Shown here: piece by piece, positions 1-64,000 of the stretch | Numbering within the stretch: position 1 is the first letter of the stretch | Layout: each line of letters opens with the position of its first letter | Source of the DNA: Polyangiaceae bacterium | GTDB taxonomy: Bacteria; Myxococcota_A; Polyangia; Polyangiales; Polyangiaceae | Assembly (NCBI GenBank): GCA_016933275.1 | Contig: JAFGBI010000095.1 | Coordinates: 1 to 64,000 of the forward strand | Direction of reading: 5' to 3' | Length of the DNA: 64,000 bases | The notes under the pieces: generated by a model | Told to the model about the DNA's origin: nothing | Seen by the model: only the letters and a program-made list of their open reading frames with translations | Database searches by the model: none | Position numbers and translations under genes: made by a program

Positions 1-103
1 AGGCGAGGACGCGTTTCCAGCGCTGCCTCTGGAGAGGTCTGCTGCCGGTTCGGTGCTCTAGGTTGTTGATTTGACGCAGCAATCAACGTGATTGCTGCTC
101 TAG
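1..103 (+). mobile_element. R1 repeat (MITE-like), copy A, cut by window edge
   Basis: This is the right-hand part of a repeat, here called R1, that recurs at nine other places in the window. Full copies are about 160 bp and run from CTAG to CTAG. They have terminal inverted repeats: the left end reads CTAGAGCACCGATCAGG and the reverse complement of the right end reads CTAGAGCAGCAATCAGG. Inside are a 12-bp hairpin (GGAAACGCGTCC and its complement), an internal inverted copy of the left end (CGGTGCTCTAG), and a right-end hairpin (GCAGCAATCA with TGATTGCTGC). The CTAG at 100-103 supplies the stop codon of the next minus-strand gene. By comparison with copy B, about 57 bases lie outside the window. 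Confidence 0.85.
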
Positions 104-357
104 AGTTGCTCCACGCTCTTCCTGAGCTCGCTGACGAACTGGACCCGCGGGCGGATGAGGAGGACGCGGGCCGTCCGGTGTTGGCCCTTGATCCTCTCTG
201 CCAGCGACGGGTAGCCATCGGCCGCGAGGTTGTCCGAGTCGAAGAAGTACCTGGAGTCGCCGTTCTCTTCGTGGATCCGCTGGACTTCGGCCGAGGCGGG
301 GGCGGAGAGCGTGAAGGTGCCGAGTCCGATACCGAGAGCGATGAGGGTGCGTTTCAT
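100..357 (-). CDS. small secreted protein of unknown function
   Basis: An 85-residue protein with a clear signal peptide (MKRTLIALGIGLGTFTLSAP, cleavage expected after ASA near residue 23), so it is exported. The mature part is about 60 residues, charged, with no cysteines and no domain I recognise; the motif DSRYFFDSDNLAADGYPSL is notable. The start is supported by AGGAG about 6 bases upstream of the ATG. The last codons read GAG CAA CTC TAG, and the TAG is formed by the CTAG boundary of R1 copy A, so the repeat apparently inserted at this gene's stop codon. It may be cotranscribed with the minus-strand lipoprotein gene upstream (66 bp gap). Function unknown. Confidence 0.7.
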   Translation of the reverse strand: MKRTLIALGIGLGTFTLSAPASAEVQRIHEENGDSRYFFDSDNLAADGYPSLAERIKGQHRTARVLLIRPRVQFVSELRKSVEQL

Positions 358-423
358 GGTGGCTCCTACTGGGAAGAGACACCCTCGCCGCCACCGGCCT
401 TGGGCGCGAGGAGGCCGCGCCGA

Positions 424-954
424 CTACTGGGCGGGCGAGCAGCTGCAGCTCGCGACGCGTTGCTCGTTCCTTGCCACGGTGGCACGCGCGTTGGCGCAGC
501 GCGGGTCCCCGTTCGACGTGAGCCGGCAGATCGCGGAGGCGGCGCGTCGCTGCGAGTCCAGGGCCCGGCACGCGGCCTGGCAGCTCGATGTGCTGGCCGC
601 GAGCGTCCGGGGGGCGGGGGCGCGCTTCGCGGGCCCGGCGGTACCGCTCTCGTCCCGCGCTTCGGCGCTCGGCACCGCTCCGACCACTGCGTCGAGCTCG
701 GCGACGGCGGTCGCGAGTGCGCCCTCGGCATCGGCCAGCGTCGCGAAATCGGGCGCCGCGTCCGGAGCGGCGCCCTGGTTGCCCGGCTCGGCCATCGGGG
801 CCTCCATGTCCGGCGTCGCGGCCTCCTCCGGCGCGCCTTCTGCGGCGGGAGGGGCCTCGGCGGCGGGGTATTGGGTGGCCCCCCCGCACCCGGTCGTCGG
901 TGGTGCGAAGAGCAACAGGAAGAACGGCCAGGATCCGGGACGATGGCGATGCAT
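424..954 (-). CDS. Cys-rich lipoprotein, paralogue of the one at 14777-15349
   Basis: A 176-residue predicted lipoprotein. The N-terminus is a lipoprotein signal (PFFLLLFAPPTTGC, lipidation at the Cys), followed by an Ala/Pro/Glu-rich linker and a C-terminal module with CQAACRALDS, RRAASAIC and a terminal CSC. This C-terminal module matches the lipoprotein at 14777-15349 in Cys positions and in the (A/S)(A/R)xIC and RV...CxC pattern, so the two are paralogues. The start was chosen because GAGGAG lies just upstream of the ATG and the signal peptide begins there; longer readings are arginine-rich shadow. The paired cysteines suggest a small disulfide-stabilised helical domain outside the cytoplasm. 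Function unknown. Confidence 0.75.
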   Translation of the reverse strand: MHRHRPGSWPFFLLLFAPPTTGCGGATQYPAAEAPPAAEGAPEEAATPDMEAPMAEPGNQGAAPDAAPDFATLADAEGALATAVAELDAVVGAVPSAEARDESGTAGPAKRAPAPRTLAASTSSCQAACRALDSQRRAASAICRLTSNGDPRCANARATVARNEQRVASCSCSPAQ

Positions 955-1001
955 GGGTTCTCCTCGCGGAATCAGAACACCGAACGCTCGAGGCTCGAGG
1001 A

Positions 1002-2108
1002 CTACTTGCAGGCGACGATGTACGCGAGCCACCCCGGCTGGTTCTTCGCCCGCGTCTGCTGACGGTAGTCCTCGCCCTCGTCCTCGGGGGCCACGTCCCA
1101 GTAGACCGCGGCGTCGGCGAACCCTGCCTCCTCGAGGAGCTCCCGAATCTCGGGCAGCGACCAGAGGCGCCAGTCGTAGGTGAAGGCGCGCTCGAGCTGG
1201 GTGCCGTCGCGGAAACGAAAGTGGATATGGTTGAGGATCCCGCTGTTGATGGGGTCTACCAGGTCCTGATCCCAGACGTAGGTGAAGCCACCGTCCACGG
1301 CGCGCTTCTCTCGCATCGGTTCGTGCGCCTCCCACCCGCCGTAGGCGTCGAGGAAGAAGACGCCGTCGTCCTTCAACGACCGGTGGACGGCTTCGAAGTA
1401 CTCCCGAAGCGCCGGCCGCGTCTTGAAGAGCCAGTAGCTGAAGTTGAAGGCGGTCACCACGTCGAATTCGGCAGGGGTACTCTCCCGGACGTCCTGCTCC
1501 CGCAACGTGACGCGATCGGCGAGCTCGCCGAGCCCGGCGAGATTCCTGGTGCGCCCCCAGTCGAGGACCTCGCGATCGATGTCGAGCCCCGTCGCGCGGT
1601 TGAGCTCTGGCAGAAGGCGGACCCAGGCGCAACAGAACGCCGCCGTCCCGCAGAAGTCTTCGCGCAACGCTGTGGCTTCGCGTCGGCGCAGCGCGCGGAA
1701 GGTCTTCGCGACGAACTTCGCCTCCTCCTCGGGATTTTGGACCGAACGCTGGTAGAGATCGTGCCTGTCCGCGTTCGCCGCAGTGAGTATCGATTTCCCC
1801 TTCCCTCCGCCCTGGGGGCGTCGGCCGGGCTTCCGCGTTGGCCTCGCCGATCCAGCTCTCGACGAGCCCGTCCGCGTCGAGTTCGGCCGCTTGGATCGCC
1901 GCTGCGTCGAGGGCCCTCGGTCTACGGCGGCCCGGCGTTCCCGCTCCCCATGCAGCCCCCCGTCCTCCGCGGACTTCCGAGCGGCCTTCCGGTCGCGCGC
2001 CGACTGGTTCGAGGTCCTGCCGGTCGTCCCGCGCTCATGGTGCTGCAGCTTTGCCAAGGCCTTGCCGGCGGCCTTGCGATCCTGTCCGGACTGGTCGCTC
2101 TTTCCCAC
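1002..2108 (-). CDS. class I SAM-dependent methyltransferase with basic N-terminal extension
   Basis: The C-terminal ~260 residues form a class I (Rossmann) methyltransferase: motif I region EDFCGTAAFCCAWV, acidic loop GLDIDREVLDW, then FDVVTAFNFSYWLF and a LKDDGVFFLDAYGG strand. It should transfer a methyl group from S-adenosylmethionine; the substrate cannot be read from sequence. The ~105 residues before it are low-complexity and basic, with repeated (A/Q)DRKAA segments, suggesting a nucleic-acid or protein tether. No ATG precedes the core in frame. I chose a GTG at 2108 with GCGAGG about 12 bases upstream, but a start closer to the core is possible. The gene is divergent from the cellulase gene at 2328. 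Confidence 0.75.
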   Translation of the reverse strand: MGKSDQSGQDRKAAGKALAKLQHHERGTTGRTSNQSARDRKAARKSAEDGGLHGERERRAAVDRGPSTQRRSKRPNSTRTGSSRAGSARPTRKPGRRPQGGGKGKSILTAANADRHDLYQRSVQNPEEEAKFVAKTFRALRRREATALREDFCGTAAFCCAWVRLLPELNRATGLDIDREVLDWGRTRNLAGLGELADRVTLREQDVRESTPAEFDVVTAFNFSYWLFKTRPALREYFEAVHRSLKDDGVFFLDAYGGWEAHEPMREKRAVDGGFTYVWDQDLVDPINSGILNHIHFRFRDGTQLERAFTYDWRLWSLPEIRELLEEAGFADAAVYWDVAPEDEGEDYRQQTRAKNQPGWLAYIVACK

Positions 2109-2327
2109 TGTTCGTGCCTCGCTTGGGGTCGAGTCCGCGCTCGCGGGCGGGACCTGCGGCCGCTCATACCAGACTCGGCGCCCGAAATCCGCGCGGATGC
2201 CGCCGAGCGGGCGCGAGACGGGACGGGTGAGCCGTTTTTCTGGCACGATGTGACCCACGCGCCGCGGCCGCGGCCGTCGTTCCCTTCGCCATACCGCCCC
2301 CTCCGCGTCCCCGCCACCAAGGTCACC

Positions 2328-4232
2328 ATGTTCGACTCTCGGATTGTCCCGTCCGCTGGCTGCGCGGTGGTGCTCCTGCTCGTCGCCTGCGGCAAGGATG
2401 AGCTCACCAGCCGCCGCGAGCCGACCGCGCTCGGCGGTGCCGTCGCGAACGATGGCGCTGGTCCCGGCACGGGGGGGCAGGCCGGTGCCGAGGTGGGCGG
2501 GGGCGCCGCGGTCACCGGGGGCTCGTCGAGTACCGGAGGCGCCGGGACCACCGGCGGCGGCAGCCACGCGGACGACGATCTCTTGATCGATGATTTCGAG
2601 GACGGTGACACCACCGCGATGTCGGGTGCAAGCTGGTACGTCTACGACGACGTGCTGAACGGCGGGGGCTCGAGCGTGACGGATTTCGTCAGCGACGAGG
2701 GCTTCGAGTCCTCCCATGCCTTCCTCGTCGAGTACTCCTTCGATCAGGGCGAGCTCACCTACGAGCCATTCATCGGCTTTGGCGTCGCTCTGGGCTCCGG
2801 TCCCACGGATCTGAGCGGATATCAGGGGATCGGGTATACCTACCGGGGTGGCGCCCACGAGGTCCGGCTCGAAACCACCGAGGTCACCGACTACGACTAC
2901 TTCGCCGTGCAGGTGCCGGCATCGGCGAGCTTCAGGACGCGGGTGCTGCCCTTCGGCGATTTCTTCCAAGGTGGCTGGGGCGCTCCCGTCGACTTCGTGC
3001 CCGAGCATGTGACCGGCGTCTCGTTCCACGTGCGCGGTACGACCGGGGAGAGCGACCGCCTGCTGGTCGACGACGTCACCGTGCTCGCCGAGGTCGAGGT
3101 CTCGCGGGTGGCGGATCTCCAGATCGGACCGCCGGCCCCGCCCCAGGACGTCGTGCTCGAGTCCGTTGCCGTCGACACGGACCTGCAGGAGCGGGCGATG
3201 GCGTCCCTCGACCGCGGCTACAACATCACGAACTGGCTCGAGCAGGGACCATTCACCGGGTTTGGCCAGTACGACGGAGACTTCGTCGCCCAGCTCGCGG
3301 ACGCCGGGTTCTGCTCGCTTCGGCTCCCGATCGATCTCGATCTGTTCGTGGAGGGGCGGACGGTGGACGGCGACACCGTGACCCTCCAGGTGAGCGACGA
3401 CCTCTTCACCGTGCTCGATTCCTTCGACGAATGGACGGCGGGTCAGGGCATCGGGTTCACCATCGACTACCACCAGTACGATAGGTCCCTCGACTTCGCC
3501 GACCCGGCGACGCTCGCCGAGATCGTCGAGCTCTGGGGGACGGTGGCCGAGCACTTCGCGGAGAATTCGCGTGAGGATCTCTTCTTCGAGCTCCTCAACG
3601 AGCCGGAGCTCTCGGTGACGGGAAGGCCGCCCAGCGCGGCGGAGTGGACGGAATTGGCGAACCGGATCATCGCTGCGATCCGCGTCCACGATACGACCCA
3701 CACCGTCCTCTTCGGCGACGTCGAGTGGTATGGAATCACGCCGCTCGCCCAACGGACGCCGCTGGATGACGACAACGTCATCTACGTGTTCCACTTCTAC
3801 GATCCGTTCGTCTTCACTCACCAGGGCGCATCCTGGGCCGAGATGGCCACGACCCACGACGTCCCGTATCCCTACTCCGAGGACCGGTGGTCGGAGTACT
3901 CGAGCGACTTCGGTTTCACCAGCGACAGCCCGGCGTGGCACCTCTCCCAGCTCCGAAGCTACTCCACCATGGGGACCAAGTCCGCGCTGCGGAACCGGAT
4001 CGCGGAGGCCAAGGCCTGGGCGGTGGAGCACCAGGTGCCGGTCATCTGCAACGAGTTCGGCGTCTACGACGTGCGATCGCTCCTCGAGGACCGCGCTCGG
4101 TACTACACGGATCTTTCCGACATCTTCGAGGAGTTCGCGATCCCTTGGCAGATCTGGTTCATGATCATGGATCCGACCACGGGCCAGGTCTTGCCCGAGT
4201 ACCGGACCGCGTTCGGGCTCGACGAGGAGTGA
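2328..4232 (+). CDS. GH5-type endoglucanase-like lipoprotein with N-terminal CBM11-like domain
   Basis: A 634-residue exported glycoside hydrolase. Residues 1-21 are a lipoprotein signal (VVLLLVAC), followed by a Gly/Thr-rich linker. A beta-sandwich beginning LLIDDFEDGD and ending LLVDDVTVLAEV resembles CBM11/CIA30 carbohydrate-binding domains. The C-terminal half is a GH5-type TIM barrel: NITNWLE entry, LRLPIDLDLF, FELLNEPE (acid/base Glu in the NEP motif), VFHFYDP, and VICNEFGVY (nucleophile Glu). Family knowledge suggests hydrolysis of beta-1,4-glucans or mannans; the exact substrate is uncertain. The ATG was chosen at the signal peptide. It fits a surface-anchored polysaccharide degrader typical of myxobacteria. 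Confidence 0.88.
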   Translation: MFDSRIVPSAGCAVVLLLVACGKDELTSRREPTALGGAVANDGAGPGTGGQAGAEVGGGAAVTGGSSSTGGAGTTGGGSHADDDLLIDDFEDGDTTAMSGASWYVYDDVLNGGGSSVTDFVSDEGFESSHAFLVEYSFDQGELTYEPFIGFGVALGSGPTDLSGYQGIGYTYRGGAHEVRLETTEVTDYDYFAVQVPASASFRTRVLPFGDFFQGGWGAPVDFVPEHVTGVSFHVRGTTGESDRLLVDDVTVLAEVEVSRVADLQIGPPAPPQDVVLESVAVDTDLQERAMASLDRGYNITNWLEQGPFTGFGQYDGDFVAQLADAGFCSLRLPIDLDLFVEGRTVDGDTVTLQVSDDLFTVLDSFDEWTAGQGIGFTIDYHQYDRSLDFADPATLAEIVELWGTVAEHFAENSREDLFFELLNEPELSVTGRPPSAAEWTELANRIIAAIRVHDTTHTVLFGDVEWYGITPLAQRTPLDDDNVIYVFHFYDPFVFTHQGASWAEMATTHDVPYPYSEDRWSEYSSDFGFTSDSPAWHLSQLRSYSTMGTKSALRNRIAEAKAWAVEHQVPVICNEFGVYDVRSLLEDRARYYTDLSDIFEEFAIPWQIWFMIMDPTTGQVLPEYRTAFGLDEE

Positions 4233-4492
4233 GGGACTCGATCAACACCCCGCCGTCGTCGTCGCCCGTGAGCCAGAGGATTCGATCCGCGCCCACCTGG
4301 TACTCGAAGTAGATGCGGATCTCGCTCGTGAGGTGGAATGGCTGCGGCGGCGTTCCGGGGCTCGTCTTGCCAGGTCCCATCATGGGCGTCCGGCAGGAGC
4401 GCGATGCCGAACCCCGATCTCGACGTGAAGGTGCTCGAGCCGCAAAAAAAAGAAGAACGGCGCGCCGTCGTGCCCACCCACGAACTCGGAGC

Positions 4493-5809
4493 TCACCCCT
4501 TCGGGCACCGGATGGTCGCTGCCCAGGTACGGCCCTCCGCGACGTAGCCGACGAGGGCGCCACCCGGGAGCGCGGCGAGCGAGACGTTGGCGAACGCTGG
4601 TGCGCCCACCAAGATTCGGGAGGCGCCGAGGCCGTCGGGACCCATGATGGCGGCGTGCAGCTCCTGGGGCGCGCGGGGTTCGGGGGTGGCGGGGCGGGCG
4701 TAGAGCACGAGGCGCTGATCGCAGACGCTCCCCACGGCGAGCGGCGCTGGATCGACCCCGTTCGGGTAGTCGCGCCAGAAGACCTCGGCCCCGTGGCTTG
4801 GGTTCTGGGCCACTCGGATCCGCGCGAGTCCGAAGTGCGTGGCGTCGTGCTCGATGGCGGTGAGAGCCCAGCTGTCGTCACCTGGTCCGGCGAGGGCGGA
4901 GATCTCGGTCACCGACTGGGCGCTGCCTCCCACCCAGACGACCACGTCCTCGCCGAGCTCGGGTTCGGCCTTCTTCACCGAGATGCGACGCGCGTGCACG
5001 GTGCTCATGCCCGTCCGCGCCTCGAGCGTCACCGCGATGAGCTCGGGGCCGACCGCCGCCAGGGCCATCGTACTCGCCTCCGAGCCCTCTGGGGTCAGGG
5101 TGAGCACGCTCGGCGCACCCTCGACCCAGAGCCGGGCGACCAGGCGGGTAGGGGTTTCGGACAGGTACGCGACCGCGGCTCGCTGCTTCTTGGTGTCGTC
5201 CGTCACCAGCGTGGCGGCGACGCGAGCTCCATCGCGTGCGTCGTTGGCGATCTCGGTGGAGGCACCACCAGCGGGGAGCGCGACGCGACGGAGCGCCCCA
5301 CCGCGAATGAAATAGGCGGCATCGCCCGCGATCGCCGGGCGGGGGGAGCGCGCGATGAGCTCGGTCGCTGCCATCTCGAGCGGCTCGATCGCCGTGGTCG
5401 CGGCCTTCGTGCCACGCGGCTGGGCGGGGGCGAGTCGAGCCACTACCGCTTCCCCATTGCGCTTCGTCAGGACGACGCCGTGGGCCGAGGCGGTCCCCGG
5501 TCCTGCCGGCGCGACCGGAATCGCAGCATCGATGATGAGACTCGCGAGCGCTTCCGGCGCCGCGCCGGCCTCGGATCCCTCGTCGCGCTCCACCGTCTTC
5601 GGCGGTTCGGTCGCCTTCGCGGCGCTTGTGGAGGGTCGGGGCGAAGTGGGTGACGATGCGGTGGCGCTCGCCCGCACGGCTGCGCTCGTGGCTCCCCCGG
5701 CATCCGCGGACGATGGTTGCCTGCAACCGAGCGGGGCGAGGACGAGGGCGAAGAGGGCTCGGCTCCTCGCCCGCCGGTCCCCCACCGGACGCCAGCGCTC
5801 TTGGGGCAT
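4493..5809 (-). CDS. large lipoprotein of unknown function
   Basis: A 438-residue predicted lipoprotein with signal ALFALVLAPLGC and a long Ser/Ala/Thr-rich linker. The rest alternates short hydrophobic strands (RAAVAYLSETPTRLVARLW, ELIAVTLEARTG, DSWALTAIEHDATHFGLARI) in a pattern suggestive of a beta-propeller, although no blade motif is diagnostic. Similar repetitive 'value-reporting' lipoproteins are common in myxobacteria. The ATG at 5809 is preceded by GGAG about 8 bases upstream and starts the signal peptide; readings upstream lack coding character. It converges with the cellulase gene across 260 bp. No function can be assigned. Confidence 0.75.
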   Translation of the reverse strand: MPQERWRPVGDRRARSRALFALVLAPLGCRQPSSADAGGATSAAVRASATASSPTSPRPSTSAAKATEPPKTVERDEGSEAGAAPEALASLIIDAAIPVAPAGPGTASAHGVVLTKRNGEAVVARLAPAQPRGTKAATTAIEPLEMAATELIARSPRPAIAGDAAYFIRGGALRRVALPAGGASTEIANDARDGARVAATLVTDDTKKQRAAVAYLSETPTRLVARLWVEGAPSVLTLTPEGSEASTMALAAVGPELIAVTLEARTGMSTVHARRISVKKAEPELGEDVVVWVGGSAQSVTEISALAGPGDDSWALTAIEHDATHFGLARIRVAQNPSHGAEVFWRDYPNGVDPAPLAVGSVCDQRLVLYARPATPEPRAPQELHAAIMGPDGLGASRILVGAPAFANVSLAALPGGALVGYVAEGRTWAATIRCPKG

Positions 5810-5991
5810 TGCCCATCGCTCCGAGCTTGGGGGTCGACCTCCCACGGAACCCTCATGCCACATCGCGCTCTGCGCGAACAGGCCGGGCTCCGCGGCGGTT
5901 TCGGGACCGGTTCGGGACGCTCGCGCGGGAGCCGTCCCCGTTGATCCTCGGAAGTTGTCGGGGGGCCACTTGTCGCGATACCGATCGGGTC

Positions 5992-6591
5992 ATGCCTCGC
6001 GCCCCGTCGCCCCTACTGATGAGCCTCATCGCCGTCTCCTGTCGCTGTCCGAATCCGGCGGCGACGGTCGAATCCACCGCCGCGGAGCCCTGCCCCGCCA
6101 CCACGCCGAGGGTCGATGAGGCGGCCGGAACGTCGGCAGGGCTGACGGCGGCACCGGACGCTCCTCCTGCGGCCGGCGAATCGGGTTCCGTTGACGCGGC
6201 CACCGGGCCGGCGGCGCCGCCACCGGTGGCTCCGAGCGGCGAGCCGCTCCCGGAGGTGCGATTGCGCAACGTTGGGTTGCACATCGGGGGAGGTCCGAAC
6301 GACGCCGCCACCAAGGCCCCTTTCCAGATCGCGATTGGGGCTCATTTCGAGGAGTTCCGGCAGTGCTACCCGCTGGTCACGAACCCGGGCAAGGTCGGTG
6401 TCTTCGGCGTGGATCTGCGGATCCCCCGCGAGGGAGGTCAGGCAACCGTGCAGAGCGCGCGGACCGGGATGACCGGGAAGGCCTTTCGCGACTGCGTCCT
6501 CGACGTCTTTTCGCGCGTGGAGTTCGCGCGACCGCCACAGGGCCCGACCGTCGTGAGCTACTCGCTCGAGTTTTCCGTGGGCAAGGACTGA
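5992..6591 (+). CDS. lipoprotein-like protein with AgmX/PglI-type C-terminal domain
   Basis: A 199-residue exported protein. A short hydrophobic N-terminus ends at a possible lipobox (LIAVSC), followed by an Ala/Pro-rich linker. The last ~95 residues (FRQCYPLVTNPGKVGVFGVD, the DLRIP strand, FRDCVLDVFSRVEFARPP and VVSYSLEF) match the myxobacterial AgmX/PglI-type C-terminal domain: a conserved Cys pair, 'R.C.....G.V...' and a final P..VSY.L.F strand, with TonB-like topology. In Myxococcus this domain occurs in proteins linked to gliding and surface transport, but many genomes carry dozens of copies, so no specific role is inferred. The start ATG has no strong Shine-Dalgarno sequence. Confidence 0.75.
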   Translation: MPRAPSPLLMSLIAVSCRCPNPAATVESTAAEPCPATTPRVDEAAGTSAGLTAAPDAPPAAGESGSVDAATGPAAPPPVAPSGEPLPEVRLRNVGLHIGGGPNDAATKAPFQIAIGAHFEEFRQCYPLVTNPGKVGVFGVDLRIPREGGQATVQSARTGMTGKAFRDCVLDVFSRVEFARPPQGPTVVSYSLEFSVGKD

Positions 6592-6660
6592 AGTCCGCGC
6601 CGTCCCGTTGGCGGGCGGCTTTCGGGACCGCGTCCAGCCCTTCGCCCGCGGACGCTCGAC

Positions 6661-7302
6661 TCAACGGGTCGAGATTGGCAGAGCGGCGCTCCCGGCAACG
6701 CTCGGTCCCGGCAAGGTGGCGCTCGCGGTCGGGGGAGCGGCGGGTGCCGTCGAGGTCGCGCTCGTCATCGGCGCGGTGGCGCTCGCGGAGACGTTCGGCA
6801 AGGGGCCGCAGTCGCAGGCTCCCCACGCGAGCCCCTCCTTCGCACAGATCTGACTGCCCACGCAGGCACCAGGGCCGACGCAGCGCTGCGTGCTGCCGGG
6901 GATGCAGACGCGCCGGTTCTTGCCCGGGCGCACCGCCGAACGCGCTCCCGCCGTGACGACCTCGGGGTCTTCGCTGGAGTCCCCGGCGGCGCTGGTCACC
7001 GCGGCGGGGCGCGCGGGGAGCGCGATGGGTTTCCGCGGAGCGTTGTCGCCACAATAGAAGATGACCTCGCTCATCAGCACTCCGCGTTGCGCGCCTTCGA
7101 CGCCGTAGAGCTGGTCGACCTCCTGTGCGCTCACCTCCTCGACGCCGCCGCGGCCGAGGCAGTGATTCTCCGCTTCTAGCCGGCACTCGTCGAGGTGGTC
7201 CGGACAGGTGGCCCGGTAGGCACCGCTCGGCAGCTGGCGGACGTTGCTGCACGCCGATAGGACCGCCGCGAGCCCCACCGAGCACGAGAGAGCGATGCGC
7301 AT
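6661..7302 (-). CDS. Cys-rich lipoprotein of unknown function
   Basis: A 213-residue predicted lipoprotein: signal MRIALSCSVGLAAVLSAC with lipidation at Cys18, then a first domain with CPDHLDECRLEAENHC and IFYCGDNAPRKPIALP. A second Cys cluster (CIPGSTQRCVGPGACVGSQIC ending in ACDC) resembles the short 'CxPGxxxxCxGxxxCxGxQxC' modules common in myxobacterial surface proteins. The tail is Ser/Ala/Thr/Pro-rich. Its 3' end converges with the AgmX-like gene (69 bp apart). Exact function unknown; most likely an envelope or outer-surface protein. Confidence 0.78.
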   Translation of the reverse strand: MRIALSCSVGLAAVLSACSNVRQLPSGAYRATCPDHLDECRLEAENHCLGRGGVEEVSAQEVDQLYGVEGAQRGVLMSEVIFYCGDNAPRKPIALPARPAAVTSAAGDSSEDPEVVTAGARSAVRPGKNRRVCIPGSTQRCVGPGACVGSQICAKEGLAWGACDCGPLPNVSASATAPMTSATSTAPAAPPTASATLPGPSVAGSAALPISTR

Positions 7303-7403
7303 ACGCCGGGTTTGCTACCGCGGGACGCGGACGCTGGCAACGTGGCGCACTCCCCGCGCGCAACACTGGGCTCCGCGACCCTGGCGTCGCGACGGCAAGC
7401 ACC

Positions 7404-8093
7404 TCACGCGAAGTGGCGGTCCATCAGGTAGCCGCTCACGAGCTCCTTCGAGCGGAGTCGCATGCGGTCGAGCAACGAGCGACTGTTGGTGGTCACTACC
7501 ACGGTCACCCCCGGGTCGTTGCGGAGCTCGATCAGGATATCGTGGACCAGGTTGGCGGTCGAGGCGTCGAGCCCCGAGTCCGGGTCGTCGCAGAAGAAGA
7601 AGTTCGGCTCGAGCGCAAGGGCTCGGGCCATCGCGACTCGCTTCCGCACCCCGAAGCTCAGGTGAGCGGGCAGTGCGTGGAGATCCGCCTGGCTCACGCG
7701 GAGCCGCGCCAACGCATCGCGCGCGCGCCGATCGATCTCCCGCGGATCGAGGTCGAGCACGTCCGCGTGGTATCGAAGCGGGAGCGCCACGTTGGCCAGA
7801 GTGCTGAGGTTGGAGATGAGCCCTCCGCCCTCGAAGACGTAGCCTCGTCGCACCCCTCGGCGGAAGAGCTCGCTCGGGCGCGCGAGGTCCGGTCGCTCCC
7901 CGGCGAGGGTGACGGTTCCGCTGGTCGTCGTGATGAGGCCCGCGCACACCTCGAGGAACGTGCTCTTGCCGACGCCACTCTCGCCCCCGACGAGGAGGCA
8001 CTCCCCCCGCTGGACCTCGAGGTCGATTCCATTTAGCACGGTGAGATCGCCGTAGCGCAGGGTCGCCTGAGCGAGGGTGATCCCGTCCTTCAC
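7404..8093 (-). CDS. Mla/Mce-type ABC transporter ATPase with altered catalytic motifs
   Basis: A 229-residue ABC ATPase closest in pattern to MlaF/Ttg2A lipid-transport ATPases (ITLAQATLRYGDLTVLNGI, then GESGVGKST as Walker A). Several catalytic elements are non-canonical. The signature reads LSFGVRKR rather than LSGGQ. Walker B ends FFFCDDPDSGLD, so the catalytic Glu is Asp. The H-loop region reads VVTTNSRSLL without the usual His. No permease or MlaD partner is adjacent, so it is an orphan ATPase here. The start is uncertain: I used a GTG at 8093 because the upstream frame is Pro/Ser-rich shadow. It is divergent from the outer-membrane gene at 8174. It may be a weakly active or regulatory ATPase. 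Confidence 0.78.
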   Translation of the reverse strand: MKDGITLAQATLRYGDLTVLNGIDLEVQRGECLLVGGESGVGKSTFLEVCAGLITTTSGTVTLAGERPDLARPSELFRRGVRRGYVFEGGGLISNLSTLANVALPLRYHADVLDLDPREIDRRARDALARLRVSQADLHALPAHLSFGVRKRVAMARALALEPNFFFCDDPDSGLDASTANLVHDILIELRNDPGVTVVVTTNSRSLLDRMRLRSKELVSGYLMDRHFA

Positions 8094-8173
8094 GAGGGTC
8101 GATTGTAGCAGCGACGGCGGGCTTGAACCGAGAAGGACAGGTGATCTATGGTTCGGCGTTTCGGAGAAGGGCC

Positions 8174-9070
8174 ATGGAACACGGAGGACACGAGAAGGGG
8201 GCGAAGGGCCCCAACCGGCGCTTCGGCGGCACGCCGGTGGCGATGGCGATGGTGGGGATGGCCATGGCTTGGGCCACCCCGGGCCTCGCGCAGGGAGCTG
8301 CCGACCCAGGGACCGCGGAGCCAACCGCGGCGACGGCCTCGTTTCCGGAGCCGCCCATCGAGCCGGCAGCGGGCGCGTCCAACGCCGCTCCCGAGACCCC
8401 GCCGCCTACGACGGGCACCCCGACCGAACCTGCTGTCGTCCCACCTGCCGCTCCGCCGGGTGCCCCGCCGACCGCTGCGGGGCCAGCCCCTGCGGTGCGG
8501 GTCGTGGAACCCGTCGCTCCGGCCCCAGGGGCGGTGCCCGCCGAGTTCGAACCGCCAGCGGAACCAGAGCCCTACTACGGACGCCACTTGGCGCTGGGTG
8601 TCGGCACGGCCACCGGCCTCGGCATCATTTCTGCTGCGGTGAGGTTGCGCTTGAACTACGCGGCCCTCGAGCCCTCGCTCGGACTCGTGCCCATCTTGGC
8701 GATGAGCGCGGGGGCTCCCGAGTGCACCGAGATTGTCGTCGGCGTCCCCCCGCAGGCCGCCTTGTCGGCGCTCTTCTTCTTCGTCTCGGATCAGAAGAAG
8801 TTCGTTCCCGGCGTAAGGGTCGCCGCCAACTACATCTGGGAGCTCGGTTGGGGCGGCATGGCGGGATTCGAAGGCGAGCTTCGCATCAACCAACCCATTT
8901 CGCTCGGCTTCGGCGCCGGCCTTCGGGTCATCCCCGAAGGCGGCAGGTGGGCCGCGGAGAAGCTCAGTGAGAAGGTCTCCAGCGGGTGCTACCTCGAAGA
9001 CATCGAGGACGACCCCACGAACATGGTCTTCCCCTACGTCAACTTCCAGTTGTTGGTGTACGCGCTCTGA
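8174..9070 (+). CDS. predicted outer-membrane protein with Pro/Ala-rich linker
   Basis: A 298-residue exported protein. The N-terminus carries a signal peptide ending AWATPGLAQG. Residues ~45-150 are an Ala/Pro/Thr-rich linker. The C-terminal half alternates glycine- and aromatic-containing strands (LALGVGTATGLGIISAAVRL, KKFVPGVRVAANYIWELGWG, SLGFGAGLRVIPEGG) and ends FPYVNFQLLVYAL, which looks like a small beta-barrel with a hydrophobic C-terminal strand. GGAG lies 8 bases before the ATG, which fixes this start over the upstream ATG at 8123. No specific family recognised. It converges with gmd, with a partial R1 copy between them. Confidence 0.72.
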   Translation: MEHGGHEKGAKGPNRRFGGTPVAMAMVGMAMAWATPGLAQGAADPGTAEPTAATASFPEPPIEPAAGASNAAPETPPPTTGTPTEPAVVPPAAPPGAPPTAAGPAPAVRVVEPVAPAPGAVPAEFEPPAEPEPYYGRHLALGVGTATGLGIISAAVRLRLNYAALEPSLGLVPILAMSAGAPECTEIVVGVPPQAALSALFFFVSDQKKFVPGVRVAANYIWELGWGGMAGFEGELRINQPISLGFGAGLRVIPEGGRWAAEKLSEKVSSGCYLEDIEDDPTNMVFPYVNFQLLVYAL

Positions 9071-9218
9071 CCGCTGACGTCCTTGGGGCGAAGAACTCAT
9101 CGATCCTGAGTCACGGTTCTCGGGACAGAGGCAAGTGGGGTTTCTTCCCATGCGCGGCCGCGGCGCCACCGTCGCGTGGCGCCGCGACGTTGGGAGGGGC
9201 TACGTGTGCCAACCCCGT

Positions 9219-9264
9219 CGGGTGGTTGACTTGCCGCAGCGATCAACCTGACTGCTGCTCGAGA
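9219..9264 (+). mobile_element. R1 copy H, right-end fragment, overlapping the gmd 3' end
   Basis: About 46 bp matching only the R1 segment from the internal inverted end to the right terminus, with GCAGCGATCAACCTGACTGC in place of the consensus hairpin. It is diverged and the terminal CTAG has become TCGAG. It overlaps the last codons of gmd, so that protein ends LEQQSG encoded by the repeat. Its sequence (GTTGACT, GCGATCAACC) resembles copy I at 59404, suggesting an older subfamily. Confidence 0.7.
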
Positions 9265-10304
9265 CCGCCGCGGCGGACGCTCTCGGCTTCGCGCGCCTCG
9301 TGGTCGGCGAGCACCCGTTCACGGCGAGCCAAGGCGAGGTCGTGGTCGACCATCATGTCGATGAGCTCGGCGAAGCCCACCTTCGGCGCCCAGCCGAGCC
9401 TCTCTCGCGCCTTCGTCGCGTCACCGAGGAGGAGATCCACCTCCGCCGGGCGGAGGTAGCGGGGGTCGAATTCCACGTGTTGGGCCGGATCGAGATCGAG
9501 CCGGGCGAACGTCGCGTCGAGGAATTCCCGCACCGAGTGGGTCTCGCCCGTGGCCACCACGTAGTCGTCGGGCCCATCCGCTTGCAGCATCCGCCACATC
9601 GCCTCCACGTAGTCGCCGGCGAACCCCCAGTCACGCTGCGCGTCGAGGTTGCCGAGGAAGAGCTTGTCCTGCAGCCCGAGCTTGATGCGCGTGGCCGCGC
9701 GGGTGATCTTCCGCGTCACGAAGGTCTCGCCCCGCCGCGGACTCTCGTGGTTGAAGAGGATGCCGTTGACCGCGAACATGCCGTAGGCCTCCCGGTAGTT
9801 CTGCGTGATGAAATAGGCATAGGCCTTGGCGCAGGCGTACGGGCTCCGCGGGTGGAACGGCGTGCTTTCTCGCTGCGGCACCTCGACGACCTTGCCGTAG
9901 AGCTCGCTGGAGGAGGCCTGATAGTACCGGGTCGCGAGGCCGAGGCGGTGGATGCACTCGAGGAGCCGCACCGCCCCCAGGGCCACGATCTCGCTCGTGT
10001 ACTCTGGCACGTCGAAGCTCACTCGCACGTGGCTCTGCGCCGCGAGGTTATAGACCTCGTCGGGCTCGACTTGGCGCAGGATGGTCGCCAGCGAGGAGGC
10101 GTCGTTCAGATCCCCGTAGTGGAGACGGAGTCGCGCGTTCGGTTCGTGCGGATCTCGGTAGATGTGCTCGATTCGGTCCGTGTTGAAGCTCGACGACCGC
10201 CGCACGATCCCGTGCACCTCGTAGCCCTTCGCGAGCAGAAGCTCCGCGAGGTAGGAGCCATCCTGTCCCGTGATGCCCGTGATGAGCGCCCGCCGCTGTC
10301 GCAT
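9243..10304 (-). CDS. gmd: GDP-mannose 4,6-dehydratase
   Basis: A 353-residue extended SDR that converts GDP-D-mannose to GDP-4-keto-6-deoxymannose, the first step to GDP-fucose, GDP-rhamnose or GDP-perosamine for surface glycans. The NADP-binding loop is [12 protein letters not shown]. Further features are [17 protein letters not shown], the catalytic SSELYG with YACAK (Tyr-xxx-Lys), [16 protein letters not shown] and [17 protein letters not shown], all typical of Gmd. The ATG at 10304 precedes the Rossmann fold directly. The C-terminal LEQQSG is encoded inside R1 copy H, so the native stop has been replaced. No fcl/rmd partner lies adjacent in the window. Confidence 0.95.
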
Positions 10305-10740
10305 GGCACCGACGATAGCTCCGGTTCCCTGGGCTGGCGATGGGCCGCGGAGCTCTCCGTGCGCCGTCGGCAGCCGGCGTGGACCGGGCGGGCCGTCCCG
10401 GGTCCGCGATCCGCCTGCTCGGGGACCTTCTGCGGGAGGAGGGATCGGCGCCGTCCGCGTCCGGGCGCGGCGCGTGGCGAGCGCCGGTCCCGGGCTCGCC
10501 GGCTGGTCGAGGCACGGGGAAGAACCAAGGAGCTCTCGCGTGAAATCCGTGCAGGGGCCGGGTAGGCCCAGGGTTCGGGCACGACCCAATCAGGGAAATT
10601 TATGCCGTTTCGGTGGGGTTGTCCCCTCCCGCTGGCATGCCGGGGCTCGTTCCCTGGGGTTGGCAGAGGGGTCGCGTTCTGGCAGCGTCCGCGTCGCCGT
10701 TGCCCGGAGCGGCGCGGACCCACACTGCCTGGACTGACCG
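10305..10740. other. 436-bp intergenic region, no gene seen
   Basis: Divergent region between gmd (minus) and the HMG-CoA synthase gene (plus), which must carry both promoters. It is GC-rich. The open frames on both strands are Arg/Pro-rich and overlap one another without any recognisable domain. I could not support a promoter, repeat or RNA in it. Confidence 0.5.
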
Positions 10741-11796
10741 ATGAAAGCGATGAAACCCTCGCGAGACGTGGGCGTAGTAGGCTACGGCGCCTATGTTCCT
10801 CGCTTTCGTCTGCCGTCGACGGAGGTGAGCCGAGTTTGGAGCGGGACCGCCGCGGGCGGTCCCGTAGCAGCGAAGTCCGTGCCCGGCCTCGACGAGGACG
10901 TGGTGACCATGTCGGTCGAGGCAGTACGGAGCGCCGTTCGGCGCGCCAGGATCGATCCGGCCGCGATCGGGGCGGTCTGGGTGGGCAGCGAGAGTCACCC
11001 CTACGCGGTCAAGCCCACGGGCACGATCGTGGCGGAAGCCATCGGCGCGGTGCCCGCGACGCTCGCTGCCGACCTCGAGTTCGCGTGCAAGGCCGGCACG
11101 GAGGCGATCGAGGCCGCGATCGGGCTGGTGGGGTCGGGGATGACCGACTACGCCGTTGCCGTCGGGATGGACACGGCCCAGGGGCGCCCCGGTGATGCGC
11201 TCGAGTACACGGCCGGTGCGGGTGGGGCAGCGTTCGTGATCGGCCCCGCCGCCGAGAGCGTCGCCATCCTCGAGGGGTCGCTCTCGTACGTGACCGACAC
11301 GCCGGATTTCTGGCGCCGTCAGTACGCCCTCTACCCGGAGCACGGCGCTCGATTCACGGGAGTGCCGGCCTACTTCAAGCACGTCGGTGCTGCGGGTCGG
11401 GCCCTCATGGATGCCCTCGGGACGACCGCCGCGGACTACGCGCATGCGGTGTTCCACCAACCCAACACCAAGTTTCCGACCAAAGCCGCCAAGGACCTCG
11501 GGTTCTCGGCCGCGCAGCTTCGCCTGGGGATGCTCGCCAACGAGATCGGCAATACCTACGCCGGGGCGGCTATCCTGGGATTTACGGCCATCCTCGACGA
11601 GGCCAAGCCGGGGGATCGCGTGCTGGTGGTTTCGTTCGGCAGCGGAGCGGGCAGCGATGCCTTGAGCTTCCGGGTCACCGAGCGCATCACGGAGCTCCCG
11701 CGCGACATTCCGGCTACTCGGACCTACGTGGCGCGAGCGGTGCCGCTCGACTACGCGCTCTACGCGCGAAACCGCCGCAAGATCATGGTGGAGTGA
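10741..11796 (+). CDS. archaeal-type hydroxymethylglutaryl-CoA synthase
   Basis: A 351-residue thiolase-fold enzyme resembling the short archaeal HMG-CoA synthases rather than bacterial MvaS. It condenses acetyl-CoA with acetoacetyl-CoA to HMG-CoA, feeding the mevalonate pathway. Visible features are [12 protein letters not shown] at the N-terminus, nucleophile Cys116 in [24 protein letters not shown], His in [15 protein letters not shown] and [12 protein letters not shown]. It is followed directly by a thiolase (start inside the 14 bp after this stop) and a DUF35 protein. In archaea this same trio assembles into a complex that passes acetoacetyl-CoA between active sites. Start chosen at the first ATG; Shine-Dalgarno sequence weak. 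Confidence 0.88.
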
Positions 11797-11810
11797 GCAG
11801 CGGAGTGACG

Positions 11811-12968
11811 ATGAGTGAAGTCTTCGCGGTAGGGATCGGGCAGACCGAGGTCGGCGAGCATTGGGATCGCTCGCTCCGCCAGCTCGGGGCGGCAGCGGCG
11901 CGGGCGGCGCTCGCCGACGCCGGGACCGATCGGGTAGACGCCCTCTACGTGGGAAATATGCTGGCGGGGGATCTCTCTGGCCAGCACCACCTCGGCCCCC
12001 TGATCGCCGAGCACGCGGGGCTCTTGGGGATCGAGGCGGTCGCGGTGGAGGCTGCCTGCGGATCCGGAGGGGCCGCCTTCCGGACCGCTTTCCTGGCGGT
12101 CGCGAGCGGGCACGTCGAGGCTGCGCTCGTCGTCGGTGTCGAGAAGATGACGGACCGTCCGGGCAAGGAGGTCACCCAGGGGCTGGTTACGGCCGCCGAC
12201 GCCGATTTCGAGTCCCAGATCGGTCTGTCCTTCGTCGCCATCAACGCGCTGCTGATGCGTCGCTACCTCCTCGAGCACCGCGTCTCTCGCGACGATTTCG
12301 CGCCGTTCATCGTGAACGCCCATGCGAACGCCGTGCACAACCCGATGGCGATGTACCGCTTCGCGGTCTCCGCGGCCGAGTTCTCACGCCAAGCGATGGT
12401 GGCCGATCCGATCTCGGTTCTCGACAGCTCCCCCGTCTGCGATGGGGCAGCCGCGGTCCTTCTCTGCTCTCGGGATCGCGCCCGGGGCCTCGGCAGGAAT
12501 GCAGCGCGGGTGCGGGCGTGCACGGTCGGCACCGATACGATCGCCCTCCACGACCGCCGTGATCCGCTGGAGCTCGCGGCCGCCGTGCGGAGCTCGCGGC
12601 GGGCGTACGAGCTCGCCGGGATCCAGCCGCGTGACATCGACCTCTTCGAGGCGCACGACGCCTTCTCGATCATGACAGCGTTGTCGTTGGAGGCGGCCGG
12701 ATTCGCCGAGCGCGGCCGCGGCGTGGCGTTCGGGGCGAGTGGTGCGATCGCCATCGATGGTGACCTTCCGCTGAGCACGATGGGCGGCCTGAAGGCGCGG
12801 GGCCACCCCGTCGGCGCCACCGGCGTGTACCAGATCGCGGAGGTCCTGTTGCAGCTGCGTGGCGAGGCCGGTCAGAACCAGGTCAAGAACGCGACGCTCG
12901 GCATGGCCCAGAACATCGGCGGGAGCGGGGCCACCGTCGTCACCACCGTTCTCGAGGCCGTCCGCTAG
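11811..12968 (+). CDS. acetyl-CoA C-acetyltransferase (SCP-x-type thiolase)
   Basis: A 385-residue thiolase of the SCP-x/archaeal type. It should condense two acetyl-CoA to acetoacetyl-CoA for the adjacent HMG-CoA synthase. The nucleophile is Cys83 in VEAACGSGGAAF, the His motif is EAHDAFSIM, and the C-terminal motif is KARGHPVGATG. The ATG at 11811 follows CGGAG by 6 bases and is preferred to the GTG at 11793 that overlaps the previous stop. It lies 14 bp from the synthase gene and 11 bp from the DUF35 gene, so one operon. Thiolases of this type paired with DUF35 in steroid catabolism are an alternative, but the HMGS neighbour argues for isoprenoid supply. Confidence 0.88.
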   Translation: MSEVFAVGIGQTEVGEHWDRSLRQLGAAAARAALADAGTDRVDALYVGNMLAGDLSGQHHLGPLIAEHAGLLGIEAVAVEAACGSGGAAFRTAFLAVASGHVEAALVVGVEKMTDRPGKEVTQGLVTAADADFESQIGLSFVAINALLMRRYLLEHRVSRDDFAPFIVNAHANAVHNPMAMYRFAVSAAEFSRQAMVADPISVLDSSPVCDGAAAVLLCSRDRARGLGRNAARVRACTVGTDTIALHDRRDPLELAAAVRSSRRAYELAGIQPRDIDLFEAHDAFSIMTALSLEAAGFAERGRGVAFGASGAIAIDGDLPLSTMGGLKARGHPVGATGVYQIAEVLLQLRGEAGQNQVKNATLGMAQNIGGSGATVVTTVLEAVR

Positions 12969-12979
12969 GAGATCGTGCA

Positions 12980-13381
12980 ATGGAAGTGCCACGACATTGG
13001 AGGACCCAGAGCGCTCGCTACGCGCTCGAGGGTACGGTCTGCCAGCGGTGCGGAGAGACCTCCTTTCCGCCTCGCGACCTCTGCTCGCGGTGCGGCTCCG
13101 GTGAGGTCATCGCCAAGCGCCTGAGTGGCCGCGGCGAGATCTACTCGTACTCGACCGTGTTTCAGGGTCCGAACGGCTTCGCGGAATACGCTCCCTATCT
13201 CGTTGCGCTCGTGCGCCTCGCGGAAGGCCCGCTCGTGGCCGCCCAGCTCACGGACGTCGACCCCGACGCGGTCCAGATTGGCATGCCGGTGGAGATGGTC
13301 ACTCGCCGCCTGCGCGAGGATGGCCCGAAGGGGATCGTCGTCTACGGGTACAAGTTCCGCCCGCCGCTCGTGGCGGGATGA
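12980..13381 (+). CDS. DUF35 zinc-ribbon/OB-fold protein
   Basis: A 133-residue protein with a rubredoxin-like zinc ribbon (CQRCGETSFPPRDLCSRCGS) followed by an OB fold (GRGEIYSYSTVF, VALVRLAEGPLVAAQL, KGIVVYGYKFRPP). In archaea the homologous protein bridges thiolase and HMG-CoA synthase and holds the shared pantetheine site; gene order here is the same, which supports that scaffold role. AGGAG precedes the ATG by about 8 bases. It is the last gene of the operon, and R1 copy B follows 78 bp downstream. Confidence 0.9.
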   Translation: MEVPRHWRTQSARYALEGTVCQRCGETSFPPRDLCSRCGSGEVIAKRLSGRGEIYSYSTVFQGPNGFAEYAPYLVALVRLAEGPLVAAQLTDVDPDAVQIGMPVEMVTRRLREDGPKGIVVYGYKFRPPLVAG

Positions 13382-13459
13382 CGGCGGCGCGCGTCCTGGC
13401 CCGCCGGTTCTCAGCGCCGCGCGGCGGCGGGCGCCTCTCCGTGCCCGCCGGGCGCGGCG

Positions 13460-13619
13460 CTAGAGCACCGATCAGGTTGCCGACCGCAACGGCAGTGCTG
13501 GAAACGCGTCCGTGCAAGGCGAGGACGCGTTTCCAGCGCTGCCTCTGGAGAGGTCTGCTGCCGGTTCGGTGCTCTAGGTTGTCGATTTGACGCAGCAATC
13601 AACCTGATTGCTGCTCTAG
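13460..13619 (+). mobile_element. R1 repeat (MITE-like), copy B, best complete copy
   Basis: Complete 160-bp R1 with CTAG at both ends. The terminal repeats match at 18 of the first 20 bases. A perfect 12-bp hairpin lies at 13500-13511/13523-13534, an internal inverted left end around 13566-13577, and a right-end hairpin at 13592-13614. It lies between convergent genes (DUF35 and a lipoprotein). CTAG boundaries fit insertion of a GAG...CTC element into CTAG with TA duplication, as IS630-type transposases do. It encodes no protein. Confidence 0.88.
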
Positions 13620-13643
13620 CGGTCGTCGCGTGCGTGACGGGTC

Positions 13644-14201
13644 TCAGTACGTGAACGTGTAGTGCTCGGATTCCCCATAGGCCGCGGGCAACGAACCCGA
13701 GAAGCTGCGGGTCACGCCGCCCGCCACCTCGATGGTGAAGGGACCGCCGCTGCGGGCGTCGAAATTGTCGACCCACACCTCGTAGGTTCCGCGCGCCGCC
13801 GTGCCGTCGAAGACGACGTTCTCGGCGTGCGCTGTCGTGCCGCACGAGCTGATGCACTGATCGACGTCGAGCTCGCCGCCCCCTGCCAAGCGGTTGCCGA
13901 AGAAGATCTCCGAGCCGTCCGGGGTGAGCACGTGGAGGTCGTAGTCCGAGTCCACGTTGAAGCCGAGCGAGACGCGCAAGGTCCCCTGGCCGACGCAGTA
14001 CTCGTTGAAGCAGATAGAACCCGGGACGCATTCATCCGTTTCCGAGCACGGTTGGCCGACCGCGACGGTTCCGGTGCCGGTCTGAACCGTGGTGGAGCCA
14101 CCTCCACCGCAATCGCATTCGTCGCAGTCATCGCCGAGGGAGAAGCAGCCGGGGATCGGGAGGGTGAGGAGAACGATCATTGCGGTGATTCGTCGGGTCA
14201 T
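13644..14201 (-). CDS. lipoprotein with DUF2135/YfaP-like domain
   Basis: A 185-residue predicted lipoprotein (signal ending LPIPGC). After it come an acidic Cys cluster (DDCDECDCGGGG), a short disulfide module (QPCSETDECVPGSICFNEYC) and a C-terminal beta-sandwich: YDLHVLTPDGSEIFFGN, GTYEVWVDNFDARSGGPF, TIEVAGG. The 'D.DLHV..PdG..I.y.n' start and 'G.Y.V.V.....' strand are typical of DUF2135/YfaP or pre-peptidase-like domains found in secreted proteins. I chose the ATG at 14201; a GTG at 14219 is possible. Function unknown; location on the cell surface is likely. Confidence 0.75.
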   Translation of the reverse strand: MTRRITAMIVLLTLPIPGCFSLGDDCDECDCGGGGSTTVQTGTGTVAVGQPCSETDECVPGSICFNEYCVGQGTLRVSLGFNVDSDYDLHVLTPDGSEIFFGNRLAGGGELDVDQCISSCGTTAHAENVVFDGTAARGTYEVWVDNFDARSGGPFTIEVAGGVTRSFSGSLPAAYGESEHYTFTY

Positions 14202-14460
14202 GCGCCCTGAAACGGACACCGGGGCGGGCGGTTAAGCCTCGCATCGATACTCGCTGCGCCTCGACGCCGAACGGGTTGACTCCGTATCATTCTGAACAGC
14301 GAATCGGTGTCAGCGTGGATCGTGCCTCGGGGGGCTCGGGTGGGGATGGGGCGTCGGTGCGCTCCGGTGTGCCCACAAGGCAGCGCCAGGTAGGAGACAG
14401 GTAGACTGGCTAGCGCGGGCCGGGCCCGCAACCCAAGCACGGCGCCGGATCGTGCCCGCG

Positions 14461-14616
14461 CTAGGTTTCTTCTTGGCGGGGGAGGCGAGCTCTCCCCCGC
14501 ATCGGCCACCCCACGCGGCCCCCCCGCCTCGCTGCTCGATGAGCGGTGGGCGCCTCCGGCGCCGAGCCACCGCGCCGCCGAAAGCCCGCGCGTGGCGCGC
14601 GGATCCTCCGACCCAG
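14461..14616 (-). repeat. R2 repeat, copy 1 (CTAG-bounded, three hairpins)
   Basis: Repeat of about 155 bp whose reverse complement matches 40027-40182: a GGATCCGCGCGCCAC block, a GGCGCCGGAGGCGCC hairpin, CGCTCATCGAGC, then GGCCGATGCGGGGGAG and a C-rich complement. It starts with CTAGGTT and ends at CCAG, shared with R1 copy C. The two R2 copies lie in opposite orientations relative to their R1 neighbour. No coding potential seen. The rest of the gap, 14202-14460, holds nothing I can support. Confidence 0.75.
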
Positions 14617-14772
14617 AGCAGCAGTCGGGTTGATTGCTGCGTCAAATCGACAACCTAGAGCACCGAACCGGCAGCAGACCTCGCCCGAGGCGCGGTTGGA
14701 GACGAACCCTCGCTGGGCATGGGTACGTCTCCAGCGGCGCAGTTGCTGTTGGCATCCTGATCGGCGCACTGG
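14613..14772 (-). mobile_element. R1 repeat (MITE-like), copy C, diverged
   Basis: Full-length (160 bp) but diverged R1 in reverse orientation. The central hairpin is GGAGACG (14698-14704) with CGTCTCC (14726-14732). Compared with copy B both arms changed together, so pairing is kept. The left-end CTAG has decayed to CTGG and the right-end one to CCAG. It ends 5 bp from the 3' end of the minus-strand lipoprotein gene at 14777. Confidence 0.8.
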
Positions 14773-14776
14773 TAGC

Positions 14777-15349
14777 TCAGGAACCGCACCCGCAGCCGGC
14801 GCTGACGATGCGCTCGCGCGCCGACTGCACCCGTTCGCGAGCGTCGTTGCAGGAGGCAGAGTCCTCCCCGGTGATGACGCAGATGCGCCTCGCAGCTCGG
14901 TTCATCGAGTCGAAGGCCCGGCAGGCGACGACGCAGGGTGGCTCCTCGCGCCTCGCCTTCTCTACGCGCGGGGGAGCGGAGGCAGGCGCGGGGCGCTCCA
15001 TCGGGGATGCGGCGGGCGGGGCCGCTTCCCCGACGGCGTCCTGGTTGGGGTGCCGGGTGTCGACGTCGCTGTTCCGCTCCGCTTCGGCGGCCTCCGTGGC
15101 CGCTCCTTCGATCGCCGCATCGCCTGGAGCGCCCCCCGGGGCGGCGAGGACGGCGAGGAGCGTCCCCTCGTTGTCCGCAAGCGTCTGCTCGAGCTCCGCC
15201 AGCCGCTCTCCGCGAGGTATCGACGTCGGCGGAGGCGGTGGCTCCGCGTAGGTCGAGCTCGGCATCTTGCTTACGTTTCTGGCGCAGCCTGCGGTCACCA
15301 GGATGAGCAAGGGCAAGAGCTGGAACCGGTCTTTGAACCAGGCAGTCAT
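14777..15349 (-). CDS. Cys-rich lipoprotein, paralogue of the one at 424-954
   Basis: A 190-residue predicted lipoprotein (LLPLLILVTAGC lipobox). It has a Pro-rich patch, a short coiled-coil-like helix (RLAELEQTLADNEGTLLAVL), a linker rich in Ala/Pro/Glu, and a C-terminal Cys module: CVVACRAFDSMNRAARRIC, then C..AR.RV..A..R and a final CGCGS. Cysteine spacing matches the lipoprotein at 424-954, and similar modules are common in myxobacterial surface lipoproteins. The start ATG has only a weak Shine-Dalgarno sequence. R1 copy C follows immediately downstream. Function unknown. Confidence 0.75.
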   Translation of the reverse strand: MTAWFKDRFQLLPLLILVTAGCARNVSKMPSSTYAEPPPPPTSIPRGERLAELEQTLADNEGTLLAVLAAPGGAPGDAAIEGAATEAAEAERNSDVDTRHPNQDAVGEAAPPAASPMERPAPASAPPRVEKARREEPPCVVACRAFDSMNRAARRICVITGEDSASCNDARERVQSARERIVSAGCGCGS

Positions 15350-15490
15350 CGCACGGATCCCTGGGGGACCTGGGCCAAGAACGTCTGCGGCCGGGTTGAG
15401 CTTACACGACCTCGGTGGAGGAGCGAACCATGGCGGACGGAGGCGCCGCCTGCTATCGAACGACTGGCCGCTGTCACGTCGGTCACTGCC

Positions 15491-16639
15491 ATGGGTGCGC
15501 ATCCGCTTTCCTTCGCGAGCCTCGATTTCGCGACCACCCCTTTTCTGGTCATCTGGGAGGTGACGCGGGCCTGTGGGCTCGCCTGCCAGCACTGTCGCGC
15601 GGAGGCGATGGACACCCGAGACCCCCTCGAGCTTACCACCGAGGAGGGGAAGGAACTCCTCGGCCAGATCCACGAGCTTGGCACGCCGGTGTGCGTCCTG
15701 TCCGGGGGTGACCCCCTCGAGCGTTCGGATCTGGCGGAGCTCGTGCGTCACGGCAAGTCCGTTGGCCTTCGGATGGCCACCATTCCGGCGGCGACGCCGA
15801 GGCTGACCCGCGAACGCCTGGTGGAGCTCGTTGCCGCGGGGCTCGATCAGGTCGCCTTCTCGCTCGACGGGTCCACCGCAGAGCGTCACGATGGGTTCCG
15901 GCAGGTCCCCGGGACCTTCGATCGTACTATCGAGGCCGTGGGGTTCGCGCACGAGATCGGGATTCCGCTCCAGATCAACACCACGTTCGCCGCCCACAAC
16001 TACGACGACGTCGACCGGATGACCGAGCTCGTCGAATCGCTCCGGGTGGTGTTCTGGGAGATCTTCTCGCTGGTGCCGGTGGGGCGCGGGACGGTGCTCC
16101 GCCCGATGAGCGCGGTCGAGCACGAGGCGCTCTTCGCCAAGCTCTACGCGACGAGCATGAGGGCAGGCTTCATCGTCAAGGTCACGGAGGCGCCCCACTA
16201 CCGCCGCTACGTGCTCGCCCAACGGGACCGCGGCGGCGGCTCCCGGCCGGGTGGAGGACACCCCGCCGGTGGCGAGCGCTCGGGCTCGGCGATCCCGGCT
16301 CAGCTCTCACGCGAGCTCTCTACTCACGAGTCGTTCGGCGCGCGCGCCAAGGGGATCAATTCCGGCAAGGGCTTCTGTTTCGTGTCCCATCTCGGGGAGG
16401 TGTTTCCGTCCGGCTTCTTTCCCGTGCCCGTGGGGAGCATCCGCGAGCGACCCCTGGCCGAGCTATACCGTGATACGGACCTGATGCGCGCACTGCGCGA
16501 CCCGTCGCGTCTAGCGGGTCGTTGCGGCCGCTGCGAGTATGCCGACGTGTGCGGTGGCTCTCGGGCCCGCGCCTATGCCGTGCATGGCGATTGGTTCGCG
16601 GAGGACCCCGCGTGCCTGTACGAGCCGCCGCGCCGTTAG
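15491..16639 (+). CDS. radical SAM/SPASM protein, AhbD/NirJ-like
   Basis: A 382-residue radical SAM enzyme. The [4Fe-4S]-SAM motif is C28-xxx-C32-xx-C35 in EVTRACGLACQHCRAEA, followed by VCVLSGGDPLERSDL and VAFSLDGSTAERHDGFR. The C-terminal SPASM region has GKGFCFVSHLGEVFPSGFFP and CGRCEYADVCGGSRARAY with a final Cys, to bind auxiliary clusters. This layout is shared by heme-pathway decarboxylases (AhbD, NirJ) and some peptide-maturing enzymes. No precursor peptide or heme genes lie beside it, so the substrate is unknown. Its TAG stop lies within TTAG, the decayed left boundary of R1 copy D. Confidence 0.85.
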   Translation: MGAHPLSFASLDFATTPFLVIWEVTRACGLACQHCRAEAMDTRDPLELTTEEGKELLGQIHELGTPVCVLSGGDPLERSDLAELVRHGKSVGLRMATIPAATPRLTRERLVELVAAGLDQVAFSLDGSTAERHDGFRQVPGTFDRTIEAVGFAHEIGIPLQINTTFAAHNYDDVDRMTELVESLRVVFWEIFSLVPVGRGTVLRPMSAVEHEALFAKLYATSMRAGFIVKVTEAPHYRRYVLAQRDRGGGSRPGGGHPAGGERSGSAIPAQLSRELSTHESFGARAKGINSGKGFCFVSHLGEVFPSGFFPVPVGSIRERPLAELYRDTDLMRALRDPSRLAGRCGRCEYADVCGGSRARAYAVHGDWFAEDPACLYEPPRR

Positions 16640-16690
16640 AGCACCGATCCGGTTGCCAATGGCAGCGGCGCCGCTGGAAGCCCATCCATG
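16636..16690 (+). mobile_element. R1 copy D, left-half fragment
   Basis: About 55 bp matching the left third of R1 (TAGAGCACCGATCCGGTTGCC onward through the hairpin's left arm, decayed to GGAAGCCCATCC). The right part is missing. The left boundary TTAG overlaps the stop codon of the radical SAM gene. Confidence 0.65.
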
Positions 16691-16991
16691 TGCTCGGCGC
16701 TTGCTCCGGGCAGTGGCGCGACGACCTCGAGGCATGCTGCATGGACGCCGCGGACGACCTCGATACCCGGGAAGTCGACGCTCCGTACGACGCGGGAACG
16801 ACCGGGGACTGCTGTGACCCGAGCGACCCCTGCGACCGGGCCAACGACGGCCATCGTGACCGTGATGGCACCCAGACCTGGGATGCCGCCGCCGCGCCGG
16901 CGCTTGACCGGCGGGCGGGGTCCAGCAAGGCAGCCGACCGAACGCCGCGAGCTGGCCGTCGCCTCCACCGGTGACGGCTGGCGGGAGGTGA
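16691..16991. other. 301-bp intergenic region, no gene seen
   Basis: Lies between the convergent radical SAM and NYN genes. One plus frame contains an acidic Cys-bearing stretch (CCMDAADDLDTREVDAP) and one minus frame is hydrophobic and Val-rich, but neither has a credible start, ribosome site or recognisable domain. Nothing else supported. Confidence 0.4.
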
Positions 16992-17861
16992 CTAAGCCCG
17001 CGGCCCGAACGAGGCGATGAGATAGCCGCCCGACTTCTGATCCTTCTCGATCTCGAGCAATCCCCGCTGTTCCGCGTCCTCGAGGAGCGCGTTGAAGCTC
17101 CGATAGCCGTGGAACGTCTCGGAGAAGGTCGGGCGCTTGCGCTTGATCGTCTGCTTGACGGCCGACCCCCAGAGACTCTCGTCCCGGTCTCGGAAGAGCG
17201 CTTCTACCGTCTCCAGGACCAGCTCGAGGCCCTCCAGACGTCGCGATTCGACGTCGTCGTCCTTGGGGTCTTTGGCGTCCTTGGCGTCCTTGGCCTTGGC
17301 GCTCCGCGGCTTCGCCCGGCCGGTTTCGCCCTGCTCCTGGGCCTTGCCGCGACGCGCGACGGACTCCGTGGCGGTGCGCTTCTCCCGCACCAGGTCATCG
17401 TAGTAGATGAACTCGTCGCAGTTCGCGATCAGGAGGTCACTGCTCGAGTTCTTGACGCCCAACCCGATCACCCTCTTGTCGTTCTCCCGGAGCTTGCTCA
17501 CGAGCGGGGAGAAGTCGCTGTCGCCGGAGACGATGGCGAAGATCTCGACGTGACTCTTCGTGTAGCAGAGGTCGAGCGCGTCGACCACGAGGCGGATGTC
17601 GGCCGAGTTCTTGCCGGAGTATGATACGTGTGGGATCTCGATGAGCTCGAACGCAGCCTCATGCAGCTTGCGGCGGTCGCCCTTGTAGCGATCCCAATCT
17701 GCGTAGGCTTTCTTCACGATGATCTTGCCCTTGTCGAGAAGACGCGTGATGACAAGCCCTACGTCGAAGCTCTCGAGCTTGGCGTCGCGGGCACCGAGGG
17801 CGACGTTCTCGAAGTCACAGTAGATCGCGATGTTCGGGGCGGAGGTACTGATTGGCGTCAC
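16992..17861 (-). CDS. NYN-domain (LabA/DUF88-like) protein with C-terminal OST-HTH/LOTUS domain
   Basis: A 289-residue protein. Residues ~8-150 are a NYN/PIN-like ribonuclease fold: AIYCDFENVALG, YADWDRYKGDRRKLHEAAF, KNSADIRLVVDALDLCY and IVSGDSDFSPLVSKLRE carry the conserved acidic residues expected to bind metal. A Lys/Ala/Asp-rich linker (KAKDAKDAKDPKDDD) follows, then an OST-HTH/LOTUS-like domain (LVLETVEALFRDRDESLWGS to LEDAEQRGLLEI). By family knowledge it probably acts on RNA, with the LOTUS domain binding RNA. Start: GTG at 17861 chosen; a TTG two codons upstream is equally possible. Same strand as, and 174 bp after, the tandem kinase gene. Confidence 0.88.
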   Translation of the reverse strand: MTPISTSAPNIAIYCDFENVALGARDAKLESFDVGLVITRLLDKGKIIVKKAYADWDRYKGDRRKLHEAAFELIEIPHVSYSGKNSADIRLVVDALDLCYTKSHVEIFAIVSGDSDFSPLVSKLRENDKRVIGLGVKNSSSDLLIANCDEFIYYDDLVREKRTATESVARRGKAQEQGETGRAKPRSAKAKDAKDAKDPKDDDVESRRLEGLELVLETVEALFRDRDESLWGSAVKQTIKRKRPTFSETFHGYRSFNALLEDAEQRGLLEIEKDQKSGGYLIASFGPRA

Positions 17862-18035
17862 CGGCAACGCTTAACACGGGTCGGCGCAGGCGGGCTACGT
17901 TCGCGGCTGGGTTCGGTTCCGAGGGGTCGGCGGGTGCTGCCGTCGGGAGGCGCCGATCCTCGACCTCCCGGGCGTGGGGGCGGGTATTCCCAGCCCCTCG
18001 CTGCCCGTGGCGCGGTGGTGCCTCGAAGACGTAGC

Positions 18036-20891
18036 TCAGGGCACCGGATCGGTACCGAAGCGGGGTCCGGGCGTGTTTCGCGCCCGCTCGAGCGCCTTGG
18101 GGAGACGATCGTCCCCGCGGAGGCATCCCCAGCAGTCGACCTGCCGGAGGCCGAAGGGGCCCACCCGGCAGTACTCCACCTTCGTCAGCTTCGCGAGGTG
18201 GGGCTCGGATCGCTCGTCCGCGTGAGCGACCGCATCTTCCATGAGGTTCTTGTACTCAAGGCAGGGCTTGCCGGGGCGGAGCCCGATCGCAATCGAGAGG
18301 GGCAAGGAGAGCTGCGGGCGCAGACCTTCGCTCCGTAGCCGTTCGTCGGCGAGGTTCGCCGTGGCACGTCGCTCGGGCACCTTCTGTCCCGCACGCCACA
18401 CGTCGTAGAGGATGTCGGCGCCCTGGCCGCCCATCCGCGCGGCGAGCTCCACCGCGACCCCGCCGAGCTCGCTGTGGTCCGCCCCACGGCGGACCAACGC
18501 GCCGAGCGCGGGGTCGCCGATCAGGGTGGGGTCCGCGGCGATCGCGCGGCGGGCGGCGTGGAGGGCGCTGGCGAGGTCGTCGGCGTGGCCGAGGGCGATC
18601 GCGCGCCAGTCTGCCGCGGACCGCTCCCCTTCGGGGCGGGTGGCGGCGGCGCTCGCCGCTTCGGCCAGGGTCATCTTCGGCGTCGCCTCCCCGTCGACGG
18701 TGTCCGCCGAGGCCATGGCCACGCGCTCGTTGTGTCCCGTGGAGCTCGCGGCGGACCGAGAGAGGAGCGCGCTCGTCACGAAGATGCCACCCAGGGAGAG
18801 GAACGCGCTCGCGACGACCAGCGCCCACACCGGCACCAGCTGCCCGCCCAGCTCGAGCTCGCGGGTCAAGGCGGCGCGAAGCTCCGGGAGGCTCCGCGGG
18901 AGGGCGGGTCGGATCCGATGGAGCAGAGCCGGCAGGCCCCCGTTCGGGAGCTGCAGGATCGTCGGTGAGAATGCCATCGCGTCGTCGGCGCGGGAAGCAG
19001 GCTGGGCGCCTGCCGCCTCCGCCGTCGTGGCCAATTGTCGGAGCGTCGTCTCCACGACTCTGGCATCCGCCGGCCGATCATCGGGGCGCTTCTCGAGCAG
19101 TTGCTGGACCAAGGTTCCCAATGGTCTGGGCACCGAGGGGGGCAGGGGAGGAGGTCGCGCCGTCATGTGCTGGGCGAGGATCGCGATGACCTCGTCGCTG
19201 TGGAACGGGGTCGTCCCCGCCAGCATCTCGTAGAGCAGGATCCCGAGCGCGTAGAGGTCGGCACGGTGATCGACCGCCACTCCCATCGCCTGCTCGGGGG
19301 ACATGTACTCGGGCGTGCCGAAGACGGAGCCGAACTTCGTCAGCGCTGGCTGTCCTGGCAGGCTTCCCGCGGCGACCTTTGCGATCCCGAAATCGAGCAC
19401 CTTCACGTGCTCCGGGCTATCGGGACGTTCCACCAGCATCACGTTGTCCGGCTTCAGGTCGCGGTGGACGATGCCCTGGGCATGGGCCTCGCCGAGGGCG
19501 CTCGCGACTTGCGCCGCGATCCGCGCAGCACGGTCCGGCGCGAGCGCGCCCTCGGCGTCGAGCAGGTCCCGCAGGCTTCGGCCCTCGACGTACTCGAGCG
19601 TGAGGTAGTACGCCCCGTTCTCCAGCTTGCCGAAATCCGTAGCTGCCACCACGTTCGGGTGCTCGACGCGGGAGGCCGCGATCGCCTCGCGCTCGAAGCG
19701 CGCGACCACCTCGGGCACCGACGTCATTTCTCGGTGCAGGACCTTCAGGGCGATGGTCTTGCGCATGTGAACGTGCTCGGCACGGTAGACGGCGCCCATC
19801 CCCCCGGTGCCGAGGAGGTGATGCACCCGGTATCGGCCGGCGACGATCTGACCGACGAGCTCGTCCGCGGCCTCGTTGTCTCCGTCTTCACCATCGAGGG
19901 CCGCTCCACGGTCGACTGCCGACGGCGGTTCGGCATCAGACGCCCGCGCGCCGGGCCTCCGCGGCTCGAAGCCAGGGGCGAGGGTGGCCTGCGCCGCCGA
20001 CTCGACGACGCTCGACGCATGGGGCGGCGGCTGGCCCGCTCGCACGGCCCCCACATCGTGCTGCATCGTGCGCGCGTCCGGATAGCGGGCGTTGCGATCG
20101 AAGCCAACCGCGAGATCGATCACTGCTGCCAGTCCCGCGGGCGCCGTCGGGCACACCTTGGCGAACGGGGGCGCGGGGCGAGTAGCCATCGCGGAAATCA
20201 AGGCGGTGTCGGTGTCTGCCTCGTGGACGCGGCGGCCGGCGACGAGCCGAAAGAGGATCGCTCCGAGGGCGAAAAGGTCGGTACGGCCATCGATCTCGGA
20301 GGTCCTTCCCGCCGCCTGCTCGGGCGACATGTACGCCGCGGTGCCGATGGTGACCCCGGTGCGGGTCCCACTCTCCTGGCCGGGAACGACCAGACGCGCG
20401 ATTCCGAAATCGAGGAGCCTGACCGAGCCCTCACGGGTGAGGAAGATGTTGTCGGGCTTCAGGTCACGGTGCACGACGCCCGCCGCGTGCGCTGCGGCCA
20501 GCACATCCAGCACCTGGTCGGCGATCCCCAAGAGGTCCGCGATGGGGATGTTCCCGAGACGCTGCGCGCGCGCCCCGAGCGTCTCGCCGTTCAAGAGCTC
20601 CATGGCGATGTAGGCCGTCTCGGGATCCTGCGCGTTCTCGTCCAGCAAGCGGACGATCCCGGGGTGATCGACGCGGGCCGCCAGCTTGGCCTCCCGCACG
20701 AAGCGTTGGCGGAGATCCTCCCGCTTGGCGACCTCTTCGTGCAGCACCTTGACTGCGGCGCGCTCACCCACCTCGCCTGTCGCCGCGTAGACGGTGGCGC
20801 TCGCCCCTACGCCGATCACATGCTCGAGCCGCCACTTGCCCCCGATGGTCGTTCCGAGCCGTTCGGTCGTTGCTTTCGCACCTACCCGCAA
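18036..20891 (-). CDS. transmembrane Ser/Thr protein kinase with two kinase domains
   Basis: A 951-residue receptor kinase. Kinase domain 1 (~20-280) has a VGASATVY loop, Lys48 in AAVKVL, HRDLKPDN and DFGIAR. Domain 2 (~354-620) has GTGGMGAVY, Lys383, HRDLKPDN and DFGIAK. All catalytic residues are present in both. A membrane segment (~686-710, VWALVVASAFLSLGGIFVTS) leads to a ~240-residue outer domain with Cys residues (PGKPCLEY, EYCRVGPF, DCWGC). The outer domain resembles that of the kinase-less protein at 41255-42676. I chose a TTG start because GGAGGA lies 6 bases upstream; there is no good ATG. It probably phosphorylates cytoplasmic targets in response to an envelope signal. Confidence 0.92.
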   Translation of the reverse strand: MRVGAKATTERLGTTIGGKWRLEHVIGVGASATVYAATGEVGERAAVKVLHEEVAKREDLRQRFVREAKLAARVDHPGIVRLLDENAQDPETAYIAMELLNGETLGARAQRLGNIPIADLLGIADQVLDVLAAAHAAGVVHRDLKPDNIFLTREGSVRLLDFGIARLVVPGQESGTRTGVTIGTAAYMSPEQAAGRTSEIDGRTDLFALGAILFRLVAGRRVHEADTDTALISAMATRPAPPFAKVCPTAPAGLAAVIDLAVGFDRNARYPDARTMQHDVGAVRAGQPPPHASSVVESAAQATLAPGFEPRRPGARASDAEPPSAVDRGAALDGEDGDNEAADELVGQIVAGRYRVHHLLGTGGMGAVYRAEHVHMRKTIALKVLHREMTSVPEVVARFEREAIAASRVEHPNVVAATDFGKLENGAYYLTLEYVEGRSLRDLLDAEGALAPDRAARIAAQVASALGEAHAQGIVHRDLKPDNVMLVERPDSPEHVKVLDFGIAKVAAGSLPGQPALTKFGSVFGTPEYMSPEQAMGVAVDHRADLYALGILLYEMLAGTTPFHSDEVIAILAQHMTARPPPLPPSVPRPLGTLVQQLLEKRPDDRPADARVVETTLRQLATTAEAAGAQPASRADDAMAFSPTILQLPNGGLPALLHRIRPALPRSLPELRAALTRELELGGQLVPVWALVVASAFLSLGGIFVTSALLSRSAASSTGHNERVAMASADTVDGEATPKMTLAEAASAAATRPEGERSAADWRAIALGHADDLASALHAARRAIAADPTLIGDPALGALVRRGADHSELGGVAVELAARMGGQGADILYDVWRAGQKVPERRATANLADERLRSEGLRPQLSLPLSIAIGLRPGKPCLEYKNLMEDAVAHADERSEPHLAKLTKVEYCRVGPFGLRQVDCWGCLRGDDRLPKALERARNTPGPRFGTDPVP

Positions 20892-21085
20892 GCGTCTTCC
20901 TCCACGGCACGAGCCGCTGTCAACGAGGGTACCGCGGTCGCCTCTCGGCACCACGTCTGATGTTGGTGGCGCGATCCAGGGTGGGATTACGGGCGCACGC
21001 TGGAGGTCGGCCGCCCAGCCACCACGTCGGCCCTCGCCAGACTGAACGTCGGCACACCCGTTGGTTCCGTCCCCGAGTGGGGTGA

Positions 21086-22309
<1,224 letters not shown>

Positions 22310-22334
22310 ACCGCTGAGGGCGTGACCCTCTGAC

Positions 22335-22362
22335 GCGAGCCCGGGCCTTGGTCCGGGCTCGC
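22335..22362. terminator. hairpin terminator between gap and arfB
   Basis: Perfect 10-bp stem GCGAGCCCGG/CCGGGCTCGC with an 8-base loop, followed by GGCGTTCTTCT on the plus strand. It lies 25 bp past the gap stop and 43 bp past the convergent arfB stop, so it may end both transcripts. Confidence 0.6.
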
Positions 22363-22404
22363 GGCGTTCTTCTCGTCGCCAGTCGGGGGCGAAGGAGACG
22401 AGGT

Positions 22405-22839
22405 CTACCTCTCGTCCTCACCGCTCCGCTTGCGCTCGCGCTTGGTCTCGGCGCGGTGGCGCTTCGCGGTGAGCCGCGCGCGCACGGCACCTCGCGGCAC
22501 CCGCGTCGGGCGGCGGATCCTCGGTGGAGCGAGCGCCGCACGGATGAGCTCGGCGAGGCGCTCGCGGGCGTCGCGGAGGTTGCGGAGCTGGTTGCGGCTC
22601 GCCTGCGCTACCATCACGATCGATCCGTCCGCATCGAGCCGATTCCCAGCCAGCGCTCGGAGTCGTTCCTTGGTCGGCTCGTCGAGGGCGAGCGTCGTCG
22701 CGAGGCAGAAGCGCAGCTCCACCTTGCTCGAGACCTTGTTGACGTTCTGTCCACCAGGACCGCTCGAACGCACCGCGCTCCACGCGAGGTCGCTCGCGGG
22801 GATGGTGACGCGGGCGCCAACCACGAGGTCGCTCGACAT
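22405..22839 (-). CDS. arfB: alternative ribosome-rescue factor ArfB (GGQ peptidyl-tRNA hydrolase)
   Basis: A 144-residue protein of the YaeJ/ArfB class. The GGQ motif (residues 29-31) lies in SSGPGGQNVNKVSSKVELR, the catalytic loop that hydrolyses peptidyl-tRNA. The C-terminus is the Arg/Lys-rich tail (RLTAKRHRAETKRERKRSG) that enters the empty mRNA channel of stalled ribosomes. Length and layout match ArfB rather than full release factors, which carry codon-reading domains. The ATG begins the recognisable fold (MSSDLVVGARVTIPASDLAW). Monocistronic, convergent with gap. Confidence 0.9.
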   Translation of the reverse strand: MSSDLVVGARVTIPASDLAWSAVRSSGPGGQNVNKVSSKVELRFCLATTLALDEPTKERLRALAGNRLDADGSIVMVAQASRNQLRNLRDARERLAELIRAALAPPRIRRPTRVPRGAVRARLTAKRHRAETKRERKRSGEDER

Positions 22840-23076
22840 GGCGGACTACAGTCTAGCGGGGTTGGCACCCCAGCCCAACTACTGCGAGCAGGTCTCGCGC
22901 GGCGGAAGTTCGACGGGATAGCGGACGGGTCCACGAGTACGCGCGGGCGAAGGTGGAGGTCCAGCTCCCGGCCCAGCTCCCGCCCCGGCTCCTGCTGGAG
23001 TGCCCCAATGCCCGTCTTCTCATGATGGAACGGTGATCTAGCCCCTCCCGCCTCTCCCTTTACAACCCCGAGGCGA

Positions 23077-24846
23077 GTGGTCACGATCCCACCTGGATTG
23101 CCTCCTTCGCTGATCACGGCGGCCGCGGCGGGCGCGGCTTCGGGCAAGAACCCCTGGTTGCCGTTCGGGGTGCTGTTCTTGCTCGCGATGTTCGCTCGGG
23201 TCCCCGAGTTCATGATGGAGCCGGGACTTCATCGTGGGCTCCATGGCATGATGCCCGCCGAGGTCTTCCTGGGGCTCGCGGTCGCCTTTCTGACGCTCGC
23301 CGTGCTCGATTCCTTCGCGGACAAGCTCAGCTGGATCGAGTGTTGGCTCACCCCTCTCTCGGCGGCGTGGCGACCGTTCGCCGCCGTCGGCGTCTCCTTC
23401 CTCATCGCCCATGCGGTGGCGGTGGGCGAGGACCCGGCGCTCGCGCCCGCGCTACCGCTCCCCGAGGTGGCGGCGCTCGCTCGCGGGGAAACGGCCCCCG
23501 CTCTCTTGGGTGGCTTCGGTTCGGCGGCGCTCGGCGCGTCCGCGGAGACGCCAGCGGCGCTGGCGCCGATCGCACACGCGGCCACGAGCTGGCTGCTCTA
23601 CGTTTTCACCCTCGTCGTCGGGACTGCCTTTGGCCTCCTGGCGACCGTAGGCAAGATCGGGACGCGCTTCGTGCTGGCGTTCATCCCCATCCCGCACCTC
23701 AAGCTCGCCCATTCTTGCCTCGACGACGTCTTCGCCTTCTGTGTCACCGTCCTGGGGCTATTCCTCGACAGCGGCCCCTTGTCCTGGTTCGCGATGGCTG
23801 CCGGCGCCGTTTACCTCGTTATCGGGGCGTTCGCCGGTCCGACCCTCGCGCGGCTCACGGTGATCCAGTTTCGTACCGCGTATCACCTCGTGAGCAAGGC
23901 GCGCCGCAGGCTCGCGGGAGAAGCACGCGGGCTCCCCGACCCACCGCCGTGGGTGCGGCGGCTCCTCGTGGCCCGTGGCGAGGACCCTGCCGCGGCGGTG
24001 GTGTACCCGGTCTACGCCTACCGAACGCCGGGCATCGGGTTCTGTCGGGTGGGCTTCCTCGTGTGGCTGCCGTCCGGGCTGTGCTTCGTTACCCGCGGCC
24101 TCTTCCGGCCTCGCACGCTTGCCATCCCGACCTCTCGGATCGCTCGGGTGGGGTTCGCGGACACCGTGACCGTACGTCAGCTCGTCGTCGTGGACGAGTC
24201 CGAGCCTGGTCGGGCACGGGAGCACGTGTTCTCGCTGTTCCCCGCGCTCGGCTCGGAGGTGGAGCTCGCGCTCGCTCGCGGCGCTGAAACCGCGGGGTGG
24301 GAGCAGGTTCGGCCGCGGTCGCCAACGGCGCGGCGGGGGCTCCCGGGTAGCGCCGACATGGCGCTCGGAGGGCGCTACGTTGCGGCCACGAACGCCGGCA
24401 GCCTGAACCTCCAGGGGTTGGTGACGGTCTTCACCGCGGCGGGGATTGGCATCCTCACCGTCGGCGCCTTCGTGCCGATCGGTGCGGGGTACCTCCTGTC
24501 CCCATTCAAGCCGCGATTCTTGATCGCGCTCGTCGTGAGCATCTACCTCTCGCTCCTCGCGCTGACCGGCGCGGGGTGGCCCGTCGCCGTGTTCTATGGC
24601 GTCGTCCTGAACGTGGTCGTCCTCCGCGATCTCGCCCGTCAGGCGGTGAAGGCGCACGTTGATGGGTATGTCGACCGGGAGACCTTCCTCCCGCCGGTGT
24701 GCGGTACCGTCTTCGTCCCGCGAGCTCGGGTGATGAACGACGAGGATCGCGGCGCTGGCGAGTCGATTGATCCATACGTGAACGGCTCGTGGCGCAAGGT
24801 GGTGCGGGCGTTGCGACGCGAACGGACCGAGCAGGCCGGCGCGTAG
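23077..24846 (+). CDS. multi-pass membrane protein, DUF4126 domain plus C-terminal region
   Basis: A 589-residue integral membrane protein. The N-terminal ~250 residues look like DUF4126: several helices with FGVLFLLAMFARVPEF, VFLGLAVAFLTLAVLDSFAD and KLSWIECWLTPLSAAWRP. After helices near 180-260 (SWLLYVFTLVVGTAFGLLAT) comes a soluble stretch with a strand-rich region (IGFCRVGFLVWLPSGLCFVT), possibly PH-like. Two more C-terminal membrane helices follow (GLVTVFTAAGIGILTVGAFV and FLIALVVSIYLSLLALTGAG). GTG start with AGGCGA upstream. The DUF4126 fusion to a long C-terminal half is unusual. Function unknown. Confidence 0.75.
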   Translation: MVTIPPGLPPSLITAAAAGAASGKNPWLPFGVLFLLAMFARVPEFMMEPGLHRGLHGMMPAEVFLGLAVAFLTLAVLDSFADKLSWIECWLTPLSAAWRPFAAVGVSFLIAHAVAVGEDPALAPALPLPEVAALARGETAPALLGGFGSAALGASAETPAALAPIAHAATSWLLYVFTLVVGTAFGLLATVGKIGTRFVLAFIPIPHLKLAHSCLDDVFAFCVTVLGLFLDSGPLSWFAMAAGAVYLVIGAFAGPTLARLTVIQFRTAYHLVSKARRRLAGEARGLPDPPPWVRRLLVARGEDPAAAVVYPVYAYRTPGIGFCRVGFLVWLPSGLCFVTRGLFRPRTLAIPTSRIARVGFADTVTVRQLVVVDESEPGRAREHVFSLFPALGSEVELALARGAETAGWEQVRPRSPTARRGLPGSADMALGGRYVAATNAGSLNLQGLVTVFTAAGIGILTVGAFVPIGAGYLLSPFKPRFLIALVVSIYLSLLALTGAGWPVAVFYGVVLNVVVLRDLARQAVKAHVDGYVDRETFLPPVCGTVFVPRARVMNDEDRGAGESIDPYVNGSWRKVVRALRRERTEQAGA

Positions 24847-24970
24847 GACCCTGGGTCCCCCGCCAATCCCCCCCTGATCTACTGCATCCGTTCACGGAGT
24901 CCTGACCTGAAACGACCGGCCGAGATCCGCTCCGCCGGCGGGGCCCCGCGCTCCGGGACCCAACGCGGGC

Positions 24971-25129
24971 CTCGAGCACCGGTCAGGTTGCCCACAGCAA
25001 CGGCGCCGCTGGAAACGTACCCTGCCCGACGAGGGCACGTTTCCAACGGCGCCTCGGACGAGTTCTGCTGCCGGTTCGGTGCTCTAGGTTGTTGATTTGA
25101 CGCAGCAATCAACCTGATTGCTGCTCTAG
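24971..25129 (+). mobile_element. R1 repeat (MITE-like), copy E
   Basis: Complete R1 (159 bp). The left CTAG has become CTCG; the right CTAG is intact. The hairpin is GGAAACGTACCC (25011-25022) with GGGCACGTTTCC (25033-25044): relative to copy B, stem positions 8 and 10 changed on both arms so that pairing is kept. It lies between the convergent DUF4126 and ABC-F genes. Confidence 0.88.
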
Positions 25130-25259
25130 GCGCGTTGGGGAGAGCGTGGGGTTTGCTCCTGCGCTCCGGTGCTCACGTACCGCTCCCGTAGCGAAGCGAT
25201 GGTTTCTCGATGCGACATCGAAACCCCCATCGCTTCCAGCGCGGACCTGTCGTTGACCC

Positions 25260-26876
25260 TCAGTATGCGTGCCGTTGATAGGTGGCGTATCGCACCAGGA
25301 AGTCGCCGGCGTCGAACTGGGTCGGTGAGAGCTCCCGGATCCCGTCCTCGCCAAACTCCAGGATCCGGGTGGCGACCTGGCTCACCATCTGTCGATCGTG
25401 GGTGACGAAGAGAACGGTTCCCTCGTAGTCGACCAGTCCCTGGGTGAGCGACCGGATCGCTTCCAGATCGAGGTGGTTGTTCGGCTCGTCGAGGAGGAGC
25501 ACATTTGCCTGGAGGATCATCAATCGCGCCAGCAGCAGCCGCACCGTCTCCCCACCGCTCAGGACTTCAGTGGCCTTGAAGCACTCGTCGCGCGTGAAGA
25601 GCAGCCGGCCGAAGAGGGCTCGGAGCTCCTCTTCCTTCGCGGTGTTGTTCCAGCGCCACACCCAGGAGTGCGCCGTCTCGTCGCTCTTCTCGATGAGCTC
25701 CCCGTGATCCTGCGGCATGTAGCCGAGGTGGGCCTCGTGTCCCCAGTCGATCTTGCCCGCATCCGGCTCGAGGACACCGGCGATCATCTTCAACAGCGTG
25801 GTCTTGCCCACGCCGTTGGCGCCCACGATCGCGATCTTGTCCTTGCGGAACACGTTGAGCTGGAAGTCCTCGCAAATCGTCTTGGCGTCGTACCGCTTGG
25901 TGAGGCCATCGACGGTGAGGATCTGGCGCCCGCTCGGGCGTCGCTGCTCGAACCGGATGAAGGGGCGCTGGATGTTCGAGCGCTTGAGGTCGAGGAGCAG
26001 CTTCTTCTCGCGCTCCAGGGCCTTCTCGCGCGACCTGGCCTGGCTGGCGCGCGACCCCGATCGGAAGCGCTGCACGAATTCCTGGAGATCGACGATCTTC
26101 TTCTGTCGCGCCGAGTGTGCGAACTCGAGGGAGGATCGGGCCTCGGCCTTCGCCTCCACCATGTCGTCGTAGTTCCCGTTGTAGAGAATGATGGTCTCGT
26201 AGTCGATGTCCGCGATCTTCGTGCACACCTCGTTGAGGAAGTGCCGATCGTGGCTGATGACGACGAGGGTGCCCCGGTAGTCGAGGAGGAACCCCTCGAG
26301 CCAGCGGATGCTCGCGATGTCCAGGGCATTCGTGGGTTCGTCGAGCAGCAAGGCCTCGGGCTTGCCGAACAGCGCTTGGGCGAGGAGGACCCGCACCTTG
26401 TAGCCGCCGACCAGGGTCGACATCGTGTCCGTGTGCTGCGCCTCGGGGATCCCCAGTCCCTCGAGGAGCTGAGTGGCTTCCGACTCGGCTGCGTAGCCGT
26501 CCTCTTCGGCGATGATCCCCTCCAGCTCACCGAGCCGCATCCCGTCTTCGTCGGTCAGGGTGTCGCCGCGGGAGAGGAGGGTTTCTTTCTCGGACATCGC
26601 CGCCCACAACGGCTCGTTGCCCATCATCACGACGTCGATGATGCGTACGCTCTCGTAGCGGAAGTGGTCCTGGCGAAGGATACCGAGGCGCTTCGGTCGC
26701 GACACCCGCCCGGCGTTCGCCTCGAGATCGCCCGAGACGATGCGCATGAACGTGGTTTTTCCAGAGCCGTTGGGACCGGTCAGGCCGTAGCGCTCACCAC
26801 CGTTGAACGTGACGTTCACGTTCTGGAACAAGAGCTGGCCGCCGAATCCCATGGAAAGATCCGTGATCGTAATCAT
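25260..26876 (-). CDS. ABC-F family ATPase, YbiT-like
   Basis: A 538-residue soluble protein with two ABC ATPase domains and no membrane segment, typical of ribosome-associated ABC-F proteins. Domain 1 has TGPNGSGKTT, LVGGYKVRVLLAQALF and LLLDEPTNALD. Domain 2 has VGANGVGKTT, LSGGETVRLLLARL and LLLDEPNNHLD. The linker (FVQRFRSGSRASQARSREKALERE) is the helical P-site tRNA interaction motif region. Family knowledge: it binds the ribosomal E site and modulates translation. Length and sequence style match YbiT/Uup-like members. Convergent with the DUF4126 gene across R1 copy E. Confidence 0.92.
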   Translation of the reverse strand: MITITDLSMGFGGQLLFQNVNVTFNGGERYGLTGPNGSGKTTFMRIVSGDLEANAGRVSRPKRLGILRQDHFRYESVRIIDVVMMGNEPLWAAMSEKETLLSRGDTLTDEDGMRLGELEGIIAEEDGYAAESEATQLLEGLGIPEAQHTDTMSTLVGGYKVRVLLAQALFGKPEALLLDEPTNALDIASIRWLEGFLLDYRGTLVVISHDRHFLNEVCTKIADIDYETIILYNGNYDDMVEAKAEARSSLEFAHSARQKKIVDLQEFVQRFRSGSRASQARSREKALEREKKLLLDLKRSNIQRPFIRFEQRRPSGRQILTVDGLTKRYDAKTICEDFQLNVFRKDKIAIVGANGVGKTTLLKMIAGVLEPDAGKIDWGHEAHLGYMPQDHGELIEKSDETAHSWVWRWNNTAKEEELRALFGRLLFTRDECFKATEVLSGGETVRLLLARLMILQANVLLLDEPNNHLDLEAIRSLTQGLVDYEGTVLFVTHDRQMVSQVATRILEFGEDGIRELSPTQFDAGDFLVRYATYQRHAY

Positions 26877-27076
26877 GCCGGTTTCCTTCGCGCGGGAGCG
26901 GCACTGGGTAGGGCGGGCGCGTCAGCGGCGCGGAACCCAGGCGGCGCCGGAACCTAGCAGACCGGAGCTTGGCATGCCACGCGTCTCGAGGGTCTCTTGA
27001 CGAGCCCTGGCCGTCGCGGTAACCGGCCCGGCGTATCTGTGCCCCTACCTTTGGTCAAGGCACCTGGAGTCAAGGT

Positions 27077-28300
27077 ATGACGATTCTACCCGGAAAAGCT
27101 CTCGTCGCTCAGGGCGGCGGTCCCACTGCGGTCATCAATCAGAGCCTCGTCGGCGTGGTCCTCGAGGCGCGGAAGTTCCCCGAGATCCGGCGCGTGTACG
27201 GGGCTCGGCACGGCGTACGCGGTATCCTCAATGAGGATTTCGTAGATCTCACGCAAGCGACCACGCACAACCTCGAGCAGGTGGCGCAGACGCCGGCGTC
27301 CGCGCTCGGCTCCACGCGAGACAAGCCTGACGAGGACTACTGCGGGAAGCTCTTCGACGTCCTGCAGGCGCACGAGATCCGATACTTCTTCTACGTCGGC
27401 GGCAACGACTCTTCGGACACCTGTCGCATCGTCAACGAGCAGGCCAATCGGGCGGGGTACGAGCTTCGCACCGTGCACGTGCCCAAGACGATCGACAACG
27501 ACCTCGTGGGCACCGACCACTGTCCGGGCTATGGCTCGGCCGCGAAGTTCGTCGCGCAGGCGTTCGCCGGCTGTAACGAGGACAACCGCGCGCTCCCCGG
27601 CGTCTACGTGGCGGTCGTCATGGGGCGTCACGCGGGCTTCCTCACGGCGGCCTCCGCGCTCGCCAAGAAGTTCCCGGATGACGGTCCGCATCTCGTTTAC
27701 CTCCCCGAGCGCGCCTTCGATCCGGAGAAGTTCATAGCCGACGTCGAGTCGGTCTACGCGAGGTACGGACGCTGCATCGTTGCAGTCTCCGAGGGCGTCC
27801 AGGACAAGGACGGCAAGCCCATCATGACCACGTTGGCGCAAGGCGCCGTCGAGAAGGACGCGCACGGAAACGTCCAGCTGTCCGGCACAGGCGCGCTCGG
27901 CGATCTACTCGCTGGGTACGTCAAGAGCCACACCAAGATCAAGCGGGTGCGTGCCGACACGCTCGGCTATCTCCAGCGGTCGTTCCTCGGCTGCGTGAGC
28001 GAGGTGGATCAGCGGGAGGCTCGTGAGGTCGGCGAGAAGGCAGTGCAGTACGCGGCCTGGCACAACATCGACGGCTCGGTCGCCATGAATCGGGTTGGCG
28101 ACTATGCGATCGAGTACAAGCTCATCAAGCTCGAAGAGGTCGCGGCCAAGACGAAGCACATGCCCGCCGCATTCATCAACGAGGCGGGCAACGGTATCAC
28201 CCCTGCGTTCCTCGCCTATGCGCGGCCGCTGGTCGGGAACCTTGCCACGACCGACCGCATCGTCGCGCCGCCTGTCAAGAAGATACTGAACCGCGGCTAG
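27077..28300 (+). CDS. pfp: 6-phosphofructokinase, probably pyrophosphate-dependent
   Basis: A 407-residue PFK that phosphorylates fructose 6-phosphate. The phosphate-donor loop reads GGNDSSDT, where ATP enzymes have GGDGS. PKTIDNDL carries Lys where ATP enzymes have Gly. Both are hallmarks of PPi-using enzymes, so the reaction is probably reversible and PPi-dependent. Other features are GGGPTAVIN at the N-terminus and VAVVMGRHAGFLTAAS (the MGR motif). GGAG lies about 9 bases before the ATG and AAGG closer. It stands apart from fba by an 800-bp gap holding R1 copy F. Biochemical donor preference is inferred, not shown. Confidence 0.9.
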   Translation: MTILPGKALVAQGGGPTAVINQSLVGVVLEARKFPEIRRVYGARHGVRGILNEDFVDLTQATTHNLEQVAQTPASALGSTRDKPDEDYCGKLFDVLQAHEIRYFFYVGGNDSSDTCRIVNEQANRAGYELRTVHVPKTIDNDLVGTDHCPGYGSAAKFVAQAFAGCNEDNRALPGVYVAVVMGRHAGFLTAASALAKKFPDDGPHLVYLPERAFDPEKFIADVESVYARYGRCIVAVSEGVQDKDGKPIMTTLAQGAVEKDAHGNVQLSGTGALGDLLAGYVKSHTKIKRVRADTLGYLQRSFLGCVSEVDQREAREVGEKAVQYAAWHNIDGSVAMNRVGDYAIEYKLIKLEEVAAKTKHMPAAFINEAGNGITPAFLAYARPLVGNLATTDRIVAPPVKKILNRG

Positions 28301-28355
28301 ACCGCGACGACCGGCGCCTGCTGGACTCCCTGGAGCATCATTCGGCGGCCGAACC

Positions 28356-28515
28356 CTAGAGCAGCAATCGGGTTGATTGCTGCGTCAAATCAGCGACCTA
28401 GAGCACCGAACCGGCAGCAGACGTGACCAGAGGCAGCGCGGGAAACGCGTCCTCGCCTCGTATGGACGCGTTTTCAGCGCTGCCGTTGCTGTTGGCAACC
28501 CGATCGGTGCTCCAG
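28356..28515 (-). mobile_element. R1 repeat (MITE-like), copy F
   Basis: Complete 160-bp R1 in reverse orientation. Right-end CTAG at 28356-28359; the left end has decayed to CCAG at 28515. Hairpin GGAAACGCGTCC with GGACGCGTTTTC (one G-T wobble). It lies 55 bp past the pfp stop, between pfp and fba, both on the plus strand. Confidence 0.88.
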
Positions 28516-29100
28516 GGGCCCCCTGGAAGACGGTCTCCCTGGCACGAGTCCAGGGGCGAGCGGGCGTCCTCCAGGGCTCCGCGGCCGGGATCCAGGTCCG
28601 GATCGCTGTTCCACGCCCATGCAGCGGAGGCGGGGTGGGACCCGGGAGGGACCTCGATTGGTCGCCGCACTGGGGCTGACTGGCGGCCCAGGGCGGCGGG
28701 GGCCCGCGCGGCAGGTGCGGTTCTGGACGGGGCTCGCGGTCGGCGGGGGACGTGCCACGGCGACGATCCTCGGCGCTCCGGGCCTCAGCGCTCGAGGTTG
28801 CCACGCCGAACTTGCTCCAGGCTCCCCACCGAGCTACTCGAACGCGCGGAACGACTCCGGTCTCGGCTTGGCCGCTGCCCGAAATCGTTCCGATCCTAGC
28901 TCTCCGGCTCTGCCCGCGCCGAGCGCCGGCGGCGTTTTCGAGTATACGCCGGGCTCCTGCGCGCCAGCCCATCGCGCTCGCCCCGTTCAGGGACGGCGAT
29001 GGAGCCCGAGCGCCGCGCCCCAACGACTCTTCCGTCGATGTTCGAGCGGCGTCACCCCGCCCACCTGGACCGAACCCCCCCAACCTCGAGACGAAGAACC
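28516..29100. other. 585-bp intergenic region before fba, no gene seen
   Basis: GC-rich; open frames on both strands are Arg/Pro-rich shadows. It must hold the fba promoter, but I found no convincing -35/-10 pair. GAAGAA about 3 bases before the fba ATG is the likely ribosome site. Confidence 0.4.
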
Positions 29101-30114
29101 ATGACGACCGTAAGTTACAAGGACCTAGGCCTAGTCAACACGCGCGCGATGTTCAAGCACGCGAACGAGAACGGCTACGCCGTTCCCGCGTACAACTTCA
29201 ACAACATGGAGCAGCTCCAGGCGATCGTGATGGGCTGCGCGGAGTCGGACTCGCCGTTCATCCTCCAGGTCTCTTCGGGGGCTCGGAAGTACGCGAACCA
29301 GACGCTGCTCCGGTACATGGCGCAGGGTGCCGCGGAGATGATCCGCGAGAAGAACCCGCACCTGCGGTTTGCCCTCCATCTCGATCATGGCGACACCCTG
29401 GACCTCTGCAAATCCTGCATCGACACCGGGTTCTCGTCCGTGATGATCGACGGCTCGCACCACTCGTTCGAGAAGAACATCGAGCTCACCAAGCAGGTCG
29501 TCGAGTACGCGCACGCGCACGACGTCACGGTCGAGGGCGAACTCGGTGTGCTCGCCGGCATCGAGGACGACGTCGTGGCCGCGAAGTCCGTCTACACCCA
29601 GCCCGAGGACGTCGAGAAGTTCGTGCAGAGCACGGGGGTGGACTCGCTCGCCATCTCGATCGGCACCTCGCATGGCGCCTACAAGTTCAAGCCCGAACAG
29701 TGCAAGTTGAACGCCCAGGGCGTGCTCGAGCCCCCACCCCTCCGGTTCGACATCCTCGAGGAGATCGAGCGCCGCATCCCCGGCTTCCCGATCGTGCTCC
29801 ACGGGTCCTCGAGCGTGCTCCCTGCTTACGTTGACCTCATCAACAAGAACGGCGGCAAGCTCACCGCGGCGGTCGGCATCCCGGCCGAGCAGCTCCGGCG
29901 CGCGGCCAAGTCGGCCGTCTGCAAGATCAATATCGATTCGGACGGGCGCCTCGCCATGACGGCGATCATTCGTAAGGTCTTCGCCGAGAACCCCGGCGAG
30001 TTCGATCCGCGCAAGTACCTCGGCCCCGCGCGGGACGAGCTGAAGAAGATGATTGTCGAGAAGAACAAGACAGTCCTCGGCTCCGCCGGCCAGGGCAAGG
30101 GCATCTTCGCGTAG
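29101..30114 (+). CDS. fba: class II fructose-bisphosphate aldolase
   Basis: A 337-residue Zn-dependent aldolase that cleaves fructose-1,6-bisphosphate to glyceraldehyde-3-phosphate and dihydroxyacetone phosphate. Metal and catalytic motifs are LHLDHGDTLDLC, MIDGSHHSFEKNI, VEGELGVLAGIEDD, SIGTSHGAYKF and VLHGSSSV. It is shorter than E. coli FbaA and closer to the 300-340-residue bacterial type. The start is the ATG opening MTTVSYKDLGL; the frame stays open upstream but without coding character. A class I aldolase (37125-38174) is encoded 7 kb away on the other strand, so the organism has both mechanisms. Confidence 0.96.
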   Translation: MTTVSYKDLGLVNTRAMFKHANENGYAVPAYNFNNMEQLQAIVMGCAESDSPFILQVSSGARKYANQTLLRYMAQGAAEMIREKNPHLRFALHLDHGDTLDLCKSCIDTGFSSVMIDGSHHSFEKNIELTKQVVEYAHAHDVTVEGELGVLAGIEDDVVAAKSVYTQPEDVEKFVQSTGVDSLAISIGTSHGAYKFKPEQCKLNAQGVLEPPPLRFDILEEIERRIPGFPIVLHGSSSVLPAYVDLINKNGGKLTAAVGIPAEQLRRAAKSAVCKINIDSDGRLAMTAIIRKVFAENPGEFDPRKYLGPARDELKKMIVEKNKTVLGSAGQGKGIFA

Positions 30115-30136
30115 TCCTCGCTGCTCACCCTCACCG

Positions 30137-30159
30137 GCCGGGAGCACCGCGCTCCCGGC
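30137..30159 (+). terminator. hairpin downstream of fba
   Basis: Perfect 9-bp stem GCCGGGAGC/GCTCCCGGC with a 5-base loop, 22 bp after the fba stop. No T-run follows, so it could also act as an mRNA-end stabiliser. Confidence 0.4.
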
Positions 30160-30309
30160 TGGGGGGAGCGCGGTGCCCGCGGGGATCGCGAGCGTCTTCG
30201 TCGCCGGTTCGAGGGCGCCGGCGCCAAGCTCCTCGTCCTTGACGGCCCGACACCGAGCGCGGGAGCGGCACCCGAACACCGACGGGGCGGCGGACCGTGA
30301 CGGAGCCCA

Positions 30310-30353
30310 GCGCGGCAGCGCCGTCGGTGCTGGCAAGTGGATCAGTGCTCTAG
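30310..30353 (-). mobile_element. R1 copy J, left-end fragment
   Basis: About 44 bp ending GATCAGTGCTCTAG, matching the R1 left third in reverse orientation (consensus GATCGGTGCTCTAG). The rest of the element is absent. It sits in the 456-bp gap between fba and pgk, which otherwise shows only the fba-proximal hairpin. Confidence 0.55.
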
Positions 30354-30570
30354 GCTGGAGGCCGGACCGGCGCCACGGGTTCCTGGTCCGTCGCGGCAGC
30401 CGATCCGACCACCGCTCGAGGAGGCCGCCTGGGTGGGGGGTCGTTCGTCACCGTTGGTGGTCACGGTTGGCGCCCAACCACGAACCCGCCGTGGCCGTGA
30501 TTTCGATGTTCTTTCGTTGCCGACCTTCGGCTACACCATCGACACCACACGTCGGGTTGGAGGAATTTCC

Positions 30571-31770
30571 ATGAACAAGCTCTTCATCGAGGATTTGGAC
30601 GTTGCCGGCAAGAAGGTCATCGTTCGAGTGGACTTCAACGTGCCGCTCAAGGACGGCGCGGTCGAGAACGACAAGCGCCTCGTCGAGTCGCTTCCCACCA
30701 TCAAGTACCTGGTCAGCAAGGGCGCGAGGGTCATCCTGATGAGCCACCTCGGGCGACCCGATGGTCAGGTGGTCGAGGGCATGCGGATGGCGCCCGTCGC
30801 GAAGCGTCTCGGGGAACTGCTCGACAAGCCGGTCGCGGCCACCAGGGACTGCGTCGGCGCCGAGGTCGAAGCGGCGGTGGCGGCCATGGCGGAGGGTGAC
30901 GTGCTCGTGCTCGAGAACCTTCGCTTCCACGCGGCGGAGGAGGAGAACGACGCGGCCTTCGCCAAGCAGCTCGCGTCCCTCGCCGACGTGTACGTGAACG
31001 ACGCCTTCGGCACCGCGCACCGGGCGCACGCCTCCACCGCGGGGATCACCAAACACCTAGCCAAGTGCGCGTCGGGCTACCTCATGAAGAAGGAGCTCGA
31101 TTTCCTCGGCAACGCGCTCTCGAACCCGGTGCGTCCGTTCGTCGCTATCATCGGTGGTGCCAAGATCTCGGGGAAGATCGACGTGGTCGAGGCGCTGCTC
31201 CCCAAGGTAGACAAGCTCCTGATCGGCGGTGGCATGGCCTACACGTTCTTCAAGGCGCAGGGCCTGGAGGTCGGCAAGAGCCTCGTCGAAGCCGACAAGA
31301 TCGACCTCGCCAGGAGCCTCCTCGCCAAGGGTGGCGACAAGCTGGTGCTGCCCGTGGACTGTCGCGTCTCACCCCAGTTCGACTTCAAGGCGCGGACGGT
31401 GGGCGTGGTGACGGAGGTGGCGAAGGAAGCGATCCCCGCTGACCAGCAGAGCCTTGACATCGGACCGAAGTCGGAAGCGCTGTTCGCCGAGGTCGTCCGC
31501 GGGGCCAAGACCGTCGTCTGGAACGGGCCCATGGGGGTGTTCGAGATCGACGCCACCGCGAAGGGCACCATGGTGATCGCCCAGGCGCTCGCGGACGCGA
31601 CCCAGCAGAGCGGGGCCGTGACCGTCATCGGCGGCGGCGACAGCGCTTCTGCCATCAAGAAGGCGGGCCTGAGCAAGAAGGTGAGCCACGTGTCGACCGG
31701 TGGCGGCGCCTCCCTCGAATTCCTCGAGGGCAAGGAGCTCCCGGGCGTGGTCGCCCTCACCGACAAGTGA
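30571..31770 (+). CDS. pgk: phosphoglycerate kinase
   Basis: A 399-residue monomeric kinase converting 1,3-bisphosphoglycerate and ADP to 3-phosphoglycerate and ATP. Motifs: [87 protein letters not shown] and the nucleotide-binding [15 protein letters not shown] with [18 protein letters not shown] precedes the ATG by 7 bases, a strong ribosome site. tpiA follows 107 bp downstream in the same direction, so probably one transcript. Confidence 0.97.
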
Positions 31771-31877
31771 GCGATTCGACGACCGATCTGGCCGGCGAGT
31801 GATCGGCAGCGAGCGCTGCAGGCAGCGGCGCCCGCGGTTCCCTCCCGCCACATCCCCGAAACCGAGGAGCACAAGCA

Positions 31878-32627
31878 ATGCGACAGAGGATCATCGCCGG
31901 CAACTGGAAGATGAACAAGACCATTCCCGAGGCGATCGAGCTCGCCAAGGGCGTCGTCGAGGCGACGAAGGGCACGGCCGCGGAGGTCGTCGTATGTCCG
32001 ACCTTCGTGTGTCTCGCTGCCGTCAACGAGGTCGTGAAGGGCACACACGTCGCGCTCGGGGCACAGGATGTGCACTGGGAGAAGAGCGGCGCGTTCACCG
32101 GGAAGGTGAGCTCGGACATGCTCCTCAGCGCTGGAGTGAAGTACGTCATCATCGGGCACAGCGAGCAGCGGACGTACTTCCACGAGACGAATGAGACGGT
32201 GAACAAGAAGGTCAAGGCTGCGCTCGCTGCGGGGCTTCTGCCCATCATCTGCGTGGGTGAGACGCTCGCCGAGCGGGAGGCCGGGAGGACCAACGCGGTC
32301 GTGGAGGATCACGTGGTGGGCGCCTACGCGGGGCTGTCGGTCGCCGACGCGATGAAGACCGTCATCGCCTACGAGCCCGTGTGGGCCATCGGGACCGGCA
32401 AGGTGGCGACACCCGACCAGGCGCAGGACGTCCATGCGTTCATCCGCGGTGGCCTGCTCCAGCGCCTCTATGGTGCGGACGTCGCGGCCGCGCTTCGCGT
32501 CCAGTACGGCGGCAGCATGAAGGCGGACAACGCGAAGGAGCTCCTCGCCAAGGCCGACATCGACGGCGGCCTCATCGGTGGTGCCTCGCTCAAGGCCAGC
32601 GATTTCGCCGGTATCGTCAACGCGTGA
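31878..32627 (+). CDS. tpiA: triosephosphate isomerase
   Basis: A 249-residue TIM barrel interconverting dihydroxyacetone phosphate and glyceraldehyde-3-phosphate. N-K motif IIAGNWKMNKT, catalytic His in IIGHSEQRTYF, catalytic Glu in IAYEPVWAIGTGK with flexible loop 6, and phosphate-binding VQYGGSMKADN and GGLIGGASL. GAGGAG lies about 8 bases before the ATG. Probably cotranscribed with pgk. Confidence 0.97.
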   Translation: MRQRIIAGNWKMNKTIPEAIELAKGVVEATKGTAAEVVVCPTFVCLAAVNEVVKGTHVALGAQDVHWEKSGAFTGKVSSDMLLSAGVKYVIIGHSEQRTYFHETNETVNKKVKAALAAGLLPIICVGETLAEREAGRTNAVVEDHVVGAYAGLSVADAMKTVIAYEPVWAIGTGKVATPDQAQDVHAFIRGGLLQRLYGADVAAALRVQYGGSMKADNAKELLAKADIDGGLIGGASLKASDFAGIVNA

Positions 32628-32639
32628 CCACGCCCGGCG

Positions 32640-32672
32640 CCGCGCGCGATCCAGGTCTTGGGTTGCGCGCGG
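32640..32672. terminator. weak hairpin downstream of tpiA
   Basis: CCGCGCGCGA pairs with TTGCGCGCGG (8-9 bp, one mismatch) across a 13-base loop, 12 bp after the tpiA stop. No T-run. It lies between convergent genes (tpiA and the esterase), so it could act on either strand. Confidence 0.3.
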
Positions 32673-32771
32673 GCGGCGATCGGGTCGAGCACTGGGCCCC
32701 GGTACCCGGGCGGTCACCCCATCCCATCCCGATGGGGCGCTCGCCGGGTCGTTGGGGCTCGCGGTGGTTCT

Positions 32772-34262
32772 TCAACGTGACGGGTTTGCCCGCCCGCGGC
32801 GGCGGAGCATCACCGTTAGCCCTGCCAAGAGCAGCGCCGCCAGGCTTCCCCGGTGCTGGTGATCGCTGCCGCCAGCGACACGGCAGCTGCACCCTTCATC
32901 CGTCGGTTCGTCGTCACCCGTGCCCAAGCTGCCCCCGGTACCGGGGTCCGTGATGGTGGCTCCGTAGCCACCGGTTCCCGTACCCCCGCTCGAGGCGCCA
33001 CCGGTCAGCGCGCCACCCGAGGTGGTCAATCCGCCGGTGCTACCGCCGGTGGATCGGCCACCCGTCGTACTCAAGCCGCCGGTCGAGGTGCTACCCGTGC
33101 CGCCAGTCGGGCTGATACCGCCGGTTGGGGTGCCACCCGTGCCGCCAGTTGGGCCGACACCGCCGGTCGAAATGCCACCCGTGCCCCCGGTCGGGCCCAG
33201 GCCACCGGTTGGACGGCCACCCGTCGGGCCAACGCCGCCGGTCGGCGAAACGCCGCCGGTGGGCGGGGCTCCCCCCGTGACGATGCCACCCGAAGTCGAC
33301 ACCCCACCCGTCGGTGCACCGCCCGCCATCTCACCACCGCTCTCCGTGCCGCCGGACTCCGCCCCGCCGGTTCCGCCCGCCCCGCCCGTGCCGGGCTCCG
33401 GGTCGCGGTCGAGGCCGAAGAAGCGAACGACATCGGGCCACAGCGACGGCTGCACCGAAGTCAGATCATGCGGCTTGCCCTGCCCGATGTTCACCTCCAA
33501 CACGACGTCCCCTCCGTCCTCGTACGAGGTTCGTTCCCAGCCGCTGAGACCGGCCCCTTCGGTCCCTCCGCTCACGCCCAGCACGTTGGTCCACTGCAAT
33601 ACCTCTGCGGCAAGGTTCGAGTAGTTGAGCGTGGTGTCGCTGGTGCCGTGCCAGAGCTGGACTCGGGGCCAGGGCCCGCTGTAGTTGCCAGAGGCATTGC
33701 GCACGATGTCGCCCCATTGCTGGGCGCTGTTGTTGGGTGGATTCTGACCACACGCGCCGCATTCGGTCCCTCCGCTCCAGAACCCGGCGGGCACCCCAGC
33801 CAGCACCGAACCGCCGGCGAACACGTCTGGGTACGAAGCCATCAGCGCATTGGTCATGCACGCGCCCGACGACGCTCCTGCAGCGAAGACCCTGCTTGGG
33901 TCGGCGTCGTGTTGCTCGAGCACGTACTCGACCATTTGCACGATGGTCGCCCTCTCGCCGTTGCGCCCGGGCGCAGCATCGAAGCAGTTGCCCGCGGAAT
34001 CCGGGGTGACGATGAGGAAGCCGTATTGGTCGGCCAGCGACTGGAACCATCCATGGGCGGCTCCAGAGTTCCCGCTGCAGTAGTGGATCGCGACCACGAT
34101 CCCCGGTGATGGGTCGGGGTTGGTCGGCGTGTAAAGGTCCATCCCGAGCCCGCTACCGCCGTAGCTTACGCCGTTTTGCCACGCGGCGAACGCCGACTGT
34201 GAAGCGAAGAACGTAACGGCGAGCGGAACCGCAATTGAAGACCGATGTGAGATTCTATTCAT
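32772..34262 (-). CDS. secreted PHB-depolymerase/CE1-like esterase with MYXO-CTERM-like tail
   Basis: A 496-residue exported alpha/beta-hydrolase. Signal peptide to ~residue 26 (AVTFFASQSAFAA). The catalytic domain spans ~28-300: oxyanion region VVAIHYCSGNSGAAHGW, nucleophile Ser131 in AAGASSGACM, Asp in WHGTSDTTLNYS and His in GQGKPHDL. This pattern is the PHB-depolymerase/feruloyl-esterase (CE1) group. A ~150-residue Gly-Thr-Pro repeat (PTGG units) follows. The tail GCSCR, a hydrophobic LAALLLAGLTVML and RRRGR match a MYXO-CTERM sorting signal, so it is probably surface-anchored. Ester substrate unknown. The start ATG has AGGA about 14 bases upstream. Confidence 0.88.
   Translation of the reverse strand: MNRISHRSSIAVPLAVTFFASQSAFAAWQNGVSYGGSGLGMDLYTPTNPDPSPGIVVAIHYCSGNSGAAHGWFQSLADQYGFLIVTPDSAGNCFDAAPGRNGERATIVQMVEYVLEQHDADPSRVFAAGASSGACMTNALMASYPDVFAGGSVLAGVPAGFWSGGTECGACGQNPPNNSAQQWGDIVRNASGNYSGPWPRVQLWHGTSDTTLNYSNLAAEVLQWTNVLGVSGGTEGAGLSGWERTSYEDGGDVVLEVNIGQGKPHDLTSVQPSLWPDVVRFFGLDRDPEPGTGGAGGTGGAESGGTESGGEMAGGAPTGGVSTSGGIVTGGAPPTGGVSPTGGVGPTGGRPTGGLGPTGGTGGISTGGVGPTGGTGGTPTGGISPTGGTGSTSTGGLSTTGGRSTGGSTGGLTTSGGALTGGASSGGTGTGGYGATITDPGTGGSLGTGDDEPTDEGCSCRVAGGSDHQHRGSLAALLLAGLTVMLRRRGRANPSR
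33000..33390 (-). repeat. low-complexity PTGG-coding repeat inside the esterase gene
   Basis: Tandem short units encoding (P/S)TGG(V/I/L) within the linker of the esterase, of variable length with imperfect periodicity. It acts as a flexible stalk between the catalytic domain and the C-terminal sorting tail. The repetitive DNA may vary in length between strains. Confidence 0.75.
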
Positions 34263-34778
34263 GGTACGAGCATCCTCGCCGACACCTGCCACAACGATGG
34301 CGAAAAGTGGAGGATCTGTCAAACGCAGGCGGGTTGGAACGCTGACAAAAACGGCTGTGATGTCGCACCGGGAGGGAGCTTGGGGCTCACTCGCTCGGAG
34401 GGCTTTTGCCAGGGGCACCTCTCGGAAATGGCGCTCGAGATCGAATAGTGAGAACGACGGTGTCGTGGTCGCCGCGAGCACCACGAACCTCCTTGTCGTC
34501 CCGTCGCAATGCGGCAGCGCGGGCGTACGCTCGCGGCTCTTCGTGTGGCCTTGGCCGCTCTGTTCGCCCGATCCCGTCGAGCTCCGGATCTCCCGGTGCG
34601 ACCGACGCGACGTGCTGGCGTTCCTCGCGACCCGTGGTCTGCAGGCCTCCACGCCGATGAGCGCGCGGTGCCGGACGCCGTCTCGCGCGATCCGCGGCCG
34701 AGCACGGCTCGTTCCCGTCGTTCTCTGGCCATCACTCCGGGATCGGACCGGACCGGGCCTCGAACGCGATCCGCTCGC
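34263..34778. other. 516-bp region between esterase and flavin oxidoreductase genes, no gene seen
   Basis: Slightly less GC-rich than its surroundings. A plus-strand frame from 34509 begins with a hydrophobic stretch (TLAALRVALAALFA) but continues only as a shadow of the oxidoreductase gene. It probably holds the promoter of the minus-strand esterase. Nothing else supported. Confidence 0.4.
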
Positions 34779-36089
34779 CTACGGCGACGGTCTCTCACCC
34801 GTGCTCGTGGTGTCCCGCTCTCCGCCGTTCGTCGCGGCCCGCACGAGCTGCGCCACCTCCCCGGACCTCCGGGCGCGGAGCACGCGGGCCGCGCGTGCGT
34901 CGACCTGCGCCTTCACCAGTGGACAGCAGACCCCACCTTCGCGATCCATCTCGGCGACGCAGCGGTTGCAGGGAATGCACCCGCTGTCGTCGAACTCGCC
35001 GGTCGCATACTTGGCGACGAGCGCAGGATCGTGGACCAGCGCACGACCCATCGCGACGAGCTCGAACCCCTCGCGCATCGCCAGCGCCAGGTCCGCGCGC
35101 GACTTGATCCCGCCGAGGAGGACCAGGGGCATCCGGACCGCACGGCGGACTTCGCGCGCGAGCGGGAGGAAGTACAGAGGCTCGAACGGGAAGGACCGGA
35201 TCACGAACGGACCGAACAGGAGGAGGGCGAGCTTGAGCGGGAGCTCCTTCTCCACCGCGATCATCTCCTTTAGCGGACGCTCGCCACGGAACAAGTAGAA
35301 CGGGTTCTTGCTCACGAACCCCCCCGACAGGATCAGGGCGTCGGCGCCGCGTGCCTCGAGCCAGCGCGCGACCTTGACACTCTCTTCCAGCTCGAGGCCA
35401 CCGCGGAAGCCGTCACGAAGGTTGACCTTGCAGAGCACCGGGATCTCAGGTGGCAGCGCCTCCCGCACGCGTTCGACGACCTCGAGCGCGAAGCGCGCCC
35501 GGTTCGAGAGTGAGCCACCGTAGCGATCTCGACGGCGGTTGGTTTGCGGGCTCAGGAATTGGCTCAAGAGGTAGCCATGGCCGAGGTGCACCTCGACGGC
35601 ATCGAAACCCGCCTCGCGGGCCACCTGCGCCGCCGCGGCGAACCGCCGCGTCGTCTCGGCGATCTCGTCAGCGGTCATGGGGTCGGCGAGGACGCGCCCG
35701 CTCAGCGCACCGACGAGGTTGAGCGCGCGCGACGGTCCCATCGGCCGCCGACGCCCTAGGTCGGCGTTGTTCGAGAAGGCGCCGCAGTGGCCGAGCTGGA
35801 TCGAGGCGGCTGCCCCCTCGGCGTGGACGGCGGCCGTGAGCCGGCGGAGGTCCGGGACCACCTCTCGCCGCATGTGCAGCTGGTCGCGGAAGGTGCGACC
35901 GTCGGGCTCGACCGCACAATATGCCACCGTGGTCATGCCGACCCCGCCCGCCGCGATGGTGCGATGGTGCTCGATGAGGGCATCGCTCACGTCGCCGCGG
36001 GGGCACATCCCCTCGAACGCTGCCGTCTTGACGATGCGGTTCCTGAGGGTGAGCCCCCCCAGCCTGAACGGAGAGAATGGGTCGGTCAT
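34779..36089 (-). CDS. old-yellow-enzyme-family FMN oxidoreductase with Cys-rich C-terminus
   Basis: A 436-residue TIM-barrel flavin oxidoreductase (OYE/2,4-dienoyl-CoA reductase family). Motifs: FRLGGLTLRNRIVKTA, IQLGHCGAFSNNAD, VEVHLGHGYLLSQFLSPQTN, RRDRYGGSLSNRARF, LCKVNLRDGF and FELVAMGRALVHDP. A Cys cluster (GCIPCNRCVAEM then GGVCCPL) resembles the [4Fe-4S] site of dienoyl-CoA reductases, but the C-terminal FAD/NAD(P) half of those ~670-residue enzymes is missing. It probably reduces an activated alkene; electron donor unclear. Its ATG overlaps the stop of the upstream SDR gene (ATGA), so the two are translationally coupled. Confidence 0.88.
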   Translation of the reverse strand: MTDPFSPFRLGGLTLRNRIVKTAAFEGMCPRGDVSDALIEHHRTIAAGGVGMTTVAYCAVEPDGRTFRDQLHMRREVVPDLRRLTAAVHAEGAAASIQLGHCGAFSNNADLGRRRPMGPSRALNLVGALSGRVLADPMTADEIAETTRRFAAAAQVAREAGFDAVEVHLGHGYLLSQFLSPQTNRRRDRYGGSLSNRARFALEVVERVREALPPEIPVLCKVNLRDGFRGGLELEESVKVARWLEARGADALILSGGFVSKNPFYLFRGERPLKEMIAVEKELPLKLALLLFGPFVIRSFPFEPLYFLPLAREVRRAVRMPLVLLGGIKSRADLALAMREGFELVAMGRALVHDPALVAKYATGEFDDSGCIPCNRCVAEMDREGGVCCPLVKAQVDARAARVLRARRSGEVAQLVRAATNGGERDTTSTGERPSP

Positions 36090-36913
36090 CGGACGCCTCC
36101 TCGCACCGGCAGCCACGGAGCGCGCCGGCGAATGAGGTCGACCACCCACTGTGGGGTCCACGCCGCACCCCACGCCATCAGGTGCGCGAGGATCCCGGGG
36201 ATGTGCTCCGCTCGTCCCGCGAACATCGCCAGCAGTCCGGCGTCGGCCACCGTCGCCGGTTCCACCATGATCCCGAGCCGCTTCGCGAGCTCTCTGGTGG
36301 CGTCGCTGGCACCAAAGAGGCTCGTCGCGGTGGGGCCCGGAGCGAGGCACGTCACCTTGACGCCGTAGACGCCGAGCTCGCTCCGGAGGGCGCTGGCGAA
36401 CCCGCGCAAGTATCGTTTGCTGGCCCCGTAATGGGCGATCCCGGGGAAATCGCGCCACGCCGAGATGCTCGAGACGATGAGGATGTGGCCATAGCCGCGC
36501 TCTCGCATGTCCCGACCGAACGCAGCGGTCAGCAGGGACGGCGTGACGACATGCAGCTCGAGCATCGCGCGGGCCCGTCCGGGGTCGGTATCGACCACCT
36601 CACCGAAGAAGAAGGTCCCCGCGTTGTTGACGAGGACATCGACCGCGACGCCACGCTTTCCGATGCCTTCATGGAGCTCCGCGGCGGCTTCCGGACGAGA
36701 CAGGTCGGATACGAGCTGGTGGACCCGCACTCCATGCGCGCCGACGATCTCTCGAGCGGCGGTCGCGAGCGGCGCGGCGCGGTTGCTGACCAGGATCAGC
36801 TCGAAGCCGAACGAGGCCAGGCGCTCCGCGAACGCCCGACCGATCCCGGAGCACGCCCCCGTGACGAGCGCCACCCGTAGGCGTGGGTCGACATGCCGCG
36901 GCCGCTGGGCCAT
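36086..36913 (-). CDS. short-chain dehydrogenase/reductase
   Basis: A 275-residue classical SDR. Cofactor loop TGACSGIGRAFAERLA, NNAG in DVLVNNAGTFFFG, and catalytic Ser/Tyr/Lys in SSISAWRDF and HYGASKRY. The C-terminal ~60 residues end in a hydrophobic/aromatic stretch (ILAHLMAWGAAWTPQWVV) that may contact membrane or lipid substrate. The first gene of a two-gene operon with the flavin oxidoreductase (4-bp overlap), suggesting successive redox steps on one substrate, perhaps a lipid or enone. Substrate unknown. Confidence 0.9.
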   Translation of the reverse strand: MAQRPRHVDPRLRVALVTGACSGIGRAFAERLASFGFELILVSNRAAPLATAAREIVGAHGVRVHQLVSDLSRPEAAAELHEGIGKRGVAVDVLVNNAGTFFFGEVVDTDPGRARAMLELHVVTPSLLTAAFGRDMRERGYGHILIVSSISAWRDFPGIAHYGASKRYLRGFASALRSELGVYGVKVTCLAPGPTATSLFGASDATRELAKRLGIMVEPATVADAGLLAMFAGRAEHIPGILAHLMAWGAAWTPQWVVDLIRRRAPWLPVRGGVR

Positions 36914-37124
36914 TGCCTTAGCCTACACCGGAAGCTCCGCCCCGGGGCCATTCCACCGCTTTGGTCCGGCTCACCTCGAAGGGGAAGGCGCGTCCGCGGA
37001 GCTCGAGACATTGACCCCGATCGTGTCCTCGTCCACCCGAGCAAACGACCGCCCCGAGAGGTCTTCTGGCAGGCTCGGTCAAGATTACGCTGCCAAGAGA
37101 CGATTGCGCCGATAGCCAGCCGCC

Positions 37125-38174
37125 CTACGCGATCGTCACCTCCTTCGTCAGATAGACGTCCTGGATCGCGTTCAGGAGAGCCACGCCGTCGCGCATCGGT
37201 CGCTGAAACGCCTTCCGCCCGGAGATGAGTCCCATGCCGCCCGCTCGCTTGTTGACGACGGCGGTCCTCACGGCCTCGCCGAGATCGCTCGCCCCACTCG
37301 ACGCCCCGCCGGAGTTGATGAGCCCGATCCGGCCCATGTAGCAGTTCGCCACCTGGTAGCGCGTCAGGTCGATCGGATTGTCGCTGGTGAGCTCCGTGTA
37401 GATCCTGGGGTGTGTCTTGCCGACCTTGACGGCGTTGAAGCCGCCGTTGTTCTCCGGAGCCTTCTGCTTGATGATGTCGGCCTCGAGCGTCACTCCAAGG
37501 TGATTGGCCTGGCCGGTGAGATCGGCGGAGACGTTGTAGTCTTGCTCGCGCTTGAACTCCGGGTTGCGCACGTAGCACCAGAGCACCGTGGCCATTCCGA
37601 GCTCGTGCGCCGCCTTGAAGGCGTCACGGACCTCCTCCAGCTGGTGCGCGGAGCCCTCCGAACCCCAATAGATGGTCGCGCCGACGGAGACACAGCCCAT
37701 GTCGTGGGCGTGGCGGACCGACGCGAACATCGTCTGGTTTGCTCGCGCTGGGTACACGAAGAGGTCGTTGTGATTGAGTTTCAGCATGAAAGGGATCTTG
37801 TGCGCGTACTTGCGCGCCACCGTGCCGAGCACCCCGAGGGTCGAGGCCACCGCGTTGCACCCTCCCTCGATGGCGAGCTCCACGATGCGCGCGGGGTCGA
37901 AGTAGTCCGGGTTCAGCGCGAAGGACGCCGCGGCCGAGTGCTCGATCCCCTGATCCACCGGGAGGATCGAGAGGTAGCCGGTCTCGCGGAGGCGGCCGTG
38001 ATCGAACATCGACTGCAGCGAGCGGAGCACTGCGACTGGTCTGTCGGTCGCTGCGAACACGCGATCCACGTAATCCGGGCCGGGTAGGTGTAGGCGCTCC
38101 TTCGGGATCGTCTTGCACTCGTGCTCGAGGAGCTTCGCATCTTGGCCCAGCAGCTCTCGGATTCTGTCGATCAT
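37125..38174 (-). CDS. fbaB: class I fructose-bisphosphate aldolase (FbaB/DhnA type)
   Basis: A 349-residue Schiff-base aldolase, nearly the length of E. coli FbaB (350) and collinear with it: [125 protein letters not shown] and [17 protein letters not shown]. It cleaves or forms fructose-1,6-bisphosphate without metal. GAGGAG lies about 10 bases before the ATG. It runs opposite to the fba-pgk-tpi genes and is divergent from the sigma-54 activator, which could regulate it. In E. coli FbaB serves gluconeogenesis; that role is inferred here. Confidence 0.95.
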
Positions 38175-38597
38175 CCCCTGGTTCTCCTCTCGGGTCGCAG
38201 CTCGGGTCTCCGTGGTTCTCCTCCCCGCGGGAGAAGCGGAACCCTCCTCTCCCGGATACCTAGTTCGCGAGTCGCTGCCGCCAAGCCGCCTCCGGCGCTT
38301 CCTCCCGACCGGACCGGCGGGTGTCCCAAGCGGTTCGTGCTCGCAGCCCAAGGCTTTGCCCGACCCCGAAGCAGGGCTCCAGCTGTGTTGGTCGGGTGAC
38401 CGGTCTCTCTGGGGCGATCCACCAAAGCCCCGACATTCGCTAGGACCCGGGGAAACACCGGGTTTGGCCAACGCCGACGCCCGATCTGGACCCGGACTTC
38501 TCCGCGGGGACCGTTCGCACCTGGCCGCATGGACCGGGTCTGGTGCACCTGCCGTTGACGAGCGCGGTCGGTTGAGGGGAGGCTCATTCCTGGATCG
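38175..38597. other. 423-bp divergent intergenic region, no gene seen
   Basis: Lies between fbaB (minus) and the sigma-54 activator (plus) and must contain both promoters. Neither a -24/-12 (GG-N10-GC) nor a convincing -35/-10 pair was found by eye. The open frames are shadows. Confidence 0.4.
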
Positions 38598-40022
<1,425 letters not shown>

Positions 40023-40026
40023 TCTA

Positions 40027-40182
40027 CTAGGTTCGAGGATCCGCGCGCCACCGGCGGATCCTCGGAGCGCAGCAGATCGGCGCCGGAGGCGCCCGTCGCT
40101 CATCGAGCGGCGAGGAGGGGGAGGCTGCGTGTCGCGGCCGATGCGGGGGAGGGCTCGCCTCCCCCGCGAAAAAGCAACCTAG
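40027..40182 (+). repeat. R2 repeat, copy 2 (CTAG-bounded, three hairpins)
   Basis: A 156-bp element from CTAGGTT to AACCTAG with three perfect hairpins: GAGGATCCGC (40035-40044) with GCGGATCCTC (40054-40063); GGCGCC-GGA-GGCGCC (40079-40093); and GCGGGGGAGG (40143-40152) with CCTCCCCCGC (40158-40167). It matches 14461-14616 in reverse. Its right CTAG is also the right boundary of R1 copy G. Starts 4 bp after the activator's stop. Possibly a second MITE or BIME-like family. Confidence 0.8.
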
Positions 40183-40334
40183 GGCAGCAATCAGGTTGAT
40201 TGCTGCGTCAAATCAACAACCCAAAGGAACCGACAGCAGACCCCTTCAGAGGCAGCACTGGAAACGCGTCCTTGCCTCGCACGGACGCGTTTCCAGCGCT
40301 GCCGTTGCTGTCGGCAACCCGATCGGTGTGCTAG
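40179..40334 (-). mobile_element. R1 repeat (MITE-like), copy G
   Basis: Complete R1 (156 bp) in reverse orientation with CTAG at both ends, a perfect GGAAACGCGTCC/GGACGCGTTTCC hairpin, and a decayed internal end. It abuts R2 copy 2 and shares a CTAG with it. It lies between the convergent sigma-54 activator and mini-Fis genes. Confidence 0.87.
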
Positions 40335-40462
40335 CGCGGGCACGATCCGCCGCCGCGCGTGGGTTTCCGGCCTGTCCCGCGCCAGGGAGGCAATGACTCG
40401 ACGCCGACCGTTGCGCGCGGGGGGCCTGCACAGCCCTGGTCGTCGTTCGGGGAGTAAGGAAG

Positions 40463-40498
40463 CGAGCGCGCCACGGGAGGGGGGGCGTGGCGCGCTCG
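40463..40498. terminator. 13-bp perfect hairpin 3' of the mini-Fis gene
   Basis: CGAGCGCGCCACG pairs perfectly with CGTGGCGCGCTCG across a 10-base G-rich loop. On the minus strand it lies 85 bp past the mini-Fis stop and is followed by a pyrimidine-rich stretch, so it may end that transcript. The remainder of 40335-40583 holds no supported gene. Confidence 0.45.
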
Positions 40499-40583
40499 GG
40501 GGGGCCGCACATCAGGGGAGGGACGTGCGGGGCAGGGGGGCTGGAGAGGGGCCTAGCTTTCGGTTTGGCCTTCTTGACCAAGG

Positions 40584-40940
40584 TCAGTGGATCGAACCCG
40601 CGTGGGGCTCGGGTGGGGTGCTGTTGGGGCCAGCGCCAGGAACCATCGCGGGGCGGGCGGCGAGCCTCCGATAGAGGGTGGCGCGACCAATGCCGAGCAA
40701 TCTGGCCGCCTTGGCGACCCGACCACCGGTGACCTGCAGCGCATGCTCGATGGCGCGCTGCTCCAGTTCGGCGAGGGGTACGACCCCCCCGGATTCCACC
40801 GCCACGGTCACGGTGCTGACGGACGGTTCGCTGGCATCACCGGCACGATAGCCGGCCGCCTCGAGCAGTGCCTTCAGGCTCTGATGAACGGCTGGGTCAT
40901 CAGCCAGGATCGTCACAAGTGCGCGTTCGCCATTCTCCAT
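40584..40940 (-). CDS. short Fis-type HTH protein with receiver-like N-terminus
   Basis: A 118-residue putative DNA-binding protein. The C-terminal part (LAELEQRAIEHALQVTGG then RVAKAARLLGIGRATLYRRL) is a Fis/NtrC-type helix-turn-helix. The N-terminal ~30 residues (ALVTILADDPAVHQSLKALL then EAAGYRA) look like the first strand and helix of a receiver domain, but there is no room for a phospho-Asp core or AAA+ domain. It may therefore be a collapsed NtrC-family regulator or a stand-alone Fis-like nucleoid protein. The ATG at 40940 was preferred because GGAG lies 9 bases upstream; the ATG at 40955 is also possible. Confidence 0.7.
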   Translation of the reverse strand: MENGERALVTILADDPAVHQSLKALLEAAGYRAGDASEPSVSTVTVAVESGGVVPLAELEQRAIEHALQVTGGRVAKAARLLGIGRATLYRRLAARPAMVPGAGPNSTPPEPHAGSIH

Positions 40941-41254
40941 GTCTCTTTGCTCCATGCTCTGTTCTTGGTGGGCAATGGGAGGCACTGCAAACCGCGCGCC
41001 AACTCCGGGACGGCGCCTGGATGAAGTCAGCTGGCGGGCCGAAATTCACCCTTCCCCAAAAAAGACGGAGAGATATGGGAGTCCATGGGAACCTGGTGGC
41101 GAGGTGGGTAGATGTCTCATTCAGGGTCGATGGAACCCTGTCGTATCAAATTGACCCACCTCAAACTGAGCTGGAGGGTCGCGGCTACCCGCGAGGAGAC
41201 CCGCCCCGGCTGGTGCCTCCCATCAGTGGACCCTCGGAGTGTTAGGATCTGTCT
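40941..41254. other. 314-bp divergent intergenic region, no supported gene
   Basis: Less GC-rich than the flanks around 41040-41180, with a short A-run (CCAAAAAAGACGG). A small plus frame from 41074 encodes MGVHGNLVARWVDVSFRVDG and onward, ~57 residues, but has no recognisable match. The TCAAATTGACCCACC phrase at about 41144 reminded me of IS21-type element ends; a single copy cannot prove this. Both neighbouring promoters must lie here. Confidence 0.35.
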
Positions 41255-42676
41255 GTGGCCGAGCCGACAGATCCTCGGCGCCCGACGTCGCCCCGAGCGG
41301 AGACCGCTCCCCTCTCACCTCGGCCGTCGCCATCGCGCCGCGCTGCCGAAGGGGTTGGCTCCAAGCCCCGGTCGGCGCCCCGCTCCCGACTGGCATCCGA
41401 TCCGGAGGAGGGGGACACGACCCGTGTGGAGAAGCCCTCGTTCGCGCAGGTCGACGGCTCGGTGCGGTTCCCGTACGACGAGCTCTATGACGCGGTGGAA
41501 ACCGGCACCAGCAGCGGCTCGAATCTGCTCATGTCACTCACCGGCTTCGCGCAGCTGCGATCCGAAGCCTCGCTGCGGCATGCTTGGGACAGGGCGTTGC
41601 CGATCGGCCGGTTCTTGCGGAGCCGTCTTCGCTTCTTCGGTTGGGTCGTGTCGGCAGCCATTCCGCTCTCGGCGGGGATCGTTGGGTTGTTTGCCGTGGG
41701 GCTCGCGGTGGGTCGCTGGACGGCACCCGCCAGGCAGGTGGCTCCCTCCTCGAACGCCCCTCTGCGGCCGTCAGGGTCGTCTTCGGCCCTGCCCGCGGCG
41801 TCATCGGTCGCTGCGAGCATGAGCCCAGCCGAGCCTGGCCTTGGCACGCGGGCGGCGCAGGGGGATCTCCTCGCCGTCGCCGCCATCGAGACCAAGCCTG
41901 CGGCGGAGCGGACCGCCGAGGAGGTGCTGGCGCTGCGCAGCGGACGGGTGGCTCGCGAGCGAGAGGCGCTGGCGGACCTCAGCGCGAGCCTGGCCAAGGA
42001 GCCGGAGCGGGGGCTCGACTCGTTGGCACTGGGGCACATCGACGCGGCGCTCGACGACCCGCGGTACTTGGGGGATGCGCTGACCGTCCTCGCCCACATG
42101 CCCGCCGGAATCGGCCCAGACCTCCTCTACGAGGCTCTTCACGACGATTCACGTAGCGTCGAGGTACGCACCCTCGCCGGGGAGCTCCTCGCGGCCAAGG
42201 ACGTCGGCGCCCGCGCGACGCCGACCCTCCGCGCGGTGTTGGCCATGACGAACGCCGAGGGGTGCCGAGCCATTGCGTCGGCGCTCCACGACGTAGAGGT
42301 CCACGCGGACGCTCGCTCCCTCCCCTCGCTCTGGGCGGCGAGCATCACGGACCCCTGCACGGTTGGGGCGAGCGAGGAATGTGCCGCGTGCCAGGCCGCC
42401 ACGGAACGTCTGTCGGACATCATGGCAGCGGTTGGCGAACGAGCGTACACTGTACGCCTTGCCCGGACGCCCTCCTGGGCTCGAAGCGTGTCGACCGAGG
42501 AGTCCGTTCCGCCTTCCGCGAGCGCCAGTACCGCCCATCCGATTCGGGTGGGGGGAGCGCCCGCAGCCTCGGGGGCTTCTGCTCCGTCGGCGGCTCGGAC
42601 CGTGGCGTCGCCGAGGGCGACGTCCTCAGCGCCGCCGGTGGTCCCACCGAGGCTGGTCACCGACCCGGGCTTCTAG
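41255..42676 (+). CDS. membrane-anchored sensor-like protein without kinase domain
   Basis: A 473-residue single-pass protein. Residues 1-126 are cytoplasmic (Pro/Arg-rich start, then RFPYDELYDAVETG and LLMSLTGFAQLRSE). A membrane helix lies at ~127-154 (VVSAAIPLSAGIVGLFAVGL). The outer domain (~200-410) is helical and HEAT-like: IGPDLLYEALHDDSRSVEVR, VRTLAGELLAAKDVGARATP, and Cys-bearing AEGCRAIA and EECAACQAATERL. It aligns in order with the outer domain of the tandem kinase at 18036-20891 (GADILYDVW, PGKPCLEYKNL, DCWGC), but no kinase is present. GTG start with AGGA 7 bases upstream. Its TAG stop is the CTAG at the left end of the IS630 remnant. Confidence 0.8.
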   Translation: MAEPTDPRRPTSPRAETAPLSPRPSPSRRAAEGVGSKPRSAPRSRLASDPEEGDTTRVEKPSFAQVDGSVRFPYDELYDAVETGTSSGSNLLMSLTGFAQLRSEASLRHAWDRALPIGRFLRSRLRFFGWVVSAAIPLSAGIVGLFAVGLAVGRWTAPARQVAPSSNAPLRPSGSSSALPAASSVAASMSPAEPGLGTRAAQGDLLAVAAIETKPAAERTAEEVLALRSGRVAREREALADLSASLAKEPERGLDSLALGHIDAALDDPRYLGDALTVLAHMPAGIGPDLLYEALHDDSRSVEVRTLAGELLAAKDVGARATPTLRAVLAMTNAEGCRAIASALHDVEVHADARSLPSLWAASITDPCTVGASEECAACQAATERLSDIMAAVGERAYTVRLARTPSWARSVSTEESVPPSASASTAHPIRVGGAPAASGASAPSAARTVASPRATSSAPPVVPPRLVTDPGF

Positions 42677-43489
42677 ATCACCGGCCGCGCATCGGCGACA
42701 CTGGATGCGTTGGACCGACGACCGGAGCGGATTGGCGACCAGCGAGGACCGATGCGCTGCCGGTGATGGAGGAAGAACAAAGCGACTTCGATTGCTTGGA
42801 GGATGGCCTTGAGTCCGTCGGCTTCGGTGGATACGGCCCGTTACCCGGAACCGAGAGGAGCCGGGCATGATTGGAGGGCGTCCATTGCGTCGCTAGAAAC
42901 GGCGGTCGTTGCTCGAGTGGGCGCGGCGCTGCGGAGATCCAGTAGCGGCACGGCGAGCGCAGATTCTGGCTTATGTCGCCCATCCGCAGGCCACCGCCCG
43001 TGGCGTTGCCGACACCGTTGGGTGCAGCCGTTCGCATGTGTACCGAGTGGCGCAGCGGTTCGGCAAGGCCACCCGCGAAGGTCTTCGTGATGGTTGTCGG
43101 AGCTCTGGCCGCCGCATCGCCGACGGGCGCATGGACGCGCTGGTGGACGAGTTGGTGGCGCCATCGCCGTTGGATTTCGGCTACCCGCGGCCCACCTGGA
43201 CCCGAGCATTACTGCTTCCAGTGGTGCAGGAGAAGACTGGAACGCGGTTCAGTTTGACGACCAGGACCCGTGTGCTGCAGCGCATCGGAGCACGTCGAGG
43301 CTGGCCTCGGCTTCGGCACCGGCCGGGGCGGCGGGTCTTCGGCTGCCGCCGCCGAACCCCCTTTGCCGCCGCCGGAGCCCCAGCCATGGCCGCTTCCCGT
43401 CCTCCATCCGGCCATCGCGGAACGCCATCGGGTCAGCGAAACCCCTGTCCGCGCGATCCGCTGTCGCCGATGATGGAACGGTGATTCAG
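42673..43489 (+). mobile_element. IS630-type insertion sequence remnant with terminal inverted repeats
   Basis: An 817-bp segment flanked by inverted repeats. Positions 42673-42704 (starting CTAGATCACCG) and the complement of 43458-43489 (starting CTGAATCACCG) match without gaps at 24 of 32 positions, including ATCACCG and CATCGGCGACA. Between them is the N-terminal part of an IS630-type transposase frame; the catalytic DDE part is missing, so the element is deleted. The left end overlaps the stop of the gene before it and the right end overlaps the sigma-factor stop. The first 11 bases differ from the R1 end (CTAGAGCACCG) by one base. Confidence 0.7.
42909..43484 (+). pseudogene. truncated IS630-family transposase
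   Basis: The open frame (only a TTG start, an in-frame stop just upstream) contains the IS630 N-terminal layout. An HTH (RRAQILAYVAHPQATARGVA, CSRSHVYRVAQRFG) is followed by EGLRDGCRSSGRR, the second winged helix (PSPLDFGYPRPTWTRALLLP) and RFSLTTRTRVLQRIGARRGW. After ~residue 140 the frame becomes low-complexity Arg/Pro/Ala and the catalytic DDE domain is absent. It is therefore a decayed transposase inside the inverted repeats described above. An upstream 34-codon frame (42766-42870) has no support. Confidence 0.75.
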
Positions 43490-44715
43490 TCCTGGCTGTA
43501 CTTGCGGAGGTGGCGCGCACCCTTGGCGTGACGGAGCTTTCGGAGCGCGCGAGCCTCGATCTGCCGCACGCGCTCCGTCCCCAGGCGACGCATCGCCGCC
43601 ACCTCTTCCACGCTGTGGGTTCCCGTGGAGTCGATGCCGAAGCGGAGCGCGATCACCGCGCGCTCCTCGTCGGAGAGCGTCTCGAGCACCTCGCGGGTCC
43701 GGTTGGCGAAGTCCTTGACGAGGAGCACGTCTGCTGGGCTCGGTCCCTCGTTGTCCGCGATGACATCGCCCAGCTCCAACGATTCCTCGTTTCCGAGCGG
43801 CGTCGCCAGGCTGATCACGTCGGGACCGATCTCGGCGGCCGCGTGCACCCGGGCGACGGGAACGCCCAGGCCGCCGGCGATCTCCTCCGCCGTTGGCACG
43901 CGTCCGACCTCCTGGCGAAACCCCCGAGTGAAGCGACCAATCGCCGACGCCGCCTCGCCCACGTGTCGCGGTACGCGGATGGTGCGGGTCTGTTCAGCGA
44001 GCGCGTGCTGCATCGCTTGTCGGATCCACCAGACCGCGTAGGTGCTGAGCCGAAACCCGCGGCTCGGATCGAAACCGTCGATTGCGCGCAGCAACCCCAG
44101 GTTTCCCTCCTGGATCAGATCGTCGAGCGGCAAGCCGCGGCCGAGGTAGCGGCGGGCAAGCGTCACGACCAGCCGCAGATTGTGCTCCGCGAGCCTGCGC
44201 TTGGCGATCTCCGCCTCGCGATGGGCTCGCGCTGCTTCCACCCACCGGGTGTCGCGCTTCGGGTTGGTCGCGTCGGTGGGCTCGCTGCGGGCCTGCTCGA
44301 ACAGGGAGCGCACCGTAGCGCGGTTGAGCGGCAGCGCGGCGGCCACCGCGTAGGCCTCGACAGCGGCGCCAGGAGCTCCCCCCGTCTCGCACTGATCGGG
44401 CATGTCGAGCAGAGCGGTCAGGCGCTGGCCGGCGGTCCTGAGGCGCCCCCCGAGCTCCTCCTCCGAGAGACCGGCCGCGGTGGGATCACTCGCGATCTCG
44501 GTGGCGTGGACCTCGTCCGTCCCGACCCTCTCGAGGATCGCGGCCAGGAGCCGCAGGCTTGGCGCGTGGGTGAGCACGGAGGCGCGGGCCTTCTCGTACG
44601 CGTTCTCGATGACGAGCGCGAGCACAAGCTCTTCTTCCCGCGAGAGGGTGCTCACCCGCGACAGATCATCGAGGTAGGAGTCGAGCGCGTCGGTGTCCTT
44701 ACCATTTCGCGGCAT
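43486..44715 (-). CDS. sigma-70-family RNA polymerase sigma factor (group 2-like)
   Basis: A 409-residue sigma factor. Region 1.2 opens DALDSYLDDLSRVSTLSREE. After an insert comes region 2 with LIQEGNLGLLRAIDGFDPSR, FRLSTYAVWWIRQAM and RTIRVPRHV (-10 recognition and melting). Region 3 follows, then region 4.1-4.2 (LSDEERAVIALRFGID, HSVEEVAAMRRLGTERVRQI, EARALRKLRHAK) for -35 contact. It lacks the long acidic region 1.1 of RpoD, so it is an alternative, RpoS/SigB-like sigma. The stop codon lies in the right inverted repeat of the IS630 remnant. Its start region overlaps nothing; 181 bp separate it from the hybrid kinase gene upstream. Confidence 0.92.
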   Translation of the reverse strand: MPRNGKDTDALDSYLDDLSRVSTLSREEELVLALVIENAYEKARASVLTHAPSLRLLAAILERVGTDEVHATEIASDPTAAGLSEEELGGRLRTAGQRLTALLDMPDQCETGGAPGAAVEAYAVAAALPLNRATVRSLFEQARSEPTDATNPKRDTRWVEAARAHREAEIAKRRLAEHNLRLVVTLARRYLGRGLPLDDLIQEGNLGLLRAIDGFDPSRGFRLSTYAVWWIRQAMQHALAEQTRTIRVPRHVGEAASAIGRFTRGFRQEVGRVPTAEEIAGGLGVPVARVHAAAEIGPDVISLATPLGNEESLELGDVIADNEGPSPADVLLVKDFANRTREVLETLSDEERAVIALRFGIDSTGTHSVEEVAAMRRLGTERVRQIEARALRKLRHAKGARHLRKYSQD

Positions 44716-44896
44716 GGGGCTGGGAGACTCGGGGGCGGGCGGCAGCCGGTCAGATCCTGACCGTCCGAAGCGAGCGACGCAACAGGATCGCGGCGCTCGC
44801 CGCGGGGTGCGGCTGCGCGCGGCACCCCCAGTCCAGGGGTGGGCCCGCGCATGACCGATCTCGTGCCCGTCGTGACCGCGGTGCGCGGTTGCCCCT

Positions 44897-46186
44897 TCAT
44901 CCGGCACGCCGCTGGTCTTCGATGGCCTCGACGATCCGGGAGGTGAGCGCCTCGAGCGCATAGGGTTTCTCGAAGTAGCCGTCGACGGTGAATCCGACGA
45001 ACGCGCCGCTGCCCTCCTGCTCGCCGTGGTTGCCGGTGAGGAAGACGGGGACCGTTGGGGCGAGTTCGCGGATCCGCCGCAGGATGGCGGCTCCGGACCC
45101 GGTCGGGAGCGTCAGGTCGAGCAGGACGGCGACGACGTCGTCGTGGCATCGCTCGAAGAGGTCGAGGGCGCTTCGACCGTCACGCGCGGCGAGCACCGAG
45201 AAGCCCGCGTACTCCAGCGCGAGCCGCACGGTCGCGCACACCGGGTCTTCGTCCTCCACCACGAGGATCGCGCCGCGAGACGAACGAGAGCCCGATGGAG
45301 CGCGCAGTCCGGACAGCGCCCGCCCGACCCGCTCGGCGGGGGGCAAGAGGAGCTGGAACCGAGTCCCCCTTCCTGGTTCGCTGCTGACCCGGATCCCACC
45401 GGAGTGCTGCCGGACGATCCCCAGCACGGCGGCGAGGCCGAGTCCTCGGTCGTCACGCTTGGTCGAAAAGAGTGGATCGAAGACGTGCGCCATCACCTCG
45501 GGAGTCATCCCGCACCCGTCGTCCGAGATCTCGAGCGACAGGTAGTCGCCGGGCCCAAGCTCCGCGCCGCCCTGCAAGGACGCGATGAGCGGCGCGTCGG
45601 CGTGCACGACGCCTACCCGGACCACGATCTCGCCGGTCCGGTCGCCGATCGCCTCGGCCGCATTGGCGAGGAGATTCATGACGACCTGACGCAGTCGGGT
45701 GGCATTGCCGCAGATGGCCGGCATCGCCGACGTCACTTCGAACCGCACCCGGACCGACTCCGGCAGGGAGGTCATGACGAGGCTCACGGTGTCCCCTACC
45801 AGCTCCGCGAGACTGCATTCCGTCAACGCGACGACCTCGCCGCTGGCGACCGTTCGCAGCTGCCGCGCCAGCTCCGCGGCACGGCTGGCTGCATATTCGA
45901 TGGCGCTGACCCGCGAGCGAAGTGGGCCTTCCGGGTCGACGGCGCGTAGTACGAGCTCTGCGTTGCCGATGATGTTGAGGAGCAGGTTATTGAGATCGTG
46001 CGCTACTCCCGCGGCCAGGACCCCGAGGGTCTCCCCGACGGCGACCCGTTCGAAGCGCACGTCGCGGTGGCGCCGTTCCTTCTCCAGGGCCTCGCGAGTC
46101 GCGCGGAGCTCGCTCCGAGCCGCGACTAGCTCACGTTCGAGCACCTCGATCCGTTCGAGTGGGGTAGGCGGGTCCGATGCGGGCAT
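44897..46186 (-). CDS. soluble hybrid histidine kinase with C-terminal receiver
   Basis: A 429-residue cytoplasmic hybrid kinase. A coiled-coil start (ERIEVLERELVAARSELRAT) leads to the HisKA helix with His63 in VAHDLNNLLLNIIGNAEL. The HATPase domain has QVVMNLLANAAEAIGD (N box), ISDDGCGMTPEV (G1), RDDRGLGLAAV (G2) and a GRGTRFQLLLP end. A receiver (~305-425) follows with EDEDPV, phospho-Asp357 in VLLDLTLPTG and Lys407 in YFEKPYAL. There is no PAS or membrane domain, so the input is unknown. It lies upstream of, and may be cotranscribed with, the sigma-factor gene. ATG at 46186 chosen at the coiled coil. Confidence 0.93.
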   Translation of the reverse strand: MPASDPPTPLERIEVLERELVAARSELRATREALEKERRHRDVRFERVAVGETLGVLAAGVAHDLNNLLLNIIGNAELVLRAVDPEGPLRSRVSAIEYAASRAAELARQLRTVASGEVVALTECSLAELVGDTVSLVMTSLPESVRVRFEVTSAMPAICGNATRLRQVVMNLLANAAEAIGDRTGEIVVRVGVVHADAPLIASLQGGAELGPGDYLSLEISDDGCGMTPEVMAHVFDPLFSTKRDDRGLGLAAVLGIVRQHSGGIRVSSEPGRGTRFQLLLPPAERVGRALSGLRAPSGSRSSRGAILVVEDEDPVCATVRLALEYAGFSVLAARDGRSALDLFERCHDDVVAVLLDLTLPTGSGAAILRRIRELAPTVPVFLTGNHGEQEGSGAFVGFTVDGYFEKPYALEALTSRIVEAIEDQRRAG

Positions 46187-46491
46187 GGGGCTCCACCGCA
46201 CCCCCCCCACGCGCGTCACCTCACATTAGGGGGGCTCCTTCATTCCGTCAAAGCCTTCGTGGCTCGCGATCCTCGGGCGGCTCGTTTCCCGGTCGGTGTT
46301 CGGGCGGCGCTCGCCGGCGGAATTCGTTGGCCGGCCGCGCGCAGCGCAGGATTCTTGCACGAACGTTCGGTCCCTCGAGGTCCCTCTGGCGACGAAGACC
46401 GAGGCCCGGCGCGGGGTGTTCGGGCGGGGTGAGGGCGACGGCCGGGAGGCAGTTTGCCACAGCGCTTGGTGGCGGCTAACGCTCATGGCCC
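46187..46491. other. 305-bp divergent intergenic region, no gene seen
   Basis: Lies between the hybrid kinase (minus) and recC (plus). GGTGTTCGGGCGG occurs twice (around 46293 and 46418). No promoter could be assigned by eye. Confidence 0.35.
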
Positions 46492-49400
46492 GTGAGGGTT
46501 TTTCGCAGCAACCGCGCCGAAGTCCTGGCCCGCATCCTCGCCAGCGTGCTCTCGAGCGGGGCTGGAGCCATCCTCGACGAAGAGCCCATCGTGGTGCAGA
46601 GCCGCGGCATGGAACGGTGGCTGTCCCTTTTCCTCGCTTCCGAGCTCGGGGTATGGTTCGGCGTTCGGTTCCCGTTTCCCCGCGCCTTCATCGACGAAGT
46701 GATGGCCAGCGTGCTCGGTGAGGAGAGCGCCGCGATCTTCTCGCGCGAGAACCTCACCTTCTGTGTCGCCGGAGAGCTCGTCGAGGCTGCTGATCGCCCG
46801 GAGCTCGCCGCGGTGGCCGACTACCTTCGGGATGACCAGACCGGACGCGATCTCCTCGCGCTGGCTGCCCGCATCGCCGATCTCTTCGACCAGTACGCCG
46901 TCTACCGCCCCGACCTCGTCCTTGGCTGGGAGCAGGGGGAGGGTGACGAATGGCAGGCGATCCTGTGGCGGGCCGTCATGGCGCGCCTTCGCTCGCGGCC
47001 GGGGATCCCCGCCGACGCTGCGTTGCACGTCGCCGGACGGAGAACCCGCTTCGGTCCGTGCTTCCGCGCCCTTCCGGACCTGCCCGCCAGCCTCCCGCGG
47101 CGCGTGTCGCTCTTCGGGATCGCGTCGCTCCCCCCGGTCTACCTGGAGATCCTGGCGGCGCTGGCGGAGCGTATCGAGGTGAACCTTTTCTTGCTCTCAC
47201 CCTCACGCGAGCACGTGGCCGAGCTCTGTTCCTCTCGCGAGATCCTGCGCGAGCTTCGTCGGGCCGACGACCTGGACGCTGTCGCACTCCACCTCTGGGA
47301 GGGCAACCCCCTGCTCGCGAGGCTCGGTCAGCTGAATCGCGAGTTCGAGGAGGTGTTGGAGCAGACGACGGACTACCAGGAGCCGGCTGGCGAGCTCTTC
47401 GTCGATCCTGGCATCGACACCCTGCTCCACGCCGTCCAGCACGACATCCTCCACCTGGTCACCCGGCGCCCGCAGCTCGGTCAAGATGACGGGCGCGCGG
47501 TCGCCTTCGAGTCGCTCGCGCTGCCCCCGCTTCGCGTGGCGGACGAGGATTGGTCGATCGAGATCCACGCTTGCCATGGTCCGCTTCGCGAGGTGGAGGT
47601 GCTGCACGACGTGCTTCGCGCTGCCTTCGAGGCAGACCCCACGCTCGAGCCCCATGACGTGCTCGTCATGGCGCCGCGCATCGAGCTGTTCGCCCCCTTG
47701 ATCGAGGCCGTCTTTGGCACCGGGGAGGGGGGCGCCGCGACTATTCCATACCAGATTGCTGACCGCTCGGCGGGTGACGTGAGCCCCACCATCCGCACCG
47801 CGCTCGGGGTGCTCGCCGTCCTCGCGGGTCGCTTCAGTCTGAGTGAGGTCGCGGGGCTCCTCGAGGCCGAACCCATCCAGGCGCGCTTCGGGATCGAGGC
47901 GGCTGGGGTGCCGCGGGTGCTCGAGCTGCTAATGACGGCGGGTGTGCGCTGGGGAGTCGACGCGACGGATCGCTCTGCGCACGGTGCCCCGCCGGTCCAC
48001 CCTCACACCTGGTCCTTCGGCCTCGAACGGCTGCTGCTGGGCTACGCGATGCCCGGCGGGGGTCACGAGCTCTTTGCTGGCGTCGCTCCCGTCGACGGGG
48101 TTGAAGGCGACACGGCCACGCTCGTTGGGCAGGTCAACCACCTCGTCGCGCGGCTGGTCACCTGGCGCGAACGCTGGCTATCGCCTCGTCCGATCGCCGA
48201 GCACGCATCGATGTTCTGGGCGATGCTCCCCGAGTTGTTGGATCCCGGCCCGGCCGGGACGAGGGATCTGAAGCTGCTCGGTGACGTGGTGGCGGCGCTC
48301 GGTGAGTCCGCCGCGGCGACCGGCTTCGTGGCGCCCATCCCGCTCGAGGTGTTTCGGGATCTCGTCGTCGCGCGTCTGCCCGAGCTGGGCTCGAACGCCG
48401 GCTACCTCACCGGAGGAGTCACGTTCTCGGCTCTCCTGCCCATGCGTAGCGTTCCGTTCCGGGTGGTGTGCCTGCTCGGGATGAACGACGGCGATTTCCC
48501 GCGAGCCCGCCGCCGCACGAGCTTCGATCGGATGCTGGATCGGCCGCGCCCGGGCGATCGCTCTCTCCGTCGCGAAGACGAGAACCTGTTCCTCGAGGTC
48601 CTGCTCTCCGCCCGGGAGCGTCTCGTCATTACCTACTCCGGTCGGAGCATGCACGACGACACCGTCCGCGCACCGTCCGTGGCGGTGGGTGATCTCATCG
48701 AGGTCCTCGACGAGGCCTTCGTCGCGGCATTGCCGCCTCCTCTTCCGCTATCCGCTCCCGACGGCGCGATCGGGGTCGGATCGCGGCGGGTTGTTCACCA
48801 CGCGATCCAGCGCTTCAGCCTGCGGTGTTTCGCGTCGGGTGCCGCGACGCACGACGTCGTCGCGGCGGCGGGTGCCCGCGCTCTCTCGGCCCGCTCCAAG
48901 CGCGCCGTCCCGTTCCTCGCGGAGCCCCTCCCGCCGCGGGACCAGCACGAGTTCTCCATCGAGGAGCTGGTGGACACCCTGGTCGCACCGGCGCGCGCTC
49001 TCCTCCGCAGGCGGCTCGGCGTGGATCTCGACGATCACCATGTGACGCTGCGCGATGGGGATCCGATAGACCTCGACTCCCTCGAGCGCTGGGAGATCGG
49101 CCACGATCTGCTGACGTTGGCGCTCTCCGCTCCCGAGGCGCCCGGGGCCGCGGCAACCTGGGAATTCGAGCGGGCTCGCGGCCGCCTCCCGCTCGGAGCC
49201 CCGGGGCGTAGCGCATTCGAAGCCATCGCGACAGAGGTGACCGCGATCGTTCACGAGGCGCAGCGGCATCGGGACGGCGAGTGCCTCGCTCCGGTGCCGA
49301 TCACGATCACCGTGGCGGGGGGGACGGTCGTCGGACTGCTCGAGGAGCTCTGGCCCGCGGCGCAGGTCGCCGCGCGGTTCACCAGGGAAGGGGGAGCCCC

Positions 49401-49959
49401 GGAGCTCGAGGCGTGGGTGCGGCACCTCGCTCTACAGATCGCGGCCGCCGACGCTAGGGCCATCGCGCTGCCGCGGCGCACCGTGCTGGTCGGGCGACCC
49501 TCGTCGCGAGGCGGGGCCACCGCGGCGGTCTTTCGCCCGCTCGAGCCAGAGGCAGCTCGCTCCCACCTCGCCGAACTCGTCGAGCTCTGCTCGTTGGCGT
49601 GGCGGGTGCCCCTGCCGTTCTTTCCGCGCGCCGCGCGGACCTACGCGAAGCGGTACCTGGCCTTGACGGCCAAGGGAAAGGCGGACGCCGGGCCACCGGC
49701 GCTCGCGGCGGCGCGGAGGGAATTCGGCCTCGCTCCGCGCTGGTCAGCGCGGCCAGCGAACGCCGATCCATACGTGGTGCGGCTCTTCGGGGACACCGAT
49801 CCTCTCGGCGCCGACGCTCGGACCTGGGGGAGCGCGGGTGCCACCGAGCTTCTGGTGGAAAGCTTCGCCAAGCTCGCTCTTCTCGTCTACGGTCCCTTGC
49901 TGGCGGCGAGGGGCGAGGAAGACGGCGACGAAGAAGGCGACGAGGAGGCCGGGTCGTGA
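46492..49959 (+). CDS. recC: RecBCD subunit RecC
   Basis: A 1155-residue RecC, the chi-scanning subunit with inactivated helicase and nuclease folds. Recognisable blocks are VFRSNRAEVLARILASVL, VVQSRGMERWLSLFLASELG, FPFPRAFIDEV, RRVSLFGIASLPPVYLEIL, IEIHACHGPLREVEVLHDVL, ISPTIR-like DVSPTIRTALGVLAVLAGRF, SMRSVPF-like LPMRSVPFRVVCLLGMND, FPR, and REDENLFLEVLLSARERLVI TYSGRS. The GTG start is the first codon of the conserved N-terminus; there is no strong ribosome site. The recB start overlaps its stop (GTGA), so the three subunits are coupled. Confidence 0.94.
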   Translation: MRVFRSNRAEVLARILASVLSSGAGAILDEEPIVVQSRGMERWLSLFLASELGVWFGVRFPFPRAFIDEVMASVLGEESAAIFSRENLTFCVAGELVEAADRPELAAVADYLRDDQTGRDLLALAARIADLFDQYAVYRPDLVLGWEQGEGDEWQAILWRAVMARLRSRPGIPADAALHVAGRRTRFGPCFRALPDLPASLPRRVSLFGIASLPPVYLEILAALAERIEVNLFLLSPSREHVAELCSSREILRELRRADDLDAVALHLWEGNPLLARLGQLNREFEEVLEQTTDYQEPAGELFVDPGIDTLLHAVQHDILHLVTRRPQLGQDDGRAVAFESLALPPLRVADEDWSIEIHACHGPLREVEVLHDVLRAAFEADPTLEPHDVLVMAPRIELFAPLIEAVFGTGEGGAATIPYQIADRSAGDVSPTIRTALGVLAVLAGRFSLSEVAGLLEAEPIQARFGIEAAGVPRVLELLMTAGVRWGVDATDRSAHGAPPVHPHTWSFGLERLLLGYAMPGGGHELFAGVAPVDGVEGDTATLVGQVNHLVARLVTWRERWLSPRPIAEHASMFWAMLPELLDPGPAGTRDLKLLGDVVAALGESAAATGFVAPIPLEVFRDLVVARLPELGSNAGYLTGGVTFSALLPMRSVPFRVVCLLGMNDGDFPRARRRTSFDRMLDRPRPGDRSLRREDENLFLEVLLSARERLVITYSGRSMHDDTVRAPSVAVGDLIEVLDEAFVAALPPPLPLSAPDGAIGVGSRRVVHHAIQRFSLRCFASGAATHDVVAAAGARALSARSKRAVPFLAEPLPPRDQHEFSIEELVDTLVAPARALLRRRLGVDLDDHHVTLRDGDPIDLDSLERWEIGHDLLTLALSAPEAPGAAATWEFERARGRLPLGAPGRSAFEAIATEVTAIVHEAQRHRDGECLAPVPITITVAGGTVVGLLEELWPAAQVAARFTREGGAPELEAWVRHLALQIAAADARAIALPRRTVLVGRPSSRGGATAAVFRPLEPEAARSHLAELVELCSLAWRVPLPFFPRAARTYAKRYLALTAKGKADAGPPALAAARREFGLAPRWSARPANADPYVVRLFGDTDPLGADARTWGSAGATELLVESFAKLALLVYGPLLAARGEEDGDEEGDEEAGS

Positions 49960-52900
49960 CCGAGCTCCGTTGGGATCGCGTTCCGCTCGTGGGCTCCCAG
50001 GTCATCGAGGCGAGCGCCGGGACCGGCAAGACCTACACCATCACGACCCTGGTGCTGCGCCTCTTGCTCGAGCGTGGGCTCGATCTCGGTCAGATCCTCG
50101 TCGTCACTTTTACGCGGGCGGCCGCGGCGGAGCTCCGGGACCGGATCCGGGCGCGCCTCCGCCGCGCGGTCGCGGCGTTCGAGACGGCGCACCTCGGCGG
50201 CGACGAGGAGGTGGCCGCGCTGTTCGGGCGGAGCCAGCACCGCGAGCGCGATCGGCGGCGCCTCGTCATGGCGCTGCGAGAGCTCGACGAGGCTCCGATC
50301 CACACCATTCACGGCTTCTGCGGCCGCGCGCTCGGGGAGCACGCGTTCGAGAGCGGGGGTCCGTTCGAGGTGGAAGCGGTCGCCGAGGACCACACCTCGC
50401 TGACGGCGCTGGTGGCGGATTTCTGGACGCAGGAGGTGGCGAGCGCTGCCGCGCCCGAGGTTCGGTACCTGCGAGAGCACGCCCCGTTCTCCAGCCTCGT
50501 GGCCCTCGCTCGTCGCGCCGCCGCGCAGCCGGACATCGAGGTCGTCCCGGCTGCGGTCGAAGCCAACGTCGCCGCTGCGGCCGAGACCTGGGCGGCCGTG
50601 CAGGCCCGGGCTCGGGCGGTCTGGCAGGTGGACCGCGAAGGGATCTTGGCGCTCCTTCTGGGCCATCCTGGGCTCAACCGAAACCGGTATCGGCTGTCGT
50701 CGATCCCGAACTGGATTTCGGCCGTCGACGAACTGCTCATGGGCACCCTCCCGGTGGACGCTGGTCTGCTGGACGGAGCCCATCGCTTCACTCGGCAAGG
50801 CCTCGTCGAAGGCTGCAAGAAGCAAGCGGCCCCGCCCGAGCACGCATTCTTCCCCTTGGCGGAGGAGTTGATCGCCGCTCACGGGGTGGCCATGCTCGCT
50901 CTCCAGGGTTGGCTCATCTCCCTCCAGCAACGACTCGTCGCTCGGGCTCGCGGCGTCCTCGGGGCAGAGCGGCGTCGCGCAGGGATCGTGACCTTCGACG
51001 ATCTGCTGCTCCGGCTGCGGGACGCCCTGGCCCGCCCCGGGGGCGATCGGCTGGCGACCGCGCTCGTCGAGCGGTACCCGGCGGCCCTGGTCGACGAGTT
51101 CCAGGACACCGATCCGGTCCAGTACGAGATCTTCCGGCGGATCTACGCTCGTCCGGGCGCGACCCTGGTTCTGATCGGCGATCCGAAGCAGGCCATCTAC
51201 ACCTTCCGCGGCGCCGACCTGTTTGCGTACCTCGCGGCGGTGAGGGATGCGGGCGGTGAGCCGCAGACGCTCGACACGAGCTACCGTTCGGATCCGCGGC
51301 TCATCGCCGCGATCCATCGGGTGTTCACCCGCTCGCGCGCGCCGTTCCTGCTCGATGCCGTTCGGTACCAGGCGGTGACGCCGCGTCCGGGGGCAACCGA
51401 GCGGCTGGCGACCCCTGGGGCCGAGCACGCCGCGCTCGAGCTCGTCGTCGTGGGGTCGGGGGAGGCACCACCGCGGGCGCGCCCGTCCGGCGAGATTCTC
51501 CTCGCCGCGGCCGCCGCCGAGGTCCGTCGATGGCTAGACTCCGGCGCCGCCATCGACGGTGTCCCGATCCGCGCCTCCGATCTCGCGGTGCTCACGCGGA
51601 CCAACCTCGAGGCCGAGACCGTGCAGGCCGAGCTCACGGAGCTCGGCGTGCCCTCCGTGCTCTATGGGGACCGAAGCGTGCTGGACACGCCCGAAGCGGT
51701 CGAGGTCGGGCATGTGCTCGCGGCCCTGTCCGAGCCCCTGTACGGGGGCCGAGTGCGCGCCGCGCTGGCGACGCGGCTCGTCGGTGTCAACGGCGTCGAG
51801 CTCGCCCGGCTCGCCACCGACGATCGCTTGTGGGAGGTCTGGTCCGGTCGCTTCGTCCGCTGGCACGAGCGCTGGCGAAAGCGTGGCTTCATCAATGCGT
51901 TCCGCGCGCTGCTGCACGAGCTCGACGTGATCCCCCGCCTGCTCGGCGAGCCACGAGGTGAACGGCGCCTCACGAATGTCCTCCACCTGGCCGAGCTCTT
52001 GCACGACATCGCTACCCGTCGCCACCTTGGTCCACTGGCGCTCGGGCGATGGTTCTCCGCGGTGCGCCACGACACGCTGGCGCGTGACGTCGAGGTCGCG
52101 GACCAGACGCAGGTGCGCCTGGAGAGCGACGCGGACGCGGTGCGCGTCGTCACCATGCACCGGAGCAAGGGGCTCGAGTATCCCATCGTCGTCTGCGCTT
52201 CGCTGTGCTCACCCCCGTCCGACTCCGGCTCGCGATCGGGGCCAGTGCTCTTCCACGATCCCGACCAGGACTACCGGCCCCGCCTGCACCTCGGCGGATC
52301 CGGGTGGGATCGGGCGGCCACGGCGGCGGCCGACGAGGCGCTGGCGGAGGGGCTCCGACTGGCATACGTTGCCCTCACGCGGGCGCGCCATCAGGTGACC
52401 GCCATCACCCGGGTGACCGCCGGCGTCGAGAGCTCGCCCCTTGGCTACCTACTGCACTCGCGGACCAGCGAGCTGGAGCCGCCCCAGCGCGCGGGCCGCC
52501 GTCAGGTCGCCAGCGAGAAGCAGGCGGCGCTCCTCGCCGACCTGCACCGCTTCGCCGGCGACGACCCCGCGACCATCCGTGTGCGTCCGGCCGAGTACGG
52601 CACCGACCCGCCAGCGCCGGTGCCGGCTCGCTCCGAGCTCGAGGTGACGGTGCTGCCCACGCGGCGCCGCTTTGCGCTGGTGCGTCGTCTGACGAGCTAC
52701 ACGGGCCTGGTCGCGCGGGCGCCGGACGACGGCGGTGTCGACGAGCCCGATCACGATGAACTCGCAGCCATGGCGGAGCCGTTCCCCGCCGCGATCCCGA
52801 TCGCCGAGGCGGGCGGTGGGGCCCCGCCTTCCGCCGCGGAGGCAGCCCTCGACGAGCCGGTCTTGCTCGGAGCGTTCCCACGAGGGACTGGGCCCGGCAA

Positions 52901-53648
52901 TGCCCTGCACGCCATGCTCGAGCGCGTCGACTTCGCCGGCTCCGTCGCCGGGCTGGCCCAGCCCGTCGTCGAACTGGAGCTCCAACGACATGGGCTGGAT
53001 CGGGAGGCCTGGGGCGCACTGGTCACCGCGGCGCTTGCCGAGATCGTGCAGACACCGCTCGCTGCAGGCGGTCCGAGGCTCGCAGAGCTGGCGCCGCGCT
53101 CGTGGCGCTGCGAGGTCGAGTTCACGCTCCCCGTGCGTCCCCGCGTGGCGGGCTCCACCCCTGAGCGGGCCCTCGACGCGTCGATCCTCGCCCGAATGCT
53201 CGCCGCGCACGGAGGCGACGCGATGCCGTCCGCCTATCCCGCGCGCATCGCCGGGCTTGGCTTCGGCGCGCTCGTCGGCCATCTTCGCGGCTTCATCGAC
53301 CTCGTGTTCGAGTACGCGGGACGGTTCTACATCGTCGACTACAAGTCGAATTTCCTCGGTGAGCGGTGGCGCGACTACATGTCACCGGCGCTCACGATGG
53401 CGATGGTCGAGCACGACTACTTCCTCCAGGCCTATCTCTACTCGGTAGCCCTCCACCGGCACCTCCGCCGTCGGCAGCCTGACTACGACTACGATCGCCA
53501 CTTCGGCGGGGTCTACTATCTCTTCCTCCGGGGCATGTGTGCCGAGCGCGGTCCGACGACGGGGGTGTTCGCGGAGCATCCCCCACGGGCCCTCGTCGAG
53601 GGCTTGTCACGCGCGCTCGACGGTGAGAGCGCGGAGGGGGATCCATGA
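49956..53648 (+). CDS. recB: RecBCD subunit RecB, helicase-nuclease
   Basis: A 1230-residue SF1 helicase with a C-terminal nuclease. Walker A is EASAGTGKTYTITTL; then VVTFTRAAAAELRDRIR (Ia), IHTIHGFCGRAL, Walker B in LVDEFQDTDPVQYEIF, GDPKQAIYTFRGAD (III), LDTSYRSDPRL (IV), VTMHRSKGLEYPIVV (V) and YVALTRARHQ (VI). The nuclease domain has the catalytic Asp/Lys in GFIDLVFEY and FYIVDYKSNFLG. It loads 3'-5' on double-strand ends and degrades or resects DNA for RecA. The GTG start overlaps the recC stop by 3 bases, and its end overlaps the recD ATG. Confidence 0.96.
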   Translation: MTELRWDRVPLVGSQVIEASAGTGKTYTITTLVLRLLLERGLDLGQILVVTFTRAAAAELRDRIRARLRRAVAAFETAHLGGDEEVAALFGRSQHRERDRRRLVMALRELDEAPIHTIHGFCGRALGEHAFESGGPFEVEAVAEDHTSLTALVADFWTQEVASAAAPEVRYLREHAPFSSLVALARRAAAQPDIEVVPAAVEANVAAAAETWAAVQARARAVWQVDREGILALLLGHPGLNRNRYRLSSIPNWISAVDELLMGTLPVDAGLLDGAHRFTRQGLVEGCKKQAAPPEHAFFPLAEELIAAHGVAMLALQGWLISLQQRLVARARGVLGAERRRAGIVTFDDLLLRLRDALARPGGDRLATALVERYPAALVDEFQDTDPVQYEIFRRIYARPGATLVLIGDPKQAIYTFRGADLFAYLAAVRDAGGEPQTLDTSYRSDPRLIAAIHRVFTRSRAPFLLDAVRYQAVTPRPGATERLATPGAEHAALELVVVGSGEAPPRARPSGEILLAAAAAEVRRWLDSGAAIDGVPIRASDLAVLTRTNLEAETVQAELTELGVPSVLYGDRSVLDTPEAVEVGHVLAALSEPLYGGRVRAALATRLVGVNGVELARLATDDRLWEVWSGRFVRWHERWRKRGFINAFRALLHELDVIPRLLGEPRGERRLTNVLHLAELLHDIATRRHLGPLALGRWFSAVRHDTLARDVEVADQTQVRLESDADAVRVVTMHRSKGLEYPIVVCASLCSPPSDSGSRSGPVLFHDPDQDYRPRLHLGGSGWDRAATAAADEALAEGLRLAYVALTRARHQVTAITRVTAGVESSPLGYLLHSRTSELEPPQRAGRRQVASEKQAALLADLHRFAGDDPATIRVRPAEYGTDPPAPVPARSELEVTVLPTRRRFALVRRLTSYTGLVARAPDDGGVDEPDHDELAAMAEPFPAAIPIAEAGGGAPPSAAEAALDEPVLLGAFPRGTGPGNALHAMLERVDFAGSVAGLAQPVVELELQRHGLDREAWGALVTAALAEIVQTPLAAGGPRLAELAPRSWRCEVEFTLPVRPRVAGSTPERALDASILARMLAAHGGDAMPSAYPARIAGLGFGALVGHLRGFIDLVFEYAGRFYIVDYKSNFLGERWRDYMSPALTMAMVEHDYFLQAYLYSVALHRHLRRRQPDYDYDRHFGGVYYLFLRGMCAERGPTTGVFAEHPPRALVEGLSRALDGESAEGDP

Positions 53649-55486
53649 GCGATTGCCTCACCACGCTCGTGCAGGCGGGCGCGATTGCCCCCATCGACCT
53701 GTATTTCGCTCAGGTCCTGAGCAAGCTCGTTCCGGGTACTCCGGAGCCGGTGCGGGTCGCCGGGGCGCTGGTCAGCCGCGCCACCCGCGACGGTCATGCT
53801 TGCCTCTCCCTCTCCCGTTTGGTGGCGACCGATCTCCACGACCCGCAGGGGGTTCGGCTCTCCCTCCCGCTCCCCAACGTGGTTGAACTCGCTTGGCTCC
53901 TCGGGAGGAGCCCCCTCGTTGGAGACGGCGCGGTGGCCACTCCCCTCGTCCTCGATCGCGGTCGCCTGTATTTGCGGCGACTCTGGCAACACGAGCAGGC
54001 CCTCGCCGCTGCCGTGCGCGAGCGGACGCATCCGTTCGGGGTGTCGATCCTGCCTGCGGTGGCGCGGGCGAGCCTCCAGCGGTGCTTCGGCCCTTGCTCG
54101 ACCGACGCGCCTGACTGGCAGCGAGTGGCTGCCCAGCTGGCCGTGCTGCGCGCCCTCACGGTGATCACCGGCGGACCGGGTACCGGGAAGACCACTACCG
54201 TCGTGGGTATCGTGGCGCTCGTCATCGAACAGGCGCTCGCCCAGGGCCGCACGACGCCAAGGGTACTCCTGCTCGCTCCTACCGGGAAGGCGGCGTCTCG
54301 GCTCGTCGAGGCGATCCGTGGCGCCAAGGCCAGGCTCGCGGTGGAGCCCGCGGTGCTCGCTGGGATCCCCGAGCAAGCCGCGACGATCCACCGCACCCTC
54401 GGGGTCACGCGGTACGGCTTGTCGCGCACCCGACCACCGCGGATGCTGAACGCCGATCTCGTGATCGTCGACGAGGCCTCGATGGTCGATCTCACGCTCA
54501 TGCACCGCCTCGTCGCGGCCACCCCGCCGGAAGCACGGTTGGTCTTGCTTGGAGACCACCGACAGCTTGCGAGCGTCGACGCGGGGGCCGTCCTCGCGGA
54601 TCTCTGCGGGCCGTCACCTCGTCCTCCCTATTCGCCGGCGCTCGGCGCCGCGGTGAGCGCCGCGTTCGGCGAGCCGCTCCCCGGCGCCGTCGACGGGTCT
54701 GGCGGGATCGCGGACTCGGTCGTAGAGCTCAGGGTGAGCCATCGTTTCGAGGGCGCCAGCGACATCGGCCGCCTCGCCGCCGCGATCCTCGCCGGCGATC
54801 CGGACGGAGCGCTCGCCGCCTGCGGGGGCGGCTCGGTCTCGCTCGTCCCGCCGGGACCCGACGGGCAGCTCGCGCCCGGGTTTCTTCGCCTCGCGGTGGC
54901 CGGGTTCGCGCCCTACCTCGAGGCGCGCGATCCCGAGGCCGCACTCGCGGCGCTCGGCCGGTTCCGCGTGCTCGCCGCCCATCGGGGGGGCCTGGAGGGG
55001 CTCGAGGGGCTCAACCAGCGCATCGAGCGGGAACTAGTGCGGCTGCGGCGGCTCCGTCCGCTCGGCGGCCACTACCACCGTCGACCGCTGCTGGTGACCC
55101 AGAACGATCACGAGGTGGGGGTTCACAACGGCGACGTCGGCGTCGTCTGGGCCCCAGCAGGCGACGAGCATCCCCGGATCTGGCTCGCGACGGGGGACGC
55201 AACGGCCCGCGTCCTCTCTCCGGCCCGTGTCCCCGCTCACGAAACCGTGTTCGCGATGAGCGTCCACAAGAGCCAGGGTTCCGAGTTCGACGAGGTGGCC
55301 GTGGTGCTCCCCAAATCGAGCTCCCGCCTCTTGACCCGCGAGCTACTCTACACTGCCGTCACCCGCGCACGCGAGCGGGTCACGCTGTTCGCCGCGCCGG
55401 AGAGCCTGCGCGCTGCCGTGACCCGCACGGCGGATCGGGCATCGGGGCTGCGGGAGCTGCTGTGGGGGAAGCGCGCCGGGGAATGA
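53645..55486 (+). CDS. recD: RecBCD subunit RecD, 5'-3' helicase
   Basis: A 613-residue RecD. Walker A GGPGTGKTTTVVGIVALVI, then LLLAPTGKAASRLVEAI, TIHRTLGV, Walker B LVIVDEASMVDLTLM, LVLLGDHRQLASVDAGAVL, the C-terminal helicase domain NDHEVGVHNGDVGVVW, MSVHKSQGSEFDEVAVVLP and LLYTAVTRARERVTLF. Length matches proteobacterial RecD (~610) rather than RecD2. It is the lagging-strand motor of RecBCD. Its ATG overlaps the recB stop (ATGA). Confidence 0.96.
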   Translation: MSDCLTTLVQAGAIAPIDLYFAQVLSKLVPGTPEPVRVAGALVSRATRDGHACLSLSRLVATDLHDPQGVRLSLPLPNVVELAWLLGRSPLVGDGAVATPLVLDRGRLYLRRLWQHEQALAAAVRERTHPFGVSILPAVARASLQRCFGPCSTDAPDWQRVAAQLAVLRALTVITGGPGTGKTTTVVGIVALVIEQALAQGRTTPRVLLLAPTGKAASRLVEAIRGAKARLAVEPAVLAGIPEQAATIHRTLGVTRYGLSRTRPPRMLNADLVIVDEASMVDLTLMHRLVAATPPEARLVLLGDHRQLASVDAGAVLADLCGPSPRPPYSPALGAAVSAAFGEPLPGAVDGSGGIADSVVELRVSHRFEGASDIGRLAAAILAGDPDGALAACGGGSVSLVPPGPDGQLAPGFLRLAVAGFAPYLEARDPEAALAALGRFRVLAAHRGGLEGLEGLNQRIERELVRLRRLRPLGGHYHRRPLLVTQNDHEVGVHNGDVGVVWAPAGDEHPRIWLATGDATARVLSPARVPAHETVFAMSVHKSQGSEFDEVAVVLPKSSSRLLTRELLYTAVTRARERVTLFAAPESLRAAVTRTADRASGLRELLWGKRAGE

Positions 55487-55624
55487 TCGCGGGGCGGGGC
55501 TCACGAACACTCGGACGGGCGTGCCACGATGAGGGACGTCGGGCGTAGCTCGACGTGACCAGGCGGAAGATCCCTGGGGGCTCTGGGGGGGTATCGCCGG
55601 TACGCCGCGCGCGGCCTCGAGCCC

Positions 55625-55655
55625 GCGTGAAGCCCACGCGAGCCTCCCTTCACGC
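55625..55655. terminator. hairpin between recD and the bactofilin gene
   Basis: GCGTGAAG (55625-55632) pairs with CTTCACGC (55648-55655) across 15 bases and overlaps the bactofilin stop codon. It sits between convergent genes, so it may stop either transcript. No clear T-run. Confidence 0.35.
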
Positions 55656-56678
55656 CGGCGGCGGCGGCTCGCTGTGCCGCGCGGGTGGCCGTTGACTCTG
55701 GCCGTTGCCGTTGCCTTCCCTCTTCGCGGCCGGGCTCTTCGCTTCGGGCTTCGACTCACATTCGGCAAACATGATCTGCATCTTGCCTTGTTGGGCCTTG
55801 AGCTCGACCTTGAGGGACTGCGCGCGGACGACCGTGTTGTCCCTGACCGCGCCGGCGAGCTCGATCGAATCCGCGTCGAACTCGCCCGATAGCTCGCCCT
55901 CCGACTGGATCCTTCCGGCTCTCACCTGGCCGTGCACGGCGCCGGATGCGCTCACCGTCAGGGACGGAGTCTCCACTTCACCCTCGACCCGGCCGCGCAC
56001 GAGCACCGGGCACGTGGATTCGAATGAACCTTTGAACTTGGTCCCTTCCTCGATCAACGTGCATTTCTCCGCCTTGTCGCCCATCTGCTGCTTCCTTTCC
56101 TGCATGGTCCGGTCGTCCTCGTCGTCTCTCTCCACGGTTCCTTGAGCCGGTGGTTCTTGGCTACCCACCGCCCCCACCGCAGCCGCGGATTCCGTGACGG
56201 GGGACTCGGTTTCCACCTCGCTCGCGGAGCCGCTCGACCGTGGGACGGTGGTCGCTGTCTCAACCACCGTCGCGGCGTCGAGCGCACCCGGTGGTTGGGG
56301 CGCGGCTGGGGTCGGTTCGGTCCAGTCTGCCTCCCGGACCGGTTGCCTCGGCGCTGGCCCGGTCGCCCTATCGGCTGTGGCCGGCGCGTCGCGTCCGGCG
56401 ACCTCGGCTCGGCGGTCACCGAAGGACAGGGCGAGCGGGCTGAAGGCTGTGGTCGGTCTGGTCCGCTTCTCCACGCCGTGCGCTCCGGCCGAGGCGGCAG
56501 GACCGCTCGGAACCGCGGGGCTGCGAGACGGCGAAGCCGGCGACGGGGGAGGGCGCGGCGGCGTGACCGCGCCCCGATTTGCCGTGACCATCTCCGCGCC
56601 ACAACTGGTACAGAAATGTGCGCCGGGGAATTCGATACTTACCCCACAACTGGGGCAGACTCGCCCTTGGTCCGTCAT
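55650..56678 (-). CDS. bactofilin with N-terminal zinc ribbon
   Basis: A 342-residue protein in three parts. Residues 8-30 are a zinc ribbon (CPSCGVSIEFPGAHFCTSCG). Residues ~31-200 are a disordered Pro/Ala/Thr/Glu-rich linker. Residues ~205-315 are a bactofilin (DUF583) beta-helix: EEGTKFKGSFESTCPVLVRG, RVEGEVETPSLTVSASGAVH, GQVRAGRIQSEGELSGEFDA and DSIELAGAV, the repeated 'G.v.G.i....l.i...a.v.G.i' pattern. Bactofilins polymerise without nucleotide as cytoskeletal filaments; in Myxococcus they position ParABS and motility components. The zinc ribbon plus long linker is an unusual attachment, perhaps recruiting a partner. Confidence 0.85.
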   Translation of the reverse strand: MTDQGRVCPSCGVSIEFPGAHFCTSCGAEMVTANRGAVTPPRPPPSPASPSRSPAVPSGPAASAGAHGVEKRTRPTTAFSPLALSFGDRRAEVAGRDAPATADRATGPAPRQPVREADWTEPTPAAPQPPGALDAATVVETATTVPRSSGSASEVETESPVTESAAAVGAVGSQEPPAQGTVERDDEDDRTMQERKQQMGDKAEKCTLIEEGTKFKGSFESTCPVLVRGRVEGEVETPSLTVSASGAVHGQVRAGRIQSEGELSGEFDADSIELAGAVRDNTVVRAQSLKVELKAQQGKMQIMFAECESKPEAKSPAAKREGNGNGQSQRPPARHSEPPPPA

Positions 56679-56904
56679 GTTGCTCGGTTTCCGGTTGGAG
56701 GTGGGACCGACCGAGCTGGTGACGGACCATCGAGCCCCGAGTGAATGGTTCGATCGTCACTTCGTTGCAGATTGGGAGGGCAATGTCGGTCCGTGCGGCG
56801 AACCAGCGCAGGTGGTGCGCAGGGACGCCGTCCTCCGAGGACGGGGAACCGCGCGATGCCCATCCGTCGTGGGCGCCGAGCCGCTTCCCCATCCTCGGAT
56901 CCGG

Positions 56905-57468
56905 TCAGAGCTTGCCCACGAGGTCCAGGCCTGGCCTGAGGGTTGCTGCCCCGGGCTTCCACTTGGCCGGACAGACCTCGCCATCGTGGCTGGCGACGAA
57001 CTGGGCAGCCTGGACCTTGCGTACGAGCTCCTCCGCGTTGCGTCCGACGGAGTTGTCCTGGATCTCCGCGATCCTCACCTTGCCCTCGGGATCGACGACG
57101 AAGGTCCCCCGATAGGCGAGCCCGGCTTCTTCGATGTAGACACCGAAGAAGCGGCTGAGCGCTCCGGTGGGATCGGCGAGCATCGGGAACCTGATCCTCT
57201 TTATCGTCGGCGACGCATCGTGCCAGGCCTTGTGCACGAAGTGGGTGTCGGTGCTGACCGAATAGACCTCGACGCCAGCCTTCTTCAGCTCATCGTACTT
57301 GTCGGCGAGATCGCCGAGCTCGGTGGGGCAGACGAAGGTGAAATCGGCCGGGTAGAAGAAGAAGACGGCCCATTTGCCCTGCAGATCCTGCCTGGTCACC
57401 GTCTTGAACGCCTCGTCGTGGTAGGCCTGTACGGAGAAATCGGGGATGGTCGAGTTGATGATGCTCAT
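56905..57468 (-). CDS. ahpC: alkyl hydroperoxide reductase AhpC (typical 2-Cys peroxiredoxin)
   Basis: A 187-residue peroxiredoxin that reduces H2O2, organic peroxides and peroxynitrite. Peroxidatic Cys47 lies in FFYPADFTFVCPTEL and resolving Cys166 in EVCPAKWKPG. DTHFVHKAWHDASPTI and the FPMLADPTGALSRFFGV region are AhpC-typical, and the length equals E. coli AhpC (187). AGGAG precedes the ATG by 7 bases. It is divergent from oxyR, 148 bp away. No AhpF is adjacent; the reductant may be thioredoxin or AhpD-like. Confidence 0.96.
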   Translation of the reverse strand: MSIINSTIPDFSVQAYHDEAFKTVTRQDLQGKWAVFFFYPADFTFVCPTELGDLADKYDELKKAGVEVYSVSTDTHFVHKAWHDASPTIKRIRFPMLADPTGALSRFFGVYIEEAGLAYRGTFVVDPEGKVRIAEIQDNSVGRNAEELVRKVQAAQFVASHDGEVCPAKWKPGAATLRPGLDLVGKL

Positions 57469-57603
57469 GGTCCACTCCTGGGATGTCGGTGGCACGTTTC
57501 CGGGGGCGGAGGTCGGGTTCCGCACGCGTGTCAGCCCTTGTCTTCGGTCCGACCTCTAGAGCCTTCTCCGGGAGGACTCCAAGACATCCTCCAGATGGCG
57601 ATG

Positions 57604-57618
57604 ATAGGCTGCGTCTAT
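57604..57618. promoter_or_regulatory. OxyR operator overlapping the oxyR start codon
   Basis: ATAG-N7-CTAT (57604-57607 and 57615-57618) is the core dyad of OxyR-binding sites. Its right arm overlaps the oxyR ATG at 57617. Binding there would repress oxyR (autoregulation) while allowing activation of ahpC from the same 148-bp divergent region. Confidence 0.6.
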
Positions 57619-58582
57619 GAATCTCGCCCTCCACCCCTTCACCCTACGGCAGCTCCAGTACGCGGTGGCGGTTGCCGAGACGCTGAGCTTTCGCCGGGCC
57701 GCCGAGCGGTGTCACGTCTCGCAACCGGCGCTGAGCGCTCAGCTCGCCCAGCTCGAGGACGCCCTGGGTGTCCGGCTGTTCGAGCGGGATCAGCGCCGCG
57801 TGCTGCCCACCGTGGCCGGGCAGGAGCTCGTCGATCGAGCACGACAGACGCTGGTGGCGGCGGACGAGGTCGTCGGCGCTGCCCAGCGCGCTCGGGACCC
57901 CCTCGCCGGTCGCTTGCGGCTCGGGGTCATCCCGACCATCTCACCCTACCTCTTACCGAGCGCGACCCCCGCGTTCCGTCGAGAGTTCCCGCGCCTCACG
58001 ACGGTGTGGGTCGAGGACAAGACGGAGGTCCTGGTCAGGGGCCTGAACTCCGGTGTGCTAGACGGGGTGCTGCTCGCCCTCGAAGCGGAGATCGGGGAGC
58101 TCGACCACGAGGTCGTCGCCGTGGATCCCTTCGTGCTCGCGATGCGGCCGGACGACCCCCTCGCCGCGCGGTCCGCCCCGGCCGAACTCGGCGACCTGGC
58201 CGACGTCGAAGTACTGCTGCTCGACGACGGGCACTGCTTTCGCGCGCAGGCGCTCGCGTACTGCTCGCGGGCGCAGGCCCGCGAGCTCGAGTTCCGTGCC
58301 ACGAGCCTCGCCACCCTCGTGCAGATGGTCGCTGGCGGCACCGGCGTGACTCTCCTCCCGAGGGTCGCGGTGCCCGCCGAGGCTCTCCGCGCTGGTCTTG
58401 CCGTGCGCCCCTTCGCGGAGCCCGCGCCGGCGCGGACCATCGTGCTTGCCTGGCGCAAACGCGCGCCCATCGCTCCGGCTCTGCGCAAGATCGCGGCCGT
58501 GCTGCGCGAGGTCGCCTCCCGATCGGTATTGGTGCCCACGTCGCGAGCGCGACCCACTCGCCGCCGATCTCGCGCCCGGTGA
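57617..58582 (+). CDS. oxyR: OxyR-type LysR regulator of peroxide response
   Basis: A 321-residue LysR-family regulator. N-terminal winged HTH: FTLRQLQYAVAVAETLSFRR, AAERCHVSQPALSAQLAQLE. The effector domain carries Cys207 and Cys216, nine residues apart in LLLDDGHCFRA then QALAYC, as in the E. coli OxyR disulfide switch C199/C208. It should sense H2O2 and activate the divergent ahpC. The C-terminus is Arg-rich (ARPTRRRSRAR). Start at the ATG that sits inside the putative operator; other LysR starts nearby are unlikely. Confidence 0.94.
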   Translation: MNLALHPFTLRQLQYAVAVAETLSFRRAAERCHVSQPALSAQLAQLEDALGVRLFERDQRRVLPTVAGQELVDRARQTLVAADEVVGAAQRARDPLAGRLRLGVIPTISPYLLPSATPAFRREFPRLTTVWVEDKTEVLVRGLNSGVLDGVLLALEAEIGELDHEVVAVDPFVLAMRPDDPLAARSAPAELGDLADVEVLLLDDGHCFRAQALAYCSRAQARELEFRATSLATLVQMVAGGTGVTLLPRVAVPAEALRAGLAVRPFAEPAPARTIVLAWRKRAPIAPALRKIAAVLREVASRSVLVPTSRARPTRRRSRAR

Positions 58583-58650
58583 CCACCCGGAGCGACCCTG
58601 TGCGGGTCTCCCGACGCGGGAGGAGGCCGCGCGGTGCCGGGGATCGCCCG

Positions 58651-59058
58651 CTACCGTGGCACGCACCACGCCAAACAGTCGGTCGCCCCGGATTCGAGGC
58701 GGTTCTGTGCCACGCAACGCTCGTAGGCCGCGCAGGCCACCACCCTCGCGCCGTAGCTACAGGTGTCGGCGCACACGCGCGTGCAGAGCCCTAGCAGGCA
58801 GTAGTACGAGTTGCCGGCGGCGATCGTGCAGTCGGAGTCCGTTCCACAGGTCGCCGCACAGTGCTCGGCGAGGTGACCACCGGCGGGGCACGCGAGATCG
58901 TCGTCGCAGTCCGCGTTCTCCTCGCATTCGCTTCCAAGGGAGCCGTCCGAGGGGGGTGTTTCCTCCTCCACCGCCTCGATATCGCACGCAGCGAGCCCGC
59001 CGAGGAGGAGCACGACCGCCTGGAGCGAGCCAAGAAGCGGAGGCGAGCGTCGGACCAT
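58651..59058 (-). CDS. small Cys-rich lipoprotein
   Basis: A 135-residue predicted lipoprotein. Signal with lipobox in LLLGGLAAC, then an acidic linker and a Cys-rich domain with about twelve cysteines: GSECEENADCDDDLACPAGG, CAATCGTDSDCTIAAGNSYY, CLLGLCTRVCADTCSYGARV and TDCLAWC. The 'C...(D)C....C' spacing matches the tandem disulfide modules frequent in myxobacterial secreted proteins. ATG at 59058 begins the signal peptide; upstream readings are shadow. Function unknown. Confidence 0.75.
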   Translation of the reverse strand: MVRRSPPLLGSLQAVVLLLGGLAACDIEAVEEETPPSDGSLGSECEENADCDDDLACPAGGHLAEHCAATCGTDSDCTIAAGNSYYCLLGLCTRVCADTCSYGARVVACAAYERCVAQNRLESGATDCLAWCVPR

Positions 59059-59663
59059 GGGTACGGTCCTACCACGTCCCGCAGCAGGTCCTGGGGTGTG
59101 GTTCGACGAGGCGGGGGGGACGGCGCCCGGCACCGCCCCGGTGCGGGTCGGGGTGGGCGGCCGCAGTGCGGGTCGGGGTCAAGCCAGGGGGTGGCATGGT
59201 CGTGGATGCGGAGATCGGGCCGGGCGGCGCCGTGGTTGCAGCCCCGGGAGCCGGAACCGAGAAACGCCATCAGCGAACAGCGGTCAGCGATCAGCCGTCG
59301 GGCAAAGACCGCGAACCCTGGACGCCGGCGGCTGATTCTTGAGCTCAGTGAAAACGTTGCGAAAAATCCGGCACCGTGTGGGGCCCGGCGGACGCGGGTC
59401 CCCAGGTCGTTGACTCGTCGAAGCGATCAACCTGACGGCTGCGCCCGGAGTCCCGGGCCCCGAGATGCCCGCCCAAGGAGCCCCGAGCGCCAAGAACGCA
59501 TCGAAGGACCGTGGAGACACCCTTGGCGAACGCCCGCGACCCGCGCGGGAGCGTTGCCCGAGCGCTGCCTTGACCGCCGAAGGGGCGGCCCGTATGTTGG
59601 TCTTCTCTATGAGAAAGTGCGCCATCGCTCCCAGCGCGGTGGGGATCCATTCGGGGCTAGGGC
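59059..59663. other. 605-bp divergent intergenic region with R1 remnant
   Basis: Divergent between the small lipoprotein (minus) and the kinase (plus). It contains R1 copy I at 59404-59446. Open frames on both strands are Arg/Pro-rich, apart from a minus frame (59284-59625) that runs through the R1 remnant and has no recognisable domain. No promoter assigned. Confidence 0.4.
59404..59446 (+). mobile_element. R1 copy I, right-end fragment
   Basis: About 43 bp matching the R1 right end (GTTGACTCGTCGAAGCGATC then AACCTGACGGCTGC). Diverged; boundary CTAGs lost. It shares GTTGACT and GCGATCAACCTGAC with copy H at 9219. Confidence 0.55.
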
Positions 59664-61136
59664 ATGTGTGACTCCATCCACCCCCGCCCCGGTCGGATCG
59701 TCGCTGGCAAGTACCAGCTCGAGCAGCTGATCGGCGAAGGAGCGATGGGTACGGTCTGGAGGGCGACGCACCTCAACCTGAACCAGCGTGTTGCCGTCAA
59801 GCTGATCCTCCCCGAACTCGCTGACTCGGAGGCGGCGCGGTCGCGCTTCGACGCCGAAGCCAAGGCCTCGGCGGCCCTTCACTCCCGCTTCGTCGTCCAG
59901 ATCTACGACAGCGGGATCACCGACGACGGGGTGCCCTACATCGTGATGGAGTATCTCGTCGGCGAGCCGCTGGAGTCGCGAGTCGAGCGCCAGGGCCCGC
60001 TCCCCCTGGAGCAGGCGGTGCAGTACATCGGTCAGGTCGCCCGTGGTCTCGCGCGGGCGCACGCGCAGGGGATCGTGCACCGGGACCTCAAGCCCGCGAA
60101 CGTGTTCATCACCCAGTCCGAGGACGGCGAGGAGGTGGCGAAGATCCTCGACTTCGGGATTGCCAAGATCCAGCGCTCGGCACCCGCCGTCTCCTCCACG
60201 GCCACGGGCGCCGTGGTGGGTACGCCGCTCTTCATGAGCCCGGAGCAGGCTCGGGGCTCGCGGTCCGTGGACCACCGAGCCGACATCTACTCGCTGGGGA
60301 TGGTCACCTTCTGGGCGCTCACCGGGCGATACGCCTTCGCTGGTGAGGCCCTGGGTGAGCTCATCATCGCCATCTGCACCCATCCTTTGCCGTCCCTCGC
60401 CGCGACCATGCCCGGGCTCCCGCTCGCGCTCGACCAGTGGTTCTTCCAGGCTTGCGCCCGCGATCCCGCGGCACGTTTCGCCTCGGCCGACGCGTTGGTG
60501 GATGCCCTCGTGGAGGCTGCGCAGGTAAATCCCAATGTCCTGCTCGCTTCGGGGGTGATCCAGCGCGGGTGGGGGGATGGTCGTGCTTCGGTCGCCACGC
60601 CGTCGGCGCTGATGCCGGCCTTCGGGCAGCAGTCCTCGATGGGGGGGATGGCGGGGACCATTGCGGTGGGGGCTACTGGTGCCGGCGTCGTGCAGGCGAC
60701 CCAGCCGCCACGAAGACGAGGTATCCCCTGGGGCTGGTTGGTGGCGATCGGGATGGTGCTCGGTCTCGTTACCGTCGCGGTATTGGTGGTCGGTGGCCTG
60801 AGCGCGGGCCTCTTGGCTGCGTCTTCGCCGCCGGCCGAGCCTGCGCGCAACGTGCTGCCGGCGGTCCCCCCGCCATCGGTGGCCCTGGTCAGTCCGGATA
60901 TCGCACCGGCTAGCACCCCCTTGGCGATCGCGCCCCCGTCTGTCTCGGCCTCGGCGGCGGGGACCGAAACCGACTCGGAGGCGCCGCCACCTGCGCCGCC
61001 ACCGACCCCACTGCGCGGGGGGCAGGGTGCTGGCGCGGCCCATGCTCCCGCTCCAATCGCCGCCGCATCCGCGGCGAAGCCATCGGAACCTGCGGCACCC
61101 CCGTCGCGTCCGGCCGCCGTCGACATCGGCTTCTGA
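59664..61136 (+). CDS. transmembrane Ser/Thr protein kinase
   Basis: A 490-residue Hanks-type kinase. Domain at ~17-285: G-loop IGEGAMGTVWRA, Lys46 in VAVKLI, HRDLKPAN (Asp141), DFGIAK (Asp163), GTPLFMSPEQARG. A juxtamembrane Gly/Ala-rich linker leads to a membrane helix (~356-386, WLVAIGMVLGLVTVAVLVVG). The outer part is Pro/Ala/Ser-rich and disordered, with no folded sensor. ATG at 59664. Two genes follow in the same direction: a PEGA/TPR-like protein 207 bp later and a lipoprotein overlapping that one, a common layout after myxobacterial kinases. Confidence 0.92.
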   Translation: MCDSIHPRPGRIVAGKYQLEQLIGEGAMGTVWRATHLNLNQRVAVKLILPELADSEAARSRFDAEAKASAALHSRFVVQIYDSGITDDGVPYIVMEYLVGEPLESRVERQGPLPLEQAVQYIGQVARGLARAHAQGIVHRDLKPANVFITQSEDGEEVAKILDFGIAKIQRSAPAVSSTATGAVVGTPLFMSPEQARGSRSVDHRADIYSLGMVTFWALTGRYAFAGEALGELIIAICTHPLPSLAATMPGLPLALDQWFFQACARDPAARFASADALVDALVEAAQVNPNVLLASGVIQRGWGDGRASVATPSALMPAFGQQSSMGGMAGTIAVGATGAGVVQATQPPRRRGIPWGWLVAIGMVLGLVTVAVLVVGGLSAGLLAASSPPAEPARNVLPAVPPPSVALVSPDIAPASTPLAIAPPSVSASAAGTETDSEAPPPAPPPTPLRGGQGAGAAHAPAPIAAASAAKPSEPAAPPSRPAAVDIGF

Positions 61137-61343
61137 GCCAGGATTTGTCGGCTCGCCGGTCGTGCCGGCACCCTCGCGTGGCTCATCCCCGGTGGCTGTG
61201 CCCGCCGGGTCCGGGATCGGTCGTGTGCTCCTCTACCCGCCGTCCGCGGATCGGGGTCGAATTCTGCCCCGGATTCCGGTATGGGGTCCGTCATCAGCGC
61301 GGACTCCTGGCCAAGCTACTCTGGCCCGCGCTGGGAGCGTCAT

Positions 61344-62423
61344 ATGAAGAACGGACGGATGGGGTACGGCCGGGGGCTCCGCGCCCGCCTCGCGGCGGCT
61401 ACGGTGGGAGGGGTGCTCGTGCTCGCCCTCGCGGCGTCGGCGCTCGCTCAGACGGAGGCGGAGAACATCGCGGCAGCGCGGGCGCTGGGAGTCGAGGGGG
61501 TCTCGCTCGCCATGGAGGGCAAGTGCGCCGAGGCCGTTGACAAGCTCGAGCGCGCCGAGGCGCTCTACCATGCACCGACCATCCTCGGCCGTCTCGGGGA
61601 ATGTCAGGTCGAGCTCGGGCGCATCGTGGTGGGTACGGAGAACCTGCAACGCGTCGTGCGCGAGAACCTCGGTCCGCACCCCCAGCCAGCCTATGTCGAC
61701 GCGCAGGAGCGGGCGCGGAAGGTCCTCGCCCTCGCCCAGCCGCGGATCGCGAAGCTTACCGTGAAGGTCACCGCTCCACCCGGGGTCGAGTACGAGGTCA
61801 CGATCAACGGAAAGTCGATCCCGGCCGCGATGGTTGGCGTCGAGCGACCCATCGATCCTGGCGAGTATGTCGTGGCCATCGGGGGCGAGGGCGTCGTACC
61901 CGCCTCGCAGAACCTGAGACTCGCTGACGGGGTCGCCGAGTCCGTGGCGCTCACCGTCGTGGCCGCGGCCGCCCCACCCCCCGCTTCGACCACCGCGTCA
62001 GCGGACCGCACGACCGCCGGCGCGCCCCAGCCGTCTCCCAGCGACGACCAGCAGGCTTCCGACGGGAGACCTCTGCGCACGGTCGGCTACGTCCTGATCG
62101 GGGCCGGGTCCGCCGGGGTCATCGTGGGCGGGATCTTCGGAGGGCGGGCGATGAGCAAGCGTTCGCAGCTCGACGCCGACTGTGAGTCCAAGGGATGCCC
62201 CGAGAGCTCGCAGGATGACATCGATGCGATGAAGACGTCGGCCACCCTCTCCACCGTCGGCTTCGGTGCCGGGCTCGGGATGGCGGTCCTCGGCGCGGTG
62301 CTCGTGGTGACGTCCCGGCCGCGCGGCACGCCCAACGAGCCAGCCGCGGAGCAGGGGGGTCGGGCACCGAGCGTGCGCGGCTTCGTCGGGTTCGACGGGG
62401 TGGGTTTGAGGGGTCAGTTCTGA
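61344..62423 (+). CDS. exported TPR-like/PEGA-like protein with C-terminal membrane helices
   Basis: A 359-residue protein with an N-terminal signal/anchor (VLVLALAASALAQ). Residues ~35-130 are helical and TPR-like (NIAAARALGVEGVSLAMEGK, CAEAVDKLERAEALYHAPTI, LGRLGECQVELGRIVVG). A small beta domain (~145-220) contains PPGVEYEVTINGKSIP and ERPIDPGEYVVAI, resembling a PEGA domain. Two hydrophobic segments follow (VGYVLIGAGSAGVIVGGIFG and VGFGAGLGMAVLGAVLVVT). GGGAG precedes the ATG by about 7 bases. Such proteins usually accompany Ser/Thr kinases in myxobacteria; role unknown. Confidence 0.78.
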   Translation: MKNGRMGYGRGLRARLAAATVGGVLVLALAASALAQTEAENIAAARALGVEGVSLAMEGKCAEAVDKLERAEALYHAPTILGRLGECQVELGRIVVGTENLQRVVRENLGPHPQPAYVDAQERARKVLALAQPRIAKLTVKVTAPPGVEYEVTINGKSIPAAMVGVERPIDPGEYVVAIGGEGVVPASQNLRLADGVAESVALTVVAAAAPPPASTTASADRTTAGAPQPSPSDDQQASDGRPLRTVGYVLIGAGSAGVIVGGIFGGRAMSKRSQLDADCESKGCPESSQDDIDAMKTSATLSTVGFGAGLGMAVLGAVLVVTSRPRGTPNEPAAEQGGRAPSVRGFVGFDGVGLRGQF

Positions 62424-63658
62424 TGGGGAGCACGATGGCACAGCGAGCGCTTCGACCCAGGACCGTCATCATCGGCCTCAGCACGGTGCTCTCCCTCGGG
62501 GCGTGCGGGCAGATCCTGGGCGTCAGTGACTACGAGGTGGAGTCCGGCGAGGACGAGCATGGGGGAGAACCTCCTGGCGGTGCCGGTCCCGGCGATGGCG
62601 GTGCGACGACTGGGGGGCATGGCGGTGCTGAGGAAGGCGGCCGCGCCGGCATGCCGAGCGGGGGCGAGACGCTCCCCGTTCCTCAGGCCGGAGAGGGCGG
62701 CGAGGGGGGAGGCGTCGTCTCGACCGGCGGGGGCGGCGAGGGCGGGGTTCCCGCGGCCGGTGCCGGTGGCGGTTCGACCGGCGGATTGGGGGGGACCATC
62801 GACATCGGCATCATCTGCGAGGATGCGTGTGGCGACGAGTCGGATAGAACCGGCTACGTCGGTGACGGTGCCTGTGACGATGGTGCCTTCGGTCACGACT
62901 ACGCTGTGTGTACGTTCGGTACGGACTGCACGGATTGCGGACCGCGCCAGCGACGCTGCGAGGACACCTGCGCATGGCCTGATGACGGCGAGTGCGACGA
63001 CGGCGGCCCGGACGCGCTGAACAACGTCTGCGATTTCGGCACGGACTGCACGGACTGCGGGATGCGCACCGGCGTCGAGTGCGATCCGTTCAACCCGGAA
63101 CCTGGTTGCGGTGAGGGGAGGGTGTGCGTTCCACAACGCGGTGACGGGTCGCTCGCGACCTGCACCGATCTGGTCGGTACGCAGTCGGCCTACGGCTACT
63201 GTTGGCAGAACTCCGACTGCGTCGCGGGGACGACCTGTCTCTTCTGGTCCGACGCGGAGAGCCCGATCTGCCTCACGACCTGTCGCCTGGGGTACACGGA
63301 TTGTCCAAATGCCGGTGAGGAATGTGTGGACCTCACCTATGGTCTGTTCATCGGCGATGAGGAGTGGGGGGTGTGCATGCCACCGGTTGGCGCGGCGCCT
63401 CCTGGTTGGACTTGCGACGCGGGACTGTGGTTCGACGCCACGCCCGATTGCGACTGCGGCTGTGGCGTATTCGATCCCGACTGCGTGGGCCCCACTTCAG
63501 AGTACTGTACTTGGTGCGGCGACGCGGGCTCTTGCGCCGGGGAGGGCACCTTCTGCGCCGACAGCGTCATCGCGCCGGACGACAACGCCGTGTGCATCGA
63601 GCCGAGCGGCACCGGTGGCACGGGCGGGGCCGGGGGCGCTTCGGGGGGGACCCCGTAG
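62423..63658 (+). CDS. lipoprotein with LNR-like Cys repeats
   Basis: A 411-residue predicted lipoprotein (lipobox in LSTVLSLGAC). A Gly/Glu-rich linker is followed by two ~40-residue Cys repeats: CEDACGD...GACDDG, CTFGTDCTDCG, then CEDTCAWPDDGECDDGG, CDFGTDCTDCG. These resemble Notch/LNR-like modules that bind calcium. Further Cys blocks follow (GCGEGRVCVPQ, YCWQNSDCVAGTTCLF, DCDCGCGVFDPDC, CTWCGDAGSCAGEGTFC). The ATG overlaps the preceding stop (TGATG), so it is coupled to the PEGA-like gene. Probably a surface-exposed protein. Confidence 0.8.
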   Translation: MGSTMAQRALRPRTVIIGLSTVLSLGACGQILGVSDYEVESGEDEHGGEPPGGAGPGDGGATTGGHGGAEEGGRAGMPSGGETLPVPQAGEGGEGGGVVSTGGGGEGGVPAAGAGGGSTGGLGGTIDIGIICEDACGDESDRTGYVGDGACDDGAFGHDYAVCTFGTDCTDCGPRQRRCEDTCAWPDDGECDDGGPDALNNVCDFGTDCTDCGMRTGVECDPFNPEPGCGEGRVCVPQRGDGSLATCTDLVGTQSAYGYCWQNSDCVAGTTCLFWSDAESPICLTTCRLGYTDCPNAGEECVDLTYGLFIGDEEWGVCMPPVGAAPPGWTCDAGLWFDATPDCDCGCGVFDPDCVGPTSEYCTWCGDAGSCAGEGTFCADSVIAPDDNAVCIEPSGTGGTGGAGGASGGTP

Positions 63659-63709
63659 CGGCCGCATCGGTCGTAGGCTTCGCCAACGGTCGCGCCGCGC
63701 GCCACGGAG

Positions 63710-64000
63710 TCATTCTCGTTTCGACGCTGTGGGCCGCGCCTCCGCGGCGGGCTCGAACAGGAATCGTTCGAATGTGTGCCATTGCTCCGGGAAGGCACGT
63801 ATTCGCGCCTCGAGCGCCGCGGCGTACTCTGCGGCGGCTCGCGCGAGCGTGGCGGTGCGCTCGGCCGGGGTGGCCCCACCGAGCCGCAGCGGGGGCAGGC
63901 ACTCGAATGCATAGCTTCGTCGGGCGCTGCGCACGGCGAAGCAGACGAGCGCCGGGACCCGCGCGGTCATGGCCAGCGCGAAGGGCGCCGCGGTCACCCG
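63710..64000 (-). CDS. LpxL/HtrB-type lipid A acyltransferase, C-terminal part (runs off window)
   Basis: C-terminal ~96 residues of a gene whose 5' end lies past the window end. The segment AAPFALAMTARVPALVCFAV, the run LEARIRAFPEQWHTFERFLF and the Pro/Leu stretch ECLPPLRLGG match the C-terminal fold of lauroyl/myristoyl acyltransferases (LpxL/LpxM family), which add secondary acyl chains to lipid A. Other members of the LPLAT superfamily cannot be excluded because the HxxxxD part lies outside the window. Convergent with the LNR lipoprotein gene. Confidence 0.75.
   Translation of the reverse strand, partial: RVTAAPFALAMTARVPALVCFAVRSARRSYAFECLPPLRLGGATPAERTATLARAAAEYAAALEARIRAFPEQWHTFERFLFEPAAEARPTASKRE

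Follow-up and report, generated by a model that had tools for sequence, protein, structure and literature searches.

Stop codons of the form C-TAG are genuine insertion sites of the short repeat R1, and insertion at these sites is neutral for the encoded protein, but such stops are just one kind of CTAG at which R1 does no harm, and they do not guide it. We consider it likely that R1 is a CTAG-targeted element mobilized by an IS630-type transposase, that stop codons do not steer it, and that harmful insertions are removed. A first-pass annotation of the window (the whole stretch of 64,000 nt analysed here) had noticed stop codons lying in element-boundary CTAGs and had proposed that a CTAG-specific transposon is thereby steered to gene ends. 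The observation is confirmed by our analysis, and its interpretation is partly supported.

R1 is 160 bp long and is laid out as CTAG, a 118-bp palindromic half, a second CTAG, a 42-bp half and a third CTAG. Its ends are the inverted repeats CTAGAGCASCRATCNGGTTG, for which 846 matches with two mismatches at most were found in the 8.25-Mb genome, against 0-1 for a reversed control pattern. Long composite forms of about 316 bp also occur. The bases outside the boundaries are random while CTAG is conserved at both ends, with C and G retained in 95-97% of cases and T and A in 80-84%, so that the description of the element as CTAG-targeted holds. Being short, devoid of coding capacity, bounded by terminal inverted repeats (TIRs) and dispersed in many copies with distinct flanks, R1 is a MITE (a non-autonomous miniature transposon). 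Related ends are present in 26 of the 59 genomes searched, with up to 57+48 matches outside this genome, and an exact-match scan of named genomes for the R1 core gave none.

Some further features of the ends and units were observed. Across the genome, T and A at the boundary CTAG have been lost in 16-20% of cases, roughly double the rate for other TIR bases and mostly through change to C or G, which may reflect a mutation or repair bias against CTAG. The first base outside R1 is G in 42% of cases at the left end and, read outward-in, C in 57% of cases at the right end, which hints at a GCTAGG target asymmetry. The 42-bp right unit is also found tandemly duplicated, from CTAG to CTAG (L072 1972-2059; G000:C216:86866-86908), perhaps through slippage or re-insertion.

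The mover of R1 is most likely a transposase of the IS630/Tc1-mariner type acting in trans. IS630 has been reported to transpose preferentially to the TA in CTAG (Tenzen & Ohtsubo 1991, cited in PMC2170065), and R1 has TA within CTAG at both of its boundaries. CTAG is likewise found at either end of IS630 elements from several related genomes (L117, L119, L124, L126, L127 and L135). This genome has four IS630-type remnants, and three of them (C364, C160 and C191) lie within about 100 bp of R1 or of R1a, its left half; none of the three is intact or has both ends. An autonomous partner of R1 would be an IS630-type gene flanked by CTAGAGCACC...; no intact transposase with R1 ends was found by a PF13358 search of this genome and 40 relatives, no autonomous element with such ends by a TIR scan of all fetched loci, and none by tblastn of the C364 remnant against 183 genomes.

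At the C364 locus (G000:C364:2031-3901, L092) a RecA-like gene is followed, 8 bp after its stop, by the left half of R1, to which the C-terminal half of an IS630-type transposase is joined; tandem R4 repeats come next. R4 is a separate 164-bp repeat, usually with CTAG-like ends (305 first-look candidates in the genome), and it is found at the middle CTAG of R1 and at many other sites (e.g. G000:C101:47448-47618). We had considered the 164-bp insert of the long form of R1 as the remnant of an autonomous element, and rejected this because the insert is R4; therefore the C364 structure represents adjacency and is not proof of descent.

Because CTAG is palindromic, duplications of TA and of CTAG are indistinguishable, which favours a second candidate, an IS5-type or IS481-type transposase making a 4-6 bp duplication that contains CTAG. 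We judge this unlikely. The genome has 15 matches to the rve domain and 3 to DDE_Tnp_1, the sequence duplicated by IS5 is YTAR, in most cases CTAG (PMC5493358), and the IS5-like MITEPsy1 of Pseudomonas syringae inserts at CTAG or YTAA (PMC3189936). However, PF13586 (IS5/IS427-type) has 0 matches in the genome, an absence that in an assembly 93% complete is not proof; the transposase remnants seen beside R1 are of IS630 and not of IS5 or IS481; and the outer C of the boundary is as conserved as the inner G, with no sites of the YTAA type.

Two of the three stop codons singled out by the first-pass annotation are at boundaries of R1. The left part of the first R1 copy is cut by the window edge (1-103, + strand; nhmmer E=1.2e-33, HMM 58-160; repeat family D1), and its right-boundary CTAG (100-103) holds the stop of an 85-aa secreted-protein-like ORF (100-357, - strand), recognized by its sequence, in which the TAG reads as CTA on the + strand at 100-102. 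This ORF has a signal-peptide-like start, ends in ...RKSVEQL* and gave no match in a Pfam search. The second case is a radical SAM gene (15491-16639, + strand; PF04055 E=1.4e-19), whose stop TAG at 16637-16639 is directly followed by a truncated R1 retaining the left part only (16636-16691, + strand; nhmmer E=9.9e-8, HMM 2-56), the C of the boundary being now a T (TTAG). In 28 of 29 loci with homologues of this protein the match comes within a few residues of the C-terminal end of the query, and almost all of these homologues terminate no more than about 25 residues from that alignment column. Since they end at about that column, the TAG at 16637-16639 is the native stop, and the claim that insertion at a C-TAG stop spares the protein is borne out.

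The third case holds in part. The stop of the ORF named 'sensor' (41426-42676, + strand) does lie in a CTAG (TAG at 42674-42676 in CTAG 42673-42676), but the repeat that begins there is not R1 but E5, a low-copy palindromic repeat (42673-42896, + strand), and the ORF has a weak coding signal and gave no match in a Pfam search. E5 has five other partial matches in the 2.29 Mb sampled below, and these copies start with CCAG, CTCA, CTGA or CTCC, none with an intact CTAG.

A different relationship is seen in the GDP-mannose 4,6-dehydratase-like gene at 9243-10304 (- strand; PF16363 E=3e-144). In contrast to the stop-site cases, this gene enters the R1 element in another frame, and its last residues, LEQQSG*, are read from a solo, decayed right part of R1 (R1b; 9221-9263, + strand; nhmmer E=5.7e-7).

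The remaining copies in the window are complete elements between convergent genes at 13460-13619 (+ strand; CTAG-118-CTAG-42-CTAG), away from a stop, and at 24971-25129 (+ strand; nhmmer E=6e-46); a complete element 59 bp behind a PFK gene (28356-28515, - strand); a copy with decayed boundaries, CCAG and CTGG (14613-14772, - strand; nhmmer E=4e-42); a copy nested between the repeats R2 and R3 (40179-40334, - strand), whose CTAG boundaries are common to its neighbours; and a decayed R1b remnant (59405-59447, + strand; nhmmer E=2e-5). Two further C-TAG stops in the window are without R1, those of a thiolase gene (12965-12968) and of the PFK gene (28297-28300). An ORF at 900-4232 was discarded as a shadow ORF of the first version of the gene caller, which was replaced by a dicodon model. 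Four tandem 42-bp units at 33057-33224 lie within a gene (32772-34142) that likely encodes a repeat-containing protein.

For the test proposed in the first-pass annotation, we used a sample of 2.29 Mb, or 28% of the 8.25-Mb genome, in which many contigs were chosen for carrying R1 and genes were called with a home-made dicodon model, on whose calls the tallies rest. The sample contains 230 mapped R1 copies and 1040 other CTAGs (578 within genes, 364 intergenic and 98 at gene stops). In 58 of the 230 copies (25%) the stop of a neighbouring gene is exactly at the boundary CTAG. The comparison suggested by the first-pass annotation, of R1 boundaries with all other CTAGs (58/230 vs 98/1040), yields an odds ratio (OR) of 3.2 (p=1.3e-9). 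As many as 51 of the 158 C-TAG stops are occupied by R1, an occupancy that is probably inflated because the sampled contigs were partly chosen for R1, while the other stop 4-mers common enough to judge have R1 in about 0-2% of cases (G-TAG 2/223, A-TAG 1/57, C-TGA 3/445, G-TGA 0/351 and A-TGA 0/176). The few occupied stops that are not C-TAG could have arisen if the boundary mutated after insertion. Either end of R1 can face the stop (28 left, 30 right; p=0.90), with no preference. The coincidence with stops is strongest for R1, as ends of the other repeats are seldom at stops (R2 1/38, R3 0/50, R4 10/117).

These numbers could suggest that C-TAG stops steer a CTAG-specific element to gene ends and so explain its bias towards 3' and convergent positions. 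We consider this explanation quite improbable. In its favour are the OR of 3.2 over all CTAGs, the occupation of about one third of the sampled C-TAG stops, and the scarcity of CTAG in genes, where its density is 0.32/kb vs 1.02/kb between genes and where 578 are observed vs about 913 expected after codon shuffling, a depletion of about 1.6-fold. CTAG is, however, not confined to stops: the 578 sites in genes are still the most numerous class and outnumber the 98 free C-TAG stops by about 6:1. When stops are compared with other non-coding CTAGs without stratification, all copies together give an OR of 1.29 (p 0.21); restriction to complete copies raises it to 1.57 (p 0.065), and the further requirement of an intact CTAG at one boundary or both raises it to 1.88 (p 0.009). 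Little weight should be given to p values close to 0.05, since the same data served for several comparisons. This comparison of stops with intergenic sites should be little affected by the R1-biased choice of contigs. However, the raw enrichment is confounded, because stops are always 3' sites and much of the intergenic CTAG lies in divergent gaps, which are poor in R1.

We therefore stratified by convergent, tandem and divergent gaps, and the enrichment of R1 at stops over other non-coding CTAGs vanished (Mantel-Haenszel OR 1.00, p 0.90). With other repeats masked, gene-score cut-offs of 0, 12, 20 and 30 gave Mantel-Haenszel ORs of 0.98, 0.97, 1.29 and 1.09 (p 0.39-1.0), ranging over 0.65-1.38 in subsamples of 70% of the contigs; at the resolution of this test a stop preference below about 1.4-fold would still fit. 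The distance profile behind genes likewise has no R1 peak at the stop relative to background CTAG: the R1/background counts are 58/100 at distance 0 and 22/14, 15/23, 20/33 and 39/53 in the following bins, and R1 relative to CTAG is, if anything, higher in the bin of 1-25 bp than at distance 0. Together with the 75% of copies that are away from stops, the non-significant stratified ORs (0.97-1.29) already contradict steering by stops as the main cause of the R1 distribution.

A gene runs into the element in only 5 of the 230 copies, although 578 of the 1040 background CTAGs are in genes; one of the five is the R1b remnant at the gene 9243-10304. Convergent gaps hold 46 of the 121 complete copies vs 68 of the 439 non-coding background CTAGs, and divergent gaps hold 18 of 121 vs 135 of 439 (p=6e-8 for the convergent excess). 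The statement that nearly all copies are at 3' ends or between convergent genes was therefore too strong, given the 18 complete copies between divergent genes. Nor do stop codons account for the convergent bias, since R1 favours convergent gaps with or without a stop hit, and copies away from stops show the excess as well (R1 vs background, 28 vs 35 in convergent gaps and 55 vs 308 elsewhere). In principle, the convergent excess could reflect target choice and not selection. An excess in convergent gaps has likewise been described for the pneumococcal RUP, BOX, SPRITE and IS elements, and was attributed in that work to weak constraint on the DNA behind genes (PMC3049150).

A functional explanation would be retention of R1 at gene ends for the sake of its strong hairpin, which would terminate transcription or shield the 3' ends of mRNA. 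The predicted fold is very stable (-103.5 kcal/mol, z -11) and the convergent excess would suit such a role, but a palindrome is expected of any MITE, the R1 end is without a T-run, neither end and neither orientation of R1 is preferred at stops (28/30), and copies decay freely, many of them being truncated; we regard this role as very unlikely. A REP-like nature of R1, with movement by a Y1 (RAYT/IS200) transposase, can be dismissed as extremely improbable. R1 is palindromic, 3' and intergenic, and present in hundreds of copies, but it carries terminal inverted repeats, with the same CTAG on either side, and the single Y1_Tnp gene of the genome (C23) is IS200-like. As a candidate mover this gene was rejected, since the surrounding 2.1 kb contain neither CTAG nor an R1 end.

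The simplest account, we infer, is that R1 inserts specifically at CTAG and that harmful insertions are then lost, with selection and not target choice as the probable cause of the bias. R1 would be cut and pasted into CTAG by a transposase supplied in trans, most probably of the IS630/Tc1-mariner type, that would duplicate the central TA, as the symmetrical CTAG suggests. Insertion would split the C-TAG and leave a full CTAG on each flank, and a gene ending in C-TAG would keep its stop and its protein whichever way R1 lands. Insertions within genes would disrupt them and those near promoters would disturb expression, and both would be removed by selection. The surviving copies would be those at stops, within 3' flanks and between convergent genes, their numbers roughly following the local supply of harmless CTAG, with extra survival in the convergent gaps.

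CTAG specificity might also be seen as a safe-harbour strategy, in which a low cost per jump, owing to the depletion of CTAG in genes and to in-frame C-TAG being only a stop, led to hundreds of copies. We find this doubtful; if true, CTAG would be favoured as a target although stops are not preferred over other harmless CTAGs, and the low cost would have let R1 occupy about a third of the sampled C-TAG stops.

CTAG is also the boundary of two further repeats in the window, each with 27 BLAST hits in the 2.29 Mb: R2, of 156 bp (14461-14616, + strand, with a second copy at 40027-40182, - strand), and the palindromic R3, of 55 bp (14410-14464, + strand, with a second copy at 40331-40385, - strand). 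The clusters R3-R2-R1 (14410-14772) and R2-R1-R3 (40027-40385) share CTAG junctions. The families R1, R2 and R3 stack by insertion into one another's boundaries.

R1 is a clear example of an apparent stop-codon preference that arises from a 4-bp target plus selection, and it illustrates how such a preference can be tested, by comparing the occupancy of C-TAG with that of other stop 4-mers and by stratifying for gene orientation. About a third of the sampled C-TAG genes have a strong hairpin right at the stop, which may matter for expression of their 3' ends. C-terminal tails encoded by MITEs, such as LEQQSG*, are to be expected in gene annotation.

Judged by analogy, the closest precedent for the target of R1 is IS630, with its TA within CTAG. 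IS630 and Tc1-mariner elements (IS630 of Shigella sonnei, ISY100) share with R1 the TA target, but R1, unlike IS630, has no gene, no autonomous partner with its ends was found, and the IS630 elements of relatives begin with CTAGTGC or CTAGTTC where R1 begins with CTAGAGC. RUP (repeat unit of pneumococcus) is a MITE of about 107 bp with a TA target, for which IS630-Spn1 has been proposed as the mover in trans (PMC2229807). Like R1, it is over-represented between convergent genes (PMC3049150), but its sequence is unrelated, and R1 differs in its CTAG target and higher abundance. BOX of pneumococcus, also enriched in convergent gaps, supplies the stop of a neighbouring gene in 36 copies without evident truncation (PMC3049150). 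There the stop is encoded by the repeat, whereas in R1, as the CTAG target implies, the stop would be the pre-existing target. MITEPsy1 of P. syringae, a 100-bp MITE at CTAG or YTAA with a 4-bp duplication (PMC3189936), resembles R1 as a short MITE at CTAG and differs from it in its few copies and IS5-type ends.

What the first reader, a model, noticed from the sequence alone, without database searches (positions are those of the whole stretch)
13460..13619. R1: a ~160-bp CTAG-bounded MITE-like family, ten copies in 64 kb
Copies at 1-103, 13460-13619, 14613-14772, 24971-25129, 28356-28515 and 40179-40334 are full length (the first cut by the window edge). Fragments lie at 9219-9264, 16636-16690, 30310-30353 and 59404-59446. 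Full copies have ~20-bp terminal inverted repeats (18/20 in copy B), CTAG at both boundaries and no ORF. The boundaries fit insertion of a GAG...CTC element into CTAG with TA duplication, known for IS630-type transposition. I know of no description of this family.
Basis: partly seen in the sequence, partly recalled or inferred. Interest (0 to 1): 0.8.

Follow-up and report, generated by a model that had tools for sequence, protein, structure and literature searches.

The report
Myxobacterial CTAG-bounded hairpin mini-transposon family
The 160-base repeat is a miniature, gene-less jumping element present in hundreds of copies in this myxobacterial genome; relatives with the same ends run through much of the Myxococcota, and its two-hairpin shape was kept across five genera while the hairpin sequences were rewritten, but the enzyme that moves it was not found.

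Summary
R1 is a precise 160-bp unit: conservation falls to background outside C1 and G160. There are about 390 copies of its right end in the 8.25-Mb host genome, against 0 for the reversed control. The host belongs to the same family as MAGs titled Polyangiaceae. R1 is a MITE, non-coding and strongly intergenic (6 of 142 copies inside predicted genes, 78% of DNA coding). Within the genome, empty sites carry one CTAG and filled sites carry CTAG-R1-CTAG: 7 filled against 9 empty at one site of repeat R2. An R1 inside an IS630 pseudogene restores the reading frame only when one CTAG is kept. This fits TA duplication at CTAG, but cannot tell TA from CTAG duplication, and no orthologous empty site was available. 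R1 is a composite: a 118-bp foldback plus a 42-bp foldback, punctuated by three CTAGs. This layout is kept in five genera while the stems are rewritten with compensatory changes. Individual copies decay without compensation, so the fold matters to the mobile lineage and not to resident copies. The 20-bp end recurs in ~160-170-bp MITEs of many Myxococcota, including cultured Enhygromyxa. No autonomous element was found; IS630-type mobilisation is plausible but unproven.

The parts
13460..13619 (+). R1 full copy (reference): 118-bp foldback A (CTAG to CTAG) followed by 42-bp foldback B ending in CTAG
13460..13479 (+). left terminal inverted repeat CTAGAGCACCGATCAGGTTG
   Evidence: same end found across Myxococcota
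13600..13619 (-). right terminal inverted repeat (reads CTAGAGCAGCAATCAGGTTG on the minus strand; 18/20 to the left one)
13460..13577 (+). module A: near-perfect 118-bp hairpin bounded by CTAG on both sides
   Evidence: (z about -10 and -11 for the whole element)
13578..13619 (+). module B: spacer plus hairpin GCAGCAATCA/TGATTGCTGC and terminal CTCTAG; repeated in tandem elsewhere
1..103 (+). R1 copy, cut by contig start
14613..14772 (-). R1 copy (older subfamily), abutting the end of repeat R2
24971..25129 (+). R1 copy (older subfamily)
28356..28515 (-). R1 copy
40179..40334 (-). R1 copy inserted at the internal CTAG of an R2 repeat (filled site)
14461..14464 (.). the matching EMPTY site: single CTAG inside the R2 repeat at about 14410-14613
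40027..40385 (-). R2 repeat (CTAG-bounded) split by the R1 copy at 40179-40334
9219..9264 (+). R1 fragment, module B
   Evidence: E 1.1e-6
16636..16690 (+). R1 fragment, left end
   Evidence: E 5e-8
59404..59446 (+). R1 fragment, module B, decayed
   Evidence: E 3.5e-5
30310..30353 (+). claimed fragment; not recovered by the profile
   Evidence: absent

Best explanation
R1 is a non-autonomous transposable element (MITE) of Myxococcota. A transposase supplied in trans recognises the ~20-bp ends (TAGAGCRCCGATCAGKTTG), cuts the element out and pastes it into the TA of a CTAG, duplicating the TA, as IS630/Tc1-mariner enzymes do. Shown here: the mobile unit, the target sequence, the single-CTAG empty sites, the intergenic bias and the shared ends. 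Inferred: cut-and-paste by an IS630-type DDE enzyme. R1 itself probably arose by fusion of two CTAG-bounded foldback elements (a 118-bp palindrome A and a 42-bp palindrome B) that now move as one 160-bp unit, sometimes with a third element (X) at the inner CTAG. Lineages that kept a self-complementary body amplified best, so the fold is conserved between subfamilies and genera although resident copies drift freely.
For: Exact boundaries with background flanks. About 390 right ends genome-wide. Target CTAG while CTAG is 6-fold depleted. Seven elements of 156-338 bp sit between the same two R2 flanks that enclose exactly four bases (CTAG or a decayed form) in nine empty copies, plus a frame-restoring empty site in an IS630 pseudogene whose residues line up with the G009 IS630. 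Intergenic: 6 of 142 copies in CDS. Bodies of different length (A+B, A+X+B) share the same ends, as expected of trans-mobilised elements. The same ends occur in ~160-170-bp elements with other bodies in Enhygromyxa and several other Myxococcota genomes. IS630 elements in these genomes can be read with the same boundary form C-TA-[G...C]-TA-G (the search required the TAs, so this is weak). Compensatory changes: 43 double-change cells against 15 in shuffles and 0-3 in slid controls; no clear excess within resident copies of one subfamily (7 against 3.8 expected, shuffles reach 9). IS630 prefers TA in CTAG (Tenzen and Ohtsubo 1991, in the reference list of PMC2170065).
Against: No transposase gene between R1 ends was found. 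IS630 genes are only remnants in the host and none were found in several R1-type genomes such as G002 and Enhygromyxa SWB007. TA and CTAG duplication cannot be separated. A 4-bp CTAG duplication would point instead to another DDE family such as IS5 (family knowledge, not tested). Classical DDE transposition does not require a folded body.
Confidence: 0.68

Rival explanations
1. R1 is moved by a different DDE transposase (for example IS5 or IS701 type) that duplicates all four bases of CTAG.
For: Nearly all R1 target sites seen are CTAG, so a 4-bp duplication fits the empty sites equally well. Multi-copy elements with R1-type ends and a possible ORF start ~115 bp in (ATG...RWSP) run off contig ends in two MAGs (L228/L245, L229/L240); their coding part is unread.
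Against: Copies with ATAG or GTAG on the left still have CTAG on the right, where a 4-bp duplication predicts the same four bases on both sides (few cases, mutation possible). The X family reads CTAG...TTAG. None of the PF01609 or PF13340 loci of three genomes carries R1 ends as its own termini.
Confidence: 0.15
2. R1 is moved through its folded single strand by a hairpin-recognising HUH enzyme (IS200/IS605 or RAYT-like); CTAG is the cleavage tetranucleotide and no true duplication occurs.
For: Strong fold of both ends with stems replaced by compensatory change across genera. A single CTAG at the empty site is also what such insertion 3' of a CTAG would leave. Tandem B modules resemble BIMEs.
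Against: Only one Y1_Tnp gene in the host, without R1 nearby, and none in G009, which has abundant copies. True inverted terminal repeats, with some changes shared by both ends within a genus, are the mark of a DDE element bound at both ends.
Confidence: 0.12
3. R1 is a functional repeat (RNA or regulatory/terminator element) kept for the host, not mainly a mobile element.
For: Long stable hairpin, enrichment between convergent genes (40 of 113 intergenic copies against 203 of 927 gaps), covariation between genera.
Against: No Rfam match. Resident copies decay without pairing constraint, flanks are unrelated, insertions lie inside other repeats and a pseudogene, and both orientations occur.
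Confidence: 0.04

Closest known systems
RUP (pneumococcus) and Correia/NEMIS (Neisseria), TA-flanked bacterial MITEs
   Same: ~100-200 bp, no transposase gene, terminal inverted repeats, TA at the ends, long stem-loop; RUP is thought to be moved by IS630-Spn1 and also inserts into IS elements (PMC2229807)
   Different: R1 targets CTAG almost exclusively, is built of two separate foldbacks with an internal CTAG, and has no identified partner IS
CIR repeats (Caulobacter and Brucella)
   Same: two hairpin arms joined by a linker, with structural features conserved between distant hosts (PMC2229807)
   Different: R1 has CTAG punctuation, ~20-bp terminal inverted repeats and a target duplication; a GANTC motif was not looked for
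IS630 / ISY100 (IS630/Tc1/mariner family)
   Same: insertion at TA, preferentially in CTAG for IS630, with TA duplicated (PMC2170065 and its references)
   Different: R1 has no transposase, and no IS630 found here carries R1 ends
REP/BIME with RAYT
   Same: short hairpins, extragenic, tandem and composite arrangements (own knowledge of REPs)
   Different: R1 has true inverted ends and a duplicated target; no RAYT-like partner was seen

Membership tests
MITE | short non-coding element with precise ends in many copies | tested here: met
   160 bp, ~390 copies, sharp boundaries
MITE | terminal inverted repeats | tested here: met
   18/20 in R1; 17-21 of 22 in most relatives, 14-15 in G002 and G028
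MITE | target duplication shown by empty sites | tested here: met
   9 empty against 7 filled R2 sites, and an IS630 pseudogene frame test; paralogous, not orthologous
MITE | ends shared with an autonomous element | tested here: inconclusive
   candidates with R1 ends run off contig ends in two MAGs; none complete
IS630/Tc1-mariner-derived | duplication of TA only | tested here: inconclusive
   target is nearly always CTAG; xTAG...CTAG cases lean to TA
IS630/Tc1-mariner-derived | IS630 transposase with the same ends | tested here: not met
   none in host, G009, G027 or 14 further genomes, in the contigs held
IS200/IS605 or RAYT/REP | Y1 transposase partner in R1-bearing genomes | tested here: not met
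   absent in G009, single and unlinked in host
IS200/IS605 or RAYT/REP | no inverted terminal repeats | tested here: not met
   inverted ends present in all five genera, weakest in G002 and G028
known RNA family | match to an Rfam model | tested here: not met
   no match in the window

The most novel reading that the evidence does not exclude
R1 belongs to a class of mini-elements whose mobility depends on the folded body: transposition selects for paired stems, so two separate hairpins are rewritten by compensatory change from genus to genus while inserted copies are free to decay. This would be transposition that reads structure as well as end sequence, possibly through a single-stranded or cruciform intermediate.
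Probability: 0.22. Interest if true: 0.72.

Novelty: new variant of a known kind. Interest (0 to 1): 0.45.

Why it matters
It extends IS630-like MITEs to a wide spread of Myxococcota, where a literature search found no description (open-licence papers only). It gives an unusually clear natural test of whether a MITE body must fold in order to move: compensatory evolution between lineages, neutral decay within them. With 1.3% of the sampled DNA in R1 and many contigs broken inside it, the family also shapes and fragments these genomes.

Tried and rejected
RNA family: Rfam search empty. RAYT/REP: Y1_Tnp single and unlinked in the host, absent in G009. IS630 partner: only remnants in the host; in the loci checked none has R1 ends. 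IS4/IS5: R1-like copies lie beside two such loci (L124, L139) as separate insertions. End pairs 450-5000 bp apart in 2.1 Mb: two, a 461-bp composite of known repeats and a 2.3-kb chance pair around ordinary DNA. A perfect TIR at C406 proved to be a ~33-bp TIR-TIR foldback. Viral contigs: four hits, all look like chance. Plasmids and phages: none. Arm-to-arm conversion as the cause of covariation: little support, since private double changes in one subfamily are near chance. The cmsearch alignment A2 mixes both strands of the palindrome and was not used for counts.

Full report
What was checked. The six long copies and three of the four fragments are present as described; the one at 30310-30353 is not recovered. 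The window is the first 64 kb of contig 219 (88.7 kb) of an 8.25-Mb, 464-contig assembly. Contigs of R1-bearing relatives in the same family match in length records titled Polyangiaceae (JAFGIS = G027, JAHBVY = G028, JABFRG = G029), so the host is a relative of these.

Size of the family. A 28-bp motif of the right end has 389 matches (up to 3 mismatches) in the genome and none when read backwards. In 2.14 Mb that I could lay out, a profile HMM finds 226 R1 pieces, 100 of them full length, covering 1.28% of the DNA. No two of 81 copies of exactly 160 bp are identical; median pairwise identity is 89% and the closest are 1.9% from the consensus. Very young copies would be hidden, because many contigs begin or end inside R1.

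Boundaries. In 45 aligned copies with flanks the information per column jumps from about 0.2 to 1.6 bits at C1 and falls from 1.85 to 0.45 after G160. The unit is therefore the 160 bp including CTAG at both ends. CTAG occurs 569 times in the repeat-masked sample where base composition predicts 3,482. The T and A of the terminal CTAGs decay faster than most of the element.

Empty sites. Repeat R2 holds an internal CTAG. Nine real R2 copies, one of them at 14461-14464 of the window, read ...CCCGCG-[CTAG or a decayed form of it]-GTTTCTTCTTGG...; seven others, including window 40179-40334, hold an R1 or A-X-B element between two (sometimes decayed) CTAGs at exactly that place (the other pairs in that list are chance pattern matches). 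In locus L110 an R1 plus an extra B module lies in an IS630 pseudogene. Removing it while keeping one CTAG gives a continuous frame, GIQAR*RRCADIPTGPGQPWRREFECVRHGTV, the same length as the matching stretch, QALERAQPVLPMDLGQPERQTHNYLRHGTV from QA onward, of the G009 IS630. Keeping none or two shifts the frame. So the target held one CTAG and the element brought a short duplication. TA and CTAG duplication give the same result at a CTAG. Copies with a changed outer base (ATAG or GTAG left, CTAG right) favour TA but are few.

Anatomy. Bases 1-118 form a near-perfect hairpin and 132-154 a second one; folding energy is 10-11 standard deviations below shuffles. A third CTAG lies at 115-118. B modules can be tandem, and another CTAG-seeking repeat, X (CTAGTCCCTTGGCGG...GCCGGGTTAG, 89 hits), sits at the inner CTAG in A-X-B forms of roughly 310-340 bp. 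A is thus a complete foldback with ends of its own and B another, and the pair now moves as one. The fusion origin is inference.

Relatives. BLAST finds R1-like elements in two other genera of the family. A covariance model built from three genera finds solid matches in G028 (24) and G002 (6), where the order CTAG, long hairpin, CTAG or a decayed form of it, spacer, hairpin, CTAG is kept while the stems are new. In the three-genus alignment 96% of cells pair and 43 cells carry changes on both sides, against 15.2 in shuffles and 0-3 when the partner column is slid. In 63 copies of one G000 subfamily, single changes keep a pair as often as the mutation spectrum predicts (0.336 against 0.324), and double compensated changes are 7 against 3.8 expected. 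I read this as constraint on the propagating lineage and little or none on inserted copies.

Wider spread. Many are complete elements of 160-171 bp with unrelated or only distantly related bodies; minimal TIR-TIR forms of about 33-55 bp also occur. Enhygromyxa SWB007 has 62 end matches, G135 68, G134 41, with none for the reversed control in these three.

Transposase. PF13358 gives three remnants in the host and single remnants or unrelated genes in G009 and G027. Fourteen further genomes gave nine loci; several show CTA...TAG-flanked inverted ends, none of them R1 ends. PF01609 and PF13340 loci do not have R1 ends as termini. Y1_Tnp is absent from G009. In two MAGs, elements with R1-type ends run off contigs about 126 or 139 bp in, near the assembly k-mer length suggested by the contig names of one of them, after a possible start codon. 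These are the best candidates for the autonomous partner and could not be read.

Verdict. A MITE: well supported. TA-type insertion at CTAG: supported, with one ambiguity. IS630 as the driver: plausible, untested by a partner. Composite, fold-conserved architecture and wide spread in Myxococcota: new here as far as the open-licence literature searched shows. Caulobacter CIRs are the nearest described two-arm repeats.

Noticed in passing
window 14410-14613 and 40027-40385; 24 hits in 2.14 Mb: R2, another CTAG-bounded repeat (CTAGCGCGGGC...GCCCGCGCTAG plus a G+C-rich tail), whose internal CTAG is a landing site for R1.
   Followed up: partly
G000 contigs, e.g. L075 (C233:28832-28999), L112: X, a third CTAG-associated repeat (CTAGTCCCTTGGCGG...GGCTCCGCCGGGTTAG, ~160 bp, 89 hits in 2.14 Mb), often in tandem, with TTAG at the right junction.
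   Followed up: partly
whole sample of G000: CTAG is about six-fold under-represented, and the TA of terminal CTAGs in R1 mutates faster than most of the element.
   Followed up: no
L184:12961-12993 (G000 C406), L225, L222, L251: Minimal 33-55-bp elements made of little more than the two inverted ends, as if internally deleted.
   Followed up: no
L228/L245/L275/L287 (G130) and L229/L240/L268/L280/L292 (G131): Multi-copy elements with R1-type ends that run off contigs after a possible ATG...RWSP start: candidate autonomous partner.
   Followed up: partly
window 33057-33224: Four degenerate 42-bp tandem repeats (69-76% identity) in G+C-rich DNA, possibly a repetitive coding region.
   Followed up: no
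Myxococcota genomes G132, G134, G135, G136, G139, G141: MITEs with the same ends but different bodies mostly measure about 160-170 bp, which suggests a size constraint on mobility.
   Followed up: partly
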